Shown here piece after piece: positions 1 to 64,000 of a stretch of 64,000 nt of DNA. A program made the position numbers and the translations under genes. The notes below the pieces were generated by a model that worked only from the letters and a program-made list of their open reading frames with translations, ran no database searches and was not told the DNA's origin. Location of the stretch: positions 710,490-774,489 of the forward strand of contig JAVZEV010000001.1 in assembly GCA_038873195.1 (NCBI GenBank). The letters run 5' to 3'. Within the stretch, counting starts at the first letter, position 1. Each line of letters opens with the position of its first letter. Source of the DNA: Candidatus Bathyarchaeia archaeon (GTDB lineage Archaea > Thermoproteota > Bathyarchaeia > Bathyarchaeales > Bathycorpusculaceae).

Positions 1-1
1 G

Positions 2-202
2 ACTCATAGACCCATAATAATGCAAATCGAGAAACACAACACTAATGTTTATCCAATGTTCAGAATTCTGATGGTTTTGGATGTCTTTGAACACGCATAC
101 TATATTGATTATAAGAATGACAGAGCCAAATTCGTCGAAACCTTCTGGAACATCGTCAACTGGGACGAAGTAAACAACAGAATCAAAGAACTGCTAAAAT
201 GA
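2..202 (+). CDS. sod: Superoxide dismutase (Fe/Mn type), C-terminal fragment
   Basis: The reading frame is open from the window edge, so the gene starts outside the window and only its last 66 codons are seen. The fragment has the Fe/Mn-SOD C-terminal signature: a [15 protein letters not shown] segment containing the metal-ligand Asp and His (DxxEHAY), followed by [10 protein letters not shown]. The enzyme converts superoxide to hydrogen peroxide and oxygen in the cytoplasm. The ATG at position 20 lies inside the conserved domain and is not the true start. Metal preference cannot be read from this piece. Confidence 0.93.
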
Positions 203-286
203 AAAGCGTAATAGCTGAAACGTTCTTTCACCAAACCCTTTTTTAACCTATCAAACAAATACACAACTATTCACGGAAGTGGAAAA

Positions 287-571
287 ATGAACATTGTAAA
301 AATCGCAGGTAAAAACAATAAGCACAAAGTTCTCGTCTACGCATTAAGCACATGCGCATGGTGCAAAATGACGAAACAATTTCTGAAAGATAACAGCGTC
401 GAATACGAGTACGTTGATGTTGACTTGTGCAATGAAGAAGATAAAGAAAAAATCAAAAAAGAAATTTTGAACAGAGGCGGATACCTCAGCTACCCAACGA
501 TAATAATTGATGATAAAATTTTGATAACAGGTTTCCGCAAGGACAAGTTAAAGGAGACTTTGGGAATTTGA
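287..571 (+). CDS. Glutaredoxin-like / thioredoxin-fold redoxin
   Basis: A 94-residue thioredoxin-fold protein with an active-site CAWC motif at residues 23-26, directly after the first beta strand (KVLVYALST), and the cis-Pro segment SYPTIII near residue 64. This is the size and layout of glutaredoxin/NrdH-type thiol-disulfide carriers. Its stop codon overlaps the TTG start of the next gene, a ferredoxin:thioredoxin reductase, so the two are probably co-translated. The inference is that this redoxin is the disulfide substrate of that reductase. A glutathione role is unlikely in this lineage. Confidence 0.9.
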   Translation: MNIVKIAGKNNKHKVLVYALSTCAWCKMTKQFLKDNSVEYEYVDVDLCNEEDKEKIKKEILNRGGYLSYPTIIIDDKILITGFRKDKLKETLGI

Positions 572-1113
572 TAACTCTTGAACAAGTTCGCCAAAGAGCA
601 GAAGCTGACGCAAAAACGTATGGTTATTACTTGAACCCCAACCAAGATTTCTTGAAAGACCTTCTTGAAGGACTAAAGCGTAATGAAGAACGTTACGGTT
701 ATCCATCATGCCCATGCCGGCTTGCTTCTGGAAATTTTGACTTTGACAGAGACATCATATGTCCTTGCGATTATCGAGACCCAGATGTTCAAGAATTTGG
801 AGCGTGTTACTGTGCTTTGTATGTGAGAAAGGATGTTTTTGAAGGAAAAACTCCTCTGCAGCCTGTTCCAGAACGTAGACCGCTGGAAAAACAGGTCAGA
901 GCGTACGAAACTGTTTCGGTCTCGGCAGAAAAGAAAGCTGAAACAGCTACTGCAACAGCGAGAACGCCTTCAGCGGTTAAACAGAAATTGTGGTATTGCA
1001 AACAGTGCGGTTACGTAGTTTTCCGAGAAGAGCCACCTTACATCTGTCCGATTTGTAAGGCAAAAAGGGAAATGTTTGCTGAAATAACGATAAGCATGAG
1101 CATGCAAGGATAA
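568..1113 (+). CDS. Ferredoxin:thioredoxin reductase catalytic subunit fused to a C-terminal rubredoxin-like domain
   Basis: Residues 1-100 match the catalytic beta subunit of ferredoxin:thioredoxin reductase: three paired-cysteine motifs, CPC (48-50), CPC (65-67) and CYC (80-82), which supply the 4Fe-4S cluster and redox disulfide. The third motif is CYC, not the plant CHC. After an Ala/Glu/Thr-rich linker (about 105-138) comes a rubredoxin/rubrerythrin-type metal knot with CKQC and CPIC. The predicted role is to pass single electrons from ferredoxin, or via the rubredoxin site, to the upstream redoxin. The TTG start overlaps the upstream TGA (TTGA), which argues for translational coupling. 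No variable alpha subunit is nearby. Confidence 0.9.
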   Translation: MITLEQVRQRAEADAKTYGYYLNPNQDFLKDLLEGLKRNEERYGYPSCPCRLASGNFDFDRDIICPCDYRDPDVQEFGACYCALYVRKDVFEGKTPLQPVPERRPLEKQVRAYETVSVSAEKKAETATATARTPSAVKQKLWYCKQCGYVVFREEPPYICPICKAKREMFAEITISMSMQG

Positions 1114-1121
1114 ACTTCGTT

Positions 1122-1271
1122 TTACCGTGTCACTTTTATTTCGATTGTTTTCCAGTCCTTATTTATCCCTCTTAGAGATGTCACTGCACCGACGACCGTG
1201 CCGCTTAGAATTTTCGTGACAAACTCGTTAAGCGCGATTTCTTCTCCGTCAACCAAAAGCTTAGCTTCCAA
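1122..1271 (-). CDS. Small conserved archaeal protein, 49 residues, function unknown
   Basis: This short gene fills the gap between two plus-strand genes. The protein begins MEAKLLVDGEEIALNEF and ends with a strand-like IEIKVTR; it has the compact layout of an uncharacterised small archaeal family as I remember it, not verified. A GAGGTG ribosome binding site lies 5 nt before a TTG at 1271. An ATG two codons upstream (1277) touches the binding site with no spacing, so TTG is the better start. No cysteines beyond that ATG extension, no membrane segment and no recognisable catalytic motif. It reads toward the convergent reductase gene, leaving 8 nt between stops. Confidence 0.7.
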   Translation of the reverse strand: MEAKLLVDGEEIALNEFVTKILSGTVVGAVTSLRGINKDWKTIEIKVTR

Positions 1272-1360
1272 ACACATCACCTCAAACTAAAATCGCTTCA
1301 GAAAGGTAAAAGTTTTCTGTCACCTCTAAGCAAAAGTGTAAATGTCAAGAGGCGCACCAT

Positions 1361-2026
1361 TTGGGGAAAAAACTTTCAAATGTAACTCTTAAAGATAAAA
1401 CAAAGGTTGCAAAAATAATTAGGCTGCTTGAGAAGGAACATCCCGACGCAAAAATAGCGCTAAACTATTCTAATCCTCTCGAACTTTTGGTAGCCACAAT
1501 TCTTTCAGCCCAATGCACCGACGAAAGAGTAAACATAGTCACAAAACAACTGTTCAAGAAATACAGAAAAGCAGAAGACTACGCTAATGCAGATTTAAAA
1601 GAGCTTGAACAAGACATAAAGAGCACGGGATTTTACAGAAACAAAGCTCGAAACCTCAAAAAATGCTGCCAGATGCTTGTTGAGAAATACAACTCGCAAG
1701 TTCCAAAAACAATGAAAGAAATGCTGGAACTACCGGGTGTTGCAAGAAAAACTGCTAACATTGTTCTTTCAAACGCTTATGGCATAGTTGAAGGAATAGC
1801 CGTGGACACACATGTTCGCAGACTCGCAAAAAGACTTGGACTGACCGAAAACGAAGACGCAGCCAAAATAGAAGAAGATTTGATGCAGCTAGTTCCGAAA
1901 GAAAAGTGGATGCGATTCACGGACTTGCTAATATTTCACGGCAGAAGAGTGTGCATAGCAAAGAAACCAGAATGCAAAAAATGTGTGTTAAATAAACTCT
2001 GCCCATCAGCTTTTACATTCAGTTAA
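1361..2026 (+). CDS. nth: Endonuclease III (DNA glycosylase/AP lyase)
   Basis: 221 residues, full length for the family. It excises oxidised pyrimidines and nicks at abasic sites. The helix-hairpin-helix LPGVARKTA is at 124-132 with the catalytic Lys130, and the catalytic Asp149 lies in VDTHVRR. The C-terminal 4Fe-4S loop is complete: Cys198-X6-Cys205-X2-Cys208-X5-Cys214. The start is TTG with a GAGGCG-like binding site upstream. It sits alone between the small convergent gene and a convergent methyltransferase, 3 nt from the latter's stop. Confidence 0.96.
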   Translation: MGKKLSNVTLKDKTKVAKIIRLLEKEHPDAKIALNYSNPLELLVATILSAQCTDERVNIVTKQLFKKYRKAEDYANADLKELEQDIKSTGFYRNKARNLKKCCQMLVEKYNSQVPKTMKEMLELPGVARKTANIVLSNAYGIVEGIAVDTHVRRLAKRLGLTENEDAAKIEEDLMQLVPKEKWMRFTDLLIFHGRRVCIAKKPECKKCVLNKLCPSAFTFS

Positions 2027-2029
2027 GTT

Positions 2030-2656
2030 TCATTGTTTCGTCATCAAAACCGAATAGAAAAACCGTCTGTAACCGTCTCCTTCAACAGAAGATATGTGCC
2101 TCATTTTTATGATTTTAAAGTAGCTTGAGAAAAGCTGTACGATCTGCTCTTTCGTGAAGTGATTCCATGCAGGACCGTTCTTATGGCTGAAGCAGACCAA
2201 AAGATAAAAGCCACCTTTCTTTAATACACGGTAAACTCCTTTTATGAAAACGCTTCTGTCTTCAACCTCAACATGATGGAAGCAACCCATGTCAAATACA
2301 AAATCAAACTCCTCATTCTTGAACGGAAGCTCTAGAAAATTTTGCACCATAAACCTAATCTTAACATTCGCTTTTTCTGATTTATCCTTGGCATACTCTA
2401 TGGCTTTTTGGGAAATGTCAATTCCAGTTACATCAAAACCTTTTTCAGCAAGGTAAACCGCATTTGTTCCAGCGCCACAACAGATGTCTAGAACCTTTCC
2501 TTTCTTTATCACGTTCTTTTCCACAAGCTCAACCAAAATTCTGCGGGGTTTACCAAGCTCCCAAGGTAAAGTTTCCAATGGGTATTTTCTATATATTTGA
2601 TCCCACTCTTCATAGCTTGAACCCAAATTGGCAACTCCATATGCCAAGAGTAACAT
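2030..2656 (-). CDS. Class I SAM-dependent methyltransferase
   Basis: 208 residues with the Rossmann methyltransferase order: motif I VLDICCGAGTNAVYLA, an acidic residue ending strand 2 (VTGIDIS), FDFVFDMGCFHHV after strand 4, and GGFYLLVCF near strand 5. SAM-binding is well supported; the substrate is unknown. The N-terminal region before motif I (WDQIYRKYPLETLPWE) resembles thiopurine/tellurite-type methyltransferases, a weak hint only. It is convergent with nth, and its promoter faces the universal stress protein gene. Confidence 0.88.
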   Translation of the reverse strand: MLLLAYGVANLGSSYEEWDQIYRKYPLETLPWELGKPRRILVELVEKNVIKKGKVLDICCGAGTNAVYLAEKGFDVTGIDISQKAIEYAKDKSEKANVKIRFMVQNFLELPFKNEEFDFVFDMGCFHHVEVEDRSVFIKGVYRVLKKGGFYLLVCFSHKNGPAWNHFTKEQIVQLFSSYFKIIKMRHISSVEGDGYRRFFYSVLMTKQ

Positions 2657-2725
2657 ATTGACACAAATATTATATAATTAGCGCCTTAAAATAAAATCAA
2701 CGAGAAAATTGTGAGAGGTGATTTT

Positions 2726-3559
2726 TTGAACAAAATTCTTGTCCCCATAGACGGTTCTGCTGCAAGCGTCATGGCTGAAGAAACAGCGGCAACAATCGCC
2801 AAGAAGACTGGCGCAACAGTAACAGTACTGCATGTAATGCAAGAAGTGAGAATGAGTTATAGCCTCCCAGCAAACGTACAAGATGAACTTTTAGGCAGCA
2901 TACAACAGCATGCAGAGTCAATAATAAACAGTGCACGCGCATTATTTGCAGAAGAGAAAGTTAAGGTGGAAACGGAAGTTTTCAGCGGCGACCCGGCAAA
3001 TAGCATATTAGAGTTTGCGAAGGAATATTACGATTTACTTGTTATTGGAGCCCATGGAGAAAATGAGAAAGACCCTTACGCCTTAGGCAGCGTAACCAAA
3101 AAAGTAATAATGTACACGATATGCCCCACATTAATCGTAAAAAAGCTCAGTCCACTGTCAAACTTACTCGTTTGCGTTGACGGTTCAAAAAACTCAATTA
3201 AAGCCTTAAAATACACTCTTGGGCTCGCGGAAAAATTACGCGCGAAAGTTACTTTGTTAAATGTGCAAGACCAAAAACTATACAAAGCATCGCCAAAAAC
3301 CGCTAGGGAAATGGGCGATAAAATTCTCTCAAAAAGCCTTGCAGACGCAGGCAAAACAAAAATAAAAATTGAGAAGAAACTAGAATTTGGCGTTCCTTCA
3401 GACAAGATAGTGGAGGTTGCTGAGCAAGGCAACTACGATTTAATCGTTCTGGGAAGCAGAGGTTTGGGAACCATAAGGCGGTTTTTGCTTGGAAGTGTAA
3501 GCGACGACGTAAGTCACAAGGCTAAATGTTCAGTCCTGATAATTCCAGCAAAAGCATAG
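2726..3559 (+). CDS. Tandem universal stress protein (two UspA domains)
   Basis: Two UspA domains in one chain. The first starts NKILVPIDGS, the second (about residue 148) starts LLVCVDGSKNS. The second domain has a clear ATP-binding loop, GSRGLGTIRRFLLGSVS, of the G-2X-G-9X-G(S/T) type; the first has a degenerate version (GAHGENEKDPYALGSV), so nucleotide binding may sit mainly in domain 2. The start is set at TTG 2726, 6 nt after a GAGGTG site, rather than the in-frame GTG at 2711 that overlaps the site. The cellular role is not readable. Confidence 0.92.
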   Translation: MNKILVPIDGSAASVMAEETAATIAKKTGATVTVLHVMQEVRMSYSLPANVQDELLGSIQQHAESIINSARALFAEEKVKVETEVFSGDPANSILEFAKEYYDLLVIGAHGENEKDPYALGSVTKKVIMYTICPTLIVKKLSPLSNLLVCVDGSKNSIKALKYTLGLAEKLRAKVTLLNVQDQKLYKASPKTAREMGDKILSKSLADAGKTKIKIEKKLEFGVPSDKIVEVAEQGNYDLIVLGSRGLGTIRRFLLGSVSDDVSHKAKCSVLIIPAKA

Positions 3560-3635
3560 CAGCCAAAAGAAAAACCACACGTGTTTCTTCCGTTATGAAA
3601 ACAGATTTAAATATCCACCATCGAATAACGCAATT

Positions 3636-4196
3636 ATGGACAAGCCAATAAGCATTCTAGGCTTTGCTGGAAGCCTACGAAAAGATTCTTACAATAAGGC
3701 ACTATTACGTGCAGCCTTACAGCTCTTACCCAAAGATGCGAAACTTGAAATCTACGACCTAGAAGGAATCCCGCCTTTCAATCAAGACTTAGAAAACAAC
3801 ATGCCCAAAAAAGTCAAGGAATTTAAAGCAAAAATCAAAGCGGCAGACGCGCTTCTTATTGCGACTCCAGAACACAACTATTCAATACCCGGCATTCTCA
3901 AAAATGCAATTGATTGGGCTTCACGACCGCCAGGAGACAATTCTTTTGAAGACAAGCCAGTGGCTATAATGAGCGCTTCTACTGGAGCTTTAGGCGGAGC
4001 AAGGGCACAATATCATCTGCGCCAAGTTCTCGTGGCTCTTAACATGCACGCAATAAACAGGCCAGAAGTTATAGTAGGGTTTGTTGAGGAAAAAATTGAT
4101 GAGAAAGGCAACTTGAGAGACGAGAAAACCAGGAAGAAAATAGGGCAGTTGTTAAAGAGTTTGGTTGAATGGGTTAAACGGCTTAACAAAGAATAA
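3636..4196 (+). CDS. NAD(P)H-dependent FMN reductase
   Basis: 186 residues of the flavodoxin-like FMN reductase family. The FMN phosphate loop is GSLRKDSYNKALL near residue 13, the NYSIPGILKNAIDW segment follows the ATPEHN motif at about 80-100, and the SASTGALGGARAQ segment lies near 115-127. Members reduce FMN, quinones or chromate with NAD(P)H; the true substrate is not readable here. It sits with stress and redox genes but is transcribed alone. A TATA-like ATTTAAATAT is visible about 25 nt before the ATG, so the mRNA may be nearly leaderless. Confidence 0.92.
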   Translation: MDKPISILGFAGSLRKDSYNKALLRAALQLLPKDAKLEIYDLEGIPPFNQDLENNMPKKVKEFKAKIKAADALLIATPEHNYSIPGILKNAIDWASRPPGDNSFEDKPVAIMSASTGALGGARAQYHLRQVLVALNMHAINRPEVIVGFVEEKIDEKGNLRDEKTRKKIGQLLKSLVEWVKRLNKE

Positions 4197-4212
4197 CGGA
4201 TACTACGAGCAT

Positions 4213-4752
4213 CTAACGTCTTTTTCTGATTTTCTGAACAAAATATGCCAGAATGATTATGAAAGCCACAAAAGTCAGTACGCTTGAGACGGTGATGACT
4301 ATTGCATTGTCGGTCTCCAAAATAAACGCTACGGAAATTGCAGCGAGAAAAACTCCAAAATAGAGACTCCCATTACTACTTAGGAACTGAGCGACTTCCG
4401 CACGTATTGCTTTATTATACCTACTTACTAAGGCAACCATGAACACGGCGGCTAAGAAAATAATTACAAAAGTGTAAGTGAATTCAGCCCAATAAGCCTG
4501 TGCATTAAGCGTAAGCAGCAGCCCAACCTCATCCACTATAAGTCCGCCTCCAGCACCATAAAAAATCGCTGCAACTCGGCTAAGCCTCTCATCTTCCACG
4601 CTTATGCCGAGCCAACCGCCCACTGCAAGCATTATCAAACCATACCAAAAATGGTGAATATGAAAACCGCTGAATTCCCAGACAACCCTTGGGTAAAAAC
4701 TAGTAAATGCTCTGGCTATTAGGAAAGAGGCTATAAAAGAAGTTAAAGCCAC
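4213..4752 (-). CDS. Uncharacterised multi-pass membrane protein
   Basis: 179 residues with about five hydrophobic helices and a conserved-looking histidine cluster, FHIHHFWYG, at about residues 30-38, followed by an acidic EDERLSR loop and a GGGLIVDEVGLLL helix. Histidines and acids next to or inside membrane helices could bind metal or heme, but no family could be named. The start is GTG at 4752 with no clear ribosome binding site; the frame stays open further upstream but contains no other ATG, GTG or TTG. Convergent with the FMN reductase gene. Confidence 0.7.
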   Translation of the reverse strand: MALTSFIASFLIARAFTSFYPRVVWEFSGFHIHHFWYGLIMLAVGGWLGISVEDERLSRVAAIFYGAGGGLIVDEVGLLLTLNAQAYWAEFTYTFVIIFLAAVFMVALVSRYNKAIRAEVAQFLSSNGSLYFGVFLAAISVAFILETDNAIVITVSSVLTFVAFIIILAYFVQKIRKRR

Positions 4753-4909
4753 TACTGAAAGGTTAGGCTTCGTCTTTATTTTTTCTTCTGAAGATATCTC
4801 CGTCGCGCTCCTAATTCATGGTTGATTTTGAAATTTACTTAAGCATTATTTATTATTTCGATTGAGCAAAATCAAGAAAGAACATTTTTCCAAATGGGCC
4901 ACGCGCGTT

Positions 4910-5845
4910 TTATGGCATCTTGTCCAAGGCAACTTCAAAGTAATGTTCTCTGCCTCTGCGAAGAACAAGAATTTCCACTTTTTCTCCAACTTTTCTTTTG
5001 TGAATTTCCCTAACCAATTCCTCTATTCTACTGATTTCGGTGTTGTTCATTCTGAAAATTATGTCGCCAACCGCTATTCCCACGTTATCTGCGGGGCTTC
5101 CTTCTGAGACTCTGGTCACCAAAACGCCATGGTCGATGGGCAAGTCATAATACCGCGCTATTTCATCAGTAATACTTAAGCCTATTATACCAAGCCACGG
5201 TCTGGCATAAACTCTGCCCCTTATTATTTCATCCGTGCATTCCTTCGCAGAGTTTATTGGAATCGCAAAGCCTATTCCCTGAGCAAAAGGCACTATAGCA
5301 GTGTTTATCGCAACAACCTTCCCCTCAAGATTCACTAGCGGTCCGCCACTGTTTCCAGGATTTATGGCAGCGTCTGTCTGCACGAGATTCTCCAACATTT
5401 CATTTTGAGATTCTATGGTTCGGTTTACAGCGCTTATGACGCCAGAAGTTACAGAAGGCCCGCCAGCCAAGCCGAAAGGATTTCCGATAGCGTAGACTCT
5501 TTGACCCACTCTCAGCGTATTGGAATCTCCTAATTCTGCAGCGGGAAGATTTTCTTTGTTGACTTTGACCACTGCTATGTCGTGTACAGTGCATGTTCCA
5601 GCTAAGGTTCCTTCAACCATTTCGCCATTCCAGAGGGTAACTGCGATTTTTTCTGCGCCGCCAACCACGTGATTGTTGGTTAGTATGTAGCCTTTTGGGT
5701 CGATTATGGTTCCAGAACCCATTCCTTTTACTGGCACTACCTGATAGAAAATGGAGTGAACAAGTTTAATGGTGCTTATGTTAACAACGCTCTTGCTGAC
5801 TTTCTCCAGAATGTCAAGAACCTTTTTTTCATCGTAAGAAGACAA
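4910..5845 (-). CDS. HtrA/Deg-type trypsin-like serine protease with one PDZ domain
   Basis: 311 residues. The catalytic triad is visible as His59 (TNNHVVG), Asp89 (HDIAVVKV) and Ser166 (NPGNSGGPL), followed by a single PDZ domain from about residue 212 to 305 (WLGIIGLSI, then SPADNVGIAVGD). There is no signal peptide or membrane anchor at the N-terminus, so it is predicted to act in the cytoplasm as a quality-control protease or chaperone. It lies 12 nt downstream of the HTH regulator gene on the same strand and is probably co-transcribed with it, placing it under the same operators. Confidence 0.95.
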   Translation of the reverse strand: MSSYDEKKVLDILEKVSKSVVNISTIKLVHSIFYQVVPVKGMGSGTIIDPKGYILTNNHVVGGAEKIAVTLWNGEMVEGTLAGTCTVHDIAVVKVNKENLPAAELGDSNTLRVGQRVYAIGNPFGLAGGPSVTSGVISAVNRTIESQNEMLENLVQTDAAINPGNSGGPLVNLEGKVVAINTAIVPFAQGIGFAIPINSAKECTDEIIRGRVYARPWLGIIGLSITDEIARYYDLPIDHGVLVTRVSEGSPADNVGIAVGDIIFRMNNTEISRIEELVREIHKRKVGEKVEILVLRRGREHYFEVALDKMP

Positions 5846-5857
5846 ATTTCTTCACCT

Positions 5858-6274
5858 CTATTTTGGCTCGTGATAGCTGGTGAAACAGAAATGGCATTCT
5901 TCTATTTTGATTTTTGGGTCTGCTTTTTTGCAGGATTGACACATTAAACCTTTTTTTCTTACGATTATGCATGTTTGGCAAAAATGTCTTAGGAGCTCAT
6001 CTCTTGGATAGGTTCCTTTTAGGAGGAGGTCAATCATTCGGTTTATTAAAGAGTCTATTTCTTGTGTTTTGTCAATTTTTATTACGTATCCTCTGACGTT
6101 TCGGGTGTACTTGCTTACTGCGGATTGGGATATTCCTAAAATTTCAGCTATCTTGTCTTGTTTGAGGTTGTATTTTTCGACGAGTTGTTTTGCCATTAGC
6201 GCTTTTATGGCGGGCACTATTGATTTGGCTGCGACTTCGCAGGGAAGTATCAAGTGTTTTGCACCGTTTAACAT
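5858..6274 (-). CDS. HTH transcriptional regulator with a six-cysteine C-terminal domain
   Basis: 138 residues. The N-terminal half (LPCEVAAKSIVPAIKALMAK, then a helix-turn-helix at about 37-58, KIAEILGISQSAVSKYTR) matches the COG2522/ThiR-type DNA-binding domain of archaea. The C-terminus replaces the usual ligand domain with three CxxC pairs: C99/C102, C112/C115 and C127/C130. Zinc or an iron-sulfur cluster are both possible; the promoter of a ferredoxin gene carries the same operator, which favours redox or Fe-S sensing. A TATA-like GTATATAAGG (minus strand CCTTATATAC) lies 17-25 nt upstream of the ATG and directly abuts two ATGAC-N4-GTCAT sites, which suggests autoregulation. Confidence 0.85.
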   Translation of the reverse strand: MLNGAKHLILPCEVAAKSIVPAIKALMAKQLVEKYNLKQDKIAEILGISQSAVSKYTRNVRGYVIKIDKTQEIDSLINRMIDLLLKGTYPRDELLRHFCQTCIIVRKKGLMCQSCKKADPKIKIEECHFCFTSYHEPK

Positions 6275-6298
6275 ATTTTTGGGGAAAGGTATATAAGG

Positions 6299-6333
6299 AT
6301 GACGTATGTCATATTGTTTATGACGTATGTCAT
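6299..6333. promoter_or_regulatory. Two tandem ATGAC-N4-GTCAT operators
   Basis: Two identical copies of ATGACGTATGTCAT, at 6299-6312 and 6320-6333. Each is an inverted repeat ATGAC/GTCAT around GTAT. Their centres are 21 bp apart, two helical turns, so a dimeric regulator could occupy both on one DNA face. They abut the TATA-like element of the HTH regulator and face its divergent neighbour. Binding by that regulator is inferred from position. Confidence 0.7.
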
Positions 6334-6392
6334 GACGAAACCAGACTAAAGCTAACTTCTACAAAAACCCTCCTTTCTCCCCCAAGAACGCC

Positions 6393-6406
6393 ATGACATA
6401 CGTCAG
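6393..6406. promoter_or_regulatory. Third ATGAC-N4-GTCA operator, reverse orientation
   Basis: ATGACATACGTCAG is the reverse complement of the operator at 6299 with one mismatch in the right arm. It covers the first codons of the longest form of the rightward gene, which suggests either a block at the start of transcription or that the real start codon is the ATG at 6423. Confidence 0.6.
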
Positions 6407-7436
6407 AAGTGTCCGGTCAACCATGAAGACCGAAACCCACCCAAACCCGCATGAACGGGCAGAAACTCAAGCAAGCCTAGCAGAAAGTGTGAGAGAGTGG
6501 GAGGAAACATGCAAAAACTGTCATCCACCAACACCTATTGTTTGCATGACAAACTGCAGAATCTGGAACTTAAAGAACGAGCTGAGAAGGCTACACAAGA
6601 TAATAAGCACCCCAAACTTCACTCCAACATTGCTAAACACTCTAAAAAACACACGACGACTTCACAATCTAAAATTGATTTCAAAAGGACACTACTCAAT
6701 AGATAATCTCCAACAAGAACTCAGAAAAATAGGCTACAACCATAGCTTACAAACGATACAAGACGAATACGTAACTCCGCTACTGAATGTTGGACTGATT
6801 GAGGAAAGAAACAACCGCTACTGCATAACATCCTTCGGGCGCCAGCTCCTAGACGCGATTAAAAATTGCGATTTTGAAAATGGTTTACCGCCTCACTCCG
6901 AATGCCACGAAGAAAAAGCCTTACATTTACTGTTAAACGCTCCGAAAACTTTCGACGATTTCAAAACCGTAATTCCGACAAAAAGTATTGCCCGAGTCTT
7001 AAGTCGATTACACAAAGCTGGGTTAATAGAAGCTACAAAAGAGAAAGACTACGTTTTCTATTTCAAAACAAAAAGAGACCCGGAAAAAGCAAGGTTTTCT
7101 CCGACTGAAAGAAAAATCTACGAAAACATTGCTGAAAATGGAGTATCTGCACAAAAACTCGCAGAAAAAGCCATGATTTCGCTGAGAAGAACATACAAGT
7201 ATCTTCGAAAACTTAAAGGAAAAAAGATGGTTTTCAGCAGAAAGAAACCCAAAACCTACTCATTAACAGCCAAAGGCATCCAAATAGCATCTGCCTTAGA
7301 GAAAATACAAAAATTAACCGAGGAAACTTTAGTAGCTGCATCACGCTTTGTCAATGACAGAGAAACTTCTTATCTTCCAACACTGGACACTTCTTACATC
7401 TCTACAGCAGAAAAACAGAAAAAACATGCTCGCTAA
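6393..7436 (+). CDS. Multi-domain winged-helix protein with an N-terminal four-cysteine cluster
   Basis: 347 residues; 337 if it starts at the ATG at 6423, which would leave the third operator in the leader. The N-terminal part has C40, C43, C51 and C55, a likely zinc site. Three winged-helix-like units follow: about 85-155 (ending VTPLLNVGLIEERNNRYCITSFGRQLL), 170-230 (SIARVLSRLHKAGLIEATKEKDYVFYF) and 238-305 (KIYENIAENGVSAQKLAEKAMIS to KTYSLTAKG). It is a putative DNA-binding regulator; targets are unknown. It is divergent from the six-cysteine HTH gene and shares its operators. Confidence 0.75.
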   Translation: MTYVRSVRSTMKTETHPNPHERAETQASLAESVREWEETCKNCHPPTPIVCMTNCRIWNLKNELRRLHKIISTPNFTPTLLNTLKNTRRLHNLKLISKGHYSIDNLQQELRKIGYNHSLQTIQDEYVTPLLNVGLIEERNNRYCITSFGRQLLDAIKNCDFENGLPPHSECHEEKALHLLLNAPKTFDDFKTVIPTKSIARVLSRLHKAGLIEATKEKDYVFYFKTKRDPEKARFSPTERKIYENIAENGVSAQKLAEKAMISLRRTYKYLRKLKGKKMVFSRKKPKTYSLTAKGIQIASALEKIQKLTEETLVAASRFVNDRETSYLPTLDTSYISTAEKQKKHAR

Positions 7437-7517
7437 AGCCTCGCAATAATACTGTGCATAACTCATAAAAACAGTAAGGCTTCTAAAGAATAGAGAATTA
7501 AGGGCGAGGCGGAGTTC

Positions 7518-8381
7518 GTGAAAGTTAACATAGTTTCTTTGACATGCTGTGCTGGATGCGTATCCTCTTTTTTAAATGCAGGCGACGCCCTACTGGAAAT
7601 TCTTTCTCAAGATTTCGACATAGTTTACTCGCCTACATTTGTTGATTTAAAAGAGGTCCCGCAAGTTGATTTAGCAATAGTTGAAGGCGGAGTTAGAACA
7701 GAAGCAGATGAGAAATTAATTAGAGAAGTGCGCGCCAAATCACGCATCCTTGTTGCGTTGGGAATCTGCGCAACTCACGGCGGAATAACAAGCTTAGGCA
7801 ACATAATTTCCGTAAAGAAACTTTTAGAAAAAGAATACTTCGTTCTAGAAACAAGCAAGCTTCCAGAACTTGAGGATTTGATGTATCCAATCTGCAACTT
7901 CGTCGACGTGGACTATTATATTCCAGGATGCCCACCAATGCCTTTCCTCATAGTTCACAGCCTAAAAAGCATCGTAAGCGGAAAAACGCCCACCCGCCAC
8001 CAGAGCGTAGTATGCACAGAATGCAACAGAAAAATAATCGCTGCAAAACTTGACCGTCTCTACGGAATATATGATAAGGAGGCAGACCCGAACCTTTGTC
8101 TAGTCAGCCAGGGCTTCGTCTGTTTAGGGTCTTTGACGCGTGAAGGTTGCGGTGCACCATGTCCAAGAGCAGGTTTCACATGCTTTGGATGTAGAGGACC
8201 CACTGATTCTCTGCTTTATCGTTCACGAGACTTGTATTCTTTCCTTGTCAAAGTGATATCGAAAAGAACAAGCATTCCAGAAGAAGAAGTTAAGAAGGAG
8301 TTATACCGCAACCCCTTCATCTTCCACACCTTCATTTTCTCAAAATTTGAACGTTTCAAAGCAAGGGAGAGAATCATTTGA
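7518..8381 (+). CDS. NiFe hydrogenase small subunit (group 3-like)
   Basis: 287 residues. The proximal 4Fe-4S cluster motif TCCAGC (C11, C14) is at the extreme N-terminus with no Tat signal, as in cytoplasmic group 3 enzymes. Further motifs are LGICATHGG, the DYYIPGCPPMP segment, and a cysteine-rich C-terminal half (CTEC, GCGAPCPRAGFTCFGCRGP) for two more clusters. It relays electrons between the active site in the large subunit and an outside partner, probably the ferredoxin at 9785. The GTG start follows an AGGGCGAGGCGGAG stretch. The stop overlaps the TTG start of the large subunit (TTGA). Confidence 0.93.
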   Translation: MKVNIVSLTCCAGCVSSFLNAGDALLEILSQDFDIVYSPTFVDLKEVPQVDLAIVEGGVRTEADEKLIREVRAKSRILVALGICATHGGITSLGNIISVKKLLEKEYFVLETSKLPELEDLMYPICNFVDVDYYIPGCPPMPFLIVHSLKSIVSGKTPTRHQSVVCTECNRKIIAAKLDRLYGIYDKEADPNLCLVSQGFVCLGSLTREGCGAPCPRAGFTCFGCRGPTDSLLYRSRDLYSFLVKVISKRTSIPEEEVKKELYRNPFIFHTFIFSKFERFKARERII

Positions 8382-9793
8382 CCAGCCAAAGAGAAATAAC
8401 AATATCGCCGACTACGAGGATTGAGGGACACGGGAAAGTAACAATAATCCTCGACGAGGCTGGAAACGTTTCAGACGCGTATTTTTACGCTACGGAAATC
8501 CGCGGCTTCGACTACTTCTTAAGGGGCATGGAGGCAGATAGACTTCCATTCATAATCTCAAGAATATGTGGCGTTTGCTCAACCGCCCATGTGCTTGCTT
8601 CAGTAAAAGCCATAGAAAACATTTACGGAACAGAGATAACAGAAACTGCCAAAAAACTTCGAGAGCTTCTTCTCATGGGACAGATAATCAGCAATCACTC
8701 TCTTGTCTTCTTTTTCTTGATATTGCCAGATTTTTGGTTCTCAAAGGAGGAAGACCCGTCAAAAAGAAATGCTTTCCAAATAATGCGCGAAAATCCAGAA
8801 ATAGGCAGAAAAGCCATTGCCTTAAGAAGTTTTGCAACTAAAATCTTGGACACCATTGGGAAACGTGAAGTTCACATAGTGTCAGCAATACCGGGTGGTT
8901 TAATAAGTCCGCTTAAGGAAAAGGAACGAGAAGAACTGCTGAAAGCGGCAAAAGAAGCTTGTGCAATCACGCAAGAGGCAGTCAGTTTAGGAAAGGAACT
9001 TTTCGAGAAAAATTGGGAAGAGTTCAGAAAAGCTGGGGACTACAAGACACATTACATGGCTTTAACAGATGATGACGCCATAGAATTTTACGAAGGCAAA
9101 ATACGCATCTTAAACCCGGAAGGCGATGTTTTCTCAGAGTTTGCAGCACAAGATTACATGAAACACGTCGAAGAAAAACGGTATGAATGGACATATGCAA
9201 AGTTTGCTTGTCTAAAAGCCTTGGGATGCCAAAAAGGAATCGTTCAAGTCGGACCAACCGCTCGGGTGAACGTGAACAAAAAGACAAAAACAGAATTTGC
9301 AAACAGAGAATTGGAAGAGTTCAAACGAAAATTTGGAAGCCCAACGCATGCTACTTTGCTTTTTGATTACGCACGCCTAATAGACCTTCTCTACGCTTGT
9401 GAGAGAACACGAGAACTGTTAGAAGACGAGAGCATAACGCGAACTGATACCAGAGTCAAAGTTAAACCTAAAGGCGGCGTAGGCACAAGCGTTGTTGAAG
9501 CTCCAAGAGGAACACTCGCTCATGAATACGCACTAACTCGTAATGGACGATTGAAAAGCATGAAGTTGATAATACCGACCCAAGTGAACAGTGCAGCTAT
9601 AAATCTTAACGTTAAAGATGCTGCAACAGAATTCATACGGAAAGGCGAAATCAAACCGGGACTTTTGAACAGAATAGAGATGGTTGTTCGCGCCTATGAC
9701 CCATGTATAAAATGTGCTACTAGAAACGCAACAGACAGCTTGAAAGTGGAGATAAGAAATCACGAAGGCAGACTGCTGAAGATTTTAAGTTAA
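8378..9793 (+). CDS. NiFe hydrogenase large (catalytic) subunit
   Basis: 471 residues with both nickel-ligand motifs: RICGVCSTAH at 62-71 (C64, C67) and DPCIKCATR at 441-449 (C443, C446). TTRIEGHGK near residue 12 and VEAPRGTLAHEY are also typical. After the expected maturation cleavage site at Arg449 there is a 22-residue tail that an endopeptidase would have to remove; no such peptidase gene is in the window. No HdrABC, F420-reducing or NAD(P)-linked subunit is adjacent, so the electron acceptor is not fixed by context. The TTG start is coupled to the small subunit. Confidence 0.95.
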   Translation: MTSQREITISPTTRIEGHGKVTIILDEAGNVSDAYFYATEIRGFDYFLRGMEADRLPFIISRICGVCSTAHVLASVKAIENIYGTEITETAKKLRELLLMGQIISNHSLVFFFLILPDFWFSKEEDPSKRNAFQIMRENPEIGRKAIALRSFATKILDTIGKREVHIVSAIPGGLISPLKEKEREELLKAAKEACAITQEAVSLGKELFEKNWEEFRKAGDYKTHYMALTDDDAIEFYEGKIRILNPEGDVFSEFAAQDYMKHVEEKRYEWTYAKFACLKALGCQKGIVQVGPTARVNVNKKTKTEFANRELEEFKRKFGSPTHATLLFDYARLIDLLYACERTRELLEDESITRTDTRVKVKPKGGVGTSVVEAPRGTLAHEYALTRNGRLKSMKLIIPTQVNSAAINLNVKDAATEFIRKGEIKPGLLNRIEMVVRAYDPCIKCATRNATDSLKVEIRNHEGRLLKILS

Positions 9794-9976
9794 GATTTTT
9801 ATGGCTTGCCCGGGACAGTTCACTTGGCACGTTCTACATAAAATGCAGTTTTCTTCATTCACGATTTTTGGTTTTTCCGACTTCGCATTGCGAAAAACGG
9901 AAACTGGGCATATCTCCACGCAGATTTTATCACGGTCCCCAACACACTTGGAATAGTCAATTACTATTTTAGCCAT
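9785..9976 (-). CDS. Two-cluster 4Fe-4S ferredoxin
   Basis: 63 residues. Cluster II motif CILCRTCQVNCP is canonical. The first set is CVGDRDKICVEICP, where the usual CxxCxxC start is replaced by CX7CX3CP, as in ferredoxins with an altered or 3Fe-4S-type first cluster. The gene runs toward the hydrogenase large subunit and their 3' ends overlap by 9 nt. Co-location suggests it exchanges electrons with the hydrogenase, but it is not in the same transcript. Confidence 0.88.
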   Translation of the reverse strand: MAKIVIDYSKCVGDRDKICVEICPVSVFRNAKSEKPKIVNEENCILCRTCQVNCPGQAIKILT

Positions 9977-10087
9977 GCACTTCGCCTTTGCTAGTAAACT
10001 TTCCGAAACTATTAAAACTTTCTTACTTAATTCGCAAAGGTTGTCTAAGCCAACGCCGAGAATGTGCTGAACAAAGTTTTAAGTTTC

Positions 10088-12229
10088 CTACTTTTTCACT
10101 TTTGATGCGTACTTTTTCGGATTTCTTTTGAATTCTTCTTCACAGTGCTTCGAACAGAAATACACAGTGCGTCCTTCATACTCGACTTTGCTATAGGCTG
10201 TTTCAGGCTCTATTTTCATTCCACACACTGGATCAGTAACTAACTGCTTTTTCTCCATAAACTGCACCCCCTTTGGTTCATATTTCCTTAAAGTCTGAGC
10301 GTTAAATGCCACTATCACCGTGCTAAGTGACATTATAACCGCGCCAATCGCAGGATGCAACACAACGCCAAAGCCAGACAAGATTCCAGCCGCTAACGGT
10401 ATTGTTACAATATTGTATCCTGCAGCCCACCATAAATTCTGAACCATTTTAGAATAAGTCTTTTTGGAAAGGTCAATAACTTTCGGAACATCGCGCGGGT
10501 CATTTCTTACAAGGATTATGTCTGCGCTTTCGATTGCGACGTCTGTTCCGGCGCCTATGGCGATGCCGACGTCTGCTGTGACAAGTGCTGGAGCATCGTT
10601 AATACCATCACCAACCATGGCGACCTTGAAGCCTTTTTCTCTTAATGCTTTGATTTTTTCTGCTTTTTTGTCTGGAAGAACTTGAGCAAAATAGTCGTCT
10701 ATGCCTAGTTCTTTTCCAACCCAGCGGGCTACTTCTTCAGAATCTCCAGTTAACATGTAAACTCTTATGCCCTTTTCCTTCAATTTTTTGATGGCTTCAA
10801 GGGATTCTTCACGTATCTTATCAGAAAGCGCTAAGGCGCCGGCAAGTTTTCCATTGACAACTGTGAAAATCACGGTTTTGCCTTGTTCTTGCAATTTTTT
10901 TATTTTCGGGTCGTTCACGTCGATTTTCATGTCTTGGAGAAGGTTTACGCTTCCCACGTAAACTTCTTTTTTGCCTACTTTTCCGTAGGCGCCTCTGCCA
11001 GGTAAAGCCTTAAATTCCTTAGCTTGAGGAGTTTCTACGCCTTTTTCTTTGGCATATTCTACCACGGCTTTGGCTATGATGTGTTCAGAGTTTAGCTCAA
11101 CGCTTGAGGTTAATTCTAACAGTTCATTTTCTGGAATGAACGAGACTATATCGCTGACGCCGAACTTGCCAGAAGTCAACGTTCCAGTCTTGTCAAAAAC
11201 CACCGCGTTTACATCTTTAACCATTTCGAAGGCTTTTCTGTCACGGATGAGAACGCCGCTCTTCGCGGTTATCGATGTGGAAAGAGCAACAACCAGCGGT
11301 ATTGCCAAACCAAGCGCGTGCGGACAAGCAATTACTAACACAGTCACTGTTCTTTCAAGCGCCATGAAAGAACTACCCATCAGAGACCAAACAGCATACG
11401 TTACTATTCCCATCGCAACTGCTACGTAAAAGAGCAACGCGGCAGCGCGGTTTGCCAAATCCTGCGTTCGAGACTTGCTTTCCTGCGCCTGCTTAACTAG
11501 TTTGATTACTTGCGATAAGTAGGTTTCTTCGCCTACCCGTTCTATTTTTACTTTCAAAACACCTTCAGCATTTATGGCGCCGCCTATTACCTTGTCTTTT
11601 AATTCTTTGTGGACGGGTTTTGACTCGCCAGTTAAAAGAGCCTCGTTAACGTAGGATTCACCTTCAACAACCACGCCGTCAGAAGGTATTTTCTCGCCGG
11701 GGCGAACAAGAACAACGTCGCCGGTTTTCAATTGCGCGACTGGAACGTCCACGATTTCGCCATTTTTCAATAAATGCGCGGTTGTGGGCATTATTCTAAC
11801 GAGTTCTTCCAGCGCCATGGAAGCGCCCATTACGCTTTTCGCTTCTATCCAGTGTCCAAGAAGCATCACGTCAATTAATGTGGCGAGTTCCCAGAAAAAG
11901 TCCATGCCTAATTGAAAGATGACCGTGCCTGCTGAATAGAAGAATGCAACTGTTATTGCCATTCCTATTAGCGTCATCATTCCGGGCTGTCTGGCTTTTA
12001 CTTCTTCAATTAAGCCTTTCAGAAATGGCCATCCGCCATAAACATAAACAATTGTGGATAGGGCTAGTAGGATGTAGGATTGGTAGGGTATTTTTAGGAT
12101 TTGGAGTGGTGGAAACCATTCTTGAATCATTGTTGAAAGTAGCAGTATTGGGATTGTTAGGATTAAGGAGACTAGAAATTTGTTTTTGAATTCTTGCATG
12201 TGGTGAGCGTGGTGATGATGCCCAGACAT
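10088..12229 (-). CDS. copB: Copper-translocating P-type ATPase, CopB type, with C-terminal YHS domain
   Basis: 713 residues. The N-terminus is His-rich (SGHHHHAHH), about eight membrane helices follow, the actuator TGES is at 200-203, the intramembrane metal motif is CPH (302-304), the phosphorylated Asp346 is in DKTGT, and the hinge is GDGINDAP. CPH plus an N-terminal His tract marks the P1B-3/CopB group, which exports copper. A YHS metal-binding domain (DPVCGMKI to FCSKHCEEEF) is appended at the C-terminus at about 665-705, rather than the usual N-terminal position. Its promoter region is shared with the divergent ferredoxin and contains an ATGAC-N4-GTCAT-like operator. Confidence 0.93.
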   Translation of the reverse strand: MSGHHHHAHHMQEFKNKFLVSLILTIPILLLSTMIQEWFPPLQILKIPYQSYILLALSTIVYVYGGWPFLKGLIEEVKARQPGMMTLIGMAITVAFFYSAGTVIFQLGMDFFWELATLIDVMLLGHWIEAKSVMGASMALEELVRIMPTTAHLLKNGEIVDVPVAQLKTGDVVLVRPGEKIPSDGVVVEGESYVNEALLTGESKPVHKELKDKVIGGAINAEGVLKVKIERVGEETYLSQVIKLVKQAQESKSRTQDLANRAAALLFYVAVAMGIVTYAVWSLMGSSFMALERTVTVLVIACPHALGLAIPLVVALSTSITAKSGVLIRDRKAFEMVKDVNAVVFDKTGTLTSGKFGVSDIVSFIPENELLELTSSVELNSEHIIAKAVVEYAKEKGVETPQAKEFKALPGRGAYGKVGKKEVYVGSVNLLQDMKIDVNDPKIKKLQEQGKTVIFTVVNGKLAGALALSDKIREESLEAIKKLKEKGIRVYMLTGDSEEVARWVGKELGIDDYFAQVLPDKKAEKIKALREKGFKVAMVGDGINDAPALVTADVGIAIGAGTDVAIESADIILVRNDPRDVPKVIDLSKKTYSKMVQNLWWAAGYNIVTIPLAAGILSGFGVVLHPAIGAVIMSLSTVIVAFNAQTLRKYEPKGVQFMEKKQLVTDPVCGMKIEPETAYSKVEYEGRTVYFCSKHCEEEFKRNPKKYASKVKK

Positions 12230-12296
12230 TTTTTACTCTTCTTTTCCTTATTAGAGTCTTGTTGATTTTTATGGTTTTGTGGCTGAAATCTTAAAT

Positions 12297-12310
12297 ATGC
12301 CGTATGTCAT
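12297..12310. promoter_or_regulatory. Fourth ATGAC-N4-GTCAT-like operator, in a ferredoxin promoter
   Basis: ATGCCGTATGTCAT differs from the operators at 6299 and 6320 at one base, in the left arm. It overlaps the end of a TATA-like CTTAAATAT (12289-12297) and would cover the region before the transcription start of the ferredoxin gene, a repressor-like position. It could also influence the divergent CopB gene. Confidence 0.6.
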
Positions 12311-12332
12311 AAAAACCTATCGGTGAACAAAA

Positions 12333-12548
12333 TTGAAAGTCACCATCAACCGAGAAGGATGCATAGGATGCGGCGTATGCGAAGCTCTCTGTCCCGAAGT
12401 CTTCAAACTATTAGAAGACACAAAATCAAGCATAGTCGAAAAATACAGAAAAGGCAGCCCAAGCGAAGGAGAAGTTGACGACAGCTTAAGTGCATGCGTA
12501 GAAAGCGCCAAAACCTCTTGTCCAGTTGAAGTTATAAGCACACAATAG
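12333..12548 (+). CDS. Single-cluster 4Fe-4S ferredoxin
   Basis: 71 residues. The motif CIGCGVCEALCPEVF near residues 10-20 gives three cluster ligands plus the fourth in the paired C-terminal region (SCPVEVIS). This is the mono-cluster ferredoxin layout known from Thermococcus and Thermotoga. It is an electron carrier in the cytoplasm. The start is TTG at 12333, 6 nt after GGTGA. The operator just upstream suggests control by the regulator at 5858. Confidence 0.92.
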   Translation: MKVTINREGCIGCGVCEALCPEVFKLLEDTKSSIVEKYRKGSPSEGEVDDSLSACVESAKTSCPVEVISTQ

Positions 12549-12570
12549 CCGCGCATTAGTTTTTACTATT

Positions 12571-13050
12571 CTATCCTCCAGGTGCCCCGTGAAATGGGAC
12601 GTTCTTCCAGAGAAGTTCCCACCAGTCCTCTTCCGTTATCGTTTCTCCACGAACCAGAATTTCCAAAACCATCTTCAAAAGTTCGTGATGTCTTTTTTCG
12701 TCTTCCAAAATCGCATTCAACAAAAGCTTAACTTTTTCGTCCTCAACGCTTGGCAGCACTTTTCCAATTTTTTTGATAAGTTCAGCTTCCATGCGAATGT
12801 GTTTTTCCACTAAGGCTTTTTGTTTGTCAAGATGTTCCTGCGTCAAGGCTTGAGCTACACCAGTGAGAAGTTCAGTAGCTGCAGCATACAGTTCCGCATG
12901 TTTAACAGAATCAAGCGATATTCCTTTCAAAACTCCTCTTACTGGCGGATTTTTCATTCCCACCAAGCCAGCGTTCAATGAATCTACAATTTCGTTTTCA
13001 ATTTTAATTTGCGCTTTAATAAAACCTATTAACTCGTCTTTTGATTTCAA
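12571..13050 (-). CDS. Ferritin-like di-iron-fold protein
   Basis: About 159 helical residues with paired carboxylate and histidine motifs at the spacing of the ferritin/rubrerythrin fold: IENEI, HAELYAAA, RMEAELI and EDEKRHHELL. No rubredoxin domain is fused. Possible roles are iron or peroxide handling; the exact activity is unproven. A TTG at 13050 is preceded by GGAGG with 8 nt spacing; the longer form from TTG 13065 would contain that site inside its first codons, so 13050 is preferred. Convergent with the ferredoxin gene. Confidence 0.75.
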   Translation of the reverse strand: MKSKDELIGFIKAQIKIENEIVDSLNAGLVGMKNPPVRGVLKGISLDSVKHAELYAAATELLTGVAQALTQEHLDKQKALVEKHIRMEAELIKKIGKVLPSVEDEKVKLLLNAILEDEKRHHELLKMVLEILVRGETITEEDWWELLWKNVPFHGAPGG

Positions 13051-13077
13051 AGAGTTTGCCTCCAATCATTAACGTTG

Positions 13078-13521
13078 TTAAGCTTTATGCATAAGTCTTT
13101 CGGCAATTTTCTTTCCAAACTCTCTGCACTTTTCTAGACCATTCTGGTCTGGCGTATATTTGATTAAGAGTGGTGGGTCGGTTACTTGCATTTCAAACTT
13201 GTTTTTCAAGATTTCAAGAACAAGTTTGGGGGCTTCGCCGCTCCATCCGTAAGACCCGAAGGTTGCGCCGATTTTGCCTTTCAAATTTACGCTTTTCACT
13301 GCGGCTTCTTCAAAGAGCATTTTCATGTCAAGGGTCATGTCATGATGGTAAGTTGGCGTGCCAACAATTACTGCATCAAATTCGCTTAACATCTCAGGCG
13401 TCACGTGGTAGGCTAGTTCTACGTCAACTCCTGGAACCGTTTTAGCGCCATCAACCACCGCCTTTGCCATTTTTTCAGTGTTTCCAGTTCGACTATAATA
13501 GAGTACGAGAATTTTGGGCAT
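13078..13521 (-). CDS. Flavodoxin-domain protein
   Basis: About 147 residues. The FMN phosphate loop is YSRTGNTEKMA near the N-terminus; GTPTYHHD and GSYGWSGEAP are the second and third flavin-contact loops, resembling the flavodoxin domain of A-type flavoproteins (FprA/ROO). The diiron beta-lactamase domain is not present here, so this is a free flavodoxin-like carrier or partner. The ATG at 13521 has a GAGG 9 nt upstream, better than the GTG at 13536. It lies just upstream of the ferritin-like gene on the same strand. Confidence 0.88.
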   Translation of the reverse strand: MPKILVLYYSRTGNTEKMAKAVVDGAKTVPGVDVELAYHVTPEMLSEFDAVIVGTPTYHHDMTLDMKMLFEEAAVKSVNLKGKIGATFGSYGWSGEAPKLVLEILKNKFEMQVTDPPLLIKYTPDQNGLEKCREFGKKIAERLMHKA

Positions 13522-13554
13522 CACCCATTTCCTCACTACTATTAAAATTCTAAA

Positions 13555-14406
13555 TTAGTTAGCCTTTTTCTCAATTTTGGATTTTTTTGTTTTCTTTTTA
13601 GAAGCTTTAAGCAGTTGAGCAATTTTCTCTTTTACGCCTTCGAAAGGTTCGCCTAAAACTTGGATTTTATCCATTCGCCCTTCTCCGAAGCCTCTTTTCA
13701 TGGCTTCTTTTATGACTGGTATCTTTTCCGGGTCCAAGCCTACGAGGGCGTAACCAACTGCTTCTACTGCAACTGCATCTCTGCCGACGACGAGAACGTT
13801 CATGTAAGTTCTGCTAGCAGTCGGCGCAACTCCACTACATAGGTATGTACCATCCAAAACTGCAAGATCTATTCCACTGACTGCCTCATATAAGTCTAGA
13901 AGCGTCTCTTCCAACTTCTTGTGAAACCTCACCTTTTTCTTGTCTGGAATCAAACCTAACAAGTTCTTTAGAATACTACCTTTCTCAAACGTGCGTAGAA
14001 CGTGAGTACTAACAAATACGTTTGGCTTGAAAATTATGTGAGATAAGCCTATCGTTTCATCTGCAACTTTAACCTGCTTGGTTTCTGTATCTCCAGAAAG
14101 GTCAAAGGGTACAACGCGTTCACTAAAAAGGGTATTCCATTTTTGAAGTCTTTCCAACGCTTTTCCCTTGTAATTTTCGGACTCTGCTAAGAATATTTTG
14201 GGAGCTTTGCCGAAGCTATTGATGATTGCGTCTGCAACATTTACGCTTGCGTGATGGCTTGTTTTGTGGTCAAAAACGCCAACTTTGATTACGATAGACC
14301 TTTCTGGTGTGTTTAGGTTGTCTATTCCTCCGATAAGTTGTATTGCTTGATTAAAGGATTGTTTAACATCAGAACCGAGTTCTACTACTGCAACTTTTAC
14401 GCTCAT
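13555..14406 (-). CDS. DUF362 family protein
   Basis: 283 residues matching the DUF362 family: a KVAVVELGSDVKQSFNQAI start, KVGVFDHKTSHHASVNVADAI, the middle ISHIIFKPNVFVSTHVL region, and VDGTYLCSGVAPTASR-like and VLVVGRDAVAVEAVGYALVGLDP segments. No ferredoxin domain is fused and the C-terminus is a short Lys-rich tail. Function of the family is unsettled. It heads a leftward run of three redox-type genes (DUF362, flavodoxin, ferritin-like). Confidence 0.8.
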   Translation of the reverse strand: MSVKVAVVELGSDVKQSFNQAIQLIGGIDNLNTPERSIVIKVGVFDHKTSHHASVNVADAIINSFGKAPKIFLAESENYKGKALERLQKWNTLFSERVVPFDLSGDTETKQVKVADETIGLSHIIFKPNVFVSTHVLRTFEKGSILKNLLGLIPDKKKVRFHKKLEETLLDLYEAVSGIDLAVLDGTYLCSGVAPTASRTYMNVLVVGRDAVAVEAVGYALVGLDPEKIPVIKEAMKRGFGEGRMDKIQVLGEPFEGVKEKIAQLLKASKKKTKKSKIEKKAN

Positions 14407-14498
14407 GCATAATCACCTTAAAGTTGAAGCTATCTCCTTTTTCTTCCTTTTAAAGAAACCGATGTAAGATATAAGAGATAAAAGTCATCTGAGAGTTT

Positions 14499-14957
14499 AT
14501 GACAATACGCTTATGTATGCAGAAGGCGTCAAAAGTGGCTAAAACGTTCAAGATGAGACTGGATAAGATACAGCCAAGCCAATTGTACATAAGCTCAGAA
14601 AAACTGTCTCTAGTAATGAAAACGTTTGACCCTTCAAAGCCCGAGTTGCTTGAGCCTATACCAGTGAAAAAGCTTGATGGTGAAGTTATATTTGTAGATG
14701 GTCACACTAGAGCCCTTGCAGCGTTTCTGCATGGTTTTTCAGAAATCATGGTGTATTGGGAAGAGGAAAAGTTGGATTGGGATGAATACAAGATTTGTGT
14801 TGAATGGTGTAAAAGTGAAGGCATCCGCTCAATAGCTGACCTAAAGAATAGAATAGTTTCGCAGAAAGAATATGATGTGCTGTGGCTTAAGCGCTGTGAA
14901 AAAATGCAACAGGAACTAGCAAAAAAGCGATACCACAGTCTAGAACAGCACCCTTAA
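14499..14957 (+). CDS. ParB/sulfiredoxin-fold domain protein
   Basis: 152 residues. The N-terminal part has the ParB-like layout: LDKIQPSQLYISSEKL, then the signature VDGHTRALAAF (about 66-77), where ParB-type proteins bind nucleotide. The rest is helical and charged, with no helix-turn-helix, so it is not a plasmid partition ParB. The substrate is unknown. It stands alone between the DUF362 gene (divergent) and the tRNA-Cys region. Confidence 0.7.
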   Translation: MTIRLCMQKASKVAKTFKMRLDKIQPSQLYISSEKLSLVMKTFDPSKPELLEPIPVKKLDGEVIFVDGHTRALAAFLHGFSEIMVYWEEEKLDWDEYKICVEWCKSEGIRSIADLKNRIVSQKEYDVLWLKRCEKMQQELAKKRYHSLEQHP

Positions 14958-15030
14958 AGAGATAAAAATCAGTTGCTGTCAACACCTAGTCCGACCTATT
15001 ACCATAAGTATTCAGCAGTCTATCGGAAAG

Positions 15031-15060
15031 TTCAACCTATATATAAGGAGGGGGCCTAGA
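15031..15060 (+). promoter_or_regulatory. Promoter-like repeat element, copy 1
   Basis: A TTCAACCTATATATAAGG core followed by AGGGGGCCTAGA. It closely matches elements at 61164 and 62720. It contains a TATA box with preceding purine/CC bases like a BRE. Unlike the other two copies, no coding gene follows in the next 55 nt; the downstream sequence runs into the antisense side of tRNA-Cys. It may drive a short non-coding RNA. Confidence 0.5.
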
Positions 15061-15115
15061 CGCCAAGACCAACAGAACCCAGCATCATCCACAAGTTTTT
15101 GATGCATAGTTAGAA

Positions 15116-15187
15116 GCCGGGGATGGGAGTTGAACCCACATATAGCGGCTCTGCAGGCCGCCGCCTGAACCGTTCGGCCACCCCGGC
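15116..15187 (-). tRNA. tRNA-Cys (GCA)
   Basis: 72 nt cloverleaf on the minus strand. The acceptor stem is GCCGGGG/CCCCGGC, the D-arm contains GGCCGAACGGTTCAGGC, the anticodon stem GCGGC/GCCGC encloses the loop CTGCAGA with anticodon GCA, and the T-loop is TTCAACT with stem GTGGG/CCCAT. The 3' CCA is not encoded. No intron is seen. Confidence 0.95.
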
Positions 15188-15224
15188 ATCATAAAACTCT
15201 GAATTAACACCTATAAATGTTTGT

Positions 15225-16262
15225 TTAGCCTATCCCAAGCTTCTTATTGATTTCCTTATAGACTTCTAAAGCTGATTTCTCGTCTTTAACATTCTTTATT
15301 AACATGCGTCCACCGTTGAAAAGGCTGATTTCAAAATTTTTATAGTCAAAAATAATTGCAAAGTGAGATTTTACACGAACTCTGAAAAGCTGCTTAACTG
15401 TTTCGTAGATTTCGTTAAGGTTCAGTTTTAACGGCTTCTCTGGATTCACATTAACTGTTTCCCGCCCACACAACCAAACAAGCTTCTCCTTAACCCCTAA
15501 AGTAACGTCGCCTTGACATGCTGGACAGCCGTCTCTTTTGAAAATGTCAATTGTCGTAAAATACATGTCATTAAAATCGCAAATCATAAACTTGCTCTTC
15601 AAAGGAGCCCCCATACCAGCCAAAACTTTTATGGTTTCCATCGCTTGCATTGTCCCAATAATTCCGGGTGTTGCGCCGAGCACCCCGCGCACATCACATG
15701 TCAGCAACTCCTCATCGCTGACGTTTGGAAAAACACACTCTAAACAGGGCGTTTCAGGCGGAGCAAAAACTGAAAGATTCCCTTCAACTCCAATCGCGGC
15801 TCCAAAAACATAAGGAACCTTAAATTTTGCACATGCACGATTAATCAGATAGCGCGTTCGCATGTTATCCAAACCGTCAACAACACAATCAACGCCAGAA
15901 AGAAGCCTTTCAACATTGCTTGCATTCAAGTTTTCAGGAACCGCCTCCACATTCACCAGTGGATTAATCTTCTTCAATCTTTTAGCGGAAACCTCAACCT
16001 TCGGATAACTCAAATCATCAACACTGTACAAGACTTGCCTGTGCAAGTTATGCAATTCCACAGTGTCCTGGTCTATCAAACGCAAATGCCCAACGCCAGC
16101 AAGAGCCAAATAAAGCGATGAAGCAGTGCCTAAACCGCCAAGCCCGACAACCGCAACCTTCGACCGTGCAAGCGCTTCTTGTCCTTTCTTGCCAAACTCT
16201 TTCAATATTATTTGGCGACTGTAAAACTCATCAAACTTAGGGATCTTTCGAATCTTAGGCAT
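15225..16262 (-). CDS. E1-like ThiF/MoeB/HesA adenylyltransferase
   Basis: 345 residues. An N-terminal FYSRQIILKEFG signature, the ATP loop VVGLGGLGTASSLYLALAGVG (about 36-56), the HNLHRQVLY segment, and two zinc-binding pairs, CLEC (about 174-177) and CPAC (about 245-248). It adenylates the C-terminus of a ubiquitin-like or sulfur-carrier protein (SAMP, ThiS or MoaD type). A C-terminal extension of about 95 residues follows the second zinc pair and ends LEVYKEINKKLGIG. No ubiquitin-like partner gene is adjacent. The gene lies between DNA ligase and tRNA-Cys. Confidence 0.92.
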   Translation of the reverse strand: MPKIRKIPKFDEFYSRQIILKEFGKKGQEALARSKVAVVGLGGLGTASSLYLALAGVGHLRLIDQDTVELHNLHRQVLYSVDDLSYPKVEVSAKRLKKINPLVNVEAVPENLNASNVERLLSGVDCVVDGLDNMRTRYLINRACAKFKVPYVFGAAIGVEGNLSVFAPPETPCLECVFPNVSDEELLTCDVRGVLGATPGIIGTMQAMETIKVLAGMGAPLKSKFMICDFNDMYFTTIDIFKRDGCPACQGDVTLGVKEKLVWLCGRETVNVNPEKPLKLNLNEIYETVKQLFRVRVKSHFAIIFDYKNFEISLFNGGRMLIKNVKDEKSALEVYKEINKKLGIG

Positions 16263-16292
16263 CTGTTTCTGCTCTCCTCTCTTACTATTGCG

Positions 16293-17987
16293 TTATTCAG
16301 CCTTATATCTGCCTTTTTTCAAAAACTGCTTCTCATAAATTTCTCTAACTTTTTGTATCGTGTCCACTTCTTCTGGAGCCTTATCATATCTTATGCGGTT
16401 TATCCGCGCAAAACGCAAAGCCATACCACACTCATACTTTGGACTTTTCTGAATCTCATTATATGTTACTTCAACAACTATCTTTGGAACAACAACCACT
16501 CTCCCATGCTCTTTCTTCACGGCTAACTCCTTAAGTCGCCCAGTTATTTCAGCAAACTCCTCGTCAGTTAAGCCCTTAAACGTTTTACCCACAGTCAAAA
16601 ACTCGCCACTTTCAGCATCCCGCGCCGCCAAATAATAATCCGAGAGCCACTCACGCCTTCTGCCATAACCATACTCAGCTGCAACAATAGCCAAATCTAA
16701 AGGTTCGAGAACAGGCTTTATCTTCAACCACCGTTTTCCACGAATCCCAGGCGTGTAGGGACTGTCGGGTTTCTTAGCCATTAACCCTTCATGTCCAGCG
16801 TCTATCGCCTCTTTAAGAAAACGCTTAGCTTCTTCGGTTTTGTCGGTAATTAACTGTTTTGTTAAAGGTATTTCGCCAGCGTTTTCAGTTAAAATTTTTC
16901 TTCGCTGCAGATAAGGAAGGGTGATTAAGCTTTCTCCATTAAGATATAGAATGTCAAAGAGGTAAAGTTTGACCGGAAGCTTTTCAGTCATATCCTCAAC
17001 CGCGTGAACTCGCCTGAACCTCCGCATCAAATGTTGAAAAGGAATAGGATTGCAATTTGCATCAACAGCTATAACTTCACCCTCCAATATCACCTCTTTT
17101 GCGCCAACATTCTTTCTTGTCATCTCAACTATCTCGGGCAAGCTCTCAGTAACGTCTGTTAATCTGCGACTAAAAATTCTCACTTCATCATCAAGCTTGT
17201 GAATCTGCACTCTGGCGCCATCCAACTTGTACTCGAAAGCTGTTTTGCCGTCATGCTCCTTCAAGGCTTCAGTAATGTCATTTGTCATCTGAGCCAACAT
17301 GAGGCCCACGGGTCTGAAAACTTTAAAGCTGATTTTCGCCAAGCCTTCTTTGCCTTCAATCTTGGCTATTGCAGCAACTTCTCCAATATCGCCCAAAGTC
17401 ATGCTTGCCTTCTGCACAGTCTCAAGCGGAATCTGAAAAGCCTTCGAAACTGCCTGCTCCATCAACCCTTCATAAAAGCCAGTTCGCATTCCACTTATGA
17501 AAATCCTAATCAAATATTTAGCTTCCAAAGGCGAAGCCAAACTCAACAACGATTCTATTAAGCGTTCCTTCTTCTCTCTTGAACCATGCCCAGAAACTTC
17601 AGCAATGGATTCTAAACTGCGCCTAACCTCTAAAATAGTTAATGCCCTTTCAAAAAGGGTCACTTGCCTCTTAACCTTACTCTCTTCAAAGACAATTTTC
17701 GTGGCTGAACCTACATCACCAGTCTTGCGGAACGCTTCAGAAAAAACACTCCATTCAACGCCGGTGATGCGCTTTATTATATCGCTCAAAGTTGCCCAGC
17801 TAACCTCCAGCGCCCGTGGACTCCATTTTGGAAAAGCCCTGCCCAAAAGCAAAGATATCGCTGGCTCAACTTCCTGTGGCTCTAAACTCCTCAGAAAATC
17901 CGAAACAAAGTCTATCATTTCAAGCCTTTTGGTTGTGGCTTCTAGTTTTTCGCCCAATTCAGCCAGAGCCTTGAAGGAGGTAGGCAT
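16293..17987 (-). CDS. lig: ATP-dependent DNA ligase
   Basis: 564 residues, full length for archaeal replicative ligases. An N-terminal DNA-binding domain (about 1-220) precedes the nucleotidyltransferase domain with adenylated Lys254 in EYKLDGARVQIH; FSRRLTDVTESLPEI (motif III region), EGEVIAVD, EGLMAKKPDSPYTPG and RGKRWLKIKP (motif V) follow, then an OB-fold to the end. It seals nicks during replication and repair using ATP. It ends 31 nt before the E1-like gene and is probably co-transcribed with it. Confidence 0.97.
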   Translation of the reverse strand: MPTSFKALAELGEKLEATTKRLEMIDFVSDFLRSLEPQEVEPAISLLLGRAFPKWSPRALEVSWATLSDIIKRITGVEWSVFSEAFRKTGDVGSATKIVFEESKVKRQVTLFERALTILEVRRSLESIAEVSGHGSREKKERLIESLLSLASPLEAKYLIRIFISGMRTGFYEGLMEQAVSKAFQIPLETVQKASMTLGDIGEVAAIAKIEGKEGLAKISFKVFRPVGLMLAQMTNDITEALKEHDGKTAFEYKLDGARVQIHKLDDEVRIFSRRLTDVTESLPEIVEMTRKNVGAKEVILEGEVIAVDANCNPIPFQHLMRRFRRVHAVEDMTEKLPVKLYLFDILYLNGESLITLPYLQRRKILTENAGEIPLTKQLITDKTEEAKRFLKEAIDAGHEGLMAKKPDSPYTPGIRGKRWLKIKPVLEPLDLAIVAAEYGYGRRREWLSDYYLAARDAESGEFLTVGKTFKGLTDEEFAEITGRLKELAVKKEHGRVVVVPKIVVEVTYNEIQKSPKYECGMALRFARINRIRYDKAPEEVDTIQKVREIYEKQFLKKGRYKAE

Positions 17988-18094
17988 AATGTTTACCTTT
18001 AAAACATCTCTAATTCTTCATTTGTTAATTCTAGAGATAAAAGTTGTTTTAGACGCGCCGCTAAAAAAGAAGTTGATAGTTGATTGAGCGTCTT

Positions 18095-18478
18095 TTAGAA
18101 TGCGGCTTCCAGCTTTGCTTTAACTTCCTTTATTTTCTTCTCGATTTCCTTGACTTTCGCTTTCTTGTTCATCGCCGTATAACAGTCTCGGGCGTATTCC
18201 AACGCGCTTACTCCGAACCTGTCAAATCCTTTTTGAAAAGACAGGTCTGCGGATTTAAGGAAATGTTCAACAGCAGTTTCGTAATCCTTTAATGCATAAG
18301 CGCATTCGCCAGCCTTGTAAAGCATTGAAGTAGAATCAAAATAGTTCTGCACTTTATGATACAGCTCAGCAGTTCGCAGGAAAAGCTCCATAGCCTCTTT
18401 GTATTTGCCAGTCTCGTAAAGCGTGTTCGCATCCTTATGCATTTTAACCGGGTCTTCTTTCACTTTTCCTTCACTCAT
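18095..18478 (-). CDS. Tetratricopeptide-repeat protein
   Basis: About 127 residues of helical repeats: YETGKYKEAMELFLRTAELY, MLYKAGECAYALKDYETAVEHFLKSADLS and SALEYARDCYTAMNKKAK, which read as three TPR/SNAP-like units. There is no catalytic motif; it is presumably a scaffold for protein contacts. The frame opens at TTG 18487; ATG 18478 (MSEGKVKEDP) is preferred. Same strand as DNA ligase, about 107 nt upstream of it. Confidence 0.8.
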   Translation of the reverse strand: MSEGKVKEDPVKMHKDANTLYETGKYKEAMELFLRTAELYHKVQNYFDSTSMLYKAGECAYALKDYETAVEHFLKSADLSFQKGFDRFGVSALEYARDCYTAMNKKAKVKEIEKKIKEVKAKLEAAF

Positions 18479-18623
18479 GATGGTCAACTCGCAAGTTGCT
18501 ATTTATCAGCATAACACTTGCATTTAGGTTTTCCCATTCTGCAATCTCACAAAAGAGAATTGTAAACATTAAAAAGCATTCAGACCAAAATAACTATTGG
18601 CACCGATTTAGTGGAGCAAAATC

Positions 18624-20024
18624 ATGAACCTCCGATGCATCCAATGCGGTTCAAAATTTCCGCTTTATCCATTGAAAATTAAATGTGACAAATGCGAAGG
18701 ACCATTAGAGTATGATAGTGGTTTATCTAGAAATGGTAAAGTCAAGTTTTCTGGGCAATTACGTTTTTGGAGATACAAGCCTCTGCTTCCGCCAGTACGG
18801 CACATGGTAAGTCTAGGCGAAGGCGGAACGCCTCTGCACAAGGCAGAAAGGCTTGCCCAAAGCTTTGGATTGAAAGAGTTGTATTTGAAAGATGAAACCC
18901 GCAATCCGACAAACTCCTACAGAGACCGTGCAGCTGCTCTTCTCACATCAAACGCCATAGACCTCCATCATAACACGTTAATCTGTGCATCTAACGGAAA
19001 CATGGGCGCCTCTCTAGCTGCTTACTCTGCAAAGGCAGGATTAACATGCCACGTGATAGTGCCCAAGCTTGTTGATGTCGGAAAACTAGCCCAAATGCTT
19101 GCTTATGACGCAGTTATTGAAGAGTTCGGCGAAATCCTTGACGACTCCATACGCAAAGCCGAAGCTTTAGCCAATGAAACCGGTTGGTATCAAGCTACTG
19201 CGGAGCTGAATCCTCTTTCAATTGAAGCTCAGAAAACAATTTCCTATGAAGTGTGCGAACAGTTGGGCGTTCCAGATTGGCTCATAGTGTCTATAGGAAG
19301 TGGTGGAACCATCTACTCACTCTGGAAAGGGTTTAAGGAGCTTAAACAACTTGGAATAATAAAATCGTTGCCGAAAATGGTCGGCGTCCAACCAGAGGGT
19401 TGCGCATCCATAGTCAAAGCATTAAAAGAAGAATATGCCAAAGTGGAAAAAACACGAAATCCATCCACTCGTGCGCTCGCCATTTTAGTGGCAGACCCGT
19501 TGCAAGGTGAGTTAGCAATAAAAGCCTTAAAGGAATCGAATGGTTTAGCCTTGACTGTTTCAGACGCAGAAATTTTTGCAGCAGAGCTTCAAATAGCCAA
19601 ATTCGAAGGAATTTTCGCGGAACCAGCAAGCTCCGCTACAATTGCAGCATTGAAAAAACTCGTTGAGGAAGAAAAAATAGGCAGAAAAGACACTGTTGTA
19701 TCCTTAATTACGGGAAGCGGGCTCAAAGCCACAGACGTACTTCAAGCATTGACTAAAAAACAAAAAACAGCAGTCCTCGGCTTAGAACTGAGCACAAAAG
19801 AAAAGATATTGCGAGCCCTAAAAGAAAAAGACACGTATGGTTATGATTTGTGGAAAAAGCTGGGCAAAACAATGACGAGAGCAGCAATCTACCAACACCT
19901 CAGCGAGCTTTCAGAAAAAGGATTGATAACTGGTTATGAAAAAGAAAGGAAGAGGTTTTTTAAAATAACGCAACGAGGTAAAAAAGTTTTACATGCAATA
20001 GATGATGTGAAACTTCTGCTCTGA
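18624..20024 (+). CDS. Threonine-synthase-like PLP-fold protein fused to a C-terminal winged helix; usual PLP lysine absent
   Basis: 466 residues. A zinc-ribbon start (C5, C8, C21, C24) as in archaeal threonine synthases is followed by the fold-type II domain: KDETRNPTNSYRDR at 89-102, SNGNMGAS at 123-130, the phosphate loop GSGGT at 225-229 and TGSGLKATD near 363. In threonine synthase the Schiff-base lysine lies in the (S/T)FKDR motif; here position 100 is Arg (NSYRDR). Residues 390-466 form a PadR/ArsR-like winged helix (YGYDLWKKLG, AIYQHLSELSEKGLITGYEKERKRFFKI). An 8-bp inverted repeat lies just downstream, before an ECF transporter gene. The likely reading is a ligand-sensing regulator; an enzyme with autoregulation is the alternative. 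Confidence 0.85.
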   Translation: MNLRCIQCGSKFPLYPLKIKCDKCEGPLEYDSGLSRNGKVKFSGQLRFWRYKPLLPPVRHMVSLGEGGTPLHKAERLAQSFGLKELYLKDETRNPTNSYRDRAAALLTSNAIDLHHNTLICASNGNMGASLAAYSAKAGLTCHVIVPKLVDVGKLAQMLAYDAVIEEFGEILDDSIRKAEALANETGWYQATAELNPLSIEAQKTISYEVCEQLGVPDWLIVSIGSGGTIYSLWKGFKELKQLGIIKSLPKMVGVQPEGCASIVKALKEEYAKVEKTRNPSTRALAILVADPLQGELAIKALKESNGLALTVSDAEIFAAELQIAKFEGIFAEPASSATIAALKKLVEEEKIGRKDTVVSLITGSGLKATDVLQALTKKQKTAVLGLELSTKEKILRALKEKDTYGYDLWKKLGKTMTRAAIYQHLSELSEKGLITGYEKERKRFFKITQRGKKVLHAIDDVKLLL

Positions 20025-20039
20025 CTCGAAAAACTAATA

Positions 20040-20061
20040 TAGTATAGTTACAGCTATACTA
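20040..20061. promoter_or_regulatory. Inverted repeat TAGTATAG-N6-CTATACTA (probable operator)
   Basis: Perfect 8-bp arms separated by TTACAG, in the 41-nt gap between the threonine-synthase/winged-helix gene and the ECF transporter gene. Its TATAGTATAG-like arms overlap the expected TATA position of the transporter promoter, so occupancy would block transcription. A dimeric winged helix encoded just upstream is the natural candidate to bind. Confidence 0.65.
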
Positions 20062-20065
20062 AAAC

Positions 20066-20818
20066 GTGATAAAAATGCTGGTAAATAACAAAATGTCAAC
20101 ACGCAGTTTAGCAGTTACAGCAGTCTTCACAGCACTTGTTTGCGTTGTAACAATTCTCTTTTCCATATACGTACCTGCAACAGAAGGGTTCTTCAATATA
20201 GGCGAGTCCATGGTTTTTCTTTCCGCTCTTCTTTTTGGACCTTTCGTGGGAGCCTTCGCCGGCGGAGTAGGCTCAATGTTGGCTGACCTAATCTTAGGTT
20301 ATCCACACTACGCACCAGCCACGCTGATAATCAAGGCTTGTGAAGGCGCTGTTGTAGGAACACTTAAGAGGAAAAATCCGAGTTTCTGCACCAAGATTCA
20401 ATGGAAGTTTTTGACTTTAGCTTTAGGTATCGTTGCAGGTTTCTTGCTAGGCTGGGTTGGCACTACCCGTTATAGCGGCGACGTAGAACTCACACTAGGC
20501 TGGGGAACATTCGCCTTTTACGTTCCTCCAGAGGTATGGATAACGCTCGGAATAATAACAGCCTTAGCCATAGCTGCCCTAGGCCTTTTAACGGACCCAG
20601 AGTTTGGCTGGATGATTTTTTCAGTAATTGTCGGCGGCTTTGTCATGGTATTGGGATATTTCCTCTACCAAATGTTCCTAATTTACCCGCTCTTCCAAAT
20701 CGAAGTAGTAGCTATAACCGAGATTCCAGTAAATATTGGGCAGATGCTTATTGGACTAATCGTCGCAATACCTGTAGCGAAAATTGTTTTGCGGCGTCTA
20801 CCACAACTTAAAAGCTAA
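20066..20818 (+). CDS. ECF-type transporter substrate-binding (S) component
   Basis: 250 residues, six or more hydrophobic helices. The N-terminal helix LAVTAVFTALVCVVTILFS carries the AxxxA-type small-residue pattern used to dock with EcfT, followed by VPATEGFFNIGESMVFLSALLFGPFVGAFAGGVGSMLADL, typical of S-components for vitamins or their precursors. No EcfA or EcfT gene is adjacent, as in group II systems that share an energising module. The substrate is unknown; the neighbouring PLP-fold regulator hints at an amino acid or vitamin B6-type ligand (inference). Starts: GTG 20066 or ATG 20075. Confidence 0.8.
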   Translation: MIKMLVNNKMSTRSLAVTAVFTALVCVVTILFSIYVPATEGFFNIGESMVFLSALLFGPFVGAFAGGVGSMLADLILGYPHYAPATLIIKACEGAVVGTLKRKNPSFCTKIQWKFLTLALGIVAGFLLGWVGTTRYSGDVELTLGWGTFAFYVPPEVWITLGIITALAIAALGLLTDPEFGWMIFSVIVGGFVMVLGYFLYQMFLIYPLFQIEVVAITEIPVNIGQMLIGLIVAIPVAKIVLRRLPQLKS

Positions 20819-20847
20819 AACCACAATAATGTCCACAGAGGGTTAAC

Positions 20848-21855
20848 ATGGAACTACCATTTGGCAAAATTCCCATAGACATCTTGAGAGAGGTCGTTTT
20901 CAAAAATTTAGGTGTAAAACGCAAAGAAGTCGTTTTAGGTCCCTCCGTTGGAATCGATGGCGCCGTGATAGATGCTGGTGATAAGTCACTGATTGTTTCA
21001 ATGGACCCCATCACCGGAGCATTAGAACGCATAGGCTGGCTCGCAGTAAACATCAACGCAAACGACATCTCAACATTTGGCGTAGAACCAGCATTTTTCT
21101 TCTCATGCATACTGCTTCCAGAAAAAGCAGACAAAAAAGCCGTTGAAACTATATGCATCCAAATGGATAAAGCCGCAAAACAGTTGGGAATGGCAATAGC
21201 CGGAGGACATTGCGAAGTAGCTCTTGGACTGTCACACCCAATAGTTGTGGGCTGCGCAATGGGCATAACAGAAAAAGGAAAATATGTAACAGCAGGCGGC
21301 GCTAAACCCGGAGACAAATTAATAATGACCAAAACCGCGGCAATCGAAGGCACAGCTATACTCGCCTCGGACAAAGAACAACAATTAAAAAAAGCCATTA
21401 ATGCATCACTATTGAAAAAAGCTAAAAAGTTTTTCTACCAAATAAGCGTCGTCAAAGAAGCCATAACCGCCTACAAAACAGGCGGCGTCAACGCCATGCA
21501 CGACCCAACCGAAGGCGGAATAGCAGGAGGAATACACGAAATGGCAGACGCATCAAACCTAGGCTTCAAAATCTTCGAAGAGAAAATTCCAATAAGTAAA
21601 GAAACCTTGGAAATATGCAAATTCTTCAAAATTGATCCATTACAATTAATCAGCTCTGGAGCCTTATTAATCTCTGCTAAACCAGAAATTGCAACAAAAA
21701 TAACTGACCGCCTAGAAGAACAACAGATTCGCGCATCTATTATCGGTGAATTCTCAAAGAACTCGCATAAACGTATAATCGTAAAGGAAGGGGGCAAAAT
21801 CAGTGCTTTACCAAGACCTTTATCTGATCACCTTTGGACTGCCATTCAAAGATGA
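20848..21855 (+). CDS. AIR synthase-related protein (HypE/COG1973-like)
   Basis: 335 residues of the PurM/HypE superfamily: LGPSVGIDGAVIDAG near residue 31, SMDPITGA, ANDISTFGVEPAFF, AGGHCEVA and HDPTEGGIAGGIHEM. These are ATP- and metal-binding loops. It lacks the C-terminal PRIC tail of true HypE, which is present separately at 40258, so the role is not the HypE thiocyanate step; it may act in another ATP-dependent dehydration or phosphorylation. The ATG follows GAGGGTTAAC. Its 3' end overlaps the convergent glycosyltransferase by 36 nt. Confidence 0.8.
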   Translation: MELPFGKIPIDILREVVFKNLGVKRKEVVLGPSVGIDGAVIDAGDKSLIVSMDPITGALERIGWLAVNINANDISTFGVEPAFFFSCILLPEKADKKAVETICIQMDKAAKQLGMAIAGGHCEVALGLSHPIVVGCAMGITEKGKYVTAGGAKPGDKLIMTKTAAIEGTAILASDKEQQLKKAINASLLKKAKKFFYQISVVKEAITAYKTGGVNAMHDPTEGGIAGGIHEMADASNLGFKIFEEKIPISKETLEICKFFKIDPLQLISSGALLISAKPEIATKITDRLEEQQIRASIIGEFSKNSHKRIIVKEGGKISALPRPLSDHLWTAIQR

Positions 21856-22623
21856 AAAATTTCCTGATTTCTTGTTTAACAGCTGCAAAAACCAGTAAAA
21901 CAAGAAGAATGGATAGTAAAAGGCGTATCTAAAAATATGGCTATAGGCTAAACCACATTTTATTTCTAATGCAGCTAACGAAATACTTTCTTTCAAGTTC
22001 CAATCTTCAGATGGTCTATAATGCAAACAGTAAATATCATCTCCTATGATGACCCGGTAGCCTTTCTTCTTAATCCAATTCACAATATACGCATCTTCAT
22101 AAGCATGTAATTTCTCTGGAATCTTAATGTCTTCTACAAGTTCGCGTCTAATGAGCGTGTCATGCATTCCTCCTCTGAGATTAAAGCAATCTCTCGCAAC
22201 CAGCATAAGAGAATGTAGTAAAAATCTGTTTTTCACCATTTGTATGACATCAATGTTTAATCCCCAAACTGCACCAACATCCTCTGCAATACATTTTTCA
22301 GCCTTCGCAAACCAGTCTTTGCAGAGTATTACGTCACTGTCCGCAAACATGAACCATTCTGTCTCTACTTCTTTTATTCCCCTCTCTCTCGCTTTAGCCC
22401 TCGAACCATTTTCAGTTATGACCTTGACGTTCCCATATTTCTTATTCAATTCACTAATAATACTCAACGTGTTATCAGTTGAAAAACCGTCAACAACTAT
22501 CAAACGTTTAACAGGGACGTTTTCATAAATTGACGCTAAGCATTTATTCAGTATATGTTCGCTGTTTTTTGTAAGCATTACAACATCTATCGGATCCATG
22601 AAGTTATCCTCGATTTTTACCAA
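21820..22623 (-). CDS. Family 2 glycosyltransferase
   Basis: 267 residues with the GT-A layout: DVVMLTKNSEHILNKCL, VVDGFSTDNTL near residue 40, and the metal-binding FADSDVILCKDW near residue 93, followed by RGGMHDTLIRRE and the HAYEDAYIVNWIKKKG acceptor-side motif. The C-terminus has one hydrophobic, aromatic stretch (YAFYYPFFLFYWFL), likely a membrane association segment. It transfers a sugar from a nucleotide donor, probably to a lipid or surface glycan. The 3' end overlaps the preceding plus-strand gene. Confidence 0.9.
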   Translation of the reverse strand: MVKIEDNFMDPIDVVMLTKNSEHILNKCLASIYENVPVKRLIVVDGFSTDNTLSIISELNKKYGNVKVITENGSRAKARERGIKEVETEWFMFADSDVILCKDWFAKAEKCIAEDVGAVWGLNIDVIQMVKNRFLLHSLMLVARDCFNLRGGMHDTLIRRELVEDIKIPEKLHAYEDAYIVNWIKKKGYRVIIGDDIYCLHYRPSEDWNLKESISLAALEIKCGLAYSHIFRYAFYYPFFLFYWFLQLLNKKSGNFSSLNGSPKVIR

Positions 22624-22821
22624 GATTTGGATACTTAAGCCATTACATGTGTTTTAGATTATTTAAAAAGACCACGATTTATCTTTAACTCTTAGATTAT
22701 GGCAAAAAGGCTTGTAGCAACATTTATCGCAGATTCATACAGCTTTAACCTTATATTCTTAAATAGCTTCTTGATTTTATTACTCGGTTGGCTATAATAT
22801 AATGTACGGTGTGCATAACCA

Positions 22822-23886
22822 GTGATGACTTTAGAAAAAGCTACTAGTATCATGGTTCGTTCTCTAACACCTAACAGACCTTATCATGTGCAATGGATGA
22901 TCACGAGAAAATGTAATTACCGCTGTAAAGGATGCAATGTCTGGCGAGAACAAGACAATAGAGAATTGCCGACTGAAAAAGTAAAAGCGGGATTAGATAT
23001 TCTCCGCAAACTTGGCGTAATGGAAGTCGTGTTGTCCGGCGGAAACCCACTTTTACGAGAAGACATAGACGAAATCATAGAATACGCCTCCAAATTCTTC
23101 ATCACAACAGTTTACGACAATGGGAGTATGGCTGCAAAAAAAATTGACGCCTTGCGACATGCTGACTTCGTCGCAATCTCAATTGATAGCCTACACCCAG
23201 AAAAAAACGACTATATTAGAGGCGTAAGAAATGCATGGAAAAATGCAGTGGAAGCCGTTGAAAAACTTCGGAAAGAAGGCATCTCCGTCAGCGTTTCCCC
23301 AACCATTTCACAATTTAATCTATACGAAATTTTAGATTTCACAAACTACTTTCTAAGTAGGGACATTCCAGTTTGGTATTGCTTGTACTCCTACGATTTT
23401 TCTAGTGACCCTGACCAAATTTTTAAGATAGGCAAGAAAAACGATGAATTCGCAATTGTTGACAACAAAGCGATGGTTGAGCTTTGCGATTCTCTTTTGG
23501 CGTTAAAGAAGAAAAACAGCAAAATTTTTATGACCTCTAAATTGCTGAGCTCTCTTAAGAATCTTTACTTGACGGGGAAAAGGACATGGAAGTGTCGTGC
23601 ACTGCAGAACTTTTTTGTGATAGATCATCTTGGCAGAGTTGCCGGATGTCACTTGCATAACCCCGTGGCGTCTATATTTGACTTGCCCGATGCATGGAAC
23701 AGTCCAAAATTTGAGAACTTACGGAGAATATACAGCAACTGCACTAGTTGTACTTATATGTGCTATATTTTCTATTCTATTCACGGAAGCGTTGCGGGTA
23801 ACCTCCAAATTGTTAAAGAACAATGGAAAAACGCCAGTCACTTCTTAAAGAAAAGTAAAATTATGCCTCTAAATTTGGCAAAATAG
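22822..23886 (+). CDS. Radical SAM protein with SPASM-like C-terminal cysteines
   Basis: 354 residues. The 4Fe-4S/SAM motif CNYRCKGC (CxxxCxxC) is at about 32-39, followed by a GGNP glycine-rich SAM loop (SGGNPLLRE, in place of the usual GGEP). The C-terminal part has C253-type CRALQ, GCHLH and a CTSCTYMC cluster, which fits an auxiliary Fe-S site. The closest layout known to me is COG0535/HpnH-like enzymes acting on lipids or peptides; the substrate is unknown. It starts GTG-ATG at 22822/22825. It sits between two glycosyltransferase genes, so a role in surface glycan or glycolipid making is plausible but unproven. Confidence 0.87.
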   Translation: MMTLEKATSIMVRSLTPNRPYHVQWMITRKCNYRCKGCNVWREQDNRELPTEKVKAGLDILRKLGVMEVVLSGGNPLLREDIDEIIEYASKFFITTVYDNGSMAAKKIDALRHADFVAISIDSLHPEKNDYIRGVRNAWKNAVEAVEKLRKEGISVSVSPTISQFNLYEILDFTNYFLSRDIPVWYCLYSYDFSSDPDQIFKIGKKNDEFAIVDNKAMVELCDSLLALKKKNSKIFMTSKLLSSLKNLYLTGKRTWKCRALQNFFVIDHLGRVAGCHLHNPVASIFDLPDAWNSPKFENLRRIYSNCTSCTYMCYIFYSIHGSVAGNLQIVKEQWKNASHFLKKSKIMPLNLAK

Positions 23887-24136
23887 CGATAATTTCAGTT
23901 ATTTTCTTGAGAATTGCATGGTCCAATCCGAGCTTTTCTTCTTCTATGCTTTGTAAGGGAAGAAGTTTCTTTTTCGGTAGATACTGCATAATGATTACGT
24001 CATCCATTATTATTCTTGGTCCTGCATCTTTTGGCTTTATCAGTTCAAAAAGCGCAGGTAATAGCATTATGATTATGAAAGTTATAACTCCGGAAACCAA
24101 TAGGATAAATGTGGTCGAAGTCTGATTCAGAATCAT
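23861..24136 (-). CDS. Small single-pass membrane protein, unknown
   Basis: 91 residues. One strong helix near the N-terminus (FILLVSGVITFIIIMLLPALF, about 10-30), then a soluble tail with LIKPKDAGPRI and SIEEEKLGLDHAILKKI. The ATG has GAGGT 4-5 nt upstream, which supports it as a real gene. It overlaps the convergent radical SAM gene by 26 nt. No family recognised; it may be an accessory of the glycosyltransferase island. Confidence 0.6.
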   Translation of the reverse strand: MILNQTSTTFILLVSGVITFIIIMLLPALFELIKPKDAGPRIIMDDVIIMQYLPKKKLLPLQSIEEEKLGLDHAILKKITEIIAILPNLEA

Positions 24137-24227
24137 TGTTACCTCTAAAACTAGTCATCGCAATGTGTATTAAAATTTTTTCAAAGTTACTGACTACTTT
24201 TACTTGAATCCTTTGCCATGTCTGCTT

Positions 24228-24461
24228 TTAAGAAAATGCTTCGATGTCTTCTAGAAAACATTCTTTCCATAAGAGTCTCAATGCTTCAGAAACTTGCTTT
24301 TCTTTATCGTTGTCGTCCTCGATGTTGAAAATTTCCATGCTGATGATGTTGTTACATACGTTCAATTTAAAAGAGTTGTGGAACAGAATCAAGAGAAATG
24401 TGCGTATTACAGGTTTTTGTTTGCCTGTTTCTTTGAAAATGATTACTTTATGAGGTAACAA
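24228..24461 (-). CDS. Small hypothetical protein
   Basis: 77 residues starting from TTG inside the last codons of the glycosyltransferase gene, 19 nt overlap. A hydrophobic N-terminal patch (TFLLILFHNSF) is followed by an acidic region, NIEDDNDKEKQ, and a helix SEALRLLWKECFLEDIEAF. The ribosome binding site is weak (AGGAAATG). The same-strand, overlapping position suggests an operon, but the gene is uncertain. Confidence 0.4.
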   Translation of the reverse strand: MLPHKVIIFKETGKQKPVIRTFLLILFHNSFKLNVCNNIISMEIFNIEDDNDKEKQVSEALRLLWKECFLEDIEAFS

Positions 24462-25725
24462 TCGCCATTTCCTGTGTGGTTTGTTCTTTCCCAGTGATTA
24501 GTGTTTTTCTTGGTGATTTTTGATGTTAGCAAGTCGATGAAAGCTTTCGAGCATATGAGGGTGTTATACAGAAAAGTGAAAAGTAACAGCGGAATCAATC
24601 GGTTGGTCCTGGTTCTACCATCCAAATATACGCTGGCACCTACCTCAAAAAATGGTGCAAAATTTCCGACAAAACTGTAAAGTGTAATTGGTACAAGCGT
24701 CCATTGAACGCTAAATTCTTGGGAGCATTTAAAGAAGAAAAACGGAATCCCTATGATCCACGAAAGCAAAACCCAAACTGGCATGAAATAAATGTTCAAC
24801 AAAAGCAAACCATCAATTTTCTCTCTAACTCTTAATTTATCGCTTCTCAACACGCTAAGCCAGTGCTTGAAAAAACACTGCATATGCCCTTTTGCCCATC
24901 TATATCTCTGCTTCCAGTAATCGCGCCAGTTTTCAACTGCTTCCTCATAACATTCAGCGTCATTCACATAGCAAACCTTATATCCTAAAAGATAAGCGCA
25001 AAAAGTCAAATCTGTGTCTTCAGCTAAGATTGATTCGTCCCACCCGCCTAAACGTTCCAAGAGACTATGGCGGAAACCACCTACTGTACCTCCAAATTGC
25101 GGTATTAGTCCAAGGCTTTGGCGAGCTTGTTGATCTATACGATATCCACCTATTCTTTCTAAAGCCACGAGTCTTGTTACCAGATTTTGAGGCTCGTTCA
25201 GCACTGTAACTCTGCCTTGCACTGCTCCAACTTTGGGGTCAGAGAAAACGCTTACGAGTTTTTCTATGATGTCTCTTTGTGGGTAATAGTCTGCGTCGAA
25301 GCAGAGTATAATTTCGTTTTTTGCATGTTTAAGCCCGGCATTGAGGGCTGAGGCTTTTCCGCGTCCTCCTTCATCTTTGTTTCGATGTATAACTTCAATG
25401 TAGCTGTAGACTTTTGTGTACTCATCCGCTATTCTTCCAGTTTTATCTGCTGAGGCATCATCAATAACTATTACTTGCATCTTATCTTTGGGATAAGTCA
25501 GTTCAGTTAATCTCTGAAGTAGCCTTCCAATCACCTTTTCTTCATTGCGTGCAGGAATTAGAATCGACACGCTAGGCTGGTACGTAACGCTTCCTATAGT
25601 AGTGGAGCTTCTAGGTTTTGAGTGTTTTTAAGAACTGCAAAGGTAAAAATATAGTGCCGAATAAGGTAAGTTATCGTTATAGCTGACAAAAGAAGAAATA
25701 AGGAGTCTATAATTGCGATTATCAA
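24443..25725 (-). CDS. Membrane processive glycosyltransferase (family 2, cellulose/hyaluronan synthase-like), frameshifted near 25594
   Basis: The main frame (25570 to 24443, 375 residues) has SILIPARNEE, DDASADK, FDADYYPQRD, a DESILAEDTDL-like acceptor motif and QRYRWAKGH (QxxRW), then three or four C-terminal helices. No ATG, GTG or TTG precedes GTG 25570 in that frame, although the conserved lead-in SVTYQPSV is encoded upstream of it. In another frame, TTG 25725 (GAGG 8 nt before) opens a peptide with the missing N-terminal membrane helix (IIDSLFLLLSAITITYLI) that ends at TAG 25594-25596. A -1 shift in CTACTATAG would join EAPLL to IGSVTYQP. This is a frameshift mutation, a sequence error, or slippage. 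Confidence 0.8.
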
Positions 25726-25728
25726 AGT

Positions 25729-26112
25729 TTAAACCTCTTGCTTGGAAGTACGTAGGAACGTCAAACTCATCGACCAAAATGAAACAATCCATAACGCATT
25801 CAAAAAAGGATTCAAAATGATGTATAGAACCTTAAGGAAATCACCAAAGTAAAAAGCGGAGACTGTAACGAATAAAAAGAAGATATAGTTCCAGACGAAA
25901 CAAATGGCATTACCGATTGCAAGAATGCAAAATTTTCTTTTTAATGCTCCCGATAATGGAAAAATTAAGGAGCCAAAAAGAAAATTGAATATCGCCAAGG
26001 CGACAGCAGATTCGGTATTGATGTAGGAAAAAAAGAAAAGTAGACATGAAACTATTGTACTTGCTAAAATCCCGAAGATAACATGGTTTAGTCTCGATTT
26101 GCTTTCGTTCAT
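25729..26112 (-). CDS. Four-helix membrane protein, unknown
   Basis: About 127 residues with four hydrophobic segments (VIFGILASTIVSCLLFFFS, VALAIFNFLFGSLIFPLSG, FCILAIGNAICFVWNYIFFLFV, VLYIILNPFLNALWIVSFW). No charged signature in the helices and no family recognised. ATG 26112 directly follows GGTGATAAGG. Its stop lies 3 nt before the TTG of the glycosyltransferase, and the latter's binding site lies inside its last codons, so the two are one operon. Confidence 0.7.
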   Translation of the reverse strand: MNESKSRLNHVIFGILASTIVSCLLFFFSYINTESAVALAIFNFLFGSLIFPLSGALKRKFCILAIGNAICFVWNYIFFLFVTVSAFYFGDFLKVLYIILNPFLNALWIVSFWSMSLTFLRTSKQEV

Positions 26113-26265
26113 CCTTATCACCTTTACACGGGCAAATTGGAAGTTATTTATAGAAAAATAATCTAGAAGATAATTCTAGAACCTTTTTAAAATTTGCGCA
26201 AAAACCCGCCGTCCAGAAGTAATCAGATAAAAACCTTTGCCTTTACCTATAAGAAAAATTGGACA

Positions 26266-26886
26266 TCACAAGTTCTCGTTATTCTCCAATTGCCAGAGAT
26301 TATCGATTACCATGCACAAGACTTCGAACACTTCATCTGCGTCCAAGTATTCAGTATCCAGAATTACATGGAAAGGACTGAAATCTTCTCCAAGTTTAAA
26401 ACCATAAAGCTTTTTGTAAATAGCCTTTGTTCCTCTCTCTTTAATTCGCAAAGCCTTTAAAGCTTCTTTAACACTTATCTTGTCTCTTTTCGCTATTCTT
26501 TCCGCACGCTTTTCGGGAGAAGCCTCTAACCATATTTTAAAACCTTTTTTAGCAAGCCAAGGCATCGTCCAACTATCCAAAATCACATTTCCTTGTTTTG
26601 CTAGTTCTAAAAGTTTCTCGTCAACCGCCTTATCAAACTTCGAATTTTTTTCTCTTCTTTCTAAAAAGCGCAATCCCTCACGGCTTTCCCACCAACCGCG
26701 TTTCAAAATTCGATAACCTTCCTCTTCAGCAAGCATTTTTAGTGCATCTCCACCAGAATAATATTTTAACCCATACTTTTCAGCGAGTCTTCTTGCCAAA
26801 GTGCTTTTTCCACTTCCTGCCATTCCACTGATGCAAAGAACTATGGATTTTCCACTTTTCTTCTCTAGTTTTTTGTTTGCGGCCAT
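26266..26886 (-). CDS. cmk: Archaeal-type cytidylate kinase
   Basis: 206 residues with a P-loop GMAGSGKSTLARRLA (about 21-35), YSGGDALKMLAEEEG, ILDSWTMPWL and a lid RIAKRDKISVKEALKALRIKERG. This is the archaeal CMP kinase form with the short NMP-binding region. It phosphorylates CMP and dCMP. It is the last gene of the leftward ribosomal-protein run, following eL34 as in other archaea; the cbf5 and eL14 genes that often follow are not here. Confidence 0.93.
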   Translation of the reverse strand: MAANKKLEKKSGKSIVLCISGMAGSGKSTLARRLAEKYGLKYYSGGDALKMLAEEEGYRILKRGWWESREGLRFLERREKNSKFDKAVDEKLLELAKQGNVILDSWTMPWLAKKGFKIWLEASPEKRAERIAKRDKISVKEALKALRIKERGTKAIYKKLYGFKLGEDFSPFHVILDTEYLDADEVFEVLCMVIDNLWQLENNENL

Positions 26887-26908
26887 TGTTTTTCTCCAGA
26901 AAGTGTTG

Positions 26909-27178
26909 TTAAACGGTTCTTGCAGCTTGCCTTATAGCCTTTCTTACACAGTTAGTGCAGACTTGTCCACCGTAGAGCCGCCAAATTCTTCTTTTGCTTC
27001 TGTTAAGCTTACGTATTTCTACAGTTGCCATACGTGATATTCCACCTAAGGGTCGACTACATAAAGAGCATGATGCTACAGATGGAGCAGTTTTTATGTA
27101 GTGTATTCTACTTTTACCGCCTGGCACTGCCGCTTTTAATTTTCTTTTGCTTCTCGCACGTAAATGAGGTTGAGGCAT
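26909..27178 (-). CDS. rpl34e: Ribosomal protein eL34
   Basis: 89 residues with the MPQPHLRARSKRKLKAAVPGG basic start and a zinc-binding set CSLCSRPL ... CTNC (two CxxC pairs). A protein of the large ribosomal subunit in archaea and eukaryotes. Located between the EMC3-like gene and cmk, the standard archaeal neighbourhood. Confidence 0.95.
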   Translation of the reverse strand: MPQPHLRARSKRKLKAAVPGGKSRIHYIKTAPSVASCSLCSRPLGGISRMATVEIRKLNRSKRRIWRLYGGQVCTNCVRKAIRQAARTV

Positions 27179-27192
27179 GATGCTTCACTTCC

Positions 27193-27666
27193 TTATTCTA
27201 TAGGTATAATACCTAAAACGCGCGATGAAATAGTTCCAAAAGCAAATGAACAGATAAAGTACCACCAAAATAGGTCTATCTTTCCAATGCCCGGAATAAT
27301 TGCTACGGCGTTACCAGCGTATGCGGGTCCAAGCACAAACCACCAAACAAAGATGTAAGAGAAAGAAAGAACAAATAGAACAAGCTGGGGTCTAGCCATT
27401 TTTTTCTGCATGCTAAGAATTTCTGACTCTTTCTTCTTCAATTTCTCAAGCAACTTCTTATCTTGTGTGCGCAATGCTTGTGTGCTCAAGGCGCGATGTT
27501 CAGCTATTTCCTTCTGCATTGCTCTATATTGTTCCCAACCAACAAGTTTAGCTATGAGAAAGCGGTTGATGGAGGAATTGATAAGTGAAATGGTTACACA
27601 AATACACATGATTATTATTGTGGCTCCAGGCGCCTCTGGCATTGACAACCATTCAATGAAGTTCAT
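27193..27666 (-). CDS. EMC3/TMCO1 family membrane insertase subunit (DUF106)
   Basis: 157 residues. One N-terminal helix (GATIIIMCICVTISLINSSI), a charged coiled-coil (about 45-88, MQKEIAEHRALSTQALRTQDKKLLEKLKKKESEILSMQKK), then two C-terminal helices. This is the Oxa1-superfamily layout of the archaeal DUF106 proteins related to EMC3, TMCO1 and Get1. It likely works with SecY, encoded just upstream on the same strand. The adenylate kinase gene that often sits between secY and this gene is absent. Confidence 0.92.
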   Translation of the reverse strand: MNFIEWLSMPEAPGATIIIMCICVTISLINSSINRFLIAKLVGWEQYRAMQKEIAEHRALSTQALRTQDKKLLEKLKKKESEILSMQKKMARPQLVLFVLSFSYIFVWWFVLGPAYAGNAVAIIPGIGKIDLFWWYFICSFAFGTISSRVLGIIPIE

Positions 27667-27778
27667 TCGTCATCCTCACGTTCTTTAAGTTTCACATCTC
27701 ACCTCTTTTGTTTACCTTTTTCATTAATAACTATTTTTATTAAAACGTCTTAAAGAAACATTATAGTCACTATTTGGT

Positions 27779-29191
27779 CTATTCTCCAAAGATTCGTCTG
27801 AAAGCAGGATACATTTCTGAGGCTCTTTCCTGCATCAATATTTCATAATATTGGTAAATTATGCCAACGGAAAGCAAAATACCCATTCCAGAACCGAAAA
27901 CTCCAAAAAAGTCCGTAATGCCAGCAATCAATGCTACGATTATTCCGCCAAGTACTGTGACTGTTGGAATATAACGTTTAAGAATGGATTCTACAGCTTT
28001 TCCTGAGCGTCTGTATCCAGGAATTTGCATGCCAGCGTCAACAAGCTGCTTAGATACTGTGGAGGGCCCTAGACCGCCGACTTCAAGCCATGTAAGTGAG
28101 AAAACAATACAAAAAGCAACGAGGATTCCAAGATATCCCACAGCCCTAAGTGGGTCTGCCATGACCTGGTCTAAACTGCGAGGAGAAGTCACATAGTACA
28201 CAAGACCTCCGGCTGGTTGAGGTCTGTTATTTACAATTTTATACATTCCTAGAAGGTTGAGCCATGGGTTTGTGTTATTTGGGTTAAACATACTCCAGAA
28301 GATTTGAGAAAACAAGTATATATTTGCGAAGAGGGCGGATGCAAAGATTACTGGAAGGTTGGACACGTAGAGAAGCTTTATTGGATATCTGCTGCGGAAG
28401 CCTCGGTAGCCAGCGTATGATAAAGGTAGCTCAACTCTTACACCTTCCATATAAATTATAATTAGAAAAGCCGCAATTGTAGCTATGAAACCGATTATGG
28501 AAGGATTTCCTCCTCTAATTAAGAGACCTCCTACTGATTGTCCGCTTGCCAAAGTCTGTGTTAAGGCTACGAAGAAACCGCGAGCACCAAATTCATCTAA
28601 AGGAATTAGTGCAAAACTGTCCCAAAATATTACTTGAGCCACTCCGGCCATTATGAAAAGGCTTATTCCGCTGCCGAATCCCCATCCTTTTTGGAGAAGC
28701 TCATCCAGAAGTAGAATAATTATTCCTGCTGCTATAAGCTGTAGAAAAACTATTACAGCCGTCGGGCCTGACAATGCGCCATACATTCCGCCAAGTATAT
28801 ATGCGGAAGCTTGGACGCCTGTAAGAACTATTGAAAACACTTTGCTGGCTGTGGTGAATAAGCTTCTGTCTTCGGGGTTTGACATGTCGCATTCTATCAT
28901 GGCAGAGCCTACTAGAAGTTGCAATATTAAACCCGCCGTGACTATGGGGCCTATGCCGAGCTCCATAAGAGTGCCGCTATGAGAAGCAAAGATTACACGA
29001 AGAGCTGCAAGTTCTGGCGCTTGCCCAGAAGGAATACCGTACAACGGAACTTCAGACATGACCAAATAGACTATTAGAACGAGCGCTGTCCAGAAAAGTT
29101 TCTCGTTAAAACGCACCTTTCGCTCCGGGGCCTTAATTTCTGGAATAATCCTTGCAATTGGTTTGAAAAGGTTTAGAAATCTGCCTGCCAT
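27779..29191 (-). CDS. secY: Preprotein translocase subunit SecY
   Basis: 470 residues with ten membrane helices and the SecY hallmarks: PLYGIPSG plug region, LGIGPIVTAGLILQLLVGS, LLDELLQKGWGFGSGISLFI and a PGYRRSGKAVESILKRYIP C-terminal region. It forms the Sec61alpha-type protein channel. The gene follows uL15 by 10 nt in the leftward ribosomal operon. Confidence 0.97.
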   Translation of the reverse strand: MAGRFLNLFKPIARIIPEIKAPERKVRFNEKLFWTALVLIVYLVMSEVPLYGIPSGQAPELAALRVIFASHSGTLMELGIGPIVTAGLILQLLVGSAMIECDMSNPEDRSLFTTASKVFSIVLTGVQASAYILGGMYGALSGPTAVIVFLQLIAAGIIILLLDELLQKGWGFGSGISLFIMAGVAQVIFWDSFALIPLDEFGARGFFVALTQTLASGQSVGGLLIRGGNPSIIGFIATIAAFLIIIYMEGVRVELPLSYAGYRGFRSRYPIKLLYVSNLPVIFASALFANIYLFSQIFWSMFNPNNTNPWLNLLGMYKIVNNRPQPAGGLVYYVTSPRSLDQVMADPLRAVGYLGILVAFCIVFSLTWLEVGGLGPSTVSKQLVDAGMQIPGYRRSGKAVESILKRYIPTVTVLGGIIVALIAGITDFFGVFGSGMGILLSVGIIYQYYEILMQERASEMYPAFRRIFGE

Positions 29192-29201
29192 GTACTAGCA
29201 A

Positions 29202-29642
29202 CTACTCCTGTGGTTCTACAGCCTCCATTTGAACCTCTCCACCGGCTTTCTTTATTTTTTCTGCGGCGGATTTGGAGCAAGAGGAGACTTTGATGATAAG
29301 TGGTTTTGTGACTTTGCCGGTGCCGAGAAGTTTAGTATAACCCATATTTTCTAAATCTATCAAAATTTTACCTTTTTCTTTACTTGTTGACATTTTTTCG
29401 GCTATTTCGTCAAGTTTTCCAACATTTATTATATTTTCTTTTTGTCTGAGGCTCTTAGGAGAAGTGAACCCTTTTTTCTCGAAATAGTCTGGTTCGTATC
29501 TTATAACGTATGACCAGCCGTGTTTGTGCCGTCCAGCTTTGCGGTAGCCTTTGGACCCGGATTTTCTATGCTGTCCTACTCTGCCGTAGCCTTGAGTTCT
29601 GGAACCGCGTTTTTTCCTGATTTTTCTGAGTTTATGCGGCAT
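29202..29642 (-). CDS. rpl15: Ribosomal protein uL15
   Basis: 146 residues; the basic N-terminus MPHKLRKIRKKRGSRTQGYGRVGQHRKSG and the C-terminal VTKPLIIKVSSCSKSAAEKIKKAGG are family-typical. Large-subunit protein. It starts 5 nt after the stop of the Hsp20 gene. Confidence 0.96.
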   Translation of the reverse strand: MPHKLRKIRKKRGSRTQGYGRVGQHRKSGSKGYRKAGRHKHGWSYVIRYEPDYFEKKGFTSPKSLRQKENIINVGKLDEIAEKMSTSKEKGKILIDLENMGYTKLLGTGKVTKPLIIKVSSCSKSAAEKIKKAGGEVQMEAVEPQE

Positions 29643-29647
29643 TTTCT

Positions 29648-30133
29648 TTAACCAGCCAGCTTATCTATCGCTTTTTCTTCAACATCTTTTTTTAGTCGGA
29701 TTTCGAGCACACCGTTCTTATATTTCGTGTGTATTTTGTCTGGAATCACTCTTTTAGGAAGATTTAAACTTTTATAGTATTTGCGTTCTGGACTTTCTGC
29801 GGATAAGGTTAATTTTTGGTTTTTCACGTGAATTTTCAGATTTTCTTTATTGAATCCCGTGAACTCGGTGACGACAATAATTTCATCGTTTTCTTCAAGA
29901 ATGTCTATAAGAGGTTTAGGTTCTCTCCATGCTCTTTCTATACGCGCCTTAGGCATTTTGAACGTGTAGAGATGAGCTTGCCTTTTAACCCTCAAGTTCC
30001 TAATTGGAAGCATTTGACGGGGTTTTCTGCTTCTAGTTTGATTTGCATTTTTTAAAATGTCTAGCCATTTTGAATGCTTTTTACTTCTTCGCCATTTCGC
30101 GCTCAATCTCACTTTCTCCTCAACGGAACGCAT
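29648..30133 (-). CDS. Hsp20/alpha-crystallin family protein inside the ribosomal-protein operon
   Basis: 161 residues. The C-terminal 90 residues form an alpha-crystallin domain: PLIDILEENDEIIVVTEFTGF, ENLKIHVKNQKLTLSA, YYKSLNLPKRVIPDKIHTKYKNGVLEIRLKK, including the NGVLEI signature. The first 60 residues are unusually basic (SAKWRRSKKHSKWLDIL, NQTRSRKPRQ), unlike ordinary small heat-shock proteins and more like a ribosome- or RNA-binding extension. It lies between uL30 (46 nt) and uL15 (5 nt) on the same strand. A chaperone role tied to ribosome assembly or nascent chains is inferred. Confidence 0.88.
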   Translation of the reverse strand: MRSVEEKVRLSAKWRRSKKHSKWLDILKNANQTRSRKPRQMLPIRNLRVKRQAHLYTFKMPKARIERAWREPKPLIDILEENDEIIVVTEFTGFNKENLKIHVKNQKLTLSAESPERKYYKSLNLPKRVIPDKIHTKYKNGVLEIRLKKDVEEKAIDKLAG

Positions 30134-30178
30134 CTCAAAAGTAGCTCCAAAGTATCTATAAAATGTATCGCAAAAGGC

Positions 30179-30667
30179 TTATATCATTCTCTTTATCAGT
30201 TCGTTGATTTTTTCTCCGCGATAGCCTAGCTCGCCACCTACCTTATAGCTTCTTTTTATTTTTCTTTTGAAGCCCTTGGTTGGTGGATGTAGCTTAAATA
30301 CTGGTTGTATATTTGGCAGCTTCCAATATTCAACGCGACCATTGAAAACTGATTCTGCAAGTTCTTCAAGAGACTTGTAACCAGTCTTTTGTGCATATTC
30401 ATCCGTTAGTTTTTTGTTTCCGAGAAGCTTTCCCTTCTCTTTTATCAGCATGTTTACAGTTTCTTGGGTAGCTTCGCCCCATGTTATGAAGTTTTGCGCT
30501 GTGGTTAGCATTCCAAGAAAGGATGGGCGGTCATCAATTAAAACTGCATAATTATTTCTTGTTAAGTGTAGCATTTGCAAGGTTTCCCTAACTTCTAGCG
30601 GAGCGCTAATTGTTCCGCGAATTCTCACGGCTATGATGCATTTTCGTCCCTTTTTTTCTTCCGCCAC
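30179..30667 (-). CDS. rpl30: Ribosomal protein uL30
   Basis: 162 residues, the long archaeal/eukaryotic form. IIAVRIRGTISAPLEVRETLQML at the start is the uL30 core and PPTKGFKRKIKRSYKVGGELGYRG is the C-terminal extension. Directly abuts the uS5 gene. Confidence 0.95.
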   Translation of the reverse strand: MAEEKKGRKCIIAVRIRGTISAPLEVRETLQMLHLTRNNYAVLIDDRPSFLGMLTTAQNFITWGEATQETVNMLIKEKGKLLGNKKLTDEYAQKTGYKSLEELAESVFNGRVEYWKLPNIQPVFKLHPPTKGFKRKIKRSYKVGGELGYRGEKINELIKRMI

Positions 30668-31321
30668 TTATTTCACCCAATCCACTGGAGTTATTAGGCT
30701 GTAAGTTTTCTTCAACGCATCAAAAACAGCGTAAGCAAAAGAGGGAATAGTTCTTGTTGCACCATAACTTCTGGTCCAACAGTCTTTTATTCCCGCTAGG
30801 CTGAGAACTATTTTCGCAACTTCGCTTGCCACTAGTCCTAAACCTCGAGGACCAGGAACGATAACTATAGTTACTGCGCCAGTTTTTCCTTTAACTTGGA
30901 AAGGTATTGAGTGGGGTTTTCCGCATCCGCATTCCCAGCTTCCACATCCTCTTCTGACTGGAACGAGGTTTAAGCGAGCTTGGGCTGCGGCTTTTTCTAT
31001 GGCGGTTCGAACCTGGCTTGCTTTCCCGGAGCCTAAACCTATGTAGCCGTCTCTGTTTCCAACGGCGACTATGGCTTTAAATCTTGATTTTTCACCGGCG
31101 TCTGTTTGTTTTTGAACGAGGTTTATGTTTATGACTTCTTCTTGCAGGTCTGGAAGTAATGCGTCCACAATCTGTGGCTCGCGTATTTGGAAGCCGCCCA
31201 TAAAAACTTCTTCGATAGACGCTATTCTGCCTTCTTGAATCATTTTTCCAAGACGGGTTTTAGGAACCCATTGCTCAAGATTCCCTGAAGACTGTTGCCT
31301 TTCTCTTTGTCTTTGTGTCAA
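30668..31321 (-). CDS. rps5: Ribosomal protein uS5
   Basis: 217 residues with the double-stranded RNA-binding part ([24 protein letters not shown]) and the C-terminal domain ([26 protein letters not shown]). Small-subunit protein involved in decoding accuracy. The TTG start overlaps the uL18 stop (TTGA). Confidence 0.96.
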
Positions 31322-31926
31322 GTCTTTTTACCTCCACTTTTAAATGCGGCAATTATGTCCGCTTTAACTTTCGCAAAATGTTCAGGAAGTTTTTCTGGCG
31401 AAAGTTTGTGTTCCAGATATTTCGAGAATCTAGACTGATAAACTTCTGGATTGAATGTTAAACTTTCTGCGTATTCTGCAATGTGTATGCCTTTTATTCT
31501 TTTGTCGTCCGGCAATTTTTCTTCCTCGTGTGGAATGGCTATTCCAGCGTCGAGAGCTCCTTTTAGAACGGCAAAAATTCTTGCGCCTTTAGAAGGCGTG
31601 TGCAGTCCTATGTCTAGAATTGTTTCTTCTATGCCTTGTGCTTTGGCTTTCAGTCCGCAGAGAAGCCCAGTTAGATAGGCTGCGGGCAAGTTTCCTCTTG
31701 GGGCTGTCCATCCGTAGTTTTTGGTTAGTTCTTTGCTGTGTGCTGAAACTAGAACTTCATCACCGTTAGGTTTTGCTATTATTATTTGCGCGACCATGTT
31801 TTGGAGAGTGCCACGGGCGACAAGCCGAGGCTTTCCGGAAAGGATTAGAGCTTTCCTTGTTTTATATTCTGTTTTTCCTTCTCTTCTTCGCCTAAATGGA
31901 ACACAATAACGCGAGTCTTTAGCCAT
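31318..31926 (-). CDS. rpl18: Ribosomal protein uL18
   Basis: About 202 residues. [37 protein letters not shown] and [13 protein letters not shown] are typical of archaeal uL18, which binds 5S rRNA. Start ATG 31926 has GGAGG 8 nt upstream, and its ATG overlaps the eL19 stop (TAATG); the in-frame codon at 31941 is inside the binding site and is not used. Confidence 0.95.
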
Positions 31927-32378
31927 TAACGTTTCCTCCAAAGTTCTTGTGCTTTTAGATAGCGTTCTAAATCAGCAACTGACTCGAATCTTCCGCTGCT
32001 TGCCATTTTGTAGAGTTTTCGATAAGTATCTTCAGTGATGATCTTTTTCTCCTTTAATTCACGAAGTCTTTTTCTCAAAGCCCTAATCTTGTTCATCCAA
32101 GCTTCTTTTCTAGAGATTTTAGCATGCGCTGAACCTGTCGCGCTGCCTGGTCCGCGGCGTCGTCCTTTCTTTTTCTTTTCATGCAGAACTCGTGCTCTTG
32201 CGCGGCTTACACCTTTTTCAGGAAGAGGCTGGATAACTCCTTCGTGGACTAGTTTTCGAATTTCTTCACGTGTTATTGCAGCTTCCACATCGTCTATTCT
32301 TTCGGGGTCTATCCAGACGCGGTTTTGTCCAATTTTCAGTATTTGAGCAGCAAGACGTCGTTGACTTTTGAGACTCAT
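31926..32378 (-). CDS. rpl19e: Ribosomal protein eL19
   Basis: 150 residues: [40 protein letters not shown], then the basic helix [26 protein letters not shown]. Archaeal/eukaryotic large-subunit protein. Its ATG overlaps the eL32 stop. Confidence 0.96.
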
Positions 32379-32929
32379 TGCTTTTCTACCGTCCTTTTGC
32401 TTTTACGCGTTTTTTCTCGCTTGCGTTTCGGCTTCTCGGTCTTTTTCTTTTCTTCAGCTTCTTTCTCTTCCTCAAGAGCCTCCTCTTTTTCCATTTCTTC
32501 CTTTTCTTCCGCTTCTTCTGTCACTTTTTCCTCTTTAACTTCTTCTTTGACCTCTTTAAGGTTCAAAATTGTTATCTTCTTTTTTCTTGCTTCAACAAGA
32601 ATTCTTGCGCGCTTTCTTTTACCAACAGTATGCGCAATTCTAATAGCTTGCGTTTTAGGGTCAATTTCTTTAAGATCTTCTGTATTGTAAACTAGGACTT
32701 CCTTGTAGCCGGAGGGGTGAAGCCCCCGTGCCGCTTTTGGTCCTCTATACCCAACGTTTACAGTGGCGGGCCATCCTTTGACTTTTTTCCGCATTTTGTT
32801 ATCGATACCTTTTGGTTTGCGCCAGTTTTCCTTTAGGCGTATGTACCGCCAACTTTCTTGTCTTACAAAGGCGGGTTTCTTCTTTTTTATACGTTCTCTG
32901 AGTTTCAAGGTTTTTTCTGGTGCCGCCAT
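32375..32929 (-). CDS. rpl32e: Ribosomal protein eL32 with a long charged C-terminal tail
   Basis: 184 residues. The core (residues 1-128: RQESWRYIRLKENWRKPKGIDNKMR, GYRGPKAARGLHPSG, TQAIRIAHTVGKRKRARI) is eL32. Residues 129-184 are almost only Glu and Lys, first acidic then basic (KPKRKREKTRKSKR). The tail is longer than in most archaeal eL32 proteins as I know them. Confidence 0.95.
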   Translation of the reverse strand: MAAPEKTLKLRERIKKKKPAFVRQESWRYIRLKENWRKPKGIDNKMRKKVKGWPATVNVGYRGPKAARGLHPSGYKEVLVYNTEDLKEIDPKTQAIRIAHTVGKRKRARILVEARKKKITILNLKEVKEEVKEEKVTEEAEEKEEMEKEEALEEEKEAEEKKKTEKPKRKREKTRKSKRTVEKQ

Positions 32930-32931
32930 TT

Positions 32932-33474
32932 TTACATTCCCTCGCTTCGTTCATACACGTATATGCCGTCTAAGAAAACCCGTGGGTCTTTTCTTTTCAC
33001 TTTAGTTGCTTGTTCTATGTTTGCTGCTGTTTGGCTTACGTCTTCAAGGTTTATGCCCTGAACAATCACATCTTCGCTTTGAACTTTAACTTGAGCGTCG
33101 CCTACAATTTTGGCTTTTCTAGAGCCTCGTTCTCCCGTGAAATTCTCGATTAGTACGGTTTTTCCTTGAACTTTGACTGATATTGGAAAGTGTGAGAAAA
33201 CTATTTTGAGTTTGTATGTGAAGCCTTTTCTAACTCCGGTTATCATGTTTTGAATGTGCGAGTAAACGGTGCCTACGAGGGCTGTTTCTTTTTTGCGTGG
33301 CCATTTAGCCCAAACGCGGATGGTTTTGCCATTGAGCTCAATGGATACTGGCGCATGCGAAAAGTCACATGTTAATGTTCCTTTTGCGCCCTTGAGTGTG
33401 ACCTTCCTACCTTCCACTGTAGCTTCCACATCATCCGGAATTTGAATACTTCTTGAGACTTCAACCATCCGCAT
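32932..33474 (-). CDS. rpl6: Ribosomal protein uL6
   Basis: 180 residues with two uL6 repeats: IQIPDDVEATVEGRKVTLKGAKGTL, and in the second half GFTYKLKIVFSHFPISVKVQGKTVLIENFTGE, ending RKDPRVFLDGIYVYER. Binds 23S rRNA near the factor-binding site. The first ATG has GGTG 7 nt upstream. Confidence 0.96.
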   Translation of the reverse strand: MRMVEVSRSIQIPDDVEATVEGRKVTLKGAKGTLTCDFSHAPVSIELNGKTIRVWAKWPRKKETALVGTVYSHIQNMITGVRKGFTYKLKIVFSHFPISVKVQGKTVLIENFTGERGSRKAKIVGDAQVKVQSEDVIVQGINLEDVSQTAANIEQATKVKRKDPRVFLDGIYVYERSEGM

Positions 33475-33488
33475 TTCAAGACACCTTT

Positions 33489-33887
33489 CTAATACACAAA
33501 AGCTACTAGTTTGCCTCCCAAGCGTTTTTCTTTTGCTTCGGTGTGAGAAAGAACACCTTTAGGTGTTGACACTATCAATATGCCAACGCCCCTTGAAGGA
33601 AGGAACTTTTTCTCCCATTCTTCAAACTCGTCCACTTTAACTGAAAAGCGTGGTTTGATAGCGCCGCACTTGTTTATTCTTCCCAAAAGCTGAACCTTAA
33701 ACTTCCCAGCGCGGCCGTCGTCTATGAATTCGAATTCTCCAATGTAACCGTTTAACTGTATAATTCTTAAAATTCGACCCAAGAGTTTAGACGCTGGGCT
33801 AATTACACATTCGCGCTTGTTGCGCATCTCGTTGTTTATGATTGTTATCAAACCGTTTGCCACTGTGTCCATCGTGTTTTTCCTCAT
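33489..33887 (-). CDS. rps8: Ribosomal protein uS8
   Basis: About 132 residues. [22 protein letters not shown] at the start and [35 protein letters not shown] at the end are diagnostic. Small-subunit assembly protein. ATG 33887 overlaps the uS14 stop codon (TGATG); a GTG one codon upstream also exists. Confidence 0.96.
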
Positions 33888-34051
33888 CACTCATATTTTT
33901 TAAATCCAAGTTTTTTGGCTACTTCTCTAAAACAATGCCGACATAAATATAAATTGTAACGTCGAATAACCGGTCCGTAAGATCCACATCTGCTGCATGG
34001 TCTTGCTCCTTTGCCATATTTTCTTTCTTTCTTTGGTTTCTGTTTACCCAT
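33887..34051 (-). CDS. rps14: Ribosomal protein uS14 (zinc-binding form)
   Basis: A 54-residue gene between uL5 and uS8. The protein starts [19 protein letters not shown] and has two CxxC pairs, CSRC (19-22) and CRHC (37-40), for zinc, with a [14 protein letters not shown] core. Length and position are as expected for archaea. Its TGA overlaps the uS8 ATG, so the two are translationally coupled. Confidence 0.96.
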
Positions 34052-34064
34052 TTTAATTTCTCAC

Positions 34065-34604
34065 CTAGACGATTTCAACTCCTAAAGTTTCTTTAACAAA
34101 CATCATGGTCTCCTCTGGTTTTAAAATGTGTTTTGAACCAATTTTCGCCTTTCCCCTGCGCCGATTTTTGACGCGGTATCCAGGGCGAATTAGAGAAACA
34201 CAAACGTCCATGCCGTATATGCCTATGTCTGGGTCGTATCTTACACTTGGAATTTCGATGTGTTCTTTTATGCCGAAGGAAAAGTTGCCATATAGGTCAA
34301 AGCATCCTTGGGAGAGTTTGTTGTCGATTACGGGTAAAACTTTCTTCAAAAAGTCTATTGCTTTTTGTTTTCTAAGGGTCACGATGCATGCTATGGGTTC
34401 TCCTTTTCGAATGCCAAAGTCCCTAATGGTTTTCTTGGCTTTTCTTTTGCAAGGAGTCTGACCGGTTAATTCTTTCAGAACCTTCGTGGCTTTTTCCAAC
34501 GGCTCGCCAGACTTGCCAACACTGATGTTAACGACAACTTTCTCTATCTTCGGTTTAAGAGAAGGATGCTCTTCCCATGCTTTACGAATTTCGTCCTCAG
34601 ACAA
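34065..34604 (-). CDS. rpl5: Ribosomal protein uL5
   Basis: 179 residues: IEKVVVNISVGKSGEPLEKATKVLKELTGQTP, RKQKAIDFLKKVLPVIDNKL and GIKEHIEIPSVRYDPDIGIYGMDV are typical of archaeal uL5, which contacts 5S rRNA and P-site tRNA. It begins 3 nt after eS4. Confidence 0.96.
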   Translation of the reverse strand: MSEDEIRKAWEEHPSLKPKIEKVVVNISVGKSGEPLEKATKVLKELTGQTPCKRKAKKTIRDFGIRKGEPIACIVTLRKQKAIDFLKKVLPVIDNKLSQGCFDLYGNFSFGIKEHIEIPSVRYDPDIGIYGMDVCVSLIRPGYRVKNRRRGKAKIGSKHILKPEETMMFVKETLGVEIV

Positions 34605-34606
34605 TT

Positions 34607-35365
34607 TTAGGCTGCCTCCGGTAGTGATATGAGTGGGTGAGCTTCGCCTATTGCAAAGACGAAGTCCAAAATTGTCTGATATCGATTGCCCTTCTCATCT
34701 TCGATTATTACGAGAGCGTTCTTACGTTTTTTACCCTTCACTTTTTCGATTTCAACTATCTTACCGTATTTTCCAATGTTTTTTCCGCCTGTTATCATGG
34801 CGAGAACGTTTTCTTTCAGTTTTACATGCTCAAGAATTTGCCTTTCTGGGAAACCTATCTTTAGAGTGTCGAAGGTTTCGTAAACATCTTCCTGCGGGTT
34901 TTTAGGATCAGCAACCTTAACAAGAACGTTTGAGCCATCATGAAGATTAATTTGCACATGCCCATTTTTAACAACGGTTTTGTTTTCTATCTTGCATAGT
35001 TTGAAGTTTGCTTCATCCTTACTGATTGGGTGAAGAATCAAGCCTTTTCTTGAAGGTAAAACACGGAAGTACTTTTCAGCGTCCGGCAAAGAGATAACAT
35101 CCATTAAACCCGTTGGAAAGTCGTCTTCGCGTCTAACTTTTCCATCAACAAGCATTTTTCCTTGCGAAACTATCGTTTTAGCCTCTTTCTTAGTCTCTGC
35201 GAAGCCTAGAATATCACGGAGAACCACAGTCAAAGGCACACATTTATCAAGTGAATGTGGTCCAGGCGACGGTTTTACAACCCATACTTTTTCTTTTTTG
35301 TGGATTGGCCAAAATCCCGGTGCTGGTTTGCGTTTTAGTCCTGTTGAGCCTCCTTTTCTTCCCAA
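34607..35365 (-). CDS. rps4e: Ribosomal protein eS4
   Basis: 252 residues. GSTGLKRKPAPGFWPIHKKEKVWVVKPSPGPHSL and an S4-type RNA-binding segment (VSQGKMLVDGKVRREDDFPTGLMDVI), then a KOW-like MITGGKNIGKYGKIVEIEK. Archaeal/eukaryotic small-subunit protein. Confidence 0.96.
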   Translation of the reverse strand: MGRKGGSTGLKRKPAPGFWPIHKKEKVWVVKPSPGPHSLDKCVPLTVVLRDILGFAETKKEAKTIVSQGKMLVDGKVRREDDFPTGLMDVISLPDAEKYFRVLPSRKGLILHPISKDEANFKLCKIENKTVVKNGHVQINLHDGSNVLVKVADPKNPQEDVYETFDTLKIGFPERQILEHVKLKENVLAMITGGKNIGKYGKIVEIEKVKGKKRKNALVIIEDEKGNRYQTILDFVFAIGEAHPLISLPEAA

Positions 35366-35366
35366 G

Positions 35367-35981
35367 CTATTTTCCTCCTTCAGTTTTTTCTGTTGTTCTG
35401 CGTTTGGCTCTTGGTTTCTTTGCTTTGGGTTTTTCCTTTTTCTCTGGTCTTTCTGCTTTCTCTTCAGTTTTTTCCTCTTTTGCTTTCTCGGCTACTTTTT
35501 TCTTTCTTCTTGGCGGTTTCTTTTCTGGCGGTTTTTCTTCGATGACTTTTTCCTTTACTTCGGCGACTTTTTTCGGAGGTTTTTCCACTACTTCTTCGAT
35601 TTTTTCGCGTGTTGCCTTTTTTCTTTCCAAGATTTTTTTTCGCCATTTGTCATCGAGATTTAGGCGAGTTATCATGACTTTGGAAGGATGTATGGGAACA
35701 AATATTGTGGTGCCGTCAACTTTTTCTCTTGTTAAGCCTTCAACGTAAATTCTGTATTTTTTTCGGTCCACTTTGGTTATTTTTCCTTCGAACCCCTTGT
35801 GGTCTCCACGCGTTATGCGGACAGTGTCGCCGCTTCTAACTGGCAGAGTTTTCACTCCTTGCGAAGCTTGTAATTCGGGCGATAAAGGCGCAGCGAAAAG
35901 TTTGTAACGTATGTGGGACGGAGCTTGAAAGACCATTTTTCTTTGTTTCGACGGTTTTGTTACTGGCTTTATTGCTTGCAT
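35367..35981 (-). CDS. rpl24: Ribosomal protein uL24 with a long Lys/Glu/Pro tail
   Basis: 204 residues. The core (1-118: FQAPSHIRYKLFAAPLSPEL, the KOW motif VRSGDTVRITRGDHKGFEGKITKVD, VPIHPSKVMITRL) is uL24. Residues from about 119 are a charged, low-complexity tail (many EKK, PPKK, RAKRR). eL32 and uS3 in the same operon have similar tails. Confidence 0.95.
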   Translation of the reverse strand: MQAIKPVTKPSKQRKMVFQAPSHIRYKLFAAPLSPELQASQGVKTLPVRSGDTVRITRGDHKGFEGKITKVDRKKYRIYVEGLTREKVDGTTIFVPIHPSKVMITRLNLDDKWRKKILERKKATREKIEEVVEKPPKKVAEVKEKVIEEKPPEKKPPRRKKKVAEKAKEEKTEEKAERPEKKEKPKAKKPRAKRRTTEKTEGGK

Positions 35982-35991
35982 GTTCTTCCCT

Positions 35992-36432
35992 CTACACTAT
36001 GATACTGGCGGCGCTCGCTATTCTTGGCCATCTTTCCGCTGCCTCTTTTGCCACTGGACCGCGAATTTCGGAGCCTTTCATTTCGCCATCGGGCGTTATT
36101 ATTACTGCAGCGTTGTCTTCGAATTGAACCCAGACGCCGTCAGCTCTTCGGTAGGGTTTTCTTTGCCTGACAATTACTGCTTGAAAGATTTTCTTTCTCA
36201 TGTCTGGCGTTCCATGTCTAACTGACACGGTTATTTTGTCGCCGACTGCAGCGGAAGGATAACGCCGTAACCTTCCTTTGTAACCCATAACTTGAACTAA
36301 TCTTAGGTCTCTGGCTCCGCTGTTGTCAGCACATCTTAATATTGCGGGAGGCTGTAATCCTCTTGAAATTTTGGGTCCATGCCCGAGCATTCCCTTAGCA
36401 ACTAATGCTCTTTGTTTTGCCTTCGCCGCCAT
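35992..36432 (-). CDS. rpl14: Ribosomal protein uL14
   Basis: 146 residues, with the diagnostic [22 protein letters not shown] and [41 protein letters not shown]. Large-subunit protein at the subunit interface. It lies 10 nt upstream of uL24 and 2 nt downstream of uS17. Confidence 0.97.
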
Positions 36433-36434
36433 TT

Positions 36435-36752
36435 TTACTTCTCCTCCATTTTTTCAACGACGACAAACGAGACGGTTTTGCTTATTGGGCGGCATTCAGC
36501 TATTACTACTCTGTCGCCTTCTTTCACTTCTATGCATGGCGGAGCGTGGGATGGAATGCGACTGTGTCTTCTCTCATATCTCAGAAACTTAGGAACATAA
36601 TGGAGATATTCACGTTTCACTATGACTGTTTTATCCATTTTTGCGCTAACAACAACACCGTCTAACACACGACCTCTAACTGGGAGTTCACCGTGGAAAG
36701 GACAGTTTCGGTCCTTACAAGTCTTCCTAGGTTTCTTAAAAACCAGCGACAT
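36435..36752 (-). CDS. rps17: Ribosomal protein uS17
   Basis: About 105 residues. [23 protein letters not shown] and [29 protein letters not shown] are archaeal uS17. ATG 36752 overlaps the Rpp29 stop (TGATG) and has GGAGG 8 nt upstream, better than the GTG at 36758. Confidence 0.95.
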
Positions 36753-37033
36753 CACCACAGCCTCCTTACATGCCGTTTAAGGCGGTCTTCCGGTCTTCCA
36801 GTAAGAATTTTGCCGTCAATCTCCACAATTGTGCCATCGGGAAATTTAAAGTGGAAAACCGCCATGTTCTTAATGACTATTTTCTTTTCGCCTTTATGTA
36901 AAATCGTAAAAGTGTTGCGTGTCTCATCTACTATTTTTCCAGAAATTCCCAAATACCCCGTATGCGTGCTTTTAGCAACTTTGGCTTCGTTCCCTATGAA
37001 CTCGCAGCGGATTATATCAGGTGTTACTTTCAT
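36752..37033 (-). CDS. rnp1: RNase P protein component 1 (Rpp29/Pop4 homologue)
   Basis: 93 residues: IIRCEFIGNEAKVAKSTHTGYLGISGKIVDETRNTF, KNMAVFHFKFPDGTIVEIDGKILTGRPEDRLKRH. This is the Sm-like barrel of archaeal Rpp29, which supports RNase P in tRNA 5' processing. Its place between uL29 and uS17 is conserved in archaea. Its start overlaps the uL29 stop (ATGA). Confidence 0.95.
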   Translation of the reverse strand: MKVTPDIIRCEFIGNEAKVAKSTHTGYLGISGKIVDETRNTFTILHKGEKKIVIKNMAVFHFKFPDGTIVEIDGKILTGRPEDRLKRHVRRLW

Positions 37034-37269
37034 CGTTTCTTTTTCTCCTCTTTCTTTTCTTTGTTAAGTCCGAGTTTTTGTTCGTTTTCTATTGTTAGTA
37101 TCCGAGCGATTGTTCTGCGCAGTTCTCGGATTCTCGCAGGGTTTTCTATTGTGCCGCCTGCTTTAACCATCGTTTTTAGCCTGACAAGTTCTGTTTTGAG
37201 CTCGTCAAGTTTTTCCATTCTTTGTTCGCTGGACATGTCCCGTATCTCTTTGACCCGCAGTATTGGCAT
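37030..37269 (-). CDS. rpl29: Ribosomal protein uL29
   Basis: 79 residues from ATG 37269: PILRVKEIRDMSSEQRMEKLDELKTELVRLKTMVKAGGTIENPARIRELRRTIARI is a typical two-helix uL29, with a short Lys/Glu end. GGAGG stands upstream of ATG 37269; the in-frame start at 37296 lies inside the uS3 tail and is not favoured. Confidence 0.94.
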   Translation of the reverse strand: MPILRVKEIRDMSSEQRMEKLDELKTELVRLKTMVKAGGTIENPARIRELRRTIARILTIENEQKLGLNKEKKEEKKKR

Positions 37270-37270
37270 T

Positions 37271-38005
37271 TTACTTTGTTTCCTCCTTTTCTTCACCTGC
37301 TTCTTCCTTGCGTTCTTCTTCTGCAGCTTCTGCTGTTGGCTCTTCTGTTTTTTCTTCTGCAGCGGCTTCCATTGTTTCTTCTGGACTCTCTTCTTCGGTT
37401 AGCGGGGGAGCCTCCTCCACTATTTGGATTTTATCTGGAAACTTTGCGTCTGGTGGCATTATTCTTACTCTTACACCGAATATGCCGGGTTTCAATTGAA
37501 CGTGAACTTCGGCTTTGCGCATGTATTTCAGCGCCGCGTCTCCAGTCTTAGGTAAGTATCCAGTCCGGAATTTCTCAAATCTTGCTCTTTCAGTTCTTAA
37601 TTTTCCGCTTATGATTATTTCCGCGCCTAAAGCTCCAGCGTCCATGACTTGGTTTAGAGCCCAGAACCCGGCACGTCTGAAATGTACGCCCCTTTGCAGA
37701 GCGGAAGCCACACGAGAAGCGACAACATAAGCGTTTAATTCGGGAATTTCAATTTCAGAAACAGAAATTTGCGGGTTGGAAATTTTGAATTTTTCTTCCA
37801 AAATTGCTGCGAGTTCTCTTATTGTTTCTCCACCGCGTCCTATGACCAGCCCAGGACGCATTACGTAAATTACTACGTGTGTTCCAAGCGGAGTTTTTGA
37901 TATTGTCACTCCGCCGTATCCGGCTCTTTCAAGCTTTTTCTGCAAAAACTCGTCAATTTCTGTTTTCTTTATTGATTCTGTCACAAAATGTTTAACGACT
38001 GCCAT
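37271..38005 (-). CDS. rps3: Ribosomal protein uS3 with an acidic C-terminal tail
   Basis: 244 residues. The KH domain (VVIYVMRPGLVIGRGGETIRELAAILEEKF, about 46-76) and the C-terminal ALNQVMDAGALGAEIIISGKLRTERARFEKFRTGYLPKTGD are uS3. From about residue 200 the chain is a Glu/Thr/Ala-rich acidic tail. The tail DNA overlaps the uL29 start region. Confidence 0.96.
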   Translation of the reverse strand: MAVVKHFVTESIKKTEIDEFLQKKLERAGYGGVTISKTPLGTHVVIYVMRPGLVIGRGGETIRELAAILEEKFKISNPQISVSEIEIPELNAYVVASRVASALQRGVHFRRAGFWALNQVMDAGALGAEIIISGKLRTERARFEKFRTGYLPKTGDAALKYMRKAEVHVQLKPGIFGVRVRIMPPDAKFPDKIQIVEEAPPLTEEESPEETMEAAAEEKTEEPTAEAAEEERKEEAGEEKEETK

Positions 38006-38006
38006 A

Positions 38007-38519
38007 TTACGTTTCTACTCCTGTTTCTGGTTGTTCTTCTAAAGCTATTTCAATGTGGCATAGAGTTTCAAAGTCTGGTGTTGCTCTTCCAGAAGCGCGT
38101 GGCATGAACCGTTTTACTTTGATTCCAGGGAATGCGGATGCGTGTATTATGCGTAGTCTGTCGGTGTCTAAACCTTTGTATTCAGCGTTTGCTTCTGCGC
38201 CTTCAAGTATTTTCAGCACGTATTTTGCTGCTTTTACTGGGTATTTGCCTGCGTAGGCTTTTGTTAGTCCGTGACGGTGACCCGCTTTCTTCTTGAATCT
38301 TCTGAAGGGAACCGCTTGTTTTTTGGCTATTACGTCCTTAAGGTATTGTTTTGCTTTTGCGAGCATCATTCCTTTGATTGTTCTGCAGACTTCGCGAGCG
38401 GATTTATGGGATACTCTAACTTCTCGCCCGCTTGCTTTTGCGGTTTTTTCGGGGTCTAATGCTTCTTCTGTTATGGAGTATCCCCATTTTGGCAATTTGT
38501 ATTCTCTCCAACTGTGCAA
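38007..38519 (-). CDS. rpl22: Ribosomal protein uL22, first gene of the operon
   Basis: 170 residues: KASGREVRVSHKSAREVCRTIKGMML, KAGHRHGLTKAYAGKYPVKAAKYVLKILEGAEANAEYKGLD and KRFMPRASGRATPDF are archaeal uL22. In most archaea uS19 and uL2 precede it; here a GNAT gene does. The TTG start lies about 20 nt from the TATA box at 38538, so the message may be leaderless. Confidence 0.95.
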   Translation of the reverse strand: MHSWREYKLPKWGYSITEEALDPEKTAKASGREVRVSHKSAREVCRTIKGMMLAKAKQYLKDVIAKKQAVPFRRFKKKAGHRHGLTKAYAGKYPVKAAKYVLKILEGAEANAEYKGLDTDRLRIIHASAFPGIKVKRFMPRASGRATPDFETLCHIEIALEEQPETGVET

Positions 38520-38536
38520 TTGAACAGCTACATGGC

Positions 38537-38552
38537 GATTTATATGGTTTTC
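38537..38552 (-). promoter_or_regulatory. Promoter of the ribosomal-protein operon
   Basis: On the minus strand the sequence AAACCATATAAATCGC has a TATA box with preceding AACC of BRE type. It is the only TATA-like site before uL22 and lies about 20 nt from its start codon, which fits transcription starting at or near the codon. Confidence 0.55.
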
Positions 38553-38590
38553 CTTTAACGTAAACGATTTTCAGACTAACTTACGCCTTT

Positions 38591-39148
38591 TTAAAACATG
38601 CTTTTTTCTTCAAAAATGTTTCCTTTGAACGTTTGCGGGCGATAAAGTGGATGTGCAAGACAAAAAGTTACTCCTTCTAATATCTTTTGTTTATCCCATG
38701 TGGGAAGTTTTGCTTTTTCTTTCATCGGCATCCACATGAGATATATGCCGAAAGCTTGTTGCTTACGCTTTAGTTTGTGTGAAACCTTAATTGAATCGAC
38801 CGGTTTGAAACCAAGCTCTTCCATTTGCCACTTCATAAACCAAGGGCTCCAATGATTTTCTAAGCCTATGGTAGCGAAAACAGCAGCGCATTTTTCGTTA
38901 TTCACCATGTTTTTTATGAGGACTTTGCCAAAACTGTGTCCTTTTGCTTTTCTTAAAACCCAGATACAATTCAACACTATTATGTCATCGCCTATTATGG
39001 GATAGCCAGACGCCTCTGACGGCGCATACTCTATTTGTCCAACTATCCTATTGTTGAGCGTTAAAAGTTTCTTATGAAAACCCTTAGCGATTGCTTTCTC
39101 CAAGTATTCATTTCTTGACTTATATTTTCTGAACGGCATGGGCGCCAA
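38591..39148 (-). CDS. GNAT family N-acetyltransferase-like protein
   Basis: 185 residues. LLTLNNRIVGQIEYAPSEASGYP, IIVLNCIWVLRKAKGHSFGKVLIKNMV (acetyl-CoA loop of the R/KxxGxG/S type, here RKAKGHSFG) and FATIGLENHWSPWFMKWQMEELGF form the GNAT fold. Substrate unknown. Starts TTG 39148 or ATG 39139. Same strand as the ribosomal operon but about 70 nt upstream of uL22 with a promoter in between. Confidence 0.75.
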   Translation of the reverse strand: MAPMPFRKYKSRNEYLEKAIAKGFHKKLLTLNNRIVGQIEYAPSEASGYPIIGDDIIVLNCIWVLRKAKGHSFGKVLIKNMVNNEKCAAVFATIGLENHWSPWFMKWQMEELGFKPVDSIKVSHKLKRKQQAFGIYLMWMPMKEKAKLPTWDKQKILEGVTFCLAHPLYRPQTFKGNIFEEKSMF

Positions 39149-39248
39149 GCATCTATAAAGATAGTTTTCGTAGTTTTGTTTCTAGTGATGTCAATAATTT
39201 TGGCTTGCAAGAGGTAGCGCCTTTGATAGTATAGAAGGAAGAGCGTAT

Positions 39249-40133
39249 TCAATTTTTGGGTTTCGGCTTATAGAAGAGCAAGATTATTCCAGTTAATGCG
39301 AGCGCTACGCCTGCAGCTTGCCATACTTCAAATTTTTCTCCGAGAATTGTTATTGAGAAGGCAGCAGCTGAAAGAGGCTCTATAATGGATAGTATGCTTC
39401 CTTTTGCGGATTCAACGTATTTTAAAGCGTAAGAAAAGAGAAGATATGCCGTGAGGGAGGGAAAAAGTCCAATTACAATTATTAGCGTCCAAAGTTGTGG
39501 GGGATAATTGATGATTTGGGAGGAAGAAAAGAAGAGGGTGGGGATTAGAGCGATTGCGCCTATTCCGTCGCCATATACCAGTAGAGTCCAGTTTGTGTAG
39601 CGGGTTCGTAGTTTTCTGCACATTAAAAAGTATAACGCAAACAATAGGCTCGTAAGTATGCCAAAGGCTAGACCCAAAAGGTTTGTGTTTAACCATGCGG
39701 CTTCGTAAGCCTTAACGACAAGCGTAACGCCCGAGAACGCCAAGGCTATCGCAAGTATTACCATAGAAGTTATTTTTTCTTTGAAAAATATTGATGCGTG
39801 AACTGTGACGAAAACGGGATACGTGTAAAACATCACTGCTGCTATCGTCGCAGTTGTCAATTCAACAGTGTAGAAATAGGCGACTCTTTGAAGAGCCACA
39901 GCCAAAACGCCAAAAATTATTAGTTGTGGAAGGTCTTTCTTTTCAATTTTGAGAAGACTTCTCCTAAACAAGAGTAGCGCAAATAGCATTGTTGAAGATG
40001 AAATTATGATTCTCAAGGCAGTTAGCGTCACCGGGTCAATTCCATAAGCGAAAGCAAGTTTTCCAAAAATTCCCATAGTTCCCCATATGACTGAAGCTGC
40101 GACTATGAGAAGATACCCTTTCGTTTGCTGCAT
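39249..40133 (-). CDS. EamA/DMT family transporter
   Basis: 294 residues, ten predicted helices in two five-helix halves. Each half has the EamA pattern: ASVIWGTMGIFGKLAFAYGIDPVTLTALRIIIS at the start and IEPLSAAAFSITILGEKFEVWQAAGVALALTGIIL at the end. Likely exports or imports a small metabolite; the substrate is not readable. Runs leftward, 100 nt from the GNAT gene. Confidence 0.9.
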   Translation of the reverse strand: MQQTKGYLLIVAASVIWGTMGIFGKLAFAYGIDPVTLTALRIIISSSTMLFALLLFRRSLLKIEKKDLPQLIIFGVLAVALQRVAYFYTVELTTATIAAVMFYTYPVFVTVHASIFFKEKITSMVILAIALAFSGVTLVVKAYEAAWLNTNLLGLAFGILTSLLFALYFLMCRKLRTRYTNWTLLVYGDGIGAIALIPTLFFSSSQIINYPPQLWTLIIVIGLFPSLTAYLLFSYALKYVESAKGSILSIIEPLSAAAFSITILGEKFEVWQAAGVALALTGIILLFYKPKPKN

Positions 40134-40257
40134 GACTTATTAGAAAGCTTATTCTAACTTTAAAAATTGAATGGTGAAGTTTTAGGCGCATTTACGATGT
40201 GTTTATGTTCAACTTGTATAGTAAAGTATTCAGAGTTTAAGACGGGAGTGGAAATCG

Positions 40258-41325
40258 TTGACGGTTAAGAATGGGCATATTACTATGTTGCATGGTGCTG
40301 GCGGAACAGTCATGCACGACCTGGTTAAGAATTATATTGTGAGGTATTTTGGCGGAGCTAACAATATTGATGTTCCGCTTGAGGCTTTAGATGATGCGGC
40401 GGTTGTTGGTGATGTAGTGTTAAAAAGCGACTCACACGCGGTAAAACCCATTTTCTTTCCAGGCGGAGACATTGGACGCCTCGCGGTTTCTGGCACAGTT
40501 AACGACATAGCAGTTTTGGGCGCTGAGCCTTACGCGTTAACTTGCGGTTTTGTTCTCGAAGAAGGTTTAGCCTTAAACGATTTTGAGAAAATTCTAGCCA
40601 GCATGCAAAAAACATGCAAAGAAGCCAACGTAAACATTGTGACAGGCGATACTAAGGTTGTTGAAAAGGGAAGTTTAGGCGGCTGTGTAATAAATGTTTC
40701 CGGAATTGGCAGACGAACTAACGCTTTAGAGAAAAACCTCAAAGTTGTTAAACAGTTCAGAAGTGATTTTGGAACGCGGTGGATTCTCGACTCAAACCTT
40801 AGGGCTGGAGACAAAATAATATTGTCTGGAACAATCGGAGACCATGGTTTGGCTGTTTTGTCTGCACAAGAAGGACTAAGCTTCGGAAGTGGCATAAAAT
40901 CTGATGTTAAACCCTTAAACCGTTTGATTCAGTGCTTGCTCAGCGATGTCGGCGGCGTCGTAGCCATGAAAGACCCAACAAGAGGCGGATTAGCTGACGC
41001 TTTAAACGAGTTCAGCGAAAAATCCCACGTGGGCATACTTGTTCAAGAGGATAAAATTCCAATAAGAGAAGACGTGCATGCAGCTTGCGAAATGCTTGGG
41101 TTGGACCCGCTTGAAATTGGAAATGAAGGAAAAATAATCATTGGTGTTGTGAAAGAGAAGGCTGAAGAGATGCTGGAGCTTCTGAAAATGACTAAGGAGG
41201 GAAAAGAAGCGGAAATTATCGGTGAAGCCGCAAGAGACTTTAAGGGTGTAGCGATGCAAACAGTCGTTGGTGGGAAAAGAATAATCGCTAGACCGGTTGG
41301 AGACCCCGTGCCGAGAATATGCTAA
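40258..41325 (+). CDS. hypE: Hydrogenase maturation factor HypE
   Basis: 355 residues. HGAGGTVMHDLVKNYIVRYFGG, DDAAVVGD, GRLAVSGTVNDIAVLGAEP, VTGDTKVVEKG and KDPTRGGLADALNEFSE are HypE ATP-binding loops; the C-terminal PRIC ends in the Cys355 that carries the thiocarboxamide and then thiocyanate. It makes the cyanide ligand of the NiFe site from the carbamoyl group delivered by HypF. The gene is convergent with hypD and the two stop codons overlap (CTAA). Confidence 0.97.
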   Translation: MTVKNGHITMLHGAGGTVMHDLVKNYIVRYFGGANNIDVPLEALDDAAVVGDVVLKSDSHAVKPIFFPGGDIGRLAVSGTVNDIAVLGAEPYALTCGFVLEEGLALNDFEKILASMQKTCKEANVNIVTGDTKVVEKGSLGGCVINVSGIGRRTNALEKNLKVVKQFRSDFGTRWILDSNLRAGDKIILSGTIGDHGLAVLSAQEGLSFGSGIKSDVKPLNRLIQCLLSDVGGVVAMKDPTRGGLADALNEFSEKSHVGILVQEDKIPIREDVHAACEMLGLDPLEIGNEGKIIIGVVKEKAEEMLELLKMTKEGKEAEIIGEAARDFKGVAMQTVVGGKRIIARPVGDPVPRIC

Positions 41326-42416
41326 CTCGCTGATTCAGCTGTCATTTCTCTTGCCCATATTCTGCATGTTCCTTCTATGCTTACCATGCAAGCGCCAACT
41401 GGTTTTTGTGGAATACACGCCTTAAGAAATAGCGGACACTCTGTAGGCTTAATTTTACCGATAATAACAAGATGGCATTTGCATCCGTGTTGTATGTCAG
41501 CGCCATGCTCAACCTTCACGCCATGCTTCAAATGGGCATCGTAAACAGCATACTCACTGCCAAGCACACATTTTGAAGACGGAATTGTGCCAAGTCCACG
41601 CCAGTTACCATCCACAACATCAAAAACTTTCTGCATTAACTCTTGCGCTTTCGTGTTGCCTTCCCAAGTTACTGCCCGCGTATATTCATTTTCTAAGCGT
41701 GGAGTACGCTCTCTTAACTGCTTCAGAATCATGTAAACGCCAAACAAAACATCAAGCGGTTCAAAGCCAGCCACAACCGTCGGCATACCATATTTTTTCG
41801 GAAAAACCCCATAAGATTTCAGTCCAATTATGGTGCTCACATGACCAGGCGCAATAAACCCGTCCAAGTTTAAGTCTTCCATTTCAGCTAAAAGCTTCAT
41901 GGCTGGTGGGATTACACGATGAGAAACCAGAAAAGAAAGGTTTTTTGGCGGTTTGCCTTGGATTTCCACGGCTGTTGAAGGCGCTGTGGTTTCGAAACCT
42001 ACTGCAAAAAACGCGAATTCTCGATTTGACTCCTTTTCAGCCAATTTTACAGCATCACTGACACTATAGACAACACGCACATCAGCACCTTCAGCCTTAG
42101 CGTCTAAAAGAGACATTTTCGAACCCGGCACACGCAAGACATCCCCAAAACACGTGATCGTCACGCCTTTCAGAGCTAGCTGCACGGCTTCGTCAATTTC
42201 AGACGCGGGCACTATGCAAACTGGACAGCCCGGACCCGCAATAACCTCAACATTAGCCGGCAATAAACTGCGTATTCCAAAATGTGTAATTGTCCACTCG
42301 TGCGTGCCGCAGACATGGCAGATTTTGACTACTCCCTCTTTGGGTGCGACATCGTGAATTTTTTCTGTTACACGTTTCGCGAGTTCTGGGTCGCGAAACC
42401 TTAATTTTTCAGTCAT
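41322..42416 (-). CDS. hypD: Hydrogenase maturation factor HypD
   Basis: 364 residues. CHVCGTHEWTITHFGIRSLLPANVEVIAGPGCPVCIVP near the N-terminus, FFAVGFETTAPSTA, GFIAPGHVSTIIG, VVAGFEPLDVL and the C-terminal cysteine cluster HGCKCHLVIIGKIKPTECPLF are diagnostic. It is the Fe-S scaffold on which the Fe(CN)2CO unit is assembled with HypC. Third gene of the leftward hypF-hypC-hypD run. Confidence 0.97.
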   Translation of the reverse strand: MTEKLRFRDPELAKRVTEKIHDVAPKEGVVKICHVCGTHEWTITHFGIRSLLPANVEVIAGPGCPVCIVPASEIDEAVQLALKGVTITCFGDVLRVPGSKMSLLDAKAEGADVRVVYSVSDAVKLAEKESNREFAFFAVGFETTAPSTAVEIQGKPPKNLSFLVSHRVIPPAMKLLAEMEDLNLDGFIAPGHVSTIIGLKSYGVFPKKYGMPTVVAGFEPLDVLFGVYMILKQLRERTPRLENEYTRAVTWEGNTKAQELMQKVFDVVDGNWRGLGTIPSSKCVLGSEYAVYDAHLKHGVKVEHGADIQHGCKCHLVIIGKIKPTECPLFLKACIPQKPVGACMVSIEGTCRIWAREMTAESAS

Positions 42417-42430
42417 TCTAACTCAACTGT

Positions 42431-42661
42431 CTAGTTTTTCGGTGTTTCCGCTTCGAGAATTTCATTCCATAGTTGTATTGTTTCTTTTGCTTCTTTTTCG
42501 TCCAAAACTTGAATTGCGTAGCCAGCGTGCACCAACACGTAATCGCCTACTTTCGCATTTACAAGCGTCACATTAACTTCTCTCAAAACGCCTTCGCCGA
42601 AATCCACTTTGGCTTTGTCTTCTTGAACGCTTATGACTTTTGCTGGAATAGCCAAACACAT
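42431..42661 (-). CDS. hypC: Hydrogenase maturation chaperone HypC
   Basis: 76 residues starting MCLAIPAKVI, with the essential Cys2, then VDFGEGVLREVNVTLVNAKVGDYVLVHAGYAIQVLDEKEA. It carries the Fe(CN)2CO unit between HypD and the large subunit. 14 nt upstream of hypD. Confidence 0.97.
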   Translation of the reverse strand: MCLAIPAKVISVQEDKAKVDFGEGVLREVNVTLVNAKVGDYVLVHAGYAIQVLDEKEAKETIQLWNEILEAETPKN

Positions 42662-42710
42662 TAATTATCAATATTAAACCACGAATAGACGGTAATAAAA
42701 TGGTTATGGT

Positions 42711-44990
42711 TTAAACTTGGAAAAATCCACCTACAACTACTTGACCAAAAGATACGCCGCCGTCGCCGGGTGGAACAGCCTCGTGAACTAGAAATCGTAA
42801 ACCAGCAGCTTCCACTGTTTTCCATATTATTGACGCTAGTATTTGGTTGCATGCTGCTCCACCGGAAAACCCGATGGTTTTGACGCCGTTGTTTTTTGCG
42901 TTTTCTATGGCTAGTTCTGCTAATCCTCTGGCTAAGTAGGAGTGCATGGAATAGGCTAAGTCTGCTTTGGAATGTTTGTTTCTGTTTTCGAAAATTTCCA
43001 GTAGCATCTGTGTCGTGTCTAACGTGTTGCTCTTTATTATGGGTTTAAGCCTAATTGCATCTTTACCTTTTAACGCTATGGATTCGAGCTTCATCGCCGG
43101 CTCGCCCTCATAAGTGCGTTCATAACAAACGTCCAAAACAGCGGCTGTAGCGTCGAGAACTCGTCCGCAGCTTGTTGTCGCAGTAATGCCGTTGTTTTTC
43201 TCAAGCTGGTTTAGGATTAGGTTGATTTCGTTTTCGCCGTGTGGGAAATGCTGTTTGTTTTGTAAAAGCCAGCTTTTCACATTCGCTTTTTTGTGGAGTA
43301 TTCCTGCTGCCATTCTTAACGGAAAACGTGTGGCTAAGTCGCCACCGACCAAGGGCTGCTTTTCGAGGTGGGCTACTCGTTCAAAATTAGAAGATTCACG
43401 CGTGCAGAGCAGAATTTCGCCGCCCCATGCTTCGCCGTCCACGCCATAACCGTATCCGTCGCAGCAGATGCCAACAATTTCTTCTACGCCGTGCTCAATC
43501 ATTAATGCGGCGATATGCGCATAATGATGTTGCACTTGAAACAGTTGCCAATTATTTTCTTCCGCCAAGTCACGGGCGAGCTTTGTTGTTGTAAATTTAG
43601 GATGTAAGTCACAGGCGACTGCGTCTACTTTACTGTTTGTTAAGCGGACTAGGTGTTTTGTTGCGTTTTCCAGAAACTCTCGGGTTTCGATGTTTTCTAC
43701 GTCGCCTATGTGCTGGGAAAGGAAGGCTTTATTTCCAAGCAAGACACATGCGGTGTTGTTGAGTTCTCCGCCCAAACCTACAATGCAACGTTTCGCCTTT
43801 TCCTTCAACATTATCGGTGCTGGAGCGTATCCTCTTGAGCGCCTTAAGAAGACAAGGGTTTTGCCGTGCATTCGGGCTACTGAGTCGTCGCATCTGTGGG
43901 CTATTTGGCGGTTATGAAAGAGGAAGTAGTCAACCGTGCTGCCTAAGGCTTGCAAGGCTTCTTCGTCGTCTTTTATTATTGGTTGGTTTGGCGGGTTAGC
44001 GCTTGTCATCACGAAAGCTGGCTCGTCTACCTTGTCAAATAACATGTAATGCAATCCAGTGTAAGGTAGCATGACGCCAACGTTATGTAATCCCGGGGCG
44101 ACTAGATTGGAAAGGTAATACGTGTGGCTTTTGTTTAGCAAGACGATTGGGCGAGTGTAAGCGGTTAGAAGTGCTGCTTCTTGTTTGCTTACTTCCGCGA
44201 AAGTTTTTATGGCTTCCAAGCTTGGCGCCATAATAGCGAAGGGCTTCTGGCTGCGATGCTTGACCTCTCTCAACTTAATTAACGGTTTATCCTTAAGCGT
44301 CGAACATGCCACATGAAATCCGCCATAGCCTTTGATTGCCATTATAAAACCTTCAGCAAGAAGCTTGCCAGCCTCTCGAACAGGGTCTTTGTGCTCAACT
44401 AATTCTCCTTTATTAGTTGTCAAATACACTTTTGGCCCACATTTTGGGCAAGCCACAGTCTGAGCGTGAAAACGCCTATTCAGAGGGTCTTTGTATTCAT
44501 TTAGGCAGAAGCTACACATTGGAAATTCCCGCATAGTGGTGTTTTCGCGGTCGTATGGAAGTTTCTCGATGATTGTGAATCTTGGACCGCAGTCCGTGCA
44601 TGTGATGAAAAAATATTCATATCTTGGGTCTTTAGGGTCTCTAAGCTCTTTTAGGCAGTCGTCGCATATGGCTATGTCAGGTGGAATAACAGAGCCAGAA
44701 AGCTCTGTTTCCTTTGAGCTTTTATGAATTGAGAAATTGGCGTACTCGTCTTTTCCTTTAAGTTCTGTGGTGAGTATCTCGTGGATTTGAGCAAGCGGCG
44801 GCTTCTTTTCTTTTAAGTCTCTCATGAAGTTTTGGATGTCGCTTTCTCTGCCTTCTAAGAGAATTTCTACTCCGGCATCGCCTCTATTTTTTACGTAGCC
44901 TTTAAGGTTGTTTTTCACAGCAGTGCGGTAAATGAAGGGTCTGAAGCCTACTCCTTGAATTATGCCGACTATTTTGATTTTTAAGCGCAC
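42711..44990 (-). CDS. hypF: Carbamoyltransferase HypF
   Basis: 759 residues, full length. Acylphosphatase domain (1-90, IVGIIQGVGFRPFIYR), paired zinc fingers (CDDCLKEL ... CTDCG and CSFCLNEY ... CPKCG, about 109-190), a YrdC-like domain (AIKGYGGFHVACSTLKD) and a Kae1-like C-terminal domain (QVQHHYAHIAA, CCDGYGYGVDGEAWGGEI, GFSGGAACNQ). It transfers the carbamoyl group from carbamoyl phosphate to HypE. It begins the hyp run; the gap to hypC is 49 nt. Confidence 0.97.
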   Translation of the reverse strand: MRLKIKIVGIIQGVGFRPFIYRTAVKNNLKGYVKNRGDAGVEILLEGRESDIQNFMRDLKEKKPPLAQIHEILTTELKGKDEYANFSIHKSSKETELSGSVIPPDIAICDDCLKELRDPKDPRYEYFFITCTDCGPRFTIIEKLPYDRENTTMREFPMCSFCLNEYKDPLNRRFHAQTVACPKCGPKVYLTTNKGELVEHKDPVREAGKLLAEGFIMAIKGYGGFHVACSTLKDKPLIKLREVKHRSQKPFAIMAPSLEAIKTFAEVSKQEAALLTAYTRPIVLLNKSHTYYLSNLVAPGLHNVGVMLPYTGLHYMLFDKVDEPAFVMTSANPPNQPIIKDDEEALQALGSTVDYFLFHNRQIAHRCDDSVARMHGKTLVFLRRSRGYAPAPIMLKEKAKRCIVGLGGELNNTACVLLGNKAFLSQHIGDVENIETREFLENATKHLVRLTNSKVDAVACDLHPKFTTTKLARDLAEENNWQLFQVQHHYAHIAALMIEHGVEEIVGICCDGYGYGVDGEAWGGEILLCTRESSNFERVAHLEKQPLVGGDLATRFPLRMAAGILHKKANVKSWLLQNKQHFPHGENEINLILNQLEKNNGITATTSCGRVLDATAAVLDVCYERTYEGEPAMKLESIALKGKDAIRLKPIIKSNTLDTTQMLLEIFENRNKHSKADLAYSMHSYLARGLAELAIENAKNNGVKTIGFSGGAACNQILASIIWKTVEAAGLRFLVHEAVPPGDGGVSFGQVVVGGFFQV

Positions 44991-45074
44991 TGCAGTGTGA
45001 CTCCTGAATTTAGAAACGTTGTGGGTGATTTACATAAGTGTTAAGCTGTTTAAAGTATGCTTAATACGTTGTTT

Positions 45075-45509
45075 TTATATGAGGTGCCCGCTGGCGTAGT
45101 AAAGGAATGGAAGCGCAAGCAAAATTGTGTTATAGCCCAGTTTCGTAAGCGAATATTTCACTTTTAATGGTGGTCCTTCCTCCACTGTTCTTTGGACGAA
45201 ACGGGTTCGCACCAGGATTTTCAGTTTATCTGATAAAGTGCGTGAGTTTACGCCTAAGATTCTTTTCAGTTCGCCGAAACTTGCGGCGTTTTTGAGGAAG
45301 AGTATGTAGAGGATTTGAAGGTTCCATTTCTGCGATAAAAGAGTGAAGCTTTCTTCGAGACTCTGCATTGTCTCTTTTAAGTCTTCAACGCTTAATTCTT
45401 GCTTTTGGAATATTTGGCGAAGAGTTTCCTCTATACCTTCAAGGTTTACTTTTAGGCGGGATTCTACGAAATTGCGGAGTTCGTCGCTTAAGACTACCTT
45501 GCGGTTCAT
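45075..45509 (-). CDS. HxlR-like winged-helix regulator
   Basis: 144 residues. The C-terminal 90 residues read as an HxlR-type winged helix: LSQKWNLQILYILFLKNAASFGELKRILGVNSRTLSDKLKILVRTRFVQR, then a basic wing VKYSLTKLG. The N-terminal 55 residues form a long helix, perhaps a dimer coil. It lacks the N-terminal cysteine of redox-sensing HxlR proteins. It lies 84 nt upstream of hypF on the same strand and divergent from the Tes-like gene; either could be the target. Confidence 0.82.
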   Translation of the reverse strand: MNRKVVLSDELRNFVESRLKVNLEGIEETLRQIFQKQELSVEDLKETMQSLEESFTLLSQKWNLQILYILFLKNAASFGELKRILGVNSRTLSDKLKILVRTRFVQRTVEEGPPLKVKYSLTKLGYNTILLALPFLYYASGHLI

Positions 45510-45515
45510 GCGTGT

Positions 45516-45526
45516 ACACCTAGTGT
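45516..45526. promoter_or_regulatory. Short inverted repeat ACAC-CTA-GTGT upstream of the HxlR-like gene
   Basis: A small palindrome 7 nt before the regulator's ATG, in the divergent promoter region shared with the Tes-like gene. Its GTGTA half recurs as GGTGTATAAA near 45571. Short, so only suggestive of an operator. Confidence 0.3.
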
Positions 45527-45615
45527 GTGAAAGTTTACTACAAGATTTATATGGTTTAATTTTTAAATCTGGTGTATAAAAATAATAAACGCTTCATTCA
45601 GAGCGTGAGAGTTAA

Positions 45616-47145
45616 ATGTCAACCAAACAAGAAACAGAAAAATTCGAAACCCATTCTACAAGCATATGTCCAGAATGCCTCAAACGGATTCCCATGAGAA
45701 TTTACGAGGAAAACAACATAATCTATCTGGAAAAAACCTGTCCTGAACATGGAAAGTTTGATGACATTTACTGGGGCGACGCTGAACTTTACAAGTGGTT
45801 TTATGATAAATGGTATAACGATAAGTACGTGGGCACTGGTTTGGAGAATCCGCATACCAAAACGGTTAACGAGTGCCCGTTTGACTGCGGAATTTGCCCA
45901 AAACACAAGACGGCTACCATTTTAGGTATAATTGACATCACAAACCGATGCAATCTGGCTTGTCCAGTCTGTTTCGCTTATGCTGGAGCCGCAAATTATG
46001 TTTACGAGCCTTCTTACGAGCAGATTGTTGACATGATTAAGCTCTTAAGAGCTAATCGTCCATGGGCTTGCAACGCGCTACAGTTTAGTGGTGGTGAACC
46101 AACAGTTAGGAATGATTTGCCAGACTTGATTAGGGAAGCCAAAAAGGCTGGAATAAGCCATGTTGAGGTTAACACCAACGGGTTGCGCATTGCCGAAGAC
46201 ATTGATTACTTCAAGAAGTTATTAGATGCAGGGTTGAGCACGCTTTACTTACAGTTTGACGGTTTAAGAGAAGACATTTACAGAAAGACACGCGCAAGAG
46301 CAGACCTTGTTCCAGTCAAACAGAAAGTTATAGACAACGCGAGAACGCTTGGGTTAGACTCGGTTGTTTTGGTTGTCACCTTGGCAAAGGGCGTTAACGA
46401 CAAGGATTTAGGCGCAATAGTAGATTATGCAATCAAAAACCATGATGTTGTACGATGCATCAATATTCAGCCGATTTCAATGGCTGGCAGAGCCAAAAAA
46501 GACGAGCTTAGAAAGATGCGCATCACAATACCAGACACGATGAAGCTGATTGAGGAGCAAACTAACGGCGTTGTTTCGCGGTGGGACTGGCGACCGGTCA
46601 ACTGGCCTGTTCCAGTCTCCAAAGGCATGAGCGTAATAAAAGGTAAGGCTTATCCGGAGTTTACGATGCACCCCATGTGCGGTGCAGCGACTTTTCTTGT
46701 TGTTGAGAAGGATGGTTCTTTCAAGCCCATCATGGATTACGTGGATGTTGACAAGTTCGCCGACGTGTTCTGGAGCGTTTACTATTCGGGCGTTAAGGGT
46801 AAAAAGACGATTGCTAAAATGAAGATGCTTAAGCTGTTGCCGATGGCAAAGTCCAGCCTTGTCGGAGGACTACTCAGAGACGTCATAACCAAGGGAAGCT
46901 ACGAGGCTTTGGGCGATTTCATGCGTAGAATAGTTATGATAGGAATAATGCACTTCCAAGACGTTTGGAACTTTGACCTAGACCGTGTTCAAAAATGCGC
47001 AATTCACTATGCCACGCCAGATGGCAAAATACGCTCATTCTGCACTTACAACAGCATACACAGACCAAACGTGGAAAAACAATTCGCAATACCAATCAGC
47101 GAATGGACAAAGAAAACAGGCAAAAAAATCAACGAACCAGCATAA
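45616..47145 (+). CDS. Radical SAM enzyme of the Tes (tetraether lipid synthase)/COG1964 family
   Basis: 509 residues. An N-terminal rubredoxin-like pair (C18, C21, plus C42 in TCPEHG), C87/C91/C94 for an extra Fe-S cluster, then the SAM-cluster motif CNLACPVC (C112, C116, C119) and the SAM loop QFSGGEPTVR. C-terminal cysteines include MCGAATF and CTYNS. This set of auxiliary clusters and the NACPVCF-type motif is that of the MJ0619/Tes family that couples two archaeol chains into macrocyclic or tetraether lipids. The call is from family resemblance; other COG1964 members act on different substrates. Its promoter contains GTGTATAAAAATA. Confidence 0.75.
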   Translation: MSTKQETEKFETHSTSICPECLKRIPMRIYEENNIIYLEKTCPEHGKFDDIYWGDAELYKWFYDKWYNDKYVGTGLENPHTKTVNECPFDCGICPKHKTATILGIIDITNRCNLACPVCFAYAGAANYVYEPSYEQIVDMIKLLRANRPWACNALQFSGGEPTVRNDLPDLIREAKKAGISHVEVNTNGLRIAEDIDYFKKLLDAGLSTLYLQFDGLREDIYRKTRARADLVPVKQKVIDNARTLGLDSVVLVVTLAKGVNDKDLGAIVDYAIKNHDVVRCINIQPISMAGRAKKDELRKMRITIPDTMKLIEEQTNGVVSRWDWRPVNWPVPVSKGMSVIKGKAYPEFTMHPMCGAATFLVVEKDGSFKPIMDYVDVDKFADVFWSVYYSGVKGKKTIAKMKMLKLLPMAKSSLVGGLLRDVITKGSYEALGDFMRRIVMIGIMHFQDVWNFDLDRVQKCAIHYATPDGKIRSFCTYNSIHRPNVEKQFAIPISEWTKKTGKKINEPA

Positions 47146-47155
47146 AGAAAGAACG

Positions 47156-48877
47156 CTAAGTTTTGGCTAGTTTTTGTCTCTCTTCTTCTTGCAGCACTCT
47201 TCTCAGAACCTTGCCCACCAGCGTCATCGGCAGTTCCGTTCGAAACTCCACTTCTCTTATCGCCTTGTAAGGCGCCACCTTTTCGTTCACAAAATCCATA
47301 ATCTCCTTTTCCGTCGCCGTCTTTCCCTCTTTCAACACAACGAAAGCCTTTGGAATTTCGCCCGCAACCGGGTCTGGCTTTCCTATCACTCCGCAAAGTT
47401 TCACGGCTGGATGCTCATAAAGCACATCTTCAAGCTCCCTTGGGTAAACGCTGTATCCCTTGTATTTAATAAGGTCCTTTTTTCTGTCGGTAATGTAGAA
47501 GTAGCCATCCTCGTCCATCTTTCCAATGTCACCAGTGTAAAGCCACCCTCCACGCAATACCTCAGCCGTTTCTTCGGGCATCTTCCAGTAGCCCTTCATC
47601 ACCTGCGGACCCTTAACCACCAACTCGCCAATCTCGCCAGGCGCAAGCTCTTTCTCTCCAGTTTCCAAATCCATAATCTTCGCGTCCGTGTCAGGCCAAG
47701 GAATACCAATAGAGCCTATCTTAACAGTTTTCATCGACTTATCAAGCGGATTACAATGCGTGACTGGTGATGATTCTGTCAAGCCATAGCCTTCAACCAA
47801 AACGCCGCCTGTTACTTCCATAAACTTCTTTTGCACTTCAGGCGGAAGCGGAGCAGAACCAGAAATGCAGAACCGCACAGAAGTGCAGTCATATTTCTTC
47901 AAGTCTGGATGAGCCAAAAGCATAGCGTACATTGTTGGCGCACCGCAGAACACTGTGACTCGGTAATTGTGAATAGCTTTGAAAGTGCTTACTGGGTCGA
48001 ATCGCGGAAGCAAAACGATTCTTCCAGCCAAGTAAATCGGCGCGTTCATGCCAGTTGTCATGCCGTAAATGTGAAAGAGCGGCAATACAGCAAGAAAAGT
48101 TTCTTCAGCCTCGTCGCCTTGAAGCCACTCTGCGCACATGACAGCGTTTGAAACTAAATTCATATGCGTCAACATCGCGCCTTTCGAAGTGCCCGTTGTG
48201 CCGCCAGTGTACTGAAGCGCCACCAAATCCTCTCTCGGGTTAATCTCCACACTCGGCGGCTTCGCTTCATACTTGTTTATTAGTTCAGTAAAGAAGTAAA
48301 CGTTAGGTTTACGCTCAACTTTTTGCTGCGGAATCTTCTTGAGCAAACTGCCTAACACTGCCGTAGCCTTAGGCATGTAATCCTTCAGCCCAGTCACAAT
48401 GACATGCTTCAATTTGGTTTTGCTCCAAACCTTCTCCACAATCGGATAAAGCAAGTCCAAAACAACTATGGTTTCGGCTTCCGAATCGTTCAATTGATGC
48501 TCCACTTCACGCTCTTTATATAGCGGGCTTATAGCAGTCGCAATCGCGCCAATCTTAATCGCACCATAATAGGCGATTATGAACTGGGGAACATTCGGTA
48601 GGAAAATAGCTACTTTGTCGCCCTTTTTCACGCCTAAACTGTCAAGGGCTGTCGCAAACTTGTCAGTCAGCAAATCCAATTCTTTGTAGGTGATTTCCTT
48701 ATGAAAATAAACCAGCGCAGTTTTGAAAGGATATTTTTCCGCGGTTTTTCGCAGAAACTCGAAAAGTGGAATCTCGGGATAATCAATGTGTTTACGGACT
48801 TTTTCCGGCCAAAATTTGAACCATGGTTTTTCCAGTTTTTCCGGCTCTTCTACCTTCTTAGCTTTTTTTCTAGGCAT
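47156..48877 (-). CDS. Long-chain fatty acid--CoA ligase (AMP-forming)
   Basis: About 573 residues from ATG 48877. The P-loop YTGGTTGTSKGAML, the YGLTESSPVTH motif, and GWLYTGDIGKMDEDGYFYITDRKKDLIKYKGYSVYPRELED with the C-terminal catalytic Lys region (PMTLVGKVLRR) are complete. It activates a fatty or other organic acid to its CoA ester with ATP, the entry step for the beta-oxidation genes further right. An in-frame extension up to 49069 is basic and unlike the family, so it is not part of the protein. Convergent with the Tes-like gene. Confidence 0.94.
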   Translation of the reverse strand: MPRKKAKKVEEPEKLEKPWFKFWPEKVRKHIDYPEIPLFEFLRKTAEKYPFKTALVYFHKEITYKELDLLTDKFATALDSLGVKKGDKVAIFLPNVPQFIIAYYGAIKIGAIATAISPLYKEREVEHQLNDSEAETIVVLDLLYPIVEKVWSKTKLKHVIVTGLKDYMPKATAVLGSLLKKIPQQKVERKPNVYFFTELINKYEAKPPSVEINPREDLVALQYTGGTTGTSKGAMLTHMNLVSNAVMCAEWLQGDEAEETFLAVLPLFHIYGMTTGMNAPIYLAGRIVLLPRFDPVSTFKAIHNYRVTVFCGAPTMYAMLLAHPDLKKYDCTSVRFCISGSAPLPPEVQKKFMEVTGGVLVEGYGLTESSPVTHCNPLDKSMKTVKIGSIGIPWPDTDAKIMDLETGEKELAPGEIGELVVKGPQVMKGYWKMPEETAEVLRGGWLYTGDIGKMDEDGYFYITDRKKDLIKYKGYSVYPRELEDVLYEHPAVKLCGVIGKPDPVAGEIPKAFVVLKEGKTATEKEIMDFVNEKVAPYKAIREVEFRTELPMTLVGKVLRRVLQEEERQKLAKT

Positions 48878-48945
48878 AAATAACCCTATTTTTAAATATA
48901 AACGAAATAAGGAAGTAATAACATTTTTCCACAGATGACCTTGCA

Positions 48946-49752
48946 GTGAAAACCGAAACAGTTTGGATAGAATGTGCCGATGCAAAGCTTTACGGCAAAC
49001 TTTATATTCCAAACGCCGTGCCAGCACCAGCTGTGCTTGTCTGCCACGGGCTGAACGCGCAAGGCTCAAACGGCTTAAGACTTTATGCTCGATTGGCTGA
49101 AACTGCTTGCAAAGAAGGATGCGTGGCTTTAGTTTTTGATTTCCGTGGAGTTGGAAAGAGCACGGGAAAATTTGATTACGGTATCGGCGAACAACAAGAC
49201 GTCAAATGCGCAGTAAACTATTTAGCTTCGAGACCAGAAGTCGCTCCAAACAAAATTTTTGTTGTTGGACACAGCTTAGGCGGTGCAGTTTCACTTTATG
49301 CCTTACAAAACGAGACAAGAGTTAAGGGACTCGTGCTGTGGTCAACGCCCAAAAATCACAACTACAACGTTAGAAAATTCATCAGACGCACAAGAGGAAC
49401 ATTGGGTTTGTACGCGTTTTTGATTCTTTCGCGAATAGACAGGGTTTTAGATATTTCAAGGTTGCTTAATTTAGAGGTTTACGGTGTTAAGCTACGTCCA
49501 CGAGACGTTCGAGAAAAACTTATGAAATTGAACGAATGCGAAGCCGCCTCAAAACTCCATAATATTCCGGTGCTCGTAGTAATAGGCGAAAAAGACATCA
49601 TTGTAGGCGTGGACGAAGCGGAAGAAATCTACCGTTCAGCCAACGAACCAAAAAGCCTGTTGACAATAAACGGCGCAAACCACATTTACAAAGGGAAAGA
49701 ACAAGAATTAATCGCTAAAACGGTTGATTGGATAAAAAAGGTTGGGCAGTAA
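48946..49752 (+). CDS. Alpha/beta hydrolase
   Basis: 268 residues. VLVCHGLNAQG (oxyanion region), a nucleophile elbow VVGHSLGGAVS (Ser near 109), VVIGEKDIIVGVDEAEEIY for the acid and GANHIYKG for the histidine: a complete triad. Members are esterases, lipases or thioesterases; the neighbouring CoA ligase and beta-oxidation genes make an acyl ester or thioester substrate plausible. The start is GTG; the divergent promoter region with the CoA ligase is about 68 nt. Confidence 0.88.
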   Translation: MKTETVWIECADAKLYGKLYIPNAVPAPAVLVCHGLNAQGSNGLRLYARLAETACKEGCVALVFDFRGVGKSTGKFDYGIGEQQDVKCAVNYLASRPEVAPNKIFVVGHSLGGAVSLYALQNETRVKGLVLWSTPKNHNYNVRKFIRRTRGTLGLYAFLILSRIDRVLDISRLLNLEVYGVKLRPRDVREKLMKLNECEAASKLHNIPVLVVIGEKDIIVGVDEAEEIYRSANEPKSLLTINGANHIYKGKEQELIAKTVDWIKKVGQ

Positions 49753-49761
49753 AAAAGGGAT

Positions 49762-50208
49762 TTATTGTGTTTCGAGTGGGACAAACTCATATGTTGGGTT
49801 TCCTTCCTGCGAAGTTTTCGCGACAAGTTTGACTTTCATTCCAACCTTAATCTGCGACAGCTTAAACCCAGTAAGCCACGCAAGCACTCGGACGCCTTCT
49901 TTCAATCTTCCAATAGCCACTGTGTAGGGTTTGTATTCGCAGAATGATGTGGGTCTAAAAACGACATGCGTAAACGTTTCGATTTCAGCTTCGCTACTCA
50001 ATTCAACCCAGTCCATATCCGAACACAAACACTCTGAACAATCGGCAGAAGGCGGAAAATATAACCGTCCACACTTGCGGCATTTGGTTGCGTAGATTTT
50101 TCCTTCTTTCAAACCTTCCCAAAACTTCAAAGTCTTACTTATAGGCATGTCTTGCACAATTTTAATTTCTCTCGATTTTATCGAAGGCATAGACGCCATA
50201 CAATTCAT
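49762..50208 (-). CDS. DUF35 OB-fold/zinc-ribbon acyl-CoA-binding protein (thiolase partner)
   Basis: About 142-148 residues. An N-terminal helix and rubredoxin-like zinc ribbon (CRKCGRLYFPPSADCSECLC) are followed by an OB-fold (EIETFTHVVFRPTSFCEYKPYTVAIGRLKEGVRVLAWL). DUF35 proteins form a complex with SCP-x-type thiolases and channel acyl-CoA. Its first codon overlaps the stop of the thiolase gene, so they are one operon. Likely start ATG 50208 or an ATG up to 6 codons downstream. Confidence 0.92.
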   Translation of the reverse strand: MNCMASMPSIKSREIKIVQDMPISKTLKFWEGLKEGKIYATKCRKCGRLYFPPSADCSECLCSDMDWVELSSEAEIETFTHVVFRPTSFCEYKPYTVAIGRLKEGVRVLAWLTGFKLSQIKVGMKVKLVAKTSQEGNPTYEFVPLETQ

Positions 50209-51383
50209 CTCCTCAAAATTGTCACATAACAGTAATGTCCAGTTCCGCCTACATTGTGGGCTAAAGCAACATAATTTTTCAAGGGCACTTGCCTTGACTT
50301 TTCAGTGGCTTCTTCTCTAAGCTGTTTTGTTATCTCGCAAATCATTGAGCAGCCGGTCGTGCCGATTGGGTGTCCTTTTGCTTTTAAGCCTCCGTCAACG
50401 TTCACGGGGATTTTTCCGCCTATTTCTGTTTGTCCTTCCCGAATCAGCTTAGCGCCTTCGCCTTTAGCGCATAATCCAATGTCCTCGTAGGCAAGTATTT
50501 CAGCTATTGTAAAGCAGTCGTGAACTTCCGCTACGTCAATTTGGTTTGGCGTTACTTTTGCGATTTTATATGCCATCTGAGAAGCTAAAACGCTGGCTTC
50601 GAGCCCCACATAATCTTTCCGTTTGCTCATGTTCGCTGTTCCAGAAGCGTAGCCGATGCCGGCAACCCAAACTGGCGTGTCAATTTTTAGTTCCTTAACT
50701 TTTTCTTCAGATGCCACAATAACAGAAGCAGACCCGTCAGTCATGGGGCAACAGTCAAAAAGTTTCAGAGGCGAAGCTATAACCATGGAAGACAGCACAT
50801 CATCAACTGTTATTTTGTTTTGCAGATGCGCAATCGGGTTCATCGTCGCGTATTTATGGTTCTTGACAGCTACTAACGCCAAATCTTCCTCGGTTGTGCC
50901 ATACTTAGCCATGTGCGCATTCGCATACAACGCATAATACGCAGGAAATGTCAACCCGAAATTGTGGAACTCCCAAAAGTAATAACCAGCCCTTCCAATC
51001 CACTCCATAGCCGTCGGAGAATCAATTTCTCTCATCTTTTCAACTCCAAGAGCCATGGCAATTTCAGCTTGTCCACTTGCTACTGCTGCGTAGGCAGTGA
51101 AAAATGCGGCGCTGCCACTTGCGCATGCTGCTTCGCAACGGGTTAAGCCAGCCTTTGTTAACCCGCAATATTCGGCGGAGACAACTGCTGGAAGAAGCTC
51201 TTCATACCATGCTCCTGCGCCTGTGGAGCCTAAAGCGACGAATTCTATGTCTTTTGCTGTTATGCCCGTGTCTTCAAGTGAGGGCTTAACGGCTTCGAAG
51301 GCTAATTCTGCAATGTTTACGTCGTTTCTTACTCCAAATTTGGAGTTACCAACACCTATTACTGCAACTTTTCTCATGGGCAC
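50205..51383 (-). CDS. SCP-x-type thiolase (acetyl-CoA C-acyltransferase)
   Basis: 392 residues. The nucleophilic Cys87 lies in CEAACASGSAAF, the HDCF motif around 275 (VAEVHDCFTIAEILAYEDIG) and GGLKAKGHPIGTTG near 335 complete the site. It cleaves 3-ketoacyl-CoA to acetyl-CoA and shortened acyl-CoA, or condenses acetyl-CoA in the reverse direction for the mevalonate route; archaeal members with DUF35 often do the latter with HMG-CoA synthase, which is not adjacent here. The company of an enoyl-CoA hydratase and acyl-CoA dehydrogenases favours the degradative role. Confidence 0.9.
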   Translation of the reverse strand: MPMRKVAVIGVGNSKFGVRNDVNIAELAFEAVKPSLEDTGITAKDIEFVALGSTGAGAWYEELLPAVVSAEYCGLTKAGLTRCEAACASGSAAFFTAYAAVASGQAEIAMALGVEKMREIDSPTAMEWIGRAGYYFWEFHNFGLTFPAYYALYANAHMAKYGTTEEDLALVAVKNHKYATMNPIAHLQNKITVDDVLSSMVIASPLKLFDCCPMTDGSASVIVASEEKVKELKIDTPVWVAGIGYASGTANMSKRKDYVGLEASVLASQMAYKIAKVTPNQIDVAEVHDCFTIAEILAYEDIGLCAKGEGAKLIREGQTEIGGKIPVNVDGGLKAKGHPIGTTGCSMICEITKQLREEATEKSRQVPLKNYVALAHNVGGTGHYCYVTILRR

Positions 51384-51438
51384 TCACACTTTTTTGCATG
51401 TTAAGTATAGAAAATGGGGAAAAGAAAAAGCTACTGTG

Positions 51439-52227
51439 TTATTTGCCTTTGAACTCTGCCTTTCTTCGGGACATGAAAGCTTCTACGCCTTCTTTTAGGT
51501 CTTCTGTGGAAAACGACAGCCCCATAAGTCCAGACTCAAGCCGTAATCCCACATCCAACGGCACTTGCGTTCCGAAGTTCAGCGCGTGTTTTGCATATTT
51601 CATCGCTATTGGTGGTCCTTCAGCAAGTTTCTGCGCTATTGCACGTACTTCGTCTTTCAATTTTTCGTAGTGAACTATCTTGTGAACCAAACCCGCCTTT
51701 AACGCCTCATCAGCCTTCAATCTGACGCCGAGCATCACCATTTCCTTTGCTTTTGCCAAACCAACAATTCTCACTAAACGTTGGGTTCCACCCCAGCCTG
51801 GAATTAAGCCTAACAGTATTTCTGGGCTTCCAAGTTCTGCGTGTTCTGCGGCTATTCTGAAGTCGCATGCTAGGGCTAGTTCTAGTCCGCCGCCTAGTGC
51901 GAAGCCGTTTATTGCGGCTATGACTGGTTTGGACATTTCTTCGATTTTGCCGAACACTTTCTGTCCGAATCTTGAGAATTCTTCGGCTTTTGCTGGTGTC
52001 GCTTTAGGAAACATCGTTACGTCTGCGCCTGCGCTGAAGGCTCTGTCGCCCTCGCCGGTTACTACGAGGCATCTTATTGAGGGGTCTTTTTCTGCGGTGT
52101 CTAAGGCGTCTGCCAGCTCTTCTAAGAGGACATCGTTGAAGGCGTTTAGTCTGTGCGGTCTGTTGAGTATAATCCACAGTACGCTTTGTTCTCTTTCTAT
52201 TTTCACGGTTTCATACGCTTTACTCAA
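51439..52227 (-). CDS. Enoyl-CoA hydratase/isomerase (crotonase family)
   Basis: 262 residues. The oxyanion-hole segments GAGDRAFSAGADVTMF (about 60-72) and GFALGGGLELALACDFRIA, and the catalytic acid in GSPEILLGLIPGWGGTQRL, are intact. It hydrates trans-2-enoyl-CoA to 3-hydroxyacyl-CoA, the second step of beta-oxidation. About 55 nt upstream of the thiolase gene on the same strand, so the two are likely co-transcribed. Confidence 0.94.
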   Translation of the reverse strand: MSKAYETVKIEREQSVLWIILNRPHRLNAFNDVLLEELADALDTAEKDPSIRCLVVTGEGDRAFSAGADVTMFPKATPAKAEEFSRFGQKVFGKIEEMSKPVIAAINGFALGGGLELALACDFRIAAEHAELGSPEILLGLIPGWGGTQRLVRIVGLAKAKEMVMLGVRLKADEALKAGLVHKIVHYEKLKDEVRAIAQKLAEGPPIAMKYAKHALNFGTQVPLDVGLRLESGLMGLSFSTEDLKEGVEAFMSRRKAEFKGK

Positions 52228-52348
52228 CTTTTATTCACCACATTGATGTCCATCGTTAACGCCTATATGCTTTTTCACAAACTAAGCGGAAAGCATCACG
52301 AAGTAGAAAAAAAGGAGAGTGTTTTCTTTGTTTTTTTGCGTAGCCATT

Positions 52349-53848
52349 CTAAGTCAAGTAGAACGCGGCTGCAGTGTCTCCATCGTATTGTTGAGGTTCG
52401 TCACCGCCGCCATATGGATAGTTTGCATGTGCATAACTGAAGACTGTTTCCATTGAAGTGTTTGGATTAGCGCCATAATGGTTTATCCACGAATATTCCA
52501 AGAAGAAGTAAGTCCAAGCACCGTTCTGATATGAAGGTTCGTCATAGCCATAGCCGTTTGCAGTGCATGTGGTCGTTAAATAGACATGTGCTTTGTTTGG
52601 CATTGCCATTAGGTTGTCGCCGAATCCTCCGCTGTAGCAGTGGTCGAGGAACACGAAGATTTTGGCGGCAACTGCATCGTCCAGTATAGCGGCGAGTTCC
52701 GTGTCGTATAGGTTGCCGTTTTCGCCGTTTTCTCCACTGCCGGAGTCCCACATGCAAAGGTAAGATGAGCCGAGACCGTTGCCTGAACCGTGACCGGAAG
52801 AGATGAAGCAAATTATGTCGTCGCTGTCCGCGCTTTGAACGATGTTTGTTAGGGCTTGTTTCACGGCGTATTCTGTGGCTAATCCATCATACTTTGGATA
52901 GTTTGCGGCGTGTCCGTCTCCGTAAACGTAAACGATGTCAAAATCCATAGCGCCTACCAAGTGGTTATACCAGTCGGAAGCATCTTCATCGCAATATGAG
53001 AGATCGCTAATGGCTTTGTAGTCGCTGATTCCAACGATAACCGCGTATTTTACTACGCCACTGGCAACATTAACGCTGAAGGTAACTGAATCTATGGCGC
53101 TATTTCCCGCGTTGTCCCATGCGCGCACATCGACCGTGTGGGTGCCGCTGGAGACACCTGTGTAAATGTGGCTTGTAGAAGTGCCTTTGTTTATCCATGA
53201 ACCACTGTCGATTCGAGTCTCGTAGTAGCTGATTCCGCTTCCAGTGTCTGAACCCGTCCATGTAACGGAGACTGTTGAGCTCGTTAGTACGGCGCCGTCT
53301 GCAGGTGAAGTTATTGTTATGGTGGGAGGAGTCGTGTCTGAAGCGCCAGTTGTGACAGTAACCGTGATTGTGTATGTTCCAGAACCACTATACGCGTAAC
53401 AACCAACTTTCCACGTGCCAGTAGTCACGGGATTAGTAACATTCACCCACTCTGGTTTCACGGAATAACCACTATAGACTGAGTTGGGAATGTTAGTTTT
53501 GACTGAATGGTCGCTATAAGTCCATCCGCCAGTTCTACGATTCAAATTGTCCCACATGGACAAATCAAAATCCGCGCTACTGGGCATTTGAAGCTTAGCC
53601 TCAATTTTCACTGTCCCAGAAGGAACAGTGAACGAATGTTTAGTGCTGTCTCTATTGCGGCTAACTGTGCCAGTAAAGGTAAAAACTTGCCGTGCGGCAG
53701 CCCTTTGGCTTTCCACAGCAGCTTCGTCAATTGAGAAATTATGTTTTTGTGCGGTTTCAACGGTACTATAAGCATATGCTGAGGGTGCAAGTGAAAAGGC
53801 AAAGAAGAATATTAGGAGCCCCGCTAAAAGCATACTTTTAGCTTTCAT
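52349..53848 (-). CDS. Secreted caspase-like (clan CD) peptidase with a PPC-type and an Ig-like domain
   Basis: 499 residues. A Sec signal peptide (residues 1-26, hydrophobic core LLAGLLIFFFAFSLAPSAYA) precedes a PPC/CUB-like beta domain (about 56-168), then an Ig-like domain starting DTTPPTITITSPADG (171-260). The C-terminal 235 residues have the caspase fold: YAVIVGISDYKAISDLSYCDEDASDW, His353 in SSGHGSGNG and Cys404 in FLDHCYSGGF, the catalytic dyad. It is predicted to be an extracellular cysteine peptidase, legumain/metacaspase-like. Cleavage preference is unknown. Transcribed alone from the AT-rich region at 53.85 kb. Confidence 0.88.
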   Translation of the reverse strand: MKAKSMLLAGLLIFFFAFSLAPSAYAYSTVETAQKHNFSIDEAAVESQRAAARQVFTFTGTVSRNRDSTKHSFTVPSGTVKIEAKLQMPSSADFDLSMWDNLNRRTGGWTYSDHSVKTNIPNSVYSGYSVKPEWVNVTNPVTTGTWKVGCYAYSGSGTYTITVTVTTGASDTTPPTITITSPADGAVLTSSTVSVTWTGSDTGSGISYYETRIDSGSWINKGTSTSHIYTGVSSGTHTVDVRAWDNAGNSAIDSVTFSVNVASGVVKYAVIVGISDYKAISDLSYCDEDASDWYNHLVGAMDFDIVYVYGDGHAANYPKYDGLATEYAVKQALTNIVQSADSDDIICFISSGHGSGNGLGSSYLCMWDSGSGENGENGNLYDTELAAILDDAVAAKIFVFLDHCYSGGFGDNLMAMPNKAHVYLTTTCTANGYGYDEPSYQNGAWTYFFLEYSWINHYGANPNTSMETVFSYAHANYPYGGGDEPQQYDGDTAAAFYLT

Positions 53849-54168
53849 TTTCTATTCTCCTTTTTCTTTCTATCCGAGATTATGCTCTCAGATAGTTAGG
53901 AAACTGGGTTGATTGTAAGACATATATAAATTTTAAATCCTCCCATTCCACTGATTCTTCGGTTGACGCCGAGCTGAATGGCGCGCTGGCGCGCGCATCA
54001 TCCCCCCTTTCGATTGTGTAGCAGTTACTTTCCTTTAAAGAGGAAAGAAGTGATTAGTGAAAATAGTTGCATTCAGCATAATGTTCCTAACGTCATAAAG
54101 GGTAAGATTGCGGGACTGTGAAGGCATTAACACTGTGCTGTGGAAATATGGATCTGAATTTGCGACCT
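53849..54168. other. Intergenic region with a GC-rich hairpin
   Basis: 320 nt with no gene that I can support. It holds the leftward promoter of the peptidase gene and, at about 53960-54000, a GC-rich patch in otherwise AT-rich DNA. A 6-bp GCGCGC stem with a TGGC loop lies at 53981-53996, preceded by a smaller CGG/CCG pair. No C/D box or tRNA pattern fits. Confidence 0.5.
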
Positions 54169-54588
54169 TTAAATTGCAAGCAATAGAACCCCAATGAAAA
54201 TGAGGACCCCAGCCATCGCCGTTTTAAGTGTTATTTTTTCGCCTAGAATAAGGGCGGATAAGACTAACACGAATAATACGCTTGCTCTGTCTATTGGCGC
54301 AACTTTCGAAGCGTCAGTCAATTTTAAAGCGGCAAAATAGAGCAGCCAAGATATAGCGCCAGCTATTCCGGAAAGCACTATGAAAAACACATCCTTACTA
54401 GTTAGTTGCGTTAGTTGAGGACCCTTACCTATGGCTATTACGAAGCCTAGCGTAAAAACCATCATAACAATGGTTCTTATTGCAGTGGCAACATTGGAAT
54501 CAACACCTTGCAACCCAACCTTTGCAAAAATCGCCACAAGTGCAGCAAAAAATGCGTCCAGAATCGCTAAGACAAGCCAATCCATCAC
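54169..54588 (-). CDS. Single EamA-domain transporter (half-size DMT protein)
   Basis: 139 residues, five hydrophobic helices: one EamA repeat from MDWLVLAILDAFFAALVAIFAKVGL to DRASVLFVLVLSALILGEKITLKTAMAGVLIFIGVLL. Half the size of the ten-helix DMT protein at 39249, so it would work as a dimer. Substrate unknown. ATG 54585 is one codon downstream of the ATG at 54588. Confidence 0.88.
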   Translation of the reverse strand: MMDWLVLAILDAFFAALVAIFAKVGLQGVDSNVATAIRTIVMMVFTLGFVIAIGKGPQLTQLTSKDVFFIVLSGIAGAISWLLYFAALKLTDASKVAPIDRASVLFVLVLSALILGEKITLKTAMAGVLIFIGVLLLAI

Positions 54589-54759
54589 TTATCACCAATC
54601 CTAAATTGCGTGTGTACTATATTATTTTTAATGTACATAAAAAAATAAATTTCAAATCATGCGTCTAAGTCATGTTAGAACATTTGTTATTCTAGTAATC
54701 TACGCGAAAAGTCATCGAAAAATTAGAAAATAAAGGATGAGAAATTGGATGCGACGTTT

Positions 54760-55914
54760 TTAGAATTTTCTGAGTAGATACTTGAGCACTGTTAGTTTTT
54801 GGATTTCGCTTGTTCCTTCGTAGATTTCCGTTATTTTTGCGTCTCGGTGATATCTCTCAACGCGGTAATCGCCTAAGTAGCCGTATCCGCCTAAGACTTG
54901 TATTGCGAAGTCTGTGACTTCCATGGCTACTCTGCTCGCGTACTGTTTTGCCATTGCTGTAGCCATTGGGTCCATTTTTCCAACGTCAACTAGCCACGCT
55001 GCACGGTAGGTTAAGCTTCTTGCGGCTTCGATTTTTGTCATGGCTTCTGCTAGTCCGCAGCCGATTAGTTCGTGCTGTAGTATTGGTTGTCCGAAGGCTT
55101 CGCGTTGCTTGGAGTATTTGAAGGCGATTTCCCATGCTCCTTGTGCCATGCCTAGGGCTTGAGCTGCGACGCCTACGCGTGTTTTGTCGAAGAATTCCAT
55201 TGAATAGTAGAATCCTTTGTTGAGTTCGCCAATTATGTTCCAGTCTGTCACTTTCACATTGTCGAATTTTACTTCGCCTGTCACTGAACAGCGAATCCCC
55301 ATTTTATTGTGCAGTTTAGTTGTTTCCAGTCCAGGCGTGCCTTTGTCAACCACGAAAAGGGTTTCGCCTCTGTATGTTGGTCTAACTTTCGTGTCGGTTT
55401 GTGTTAGAACAACCATGAAGTCGGCTAGTGTGGCGTTTGTTATGAAGGTTTTTGTACCGTTTATCCACCATTCGTTTCCGTATTTTGTGGCTGTGGTTTC
55501 CATTTTTGTTATGTCGCTTCCGCTCACGTTTGGCTCTGTAAAGCACGCGGCGGAAATGAAGTCGCCTTTACAAATTGGCGGCAAGTATTTTTCTTTCTGT
55601 TCCTTCGTGCCGTGGACAAGAATGAATTCGCTACCGAAGTTTGCGCTGGATATGGCTACACCTAACGAAGAGTCCGCTCGGCACATTTCTTCAATGACAA
55701 GACATGTCTCAAGCAGTCCGCATCCTTGTCCGCCATACTCCTGCGGAAAGAACATGCTCGTGAAGCCGAGCTTGGCGGCTTTCTTGTAAAGTTCCATCGG
55801 GTATTCTTCTTTTTTGTCAAGCTCCAAGGAGAGTTCTGGCTTGAACTCTTTTTGGCAGAATTCTCTAACTGCGTTTAGGATTGCGCATTGTTCGGGTGTT
55901 AGTTCAAAATTCAT
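54760..55914 (-). CDS. Acyl-CoA dehydrogenase
   Basis: 384 residues with the three-domain layout: helical N-terminus, a beta domain ([20 protein letters not shown]) and helical C-terminus with [34 protein letters not shown], where the Glu in YEGTS is the catalytic base of short- and medium-chain enzymes. It removes two hydrogens from acyl-CoA to give trans-2-enoyl-CoA and passes electrons to EtfAB. Paralogous to the enzyme at 57208, suggesting different chain lengths. Its ATG lies 1 nt after the upstream gene. Confidence 0.95.
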   Translation of the reverse strand: [384 protein letters not shown]

Positions 55915-57117
55915 TTAGTAGAACCCCCTTCCAGTTTTCTTTCCTAATCTTCCACTGTTCACGTACTCTTCAAGCAGCGGGCACGGCTTATACATTTCCA
56001 TGTTATACTTGGCGTAGAGCTCCTTAAGCTTGTTTAGCACCACATCCAAGCCGGTTCTGTCCGCGTATTCGCATGGTCCAGAAGGCCAGTAAGTGCCAAG
56101 TTTCATTCCAGTGTCAATGTCTTGTGGGTTTGCTGCGTCGTCGTGTATTAGCCATGCGGCTTCGTTTACGGCTACTGCCCATGACCTTTCAACATCGTAC
56201 TCGTCAAGCAAATTGAAGGGTATTCGCGGTCTGCCTTTCGTCCAATCGTAAAAGCCAACGCCCGTTTTTTGTCCAAACTTTTTCTCATTAATAAGCGGGT
56301 CGATTACTTCGGCGCATGGTTTCATCCGTTCTCCATAAGCCTCATACAATATTTTTCCAACCTCATAGGCAATGTCAAGCCCAACAAAATCTGCCAATTC
56401 AAACCAGCCCATTGGAAAGCCGCCCGTGTACTTCACCGAAGCGTCTATGCCTTCTTTTGTTGCTTCGCCACGTTTAAACGCCCAGAAAGCTTCGTTGAAG
56501 ACTGCGCCTAAAACGCGGTTTACTATGAAGCCTCTAACGTCTTTGCGGACGATTACGGGTGTTTTTCCAAGTTTTTTGGCAAGTTCCGCAAGTGTGTCGA
56601 TTGTTTCTTGGTTTGTGTTTTCGCCTTTGATGACTTCAACAAGCGCCATTGAGTGTGGCGGGTTGAAGAAGTGCATTCCAGCGACTTTGTCTGGGCGGTG
56701 TGTGGCTTTTCCCATTTCAGTGATGCTTAGGGTTGAAGTGTTAGATGCTAGTATGGCATGTGGTGGAGCAAGAGAATCAAGGGTTGCGAACACTTTCTTT
56801 TTTAGTTCCATGTTTTCGGGCACGGCTTCTATGGCTAAGTCTATGTCTTTTGCAGCTTGTTCATAACTGGTTGTTGTATGCAACCGCGCTAATGTGGCGT
56901 CGGCGTCTTCGCGTCGGATGCGTTTTTTCTCAACGAACTTGTCGAGGCTCCACTTTATTTTTTCCATTGCTTTGGTTAGGAATTCGTCGCTGATGTCTAT
57001 CATGGTGACTTCGTAGCCAGCCATGGCTAGAAGCTCAGCGATTCCGTGACCCATTGTTCCAGAACCGACAACCGCTGCTTTTCTCAATTTTTCAGCAACC
57101 AAAACATTCACTTCCAT
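55915..57117 (-). CDS. 3-hydroxyacyl-CoA dehydrogenase
   Basis: 400 residues from ATG 57117. The NAD-binding loop VVGSGTMGHGIAELLA, the catalytic GMHFFNPPHSMALVEVI and two copies of the C-terminal helical domain (ELADFVGLDIAYEVGKI and EYADRTGLDVVLNKLKEL), the longer two-domain form. It oxidises 3-hydroxyacyl-CoA to 3-ketoacyl-CoA with NAD. An upstream in-frame extension to 57192 adds an unrelated hydrophobic stretch and is rejected. Between the two acyl-CoA dehydrogenase genes. Confidence 0.94.
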   Translation of the reverse strand: MEVNVLVAEKLRKAAVVGSGTMGHGIAELLAMAGYEVTMIDISDEFLTKAMEKIKWSLDKFVEKKRIRREDADATLARLHTTTSYEQAAKDIDLAIEAVPENMELKKKVFATLDSLAPPHAILASNTSTLSITEMGKATHRPDKVAGMHFFNPPHSMALVEVIKGENTNQETIDTLAELAKKLGKTPVIVRKDVRGFIVNRVLGAVFNEAFWAFKRGEATKEGIDASVKYTGGFPMGWFELADFVGLDIAYEVGKILYEAYGERMKPCAEVIDPLINEKKFGQKTGVGFYDWTKGRPRIPFNLLDEYDVERSWAVAVNEAAWLIHDDAANPQDIDTGMKLGTYWPSGPCEYADRTGLDVVLNKLKELYAKYNMEMYKPCPLLEEYVNSGRLGKKTGRGFY

Positions 57118-57207
57118 CTTACAAGAATAAAGAAAGAAGTAGGAAATAGTAATAAAAGTTTTGAATACGCAGTCTTTATTTTGGTCTGCCAAAAAAAGGA
57201 AAAAGAG

Positions 57208-58362
57208 TTAGGGTTGTTTTTGTAGGTAGTTAGTTATTGTTAATTTTTGGATTTCACTTGTTCCTTCGTAGATTTCCGTGATTTTTGCGCAGCGGTGGAA
57301 GCGTTCTACATGGTAATCTGCTAAGTAGCCGTATCCGCCGAAAATTTGTATGGCGTCGTCTGTGACTTCCATTGCCACGCGGCTTGCGTACGCTTTTGCC
57401 ATGCTGGTTGCGACTGGATTGGGTTTTTCCTTGTCATAAAGCCACGCCGCCTTATACGTCATCAACCGTGCCGCTTCAATTTTGATTGCCATCTCCGCCA
57501 GTTTGAACGAAACTCCTTGAAAGTTGAAAATTGGCTGTCCAAACTGTTTCCGCGTCTTAGCGTAAGCCAACGCCTTTTCGAATGCGCCCTGCGCCATGCC
57601 AACCGCTTGAGCCGCAACTGTAATGCGGGTTCCGTCGAAAAGCTCCAGCGTGTAATAGAAGCCCTTGTTTAATTCGCCAACAAGATTCGCCTCTGGCACT
57701 CGCAGGTCACTCATAGACAACGAGCCGGTCACTGCGGGTTTTATGCCCATCTTCCCATGCAGTTTAGTGGCTTCCAAGCCTGGCATGCCTTTTTCGGCTA
57801 GGAAAAGGCTTTGTCCACGATGTGAAGGTTGTGCGTTTGGGTCAGTTTGGCATAATAGTATGAAGTAGTCGGCGATTGGAGCGTTAGTTATGAATTCTTT
57901 TGCGCCGTTAATTACCCATTCGCTTCCAGCTTTGACGGCTGTCGAGTTCATGCGTGTGATGTCGCTTCCATGCTCGGGCTCAGTGAACGCTGCTGCTGCG
58001 ATTTTCTCGCCTCTCGCCAAAGGCGGAATAACCTTTGCTTTTTGCTCTTCGCTGCCATGCTTTAGCAACACGTCGGGAATCATCAAGTTGCCTAATGATA
58101 TTGCAACGCCTAAGCCTGGGTCAACACGGCACAGTTCCTCAACCACGATGCAGTCTTCAAGTACGCCGTAGCCTTGACCGTCATACTGCGTTGGTATACG
58201 CATGCTTGTAAAGCCCAGTTGAGCGGCTTTCTTGTAAAGAGCCATTGGAAACTCTTCTTTCTGGTCAAATTCTAGGGCAAGTTCTGGCGTGAGTTCTTTT
58301 TCTGCAAATTCGCGGGCTGCACGCTTGATTTCTAATTGTTCCTCGTTTAGTTTGAATTCCAT
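57208..58362 (-). CDS. Acyl-CoA dehydrogenase, second paralogue
   Basis: 384 residues, same layout as the gene at 54760: [36 protein letters not shown] in the flavin-contact domain, and the C-terminal [33 protein letters not shown] with catalytic Glu. Same strand and operon as the 3-hydroxyacyl-CoA dehydrogenase and EtfAB. Sequence differs enough from its partner to suggest a different acyl chain preference. Confidence 0.95.
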   Translation of the reverse strand: [384 protein letters not shown]

Positions 58363-58385
58363 TTTGCGCTTCTCCCTTTCAGAGC

Positions 58386-59375
58386 TTATGTCTTCTGCGC
58401 TTTAGCCTCATTAATCTTGTTTTTCAAAGAAGGCACAATCTTGAACAGGTCTTCGACTACGCCGTAGTCTGCGAAGCTGAAGATGGGCGCTTTGGGGTCC
58501 TTGTTCACTGCGATTATCAAGTCGCTGCTTTTCATGCCGAGCACGTGTTGGAAGGCGCCGCTGATGCCGAGGGCAAGGTAAAGTTTTGGTTTGACTGTTT
58601 TGCCTGAACTGCCAACTTGCCGGTCGTTTGGAAGCCAGCCTTTGTCAACGATTGGGCGTGAACATGCGAGAACCGCGCCTAATGTTTTTGCGAGGTCTTC
58701 CATGAGGGGCATGTTCGCTTGGTCTTTTATTCCGCGTCCTATGCCCACGAGCTTTTCGGCTGCGGTTATATCTACTCCGCCGGGCGGTGGCAAAACGTAT
58801 TGTAAGAAGCGTTTTTCACTGATTTCTTCTGTGAGTGGCGATGGCACGGTGATTATTTGTCCGTTTGCTGGCGGTTCTGGTTTTTTGGGTGTGAAGGTTG
58901 CTTGGCGAACGGTAACCATGTAGGTGTCTGCTTTGCGTAATACTGCTTTGACGTTGACTTTGCCGCCGTACATTTGACGCGTTACTGCTAGTGTGTCGCC
59001 TTCGAACGCGATGTCTATGATGTCTGTCGCGAGCGGCGTGTTTAATGCTGCGGCTAATCGTGGGGCGAGTTCGACGCCATAGCTTGTGTGTCCCAAAATG
59101 ACGAGTGAAGGCTTGTGTTCAACGATAAGTTTCGATAAGATTCGCTTGTAAGCTTCGGAGTTGAAGTTTTCAAGTTTTGGGTCTTCGACTGTTATGACTG
59201 TTTTTGCGTATTCCGCCAGTGCCTTAGCGTGTTCTTGAACATTTTTGCCAAGTATGACTGCGCATAGTTCGGCGTTTGTTTTTTCTGCGAGTTCGCGGGC
59301 TTTGGTGAGTAGTTCGAAAGTTATGTCTCTTATTTGTCCTTGGCGGTGTTCGGCTAAAACGAAAATTTTCGCCAT
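58386..59375 (-). CDS. etfA: Electron transfer flavoprotein alpha subunit
   Basis: 329 residues. The N-terminal alpha/beta domain (IFVLAEHRQGQIRDITFELLTKARELAEK) and the FAD-binding C-terminal motif with VGSSGKTVKPKLYLALGISGAFQHVLGMKSSDLIIAVNKD. It carries electrons from the acyl-CoA dehydrogenases. No ETF:quinone oxidoreductase (FixC type) is in the window, so a bifurcating or ferredoxin-linked outlet cannot be excluded. Confidence 0.96.
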   Translation of the reverse strand: MAKIFVLAEHRQGQIRDITFELLTKARELAEKTNAELCAVILGKNVQEHAKALAEYAKTVITVEDPKLENFNSEAYKRILSKLIVEHKPSLVILGHTSYGVELAPRLAAALNTPLATDIIDIAFEGDTLAVTRQMYGGKVNVKAVLRKADTYMVTVRQATFTPKKPEPPANGQIITVPSPLTEEISEKRFLQYVLPPPGGVDITAAEKLVGIGRGIKDQANMPLMEDLAKTLGAVLACSRPIVDKGWLPNDRQVGSSGKTVKPKLYLALGISGAFQHVLGMKSSDLIIAVNKDPKAPIFSFADYGVVEDLFKIVPSLKNKINEAKAQKT

Positions 59376-59376
59376 T

Positions 59377-60165
59377 TTAAATCAGCCCCTTTGATTTGAT
59401 TATTTCTACAAGTTTGGCTGCGATTTCGTCTGGTGTGCCTTTGAGGAATTCTGCTTGTTTTTCAACTGGCGGCACATAAAGCCTCTCAATGTTTAGCCAT
59501 GAGCCTGCGATGCCAACGTCTGTTTCGGCTAGTCCCGTGTCTGCTAGGCTTAGAACTTTGATTTCTTTTTGCATGGCTTTGCGGATACCCATTATGCTGA
59601 CGTAGCGGGGTTCGTTTATGCCCGTAGATACGGCAAATAGCGCTGGTAAGCGAATTTCTAACTGTTCTTCTAAGCCTCCTTCGAGTTCACGGTTTACTTT
59701 CGCAATGCCAGAGCCTAACTCGATTTTTTTTACCATGGTTGCGTGTGGAATGTTCAACATTTCAGCGAGTATTGGTCCAGTTGCAGCGTTGCCTGTGTCG
59801 CCTGCTTGCGCGCCAAGAAGGATTAGGTCGTAATGTAAGGTTTTGATTACGCTGTGTAATATTTTGGCTGTGGCGTAGGCGTCTGAGCCTTCAAATTTTG
59901 GGTCTGTTAAGCGTATGGCTTTGTCTGCTCCGCGGGCTAAGCATTTTCTTAGCGTGGATTCGCTGTCTTGTGGACCGATGGTTATGGCGGTTACGGTTCC
60001 GCCGAATCTCTCTTTTATGCGCACTGCTTCTTCTAATGCGTAGTCGTCCCACTCGTTAATGTCAAAGACTAAACCAGCCTTGTCTATTGTCTTACCGCTA
60101 GAATCAATTTTTAGTTCTGCCTCTGCTGTTTCCGGAACATGCTTAACACAAACAATTATGTCCAA
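59377..60165 (-). CDS. etfB: Electron transfer flavoprotein beta subunit
   Basis: 262 residues: IIVCVKHVPETAEAEL at the start, NEWDDYALEEAVRIKERFGGTVTAITIGP, and LLGAQAGDTGNAATGPILAEML. It pairs with EtfA. It heads the leftward operon EtfB, EtfA, acyl-CoA dehydrogenase, 3-hydroxyacyl-CoA dehydrogenase, acyl-CoA dehydrogenase. Whether it is the electron-bifurcating type cannot be settled from what I read. Confidence 0.96.
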   Translation of the reverse strand: MDIIVCVKHVPETAEAELKIDSSGKTIDKAGLVFDINEWDDYALEEAVRIKERFGGTVTAITIGPQDSESTLRKCLARGADKAIRLTDPKFEGSDAYATAKILHSVIKTLHYDLILLGAQAGDTGNAATGPILAEMLNIPHATMVKKIELGSGIAKVNRELEGGLEEQLEIRLPALFAVSTGINEPRYVSIMGIRKAMQKEIKVLSLADTGLAETDVGIAGSWLNIERLYVPPVEKQAEFLKGTPDEIAAKLVEIIKSKGLI

Positions 60166-60413
60166 ATTATATAGTCTCCCCGTGTGTTTTGAACAGAGTT
60201 AAAACGTGCAAAATCATAAAACTTTTGCCTATAAAAAACAAATTCAAACATAAAAAGTCTCTTCAACTGCGACAGCACAAATTCAAATTAGAAAATGGAG
60301 TCTATTTACCTACGATTTCCAACTATTAATCAACTTATATTGTCTCAAGCATTAGACATTTTCATTGAATCTGCACGATAACAGTTAGAAAGTTTTTCAT
60401 ATCCTCATTCGGT
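60166..60413. other. Intergenic region upstream of etfB
   Basis: About 250 nt with no gene that I can support. It is AT-rich, holds the leftward promoter of the etfBA operon, and runs into the toxin-antitoxin control region. Confidence 0.5.
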
Positions 60414-60458
60414 ACAGACAGTCTGTGTTACAATAATGTTTATAGGTTTGTATTACAA
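60414..60458. promoter_or_regulatory. Control region of the toxin-antitoxin operon
   Basis: An inverted repeat ACAGAC-A-GTCTGT (60414-60426), then a direct repeat TGTGTTACAA (60424-60433) and TGTATTACAA (60449-60458) with starts 25 bp apart. A TATA-like TTTATA lies between them (60439-60444). Repeats on both sides of the TATA box fit repression by the antitoxin, as is usual for VapB-type proteins. Confidence 0.55.
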
Positions 60459-60481
60459 GTCATAAAACAGTGAGAAGCACA

Positions 60482-60703
60482 ATGTCAACCACAATAACAA
60501 TACGCATACCACGAGAACTCAAAGAAAAAATGAAACAAAACCCAGCACAATGGAGCGAAGAAGTCAGAAAATTCATTGAAGAAAGAATCAAACACCTCGA
60601 ACTCCTCAAAACACTCGAAGAAATAGAACCAAAAGCAGAAAAACGAAAAACGAAAATAGACTCAACAACCCTCATCAGGGAGGATCGAGAACGCCAAAAC
60701 TAA
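60482..60703 (+). CDS. VapB-like antitoxin (ribbon-helix-helix)
   Basis: 73 residues from ATG 60482. A beta strand TTITIRIP then helices ELKEKMKQNPAQWSEEVRKFIEERIKHLE match the ribbon-helix-helix DNA-binding fold of archaeal antitoxins; the C-terminal tail KTLEEIEPKAEKRKTKIDST would bind the toxin. A GTG at 60470 is also in frame but gives an extra MRST. Followed directly by the PIN-domain gene. Confidence 0.85.
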   Translation: MSTTITIRIPRELKEKMKQNPAQWSEEVRKFIEERIKHLELLKTLEEIEPKAEKRKTKIDSTTLIREDRERQN

Positions 60704-61119
60704 TCCTCGACTCCAACATCCTCGTAAAACTCGTCACAAACGAACCAAACTCCAAAGAAGCCCGGGCAACCATAACAACATTACTCAAAAAAGGCTACAC
60801 TCTACACACTGTAGATATAGCACTAGCCGAAAGCCTAAGCGCATTATGGAAACACGCAAAAATACACAAAGATCTAAAACCTGAAGAAACAAAACAGGCA
60901 ATACAAGACTTGACAAGAATATACGACAAGATAGACATTCTCACCACCCGCGAAATCGCCGAAGAAACCACAGATATAGCCTTAACCCAAAACATAACAG
61001 TCTACGACGCACTATACATAGCAGCAACCCAAAAATTAAATGCCACCCTATACACAGCTGACCAAAAACTACACAACATCGCAAACAAAATCACAAACAC
61101 AAAACTACTAAAAACATAA
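60691..61119 (+). CDS. VapC-like PIN-domain ribonuclease toxin with no standard start codon
   Basis: The frame from about 60691 reads LILDSNILVKLVTNEPNSKEA, DIALAESLSALWKHA, and NITVYDALYIAATQKLNATLYTADQKL: the PIN acidic sites (LDSN, AES, YDALY, TAD). Between the last upstream in-frame stop (60577-60579) and the LDSN motif there is no ATG, GTG or TTG. Two candidates exist: ACG 60691, 7 nt after GGAGG (60679-60683), or ATC 60703, which overlaps the antitoxin TAA where TAATG would be expected. Either the start is non-standard or the toxin has lost its start. A TTG at 60910 would leave out half the domain. Confidence 0.8.
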   Translation, partial: TPKLILDSNILVKLVTNEPNSKEARATITTLLKKGYTLHTVDIALAESLSALWKHAKIHKDLKPEETKQAIQDLTRIYDKIDILTTREIAEETTDIALTQNITVYDALYIAATQKLNATLYTADQKLHNIANKITNTKLLKT

Positions 61120-61163
61120 CAACCAAATTTACAACTAAAACAAAATCACATTTAAATCTAAGA

Positions 61164-61190
61164 TTGAACCTATTTATAAGGAGGCTATAG
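61164..61190 (+). promoter_or_regulatory. Promoter-like repeat element, copy 2
   Basis: TTGAACCTATTTATAAGG followed by AGGCTATAG, 63 nt upstream of the gene at 61253. The AACCTATTTATAAGG core is identical to copy 3 (62720). TATA box TTTATA with preceding CC purine bases fits a BRE/TATA promoter. Confidence 0.6.
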
Positions 61191-61252
61191 CGACCGTAGA
61201 ACAGTAATAGGCATATACGTTTAAATCTGTTAACACACTCACTTACTCTCCT

Positions 61253-61714
61253 ATGTCAACCAAAAACACCATCATAAACAAAGCCCTACACTACTTCAAC
61301 GTAGAAGGCTGGAACTGCGCAGAATCCGTTTACATGGCAATCTTCCGCGAATACTACAAAATAGACGTCACACCAAAAACCGTCACCGCTTTTGGCGGCG
61401 GCATCGCCAGAACAGGTAGCATTTGCGGAGCAGTAAACGTTGCCATAATGGGCATAAGCCAAAAATACGGCAGAACCAGCCCGAAACAACCTTTTATTCG
61501 CACACAACGTCCAGTTTTCCAGTTTCTCAACAGAATCCTTGATCAATACGGTTCCTTAAGCTGCGCTAAACTAAAACAGTCCCAACATGACAAGTTGGAA
61601 GGCAAAATCCGTGAAGAAGACGCAAAAGAAAACCTCTGCACGCCACTAATAAAAACAGTAATCGAAACCTTCCTAGCCATAACTGAAAACAACAAGCAAA
61701 CACAAACATATTAG
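61253..61714 (+). CDS. C_GCAxxG_C_C family redox protein
   Basis: 153 residues. Cys22 (GWNCAESVY), Cys58 in RTGSICGAVNVAIMG (the CGAxxG motif), Cys near 104 (LSCAKLK) and 128 (NLCTPLI) give the family's cysteine pattern. Function is unsettled; cysteines suggest Fe-S or redox-active disulfide. A promoter-like repeat lies 63 nt upstream. It is isolated on both sides. Confidence 0.9.
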   Translation: MSTKNTIINKALHYFNVEGWNCAESVYMAIFREYYKIDVTPKTVTAFGGGIARTGSICGAVNVAIMGISQKYGRTSPKQPFIRTQRPVFQFLNRILDQYGSLSCAKLKQSQHDKLEGKIREEDAKENLCTPLIKTVIETFLAITENNKQTQTY

Positions 61715-61819
61715 AACCCAAATAAACTAGCTAGCTACTATCACACGCACAAACACAAAATCATAAAACAAAACCTTTTATCCAACCGCCCCGCAAATGT
61801 TCAGCAAGGAGTTTAAAAC

Positions 61820-62401
61820 ATGGCGTTAGAAACAACAAAAATCTTAGGTGGAATAGGCGCAGTACTCATGCTCGTCTCACCCATAGGCATGCACACAGGT
61901 ATAGTAGGCATAGCAGGCGTAATCCTCGTTTTAATAGCCCTAAGCAGACTCGCACACCACTACAACGAACCAGGCATATTTAACAACGCCATCTATGGAA
62001 TAATCACCGCAATAGCCGGAGCGGCAATATCCCTCGGCATCATACTCATAGCTGCATTCGACCTATTTAGAACACTTGGACTCGACGTCAGCTGGACAGA
62101 CCCGACAATATTCCAAAGAATAGACTGGCCAAAACTCTTCAAGTGGGAAACCTTCGCACCATACATCATCGTCATAGCCCTCAGCCTAGTAATGCTCTTC
62201 ATACTATTCGTAGTCGCATCAACCTTCATCAGAAGGTCATTCAACATCCTCGGCGAAAAAACAGGCATACACGCCTTCAAAACCGCAGGATTCCTAATCT
62301 TCCTCGGCGCAATACTAACAATAATCGGCGTAGGCTTACTCATAATGTGGATAGCCTTAATATTCCTCGCAATAGGCTTCTTCTCAATAAAAACAACCTA
62401 A
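61820..62401 (+). CDS. DUF996 family membrane protein
   Basis: 193 residues, four to five helices: TTKILGGIGAVLMLVSPIGMHTGIVGIAGVILVLIALSRLAHHYNEPGIFNNAIYG near the start, IIVIALSLVMLFILFVVASTFIRRSF and FLIFLGAILTIIGVGLLIMWIALIF at the end. This is the DUF996 layout of archaea. Function unknown. AAGGAGTTT is a likely ribosome binding site before the ATG. Confidence 0.85.
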   Translation: MALETTKILGGIGAVLMLVSPIGMHTGIVGIAGVILVLIALSRLAHHYNEPGIFNNAIYGIITAIAGAAISLGIILIAAFDLFRTLGLDVSWTDPTIFQRIDWPKLFKWETFAPYIIVIALSLVMLFILFVVASTFIRRSFNILGEKTGIHAFKTAGFLIFLGAILTIIGVGLLIMWIALIFLAIGFFSIKTT

Positions 62402-62428
62402 AATGCGCCGCTCATCTTCCATTTTCTT

Positions 62429-62692
62429 TTAGCGCAACAGAAACCAGCAATGACGCACGCCGAAATCTCTGCTTCCACGCAGAATCTTAACCCTCACACG
62501 CGCAACATACAACATCCCAACAGCCAACAACACACCCAACAAAACCGCGCCAACAACAGAAAAATCATAACCCAACCTACGCTCACCAACACCATACGTA
62601 AAATACAAACCCAAAAGAAACAAAACAATCCCAACCAAAAACAGAAACAAGAGAAGCCACCACCAAAGCAGCCAATACCAAGCCCTACGCAC
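62429..62692 (-). CDS. Possible small two-helix membrane protein
   Basis: 87 residues in an otherwise empty 380-nt gap. Two strong helices (WLLLFLFLVGIVLFLLGLYFTYG and VVGAVLLGVLLAVGMLYVARVRV) separated by a charged VGERRLGYDFS loop. Against it: the GTG start has no good ribosome binding site, and third positions are G/T-rich, opposite to the A/C bias of most genes here, as expected for the antisense of A/C-rich DNA. Uncertain. Confidence 0.35.
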   Translation of the reverse strand: MRRAWYWLLWWWLLLFLFLVGIVLFLLGLYFTYGVGERRLGYDFSVVGAVLLGVLLAVGMLYVARVRVKILRGSRDFGVRHCWFLLR

Positions 62693-62719
62693 CCTTCAAC
62701 ACCCCAATCTGATAAAGCA

Positions 62720-62750
62720 TTCAACCTATTTATAAGGGAGGGGCTATAGC
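62720..62750 (+). promoter_or_regulatory. Promoter-like repeat element, copy 3
   Basis: TTCAACCTATTTATAAGG followed by GAGGGGCTATAGC, 35 nt upstream of the PHP gene. Matches copy 2 over the 15-nt core AACCTATTTATAAGG and the CTATAG end; insertions of G lie in between. Confidence 0.6.
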
Positions 62751-62784
62751 TTCCGCACAGCAAAAAGACAAAACCATAAAGAGC

Positions 62785-63399
62785 ATGAAAACCTTGATAC
62801 GCGTAGACTTGCATGTCCACACTAACTATTCGGCAGATTCCACAATCAACCCCAAAACCCTAATAGACCAACTAAACGCACACCCAACAATCAAAGCCGT
62901 AGCCATAACAGACCACAACACAACAGAAGGCTACAACCACGCAAAACAACTCGCATCCGCATACCCAGACATACTCATAATCCCAGCAGCAGAAATAACC
63001 ACAACACAAGGCGACATAATAATCCTAGGCACAGCAGAACTCCCATCAAAACCATGGACACCACAAAACATCACAAACTACGCAAAACAAAACAACGCCA
63101 TAACAATCGCAGCCCACCCATACCGCACATACGGATTAGGCGAAAACACAAAAAACTACCAAATAGACGCCATAGAAACCCTAAACGGCACATCACCCAC
63201 ACACATAAACAAAATGGCAGAAAACCTCGCAAAAACACTAAACCTACCAGGCGTTGCAGGAAGCGACGCACACAACACAGACGAACTATGGACAGTTTAC
63301 ACAGAAATCCAAGCACCACCAGACATAAACGAAATCCTAAAAGCAATAAAAAACGGCAAAGTCAAAACCGCATACGCCCCAAAGTCAATACATTTTTAA
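62785..63399 (+). CDS. PHP-domain metal-dependent phosphoesterase
   Basis: 204 residues. The PHP motifs are clear: DLHVHTNYSADS (residues 8-19), AITDHNTTEGY, IPAAEITTTQGD, IAAHPYRTYG and GSDAHNTDEL. These His/Asp sets bind a trinuclear metal site. Substrates of small PHP proteins include nucleoside phosphates and sugar phosphates; the exact one is unknown. The promoter-like repeat copy 3 precedes it and A/C-rich codons are used throughout. Confidence 0.92.
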   Translation: MKTLIRVDLHVHTNYSADSTINPKTLIDQLNAHPTIKAVAITDHNTTEGYNHAKQLASAYPDILIIPAAEITTTQGDIIILGTAELPSKPWTPQNITNYAKQNNAITIAAHPYRTYGLGENTKNYQIDAIETLNGTSPTHINKMAENLAKTLNLPGVAGSDAHNTDELWTVYTEIQAPPDINEILKAIKNGKVKTAYAPKSIHF

Positions 63400-63442
63400 A
63401 ACACCAAACAACATCATTACTGAATTAACAGATGAAAAACAA

Positions 63443-64000
63443 ATGACACCATTACAAATAGGATTCCTAGGCGGAACACGCGAAGTAGGCAGAATAGCCA
63501 TAAGCGTAAAAACCGAAAAAACACAAGTTTTGCTAGATTACGGCGTAATGCTAAACCACAAACCCGGATTCCCAATGCACGTACCACCAAAAAACGTCGA
63601 CGCAGTAATCCTAACGCATAGCCACCTTGATCACTCAGGTGCAGTCCCAATATTTTACATCCACGAAAGAAAACTATTATACACAAACAAACTCAACCTA
63701 GAACTAACCCAAATACTAATCGCAGACTTCATCCACCTATCAAGCTACTACCTACCATTCGAATACCTAGAACTAAAAACAATGACACGCAGCAACAAAC
63801 ACATAGACTACAACAAACAAGAACAAATCAAAGACATAAACTTCCAACTCGTAAACGCAGGACACACACCAGGAAGCGCATCAATACTACTCGAAGCAGA
63901 AGGAAAACGAATACTCTACACAGGCGACTTCAACACCACAGACACGAGGCTTCTAGAAGGCGCAAAAATGCAATACAACGATTTAGACGCAGTAATAATC
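63443..64000 (+). CDS. Metallo-beta-lactamase/beta-CASP family nuclease (partial at window edge)
   Basis: The frame from ATG 63443 is open to the window end, 186 residues seen. LGGTREVGRIAISV is the strand start, the metal motif HSHLDHSG (about 56-63) is complete, NAGHTPGSASI near 140 and GDFNTTDTR near 159 give further metal ligands. This is the layout of archaeal beta-CASP RNA nucleases (aCPSF/RNase J type), which process RNA ends; the diagnostic C-terminal part lies outside the window. An upstream ATG at 63432 leads to an immediate stop, so 63443 is the start. Confidence 0.88.
   Translation, partial: MTPLQIGFLGGTREVGRIAISVKTEKTQVLLDYGVMLNHKPGFPMHVPPKNVDAVILTHSHLDHSGAVPIFYIHERKLLYTNKLNLELTQILIADFIHLSSYYLPFEYLELKTMTRSNKHIDYNKQEQIKDINFQLVNAGHTPGSASILLEAEGKRILYTGDFNTTDTRLLEGAKMQYNDLDAVII

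Follow-up and report, generated by a model that had tools for sequence, protein, structure and literature searches.

The window analysed here is a stretch of 64,000 nucleotides from the genome of a Candidatus Bathyarchaeia archaeon. It carries a gene whose product joins a zinc ribbon, a degenerate threonine-synthase domain and a winged helix in a single chain of 466 residues (ORF 18624–20024, + strand), followed by a palindromic repeat and two genes on the same strand. The features considered are:

18624..20024, + strand: fusion gene (zinc ribbon, degenerate threonine-synthase (PALP) domain and PadR-like winged helix), encoding a proposed B6-responsive repressor; from ORF, Pfam and model
18636..18695, + strand: zinc ribbon, with Cys5, Cys8, Cys21 and Cys24 invariant in 45 relatives
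18807..19715, + strand: PALP fold-type-II domain, residues 62–364, a proposed PLP sensor; from Pfam and alignment
18921..18923, + strand: codon of Arg100, which stands where threonine synthases have the Schiff-base lysine (Lys61 in the Thermus enzyme); from alignment
19791..20018, + strand: winged helix, residues 390–465, plus C-terminal helix; from Pfam, relatives and an AlphaFold2 model
20030..20039, + strand: A-rich, TATA-like stretch entering the operator, which we infer to be the BRE/TATA of the ECF gene
20040..20061, no strand assigned: candidate 22-bp operator TAGTATAG-TTACAG-CTATACTA; an exact site, conserved in relatives
20066..20818, + strand: ECF S-component, HmpT/PdxU2-like, proposed to be a target gene that encodes a vitamin B6 transporter; from PF07155, PDB and Foldseek
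20848..21855, + strand: AIRS (ThiL/HypE-like) gene, possibly co-transcribed; from Pfam/NCBIfam and neighbourhoods

A preliminary description of this DNA had recognized the zinc ribbon, the GSGGT and SNGNMGAS loops of threonine synthase and a complete winged helix from residue 390, and each of these elements was borne out. The four cysteines of the ribbon show no variation in an alignment of 45 relatives, the motifs IGSGGT and ASNGNMGAS are both present, and Pfam places the PALP domain at residues 62–364 (E=1.2e-75) and a PadR match (PF03551) at residues 395–457 (E=3.8e-10; 40.1 bits against a gathering cut-off of 27). The AlphaFold2 model (mean pLDDT 89.6) contains a complete winged helix made of helices 391–401, 406–412 and 419–431 and wing strands 435–440 and 443–448, with a long C-terminal helix at 450–465. 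The preliminary description had also asked whether the winged helix is conserved in relatives, and the alignment indicates that it is. The best solved fold relatives found by Foldseek are threonine synthases (E=1.1e-32), and the NCBIfam profile PRK05638, named ‘threonine synthase', spans the whole protein, winged helix included, at a score of 396.8 bits that lies below the curated cut-off of 421. This full-length match and the retention of the fold and its PLP loops are what favour a working threonine synthase, or some other enzyme that uses PLP, with an incidental DNA-binding domain.

The residue expected to hold the cofactor is not a lysine. Arg100, within the motif NPTNSYRDR, aligns with Lys61 of the Thermus enzyme, as first proposed, and the equivalent position is Arg in 80 of 80 close fusions. 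Most fusions at large also have Arg, including members that score above the PRK05638 cut-off, while Ile, Leu, Met, Val, Thr, Ala or Phe occupies the position in a second clade and in scattered fusions. As to the earlier suspicion that this Arg might already be known in archaeal paralogues, Arg is not confined to this genome and is typical of the PRK05638 family. A lysine elsewhere that fills the PLP site was sought in the alignment of the enzyme domain of the fusions and none has been gained; the conserved lysines of this domain are also those of true threonine synthases. A minority of fusions retain the lysine, namely one Bathyarchaeia group and one Lokiarchaeote (L092, L093, L164–L173, L177 and L178), and its loss is therefore not required for function. 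Some of these, L165–L167 and L178, still adjoin an ECF S-gene, and we therefore rejected lysine loss as the general step that made a regulator; a single family may include covalent as well as non-covalent sensors. One lysine-keeping fusion, L166, has an operator-like site at its neighbouring ECF S-gene.

The rest of the pocket divides into two groups of residues. Thermus Asn87 and Thr317, which we take to contact the PLP ring, align with Asn126 and Thr363 of the window protein, which retains these together with Gly225/Gly227 among the PLP contacts of threonine synthase. Thermus Thr88, Asn154, Ser155 and Arg160, presumably the residues that receive the phosphate of O-phosphohomoserine, align with Met127, Ala193, Glu194 and Ser199. 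A comparison of 14 true threonine synthases with about 120 fusions showed that the latter nearly always keep Asn87 and Thr317, as well as the glycines of the PLP-phosphate loop. All 14 true enzymes have Arg160, which is absent among the residues listed for every fusion class, in a comparison whose ‘other' and ‘K' sets include at least two proteins that do not belong there (L090_8 and L191_7). As judged from the alignments, the cofactor site appears to be under selection and the substrate site does not. A retained PLP pocket combined with lost substrate-phosphate residues is the pattern expected of a PLP sensor.

The fusion is widespread, as the search for it in other archaea that had been suggested at the outset revealed, and most of its members carry the Arg. 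It occurs in 36 of the 91 genomes of the window's family, in some as fragments, and full-length fusions are found across many families in a 398-genome sample of the phylum. Fusions span Bathyarchaeia, Desulfurococcales-like archaea, Asgards and Thermococci; named genomes, when scanned, contributed further ones from Thorarchaeota, Lokiarchaeota, Freyarchaeota, Thermococci, Methanomicrobia and Pyrodictiaceae. In a tree from which two long, mis-swept rows were left out, a single branch divides the fusions from the threonine synthases (SH-aLRT 99), and the lysine was gained or lost at least three times. No S-gene adjoins the fusions of Thermococci and of some Bathyarchaeia.

True threonine synthases coexist with the fusion. 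In several relatives a gene with the motif SFKDRG lies divergent to it (L079, L081, L087, L088, L090, L091, L122, L126 and L056), an arrangement seen within one Bathyarchaeia family and perhaps a relic of the duplication from which the fusion arose. The window genome itself has a separate SFKDR threonine-synthase-like gene (L002:1468-2577, − strand); its product aligns poorly at the site of Thermus Arg160 and sits on a very long branch, and whether it is active as a threonine synthase is uncertain. These separate genes, the substitution of the lysine (Arg in every close fusion and Ile, Leu, Met, Thr or Ala elsewhere), the lack of a replacement in the alignment and the loss of all four substrate-phosphate residues together make it extremely unlikely that the fusion is a threonine synthase or other working PLP enzyme. 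The descent of the fusion from threonine synthase and its divergent neighbour in one family instead lend some colour to the idea that it regulates amino-acid genes in response to an amino acid or the phosphate of one (threonine or O-phosphohomoserine). We consider this very unlikely, given that the residues for the substrate phosphate are lost and that the sites we mapped, described below, precede a B6-type S-gene or pdxST. As for thrC as a target, no operator within 4 mismatches lies between the fusion and the divergent threonine synthase gene, and this candidate was rejected.

The inverted repeat noticed beside the gene is real. The arrangement TAGTATAG-N6-CTATACTA lies after the fusion gene and in front of the ECF S-component gene, and the complete palindrome TAGTATAGTTACAGCTATACTA is exact at 20040–20061, sixteen bases past the fusion stop. 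It is the sole match in the window, where 0.03 would be expected at up to 3 mismatches, and the next-best match in the 1.63-Mb genome has 3 mismatches. The palindrome is not a product of chance because it is conserved in relatives, nearly all close ones having it between the fusion and the ECF gene. The consensus over 46 distinct sites is TAGTATAGTTnnAACTATACTA, with 20 conserved positions and variable flanks. In several copies the palindrome is perfect over all 22 bp and has no loop, and symmetric changes, such as TAGTAAAGTTATAACTTTACTA in L123, preserve the symmetry; both features are typical of a DNA site that a dimer binds.

Occurrence of the site follows that of the fusion. With no more than one mismatch allowed in the arms, an operator copy is present in 30 of 36 fusion genomes of the family and in none of the 55 others (Fisher p=2e-18), which answers the question of the preliminary description whether the repeat persists in relatives that keep the fusion. 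In the order as a whole, the strict site occurs in 46 of 163 genomes, all 46 of which carry the fusion. Where genes intervene (L071, L082, L084 and L087), the operator sits by the transporter, 12–135 bp before the S-gene; in one genome (G437) the S-gene lies on another contig, unlinked to the fusion, and is still preceded by the operator, and in another (G527) two S-paralogues each have one. The operator follows a TATA-like A/T stretch and in most cases ends 0–45 bases before the start codon, a position that would suit a repressor. An exact copy also precedes a 305-residue ECF S-like membrane protein unlinked to the fusion (L210:5009-5926 in G047), with PF07155 in its C-terminal half and a ThiL-like gene following.

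That the fusion is what binds this operator is something we infer, and a site of this kind is usually lacking ahead of the fusion gene; the palindrome might then belong to some other regulator, or be an RNA element, with the fusion an unrelated neighbour. The restriction of the operator to fusion genomes, even where the target is unlinked, argues against this, and perfect loopless 22-bp palindromes suit the DNA site of a dimer and not a hairpin, such that we give a chance neighbourhood very little credence. Beyond close relatives the operator has drifted or been replaced. In a hyperthermophile-like family a related palindrome, TCTTAAAGTTTAAACTTTAATA, lies in the spacer in the same frame. Divergent ECF genes characterize one clade, and there the interval between the two genes repeatedly contains a different element, GCCTATATATAGGC. 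A near-match in one genome (G046), TAGTATAGATTTTTCTATATTA, has no TT..AA core and no B6 gene nearby and was dismissed as chance.

The gene behind the operator is an ECF transporter gene, as had been recognized, and its product at 20066–20818 is an S-component of family PF07155. The only relative of its profile in the PDB is 4hzu_S (HmpT/PdxU2; E=4.8e-19), which is also its top Foldseek match, at a low identity of 21%. Pyridoxamine has been extracted from HmpT/PdxU2 and identified by mass spectrometry (PMC4860826). Among the HmpT pocket residues Glu41, His84, Tyr120, Asn140 and Gln143, four of five are conserved, Glu41, Tyr120, Asn140 and Gln143 aligning with conserved E47, Y198, N223 and Q226, and His84 is replaced by Lys. 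The archaeal S-components thus resemble HmpT/PdxU2 (4HZU) in sequence, in fold and in these four residues, and differ from it in their longer loops, in the Lys at His84, at Trp76 and at Ser136, where they have Glu. The lysine at the His84 position, residue 90 of the S-component, is invariant, and it could contact pyridoxal or form a Schiff base with it. By these likenesses to a distant homologue the substrate is probably vitamin B6.

The S-component's Pfam name is ‘riboflavin transporter', and a ThiL/HypE-like AIRS gene often follows it, which would fit a regulator concerned with riboflavin or thiamine, whose transporter we had mis-assigned to B6. Yet PF07155 takes in PdxU and PdxU2/HmpT, both transporters of B6, a vitamin for which the substrates of few transporters have been verified (PMC9997740). 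With HmpT the sole PDB match, an operator before pdxST, and riboflavin synthase tending to occur with the fusion and not to be missing, another vitamin is a highly improbable choice. Riboflavin as the ECF substrate was rejected on the PDB match and a RibH control. The AIRS gene is often in the same run as the S-gene (cluster c3, 18 neighbourhoods); its product scores below the ThiL and HypE family cut-offs and is a candidate kinase for the imported vitamin.

A second line of evidence connects the operator to B6 synthesis. In one genome only (G019), a second exact operator lies 17–18 bp before pdxS-pdxT, the products of which both exceed their NCBIfam cut-offs. Operator-like sites matching at 15–16 of 20 positions lie 3–8 bp before pdxS in G026, G140 and G338, the three remaining Bathyarchaeia genomes in the sample that combine the fusion with PdxS; none was found before pdxS in two fusion-less controls. 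Scores of 15 or more should arise 0.0025 times in 60 bp; genuine sites contribute to this figure, which makes it an upper bound.

PdxS was sought in the window genome and is absent, and it is missing in 21 of the 23 fusion genomes, mostly Asgards and Thermococci, of the named-genome scan. In the hyperthermophile-like family, PdxS occurs in 2 of 25 fusion genomes compared with 7 of 15 others (p=0.008, uncorrected for phylogeny; p=0.08 in genomes at least 90% complete). Riboflavin synthase has the opposite tendency in the same family. We claim no operator before pdxS in this family, since the pdxS starts of two of its fusion genomes (L217 and L218) are uncertain. In one genome with PdxS (G269), an 85-codon remnant of the fusion that comprises only the zinc ribbon precedes an intact ECF S-gene (L216:5003-5260); this remnant reflects a recent loss of the regulator. 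Several of the fusion-less PdxS regions of hyperthermophile-like archaea (L222–L227) have another palindrome, TATTGAACGTTCAATAA, upstream of pdxS, perhaps the site of another B6 regulator.

Taking together the computed fold, the lysine loss, the retained PLP residues and lost substrate residues, the palindrome, its co-occurrence with the fusion and its position before B6-transporter-like genes and pdxST, we consider it very probable that the fusion is a one-component repressor of vitamin B6 acquisition that senses PLP or another B6 vitamer and has the 22-bp palindrome as its operator. The preliminary description had proposed a degenerate enzyme acting as a MocR-like sensor that binds DNA; the overall plan, the repeat as operator and the ECF gene as target stand, and the ligand can be narrowed. 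It had listed an amino acid, its phosphate or PLP as candidates, of which the amino acid and its phosphate find no support, the phosphate residues being lost, and PLP/B6 is favoured by the retained PLP residues, the HmpT/PdxU2-like gene and the operator before pdxST. PLP, or another B6 vitamer, is the predicted ligand.

We envisage that the sensor is a threonine synthase that lacks the catalytic lysine and the substrate-phosphate site and has retained its PLP pocket. When plentiful, PLP, or another B6 vitamer, would occupy the old cofactor site, in most members with no covalent bond because the lysine is gone, and would act as a putative co-repressor. The protein, presumably a dimer, would then bind the 22-bp palindrome directly through its PadR-like winged helices, overlapping the start region of the S-gene, and would likewise bind the palindrome at pdxST where one is present. 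Bound in this way, it would block transcription of the S-gene or pdxST for as long as B6 is plentiful, and falling PLP would cause it to release the DNA.

More broadly, the fusions are likely to represent an ancient archaeal class of B6 regulators, built on a fold-type-II enzyme with its lysine replaced, sensing PLP non-covalently, independent of PdxR in origin while serving the same regulon of pdxST and a PdxU-type transporter, and filed as threonine synthase. If this is true, archaea, Asgards included, own a dedicated B6 control system whose regulon and plan are convergent with those of bacterial PdxR on a different PLP fold; an enzyme would have become a sensor through loss of its catalytic lysine with the cofactor pocket kept, and a substrate would be predicted for a whole archaeal ECF transporter family. 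Many archaeal ‘threonine synthase' annotations would probably denote non-enzymes, affecting metabolic reconstructions. We found no earlier report of such a B6 regulator in the open-access literature, outside which subscription papers largely lie.

The fusion can be placed against four known systems. It shares with threonine synthase (Thermus 1UIM, Bacillus 6NMX) the fold and the PLP contacts Asn87 and Thr317, and differs in the replacement of Lys61, Thr88, Asn154, Ser155 and Arg160 and in the added winged helix. Members of PRK05638 (NF004170 in NCBIfam) over the cut-off, such as L035 and L199, are these same fusions, winged helix included; the family name denotes an enzyme, whereas in the members examined Arg replaces the catalytic lysine and the substrate residues are missing. 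ThiR-type archaeal regulators consist of a winged helix and a ThiN domain and belong to thiamine. They resemble the fusion as archaeal regulators built from the enzyme domain of a vitamin pathway, and differ from it in the vitamin and in the enzyme fold. Bacterial MocR/PdxR likewise joins a winged helix to a PLP-enzyme fold, and we predict that the fusion shares its sensing of PLP. PdxR regulons include pdxST, pdxK and pdxU, and MocR factors are described as ‘not present in Archaea' (PMC5320631); proposed operators of the fusion lie before pdxST (exact in one genome, imperfect in three) and before HmpT-like genes throughout. However, the winged helix of PdxR is N-terminal and of GntR type, whereas that of the fusion is C-terminal, has PadR as its best Pfam match and gave no GntR match in Pfam, and the PdxR sensor is a fold-type-I aminotransferase, whereas that of the fusion is of fold-type II and mostly without the Schiff-base lysine. 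The fusion is no member of the MocR family, and its likeness to PdxR is one of convergence.

Follow-up and report, generated by a model that had tools for sequence, protein, structure and literature searches.

A small heat-shock protein (sHSP) gene with a strongly basic N-terminal arm is located directly before the genes for the ribosomal protein uL15 and SecY in a stretch of 64,000 nucleotides from a Candidatus Bathyarchaeia archaeon (hereafter, the window), and this arrangement is conserved in its relatives. The conserved basic-armed sHSP beside uL15-SecY suggests a chaperone that would act at the ribosome or at the export channel.

The sHSP gene and the conserved block

The sHSP gene is found on the reverse strand of the window at 29648..30106 (-), between the genes for uL30 (30179..30667, (-)) and uL15 (29202..29642, (-)), and SecY (27779..29191, (-)) is the third gene of the block. 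The sequence-only reading had proposed an alpha-crystallin-domain gene between uL30 and uL15 with 5 nt from its stop codon to the uL15 ATG, and this was borne out. The neighbouring genes for uL30, uL15, SecY and uS5 were identified by profile match, while one flanking gene, which we take to be uL18, was assigned by its place in the gene order.

The open reading frame beginning at ATG 30133 encodes 161 aa (29648-30133, (-)). Its stop codon and frame were retained, but its start codon was replaced by TTG 30106 on the basis of the family comparison, giving a protein of 152 aa. In 38 orthologs of the groups f1 and f2, the start codon before the residues SAKWRR is TTG in 24, ATG in 12 and GTG in two (the placement failed for L041 and L043), and it is usually preceded by a Shine-Dalgarno-like GGAG. 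Many orthologs have an in-frame stop or no ATG 5' of this codon. The start was therefore placed at the codon shared by the relatives, ahead of which the window carries a Shine-Dalgarno-like GAGGAG at 30116..30121 (-), with a corresponding site in relatives. In the genus of the window, ATG 30133, about one promoter distance past the TATA-like box described below, may alternatively serve as a leaderless start.

Full-length protein matches were nearly all labelled Bathyarchaeota, with a few labelled Nitrososphaerota, Crenarchaeota or uncultured archaeon. The group f1 is probably Bathycorpusculaceae, because the matches include Bathycorpusculum (NCBI: Bathycorpusculaceae, Bathyarchaeales, Bathyarchaeia). 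A full-length ortholog was present in 42 of the 43 f1 genomes with a completeness of at least 85%. The other one, G084, has a paralog only, and an assembly gap is possible there.

Gene order was compared in two sets of loci, which are not independent because genomes are shared between them. In one set (L004-L041; 35 loci from f1 and three from f2), the sHSP was followed by uL15 and then SecY in 38 of 38 loci. The other set consists of the best 80 of 161 confirmed contigs and thus favours close relatives; it contains 74 orthologs (L072-L144, L146) and six domain-only paralogs located elsewhere. In this set, uL15 directly follows the sHSP in 73 of the 74 orthologs, and in the remaining one (L118) the contig ends after the sHSP. 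The position is therefore kept in relatives, and this recurrence excludes a single-genome artefact.

The upstream neighbour behaves differently. In the same 74 orthologs, uL30 is located less than 300 nt from the sHSP in 37 loci and at 0.3-3.1 kb in 16, and it was not found within at least 3.5 kb upstream in another 16; five contigs were too short to reach it. In L103, the gene 5' of the sHSP is unrelated and on the opposite strand with the box still present, and the open reading frames 5' of the sHSP in L097 also look unrelated. The sHSP and uL15 stay together throughout the 74 loci whatever uL30 does. Since uL30 is separable in relatives, the conserved block is sHSP-uL15-SecY.

A promoter-like box, GCGATACATTTTATA (GCGATA-NN-TTTTATA; 30157..30171, (-)), leads this unit and is conserved in the relatives, in which the intergenic order is box, spacer, Shine-Dalgarno-like site and start codon. 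From its sequence and its promoter distance, the box is probably a BRE with a TATA element. The pattern [GAT]CGATANNTTTTA was found 5' of the sHSP in 73 of the 74 ortholog loci from the best 80 of 161 contigs, L144 being the only locus without a match, and it occurred once elsewhere in 1.11 Mb of those loci on both strands. In L041, a contig equal in length to L144, the box reads CCGATACGTTTTATA. In 22 upstream regions of paralogs, the best matches to the box were two with three mismatches.

The exact box occurs once in the genome of the window (G000). That the box is a general promoter of this genome is not supported, since matches with up to two mismatches numbered 11 versus 8 for a reversed control pattern. 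No sign of an RNA-structured leader was seen, as 73 leader sequences gave no consensus RNA structure (RNAalifold 0.0). Among the spc-linked sHSPs of other groups, the box is exact in L061 and L160 of f6, has two mismatches in L159 and is one base shorter in L157 and L163 of the same group. It is weak, with three mismatches, in f4 (L043), and it was not found before the spc-linked sHSPs of f10, f12, f15, f22, f26, f28, f43 and f45. The GCGATA part is near-invariant across genomes in which the sHSPs are only about 35-60% identical. This conservation is stricter than BRE/TATA seems to need, and a specific factor may read the box. The earlier expectation that the sHSP is made in step with ribosomal proteins holds in part: the linkage to uL15 is kept, but the sHSP gene is not a passive rider in the operon, and by its sequence context it appears to open a unit of its own with uL15 and SecY.

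Domain, tail and arm of the protein

The alpha-crystallin domain (29684..29917, (-)) is Hsp20.1-like, with a short beta5-beta7 turn replacing the long beta6 loop. The Pfam HSP20 profile (PF00011) matched aa 77-154 in the 161-aa numbering with 39.5 bits against a cut-off of 20.8. The archaeal Hsp20 equivalog NF041800 matched aa 71-154 only, with 92.6 bits, below its cut-off of 140, and the N-terminal half of the protein does not fit this model. In the AlphaFold2 prediction, the domain was confident (blocks of pLDDT 85-91) and the arm was low (45-56). The nearest structure was 4rzk, the alpha-crystallin domain of Hsp20.1 from S. solfataricus (Foldseek E 4.9e-9; Z 13.7, rmsd 1.8 over 85 residues). 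The predicted strands 98-104 and 109-115 are joined by four residues, and in the alignment the protein is shorter than Hsp14 at beta5-beta7 and hardly shorter than 4rzk. In canonical archaeal, plant and bacterial sHSPs, a long beta5-beta7 loop with beta6 makes strand-swapped dimers; the short link indicates that the beta6 loop of the Hsp16.5- and Hsp14-type sHSPs is missing here. The fold matches beyond sHSPs were CS domains (SGT1, PIH1D1 with Z 11.6 and Shq1 with Z 10.8), reflecting a shared fold; that no other family came up carries no weight. A PHROGs search returned one Hsp20 family and one weak unknown match and nothing else. Besides this gene, the genome encodes two further members of the HSP20 family. 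One, at G000:C1:28630-28890 (L001), is canonical and Hsp20.1-like with a tail ending in EPISID, and the other, at G000:C1:1110594-1110875 (L003), is Hsp14-like with a tail ending in YTIPVE.

The C-terminal tail (29651..29683, (-)) contains EEKAIDKLAG, forms a helix in the model and is without I-X-I. No clear case of I-X-I past the domain was found in the 37 rows of alignment A1, from which the ortholog rows L004 (identical to the window), L015, L041, L043 and L061 were left out. The pattern flagged four rows, of which three derived from the last domain strand and one, L035, read VAV; the two f2 rows have I-V-L or I-L-L. The tails of the paralogs are of the I-X-I/V type, with L158 ending in L-K-V. 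According to the available text of a review (PMC9133787), I-X-I takes part in oligomer formation, and the dimer of SsHsp20.1 protects substrates.

The N-terminal arm (63 aa; 29918..30106, (-)) opens with SAKWRRSKKHSKW. The very basic character assigned to it from the single sequence was confirmed by a net charge of +18 over the 64 residues preceding the domain. All 38 of the f1/f2 orthologs have a net charge of +9 to +21, with the values for L008 (45 residues) and L020 (53) covering part of the arm because its end was misplaced, and the corresponding region of 17 paralogs outside the spc cluster has -3 to +3. In the ortholog alignment, W5 and R6 are nearly invariant and the opening is KWRRxKKxxKWF-like. 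The low AlphaFold2 confidence, which includes a helix at residues 13-21, suggests that the arm is probably disordered, and a comparison of the arm alone with solved structures gave no recognisable relative (best E 2). The dN/dS values (NG86) were 0.05-0.18 for the whole gene in seven pairs and 0.07-0.20 for the arm alone in six of eight pairs, the six with usable dS. These low values indicate that the arm and the domain are both constrained by purifying selection. Within the family outside the genus, the sHSP is 40-62% identical versus roughly 54-90% for uL15, uL30 and uS5. Position and arm are both conserved, so neither of the findings that would have refuted the sequence-only reading, a gene placed here in this genome only or an unconserved arm, was made.

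Hsp20 genes in the same slot of other archaea

Hsp20 genes, mostly of canonical layout, occupy the slot between uL30 and uL15 in f4 (L043), f6 (L061, L159, L160), f10 (L152, L154) and f12 (L156). Others are located before uL15 in f6 (L157, L163) and f15 (L153) or after uL30 in f22 (L162, L165); the loci L152-L165 are a non-random sample, drawn mostly from strong matches. On the other hand, uL15 directly follows uL30, with no sHSP in the slot, in 13 loci of f9, in L053 (f4) and in L065 (f3). In 40 post-uL30 regions, 39 from outside the class and one from f13, Hsp20 was found between uL30 and uL15 in four (L172, L176, L180, L200). In L202, Hsp20 is located 0.7 kb after uL30 and then the contig ends. 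The Hsp20 gene of L162 is directly 3' of uL30 with no uL15 within 1.9 kb, and thus the f22 sHSP stays with uL30.

The operon-linked Hsp20s of f6, f12, f22, f26, f28 and f43 are mostly near-neutral and canonical; in this comparison the arm was counted from the first Met, and the values for L163 (218 residues, +16), L061 and L162 are approximate. The near-neutral Hsp20s of f6, f12, f28 and f43 show that an Hsp20 in this slot can do without a basic arm. From these sequences, the strong basic arm appears to be a trait of f1 and its sister f2, and not of all operon-linked copies.

A tree of the alpha-crystallin domain was constructed from 59 rows and 93 columns, leaving out L003, L222 and L223 (Hsp14-like) and L161 (domain identical to L162). 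The f1 sequences formed one clade (95/96) within a group of f1, f2 and f10 (100/92), and the other spc-linked copies scattered among paralogs. A single clade of spc-linked copies was not rejected by the AU test (p 0.075 with all 36 rows; 0.267 with the 31 Bathyarchaeia rows). The f10 proteins L152 and L154, from another order, are without clear I-X-I, have N-terminal regions of about +3 and +7 and are placed near f1/f2 on the tree. The likeness of f10 to f1/f2 may reflect shared descent or long-branch convergence. As for the origin of the arrangement, it may be old, with losses, or it may have arisen by repeated insertion into a favoured slot.

In the available text of PMC10833476, the S10-spc clusters of the Thorarchaeotes bin8, bin27, FW25 and BC and of the Odinarchaeote LCB are described as carrying an added Hsp20 gene, for which the authors suggest an unusual horizontal transfer; that text specifies no exact slot, arm or promoter. 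Since an spc Hsp20 is already published for Thor- and Odinarchaeota, the novelty does not lie in the location by itself but in the basic, IXI-less and promoter-leading form of Hsp20. Hsp20 is mentioned across Bathyarchaeia genomes in the available text of PMC8407382, the open-licence literature yielded no account of a Bathyarchaeia Hsp20 with a basic arm or a link to the ribosome, and the word stem "ribosom" is absent from the main text of the sHSP review PMC9133787.

Proposed role and comparison with known systems

The usual picture of small heat-shock proteins is that of stress-induced holdases that form oligomers and have no particular location. Our tentative preference, held at somewhat below even chances, is that the protein would be a specialised Hsp20.1 derivative, a small holdase that its arm tethers where proteins are made and that is co-expressed with uL15 and SecY. 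An Hsp20.1-type sHSP would have been fixed by vertical inheritance in Bathycorpusculaceae and f2 as the first gene before uL15 and SecY. Without the tail-into-groove contact, it would be a small species, a dimer or monomer, and not a large oligomeric store. The Lys/Arg/Trp-rich arm would anchor it on a negatively charged surface; the rRNA of the ribosome is the likeliest candidate, and lipid head groups around the translocon are a possible one. The domain would then hold nascent chains, or chains entering the membrane, independently of ATP, and co-expression with uL15 and SecY would match the amount of the protein to ribosomes and translocons.

The tethering to ribosome or translocon is suggested by the basic arm together with the gene context, and a basic arm equally suits binding to membrane, DNA or RNA in general. 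The only RNA-binding feature seen in the protein is this basic, probably disordered arm. The near-neutral Hsp20s in the same slot of f6, f12, f28 and f43, and the lack of any sHSP there in f9, f3 and part of f4, speak against the proposal. A chaperone of free ribosomal proteins, which are basic, is expected to be acidic, and the basic arm thus argues against such a function and in favour of a tether that faces RNA or lipid. NAC was found in 58 of 60 relatives. A replacement for a missing NAC is ruled out by this result, and the sHSP would act alongside NAC rather than in its place.

A wider form of the proposal appears unlikely to us. It would make the protein a non-oligomerising sHSP permanently tethered by its arm to ribosomes or the Sec translocon, under its own conserved promoter with uL15 and SecY, an ATP-independent co-translational chaperone of crystallin fold, with Hsp20 in the slot since before the Bathyarchaeia diversified.

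Among the other explanations, an ordinary sHSP in a highly expressed place survives best, and we regard it as possible but rather unlikely. On this reading the slot would supply abundant constitutive expression, nothing would tie the protein specifically to the ribosome or SecY, and its charge would be due to lineage drift of a disordered arm. Canonical Hsp20s fill the same slot in other families of Bathyarchaeia and Thermoproteota, the domain is plainly Hsp20.1-like, and the uL30-uL15 gap with its internal promoter is a convenient landing site. However, the block outlives the break-up of the operon, uL30 being non-contiguous in 32 of the 74 loci, with five more on short contigs. The arm charge is also uniformly high and under purifying selection, and I-X-I is lost here, perhaps also in f10, but kept by paralogs of the same genomes.

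A holdase tethered at the membrane or translocon, with the Trp/Arg/Lys-rich arm on anionic lipids near SecY and protecting inserting membrane proteins, seems quite unlikely. The gene is constantly linked to SecY as well as to uL15, the opening of the arm suits this function, and Hsp20 of Sulfolobus acidocaldarius interacts with membranes according to the available text of the review (PMC9133787). However, the immediate neighbour is uL15 and not SecY, and no transmembrane or clearly amphipathic segment was seen in the protein, in which the arm helix is of low confidence.

We consider it improbable that the protein is a lineage-specific ribosomal protein or assembly factor, that is, a stoichiometric or transient component whose tail binds rRNA, comparable to the extensions of many ribosomal proteins. 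Such a component would account for the basic disordered arm with a small beta-domain, the context of a ribosomal protein operon and the lost oligomerisation motif, and RNP-assembly factors with the CS/ACD fold exist, among them Shq1 and PIH1D1, both matched through their CS domains. However, the sHSP changes faster than its ribosomal protein neighbours, and some sister families have none in the slot. An autoregulator, whose arm would control uL15-SecY expression by binding the unit's conserved leader, fits the nearly invariant and sHSP-specific cis-box but is highly improbable, since the box resembles BRE/TATA at promoter distance, the leader is without consensus structure, and an f6 sHSP with a much less basic arm has the same box.

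If the tethered Hsp20.1 derivative is correct, an IXI-less and basic-armed sHSP kept with uL15-SecY would tie sHSPs to routine protein synthesis or membrane insertion. The Asgard spc-Hsp20, an oddity for which horizontal transfer was suggested, would also become a testable question on an old shared arrangement.

Comparison with known systems places the protein as follows. NAC is a ribosome-binding chaperone, which the sHSP would resemble if it is tethered; NAC is encoded by a separate gene in the relatives that have it, and its fold is unrelated to the sHSP fold. The domain is 45-46% identical to that of S. solfataricus Hsp20.1 and shares its short beta5-beta7 connection, whereas the sHSPs of the window family differ in the short, highly charged arm, the absence of a C-terminal I-X-I and the operon location. 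The canonical spc-linked Hsp20s (L156, L157, L163, L172, L176, L180, L200) are alike in their slot, lying between uL30 and uL15 or immediately 5' of uL15. They differ in a near-neutral N-terminal region (+5 in L157; unreliable in L163), in a retained I-X-I/V tail and, where it was read, in a GPDGKP..REFGNV-type segment, unlike the sHSP of the window family. The Hsp20 of Thor- and Odinarchaeota, compared through its description in the available text of PMC10833476, is likewise an HSP20-family gene in the spc cluster, as in the window.
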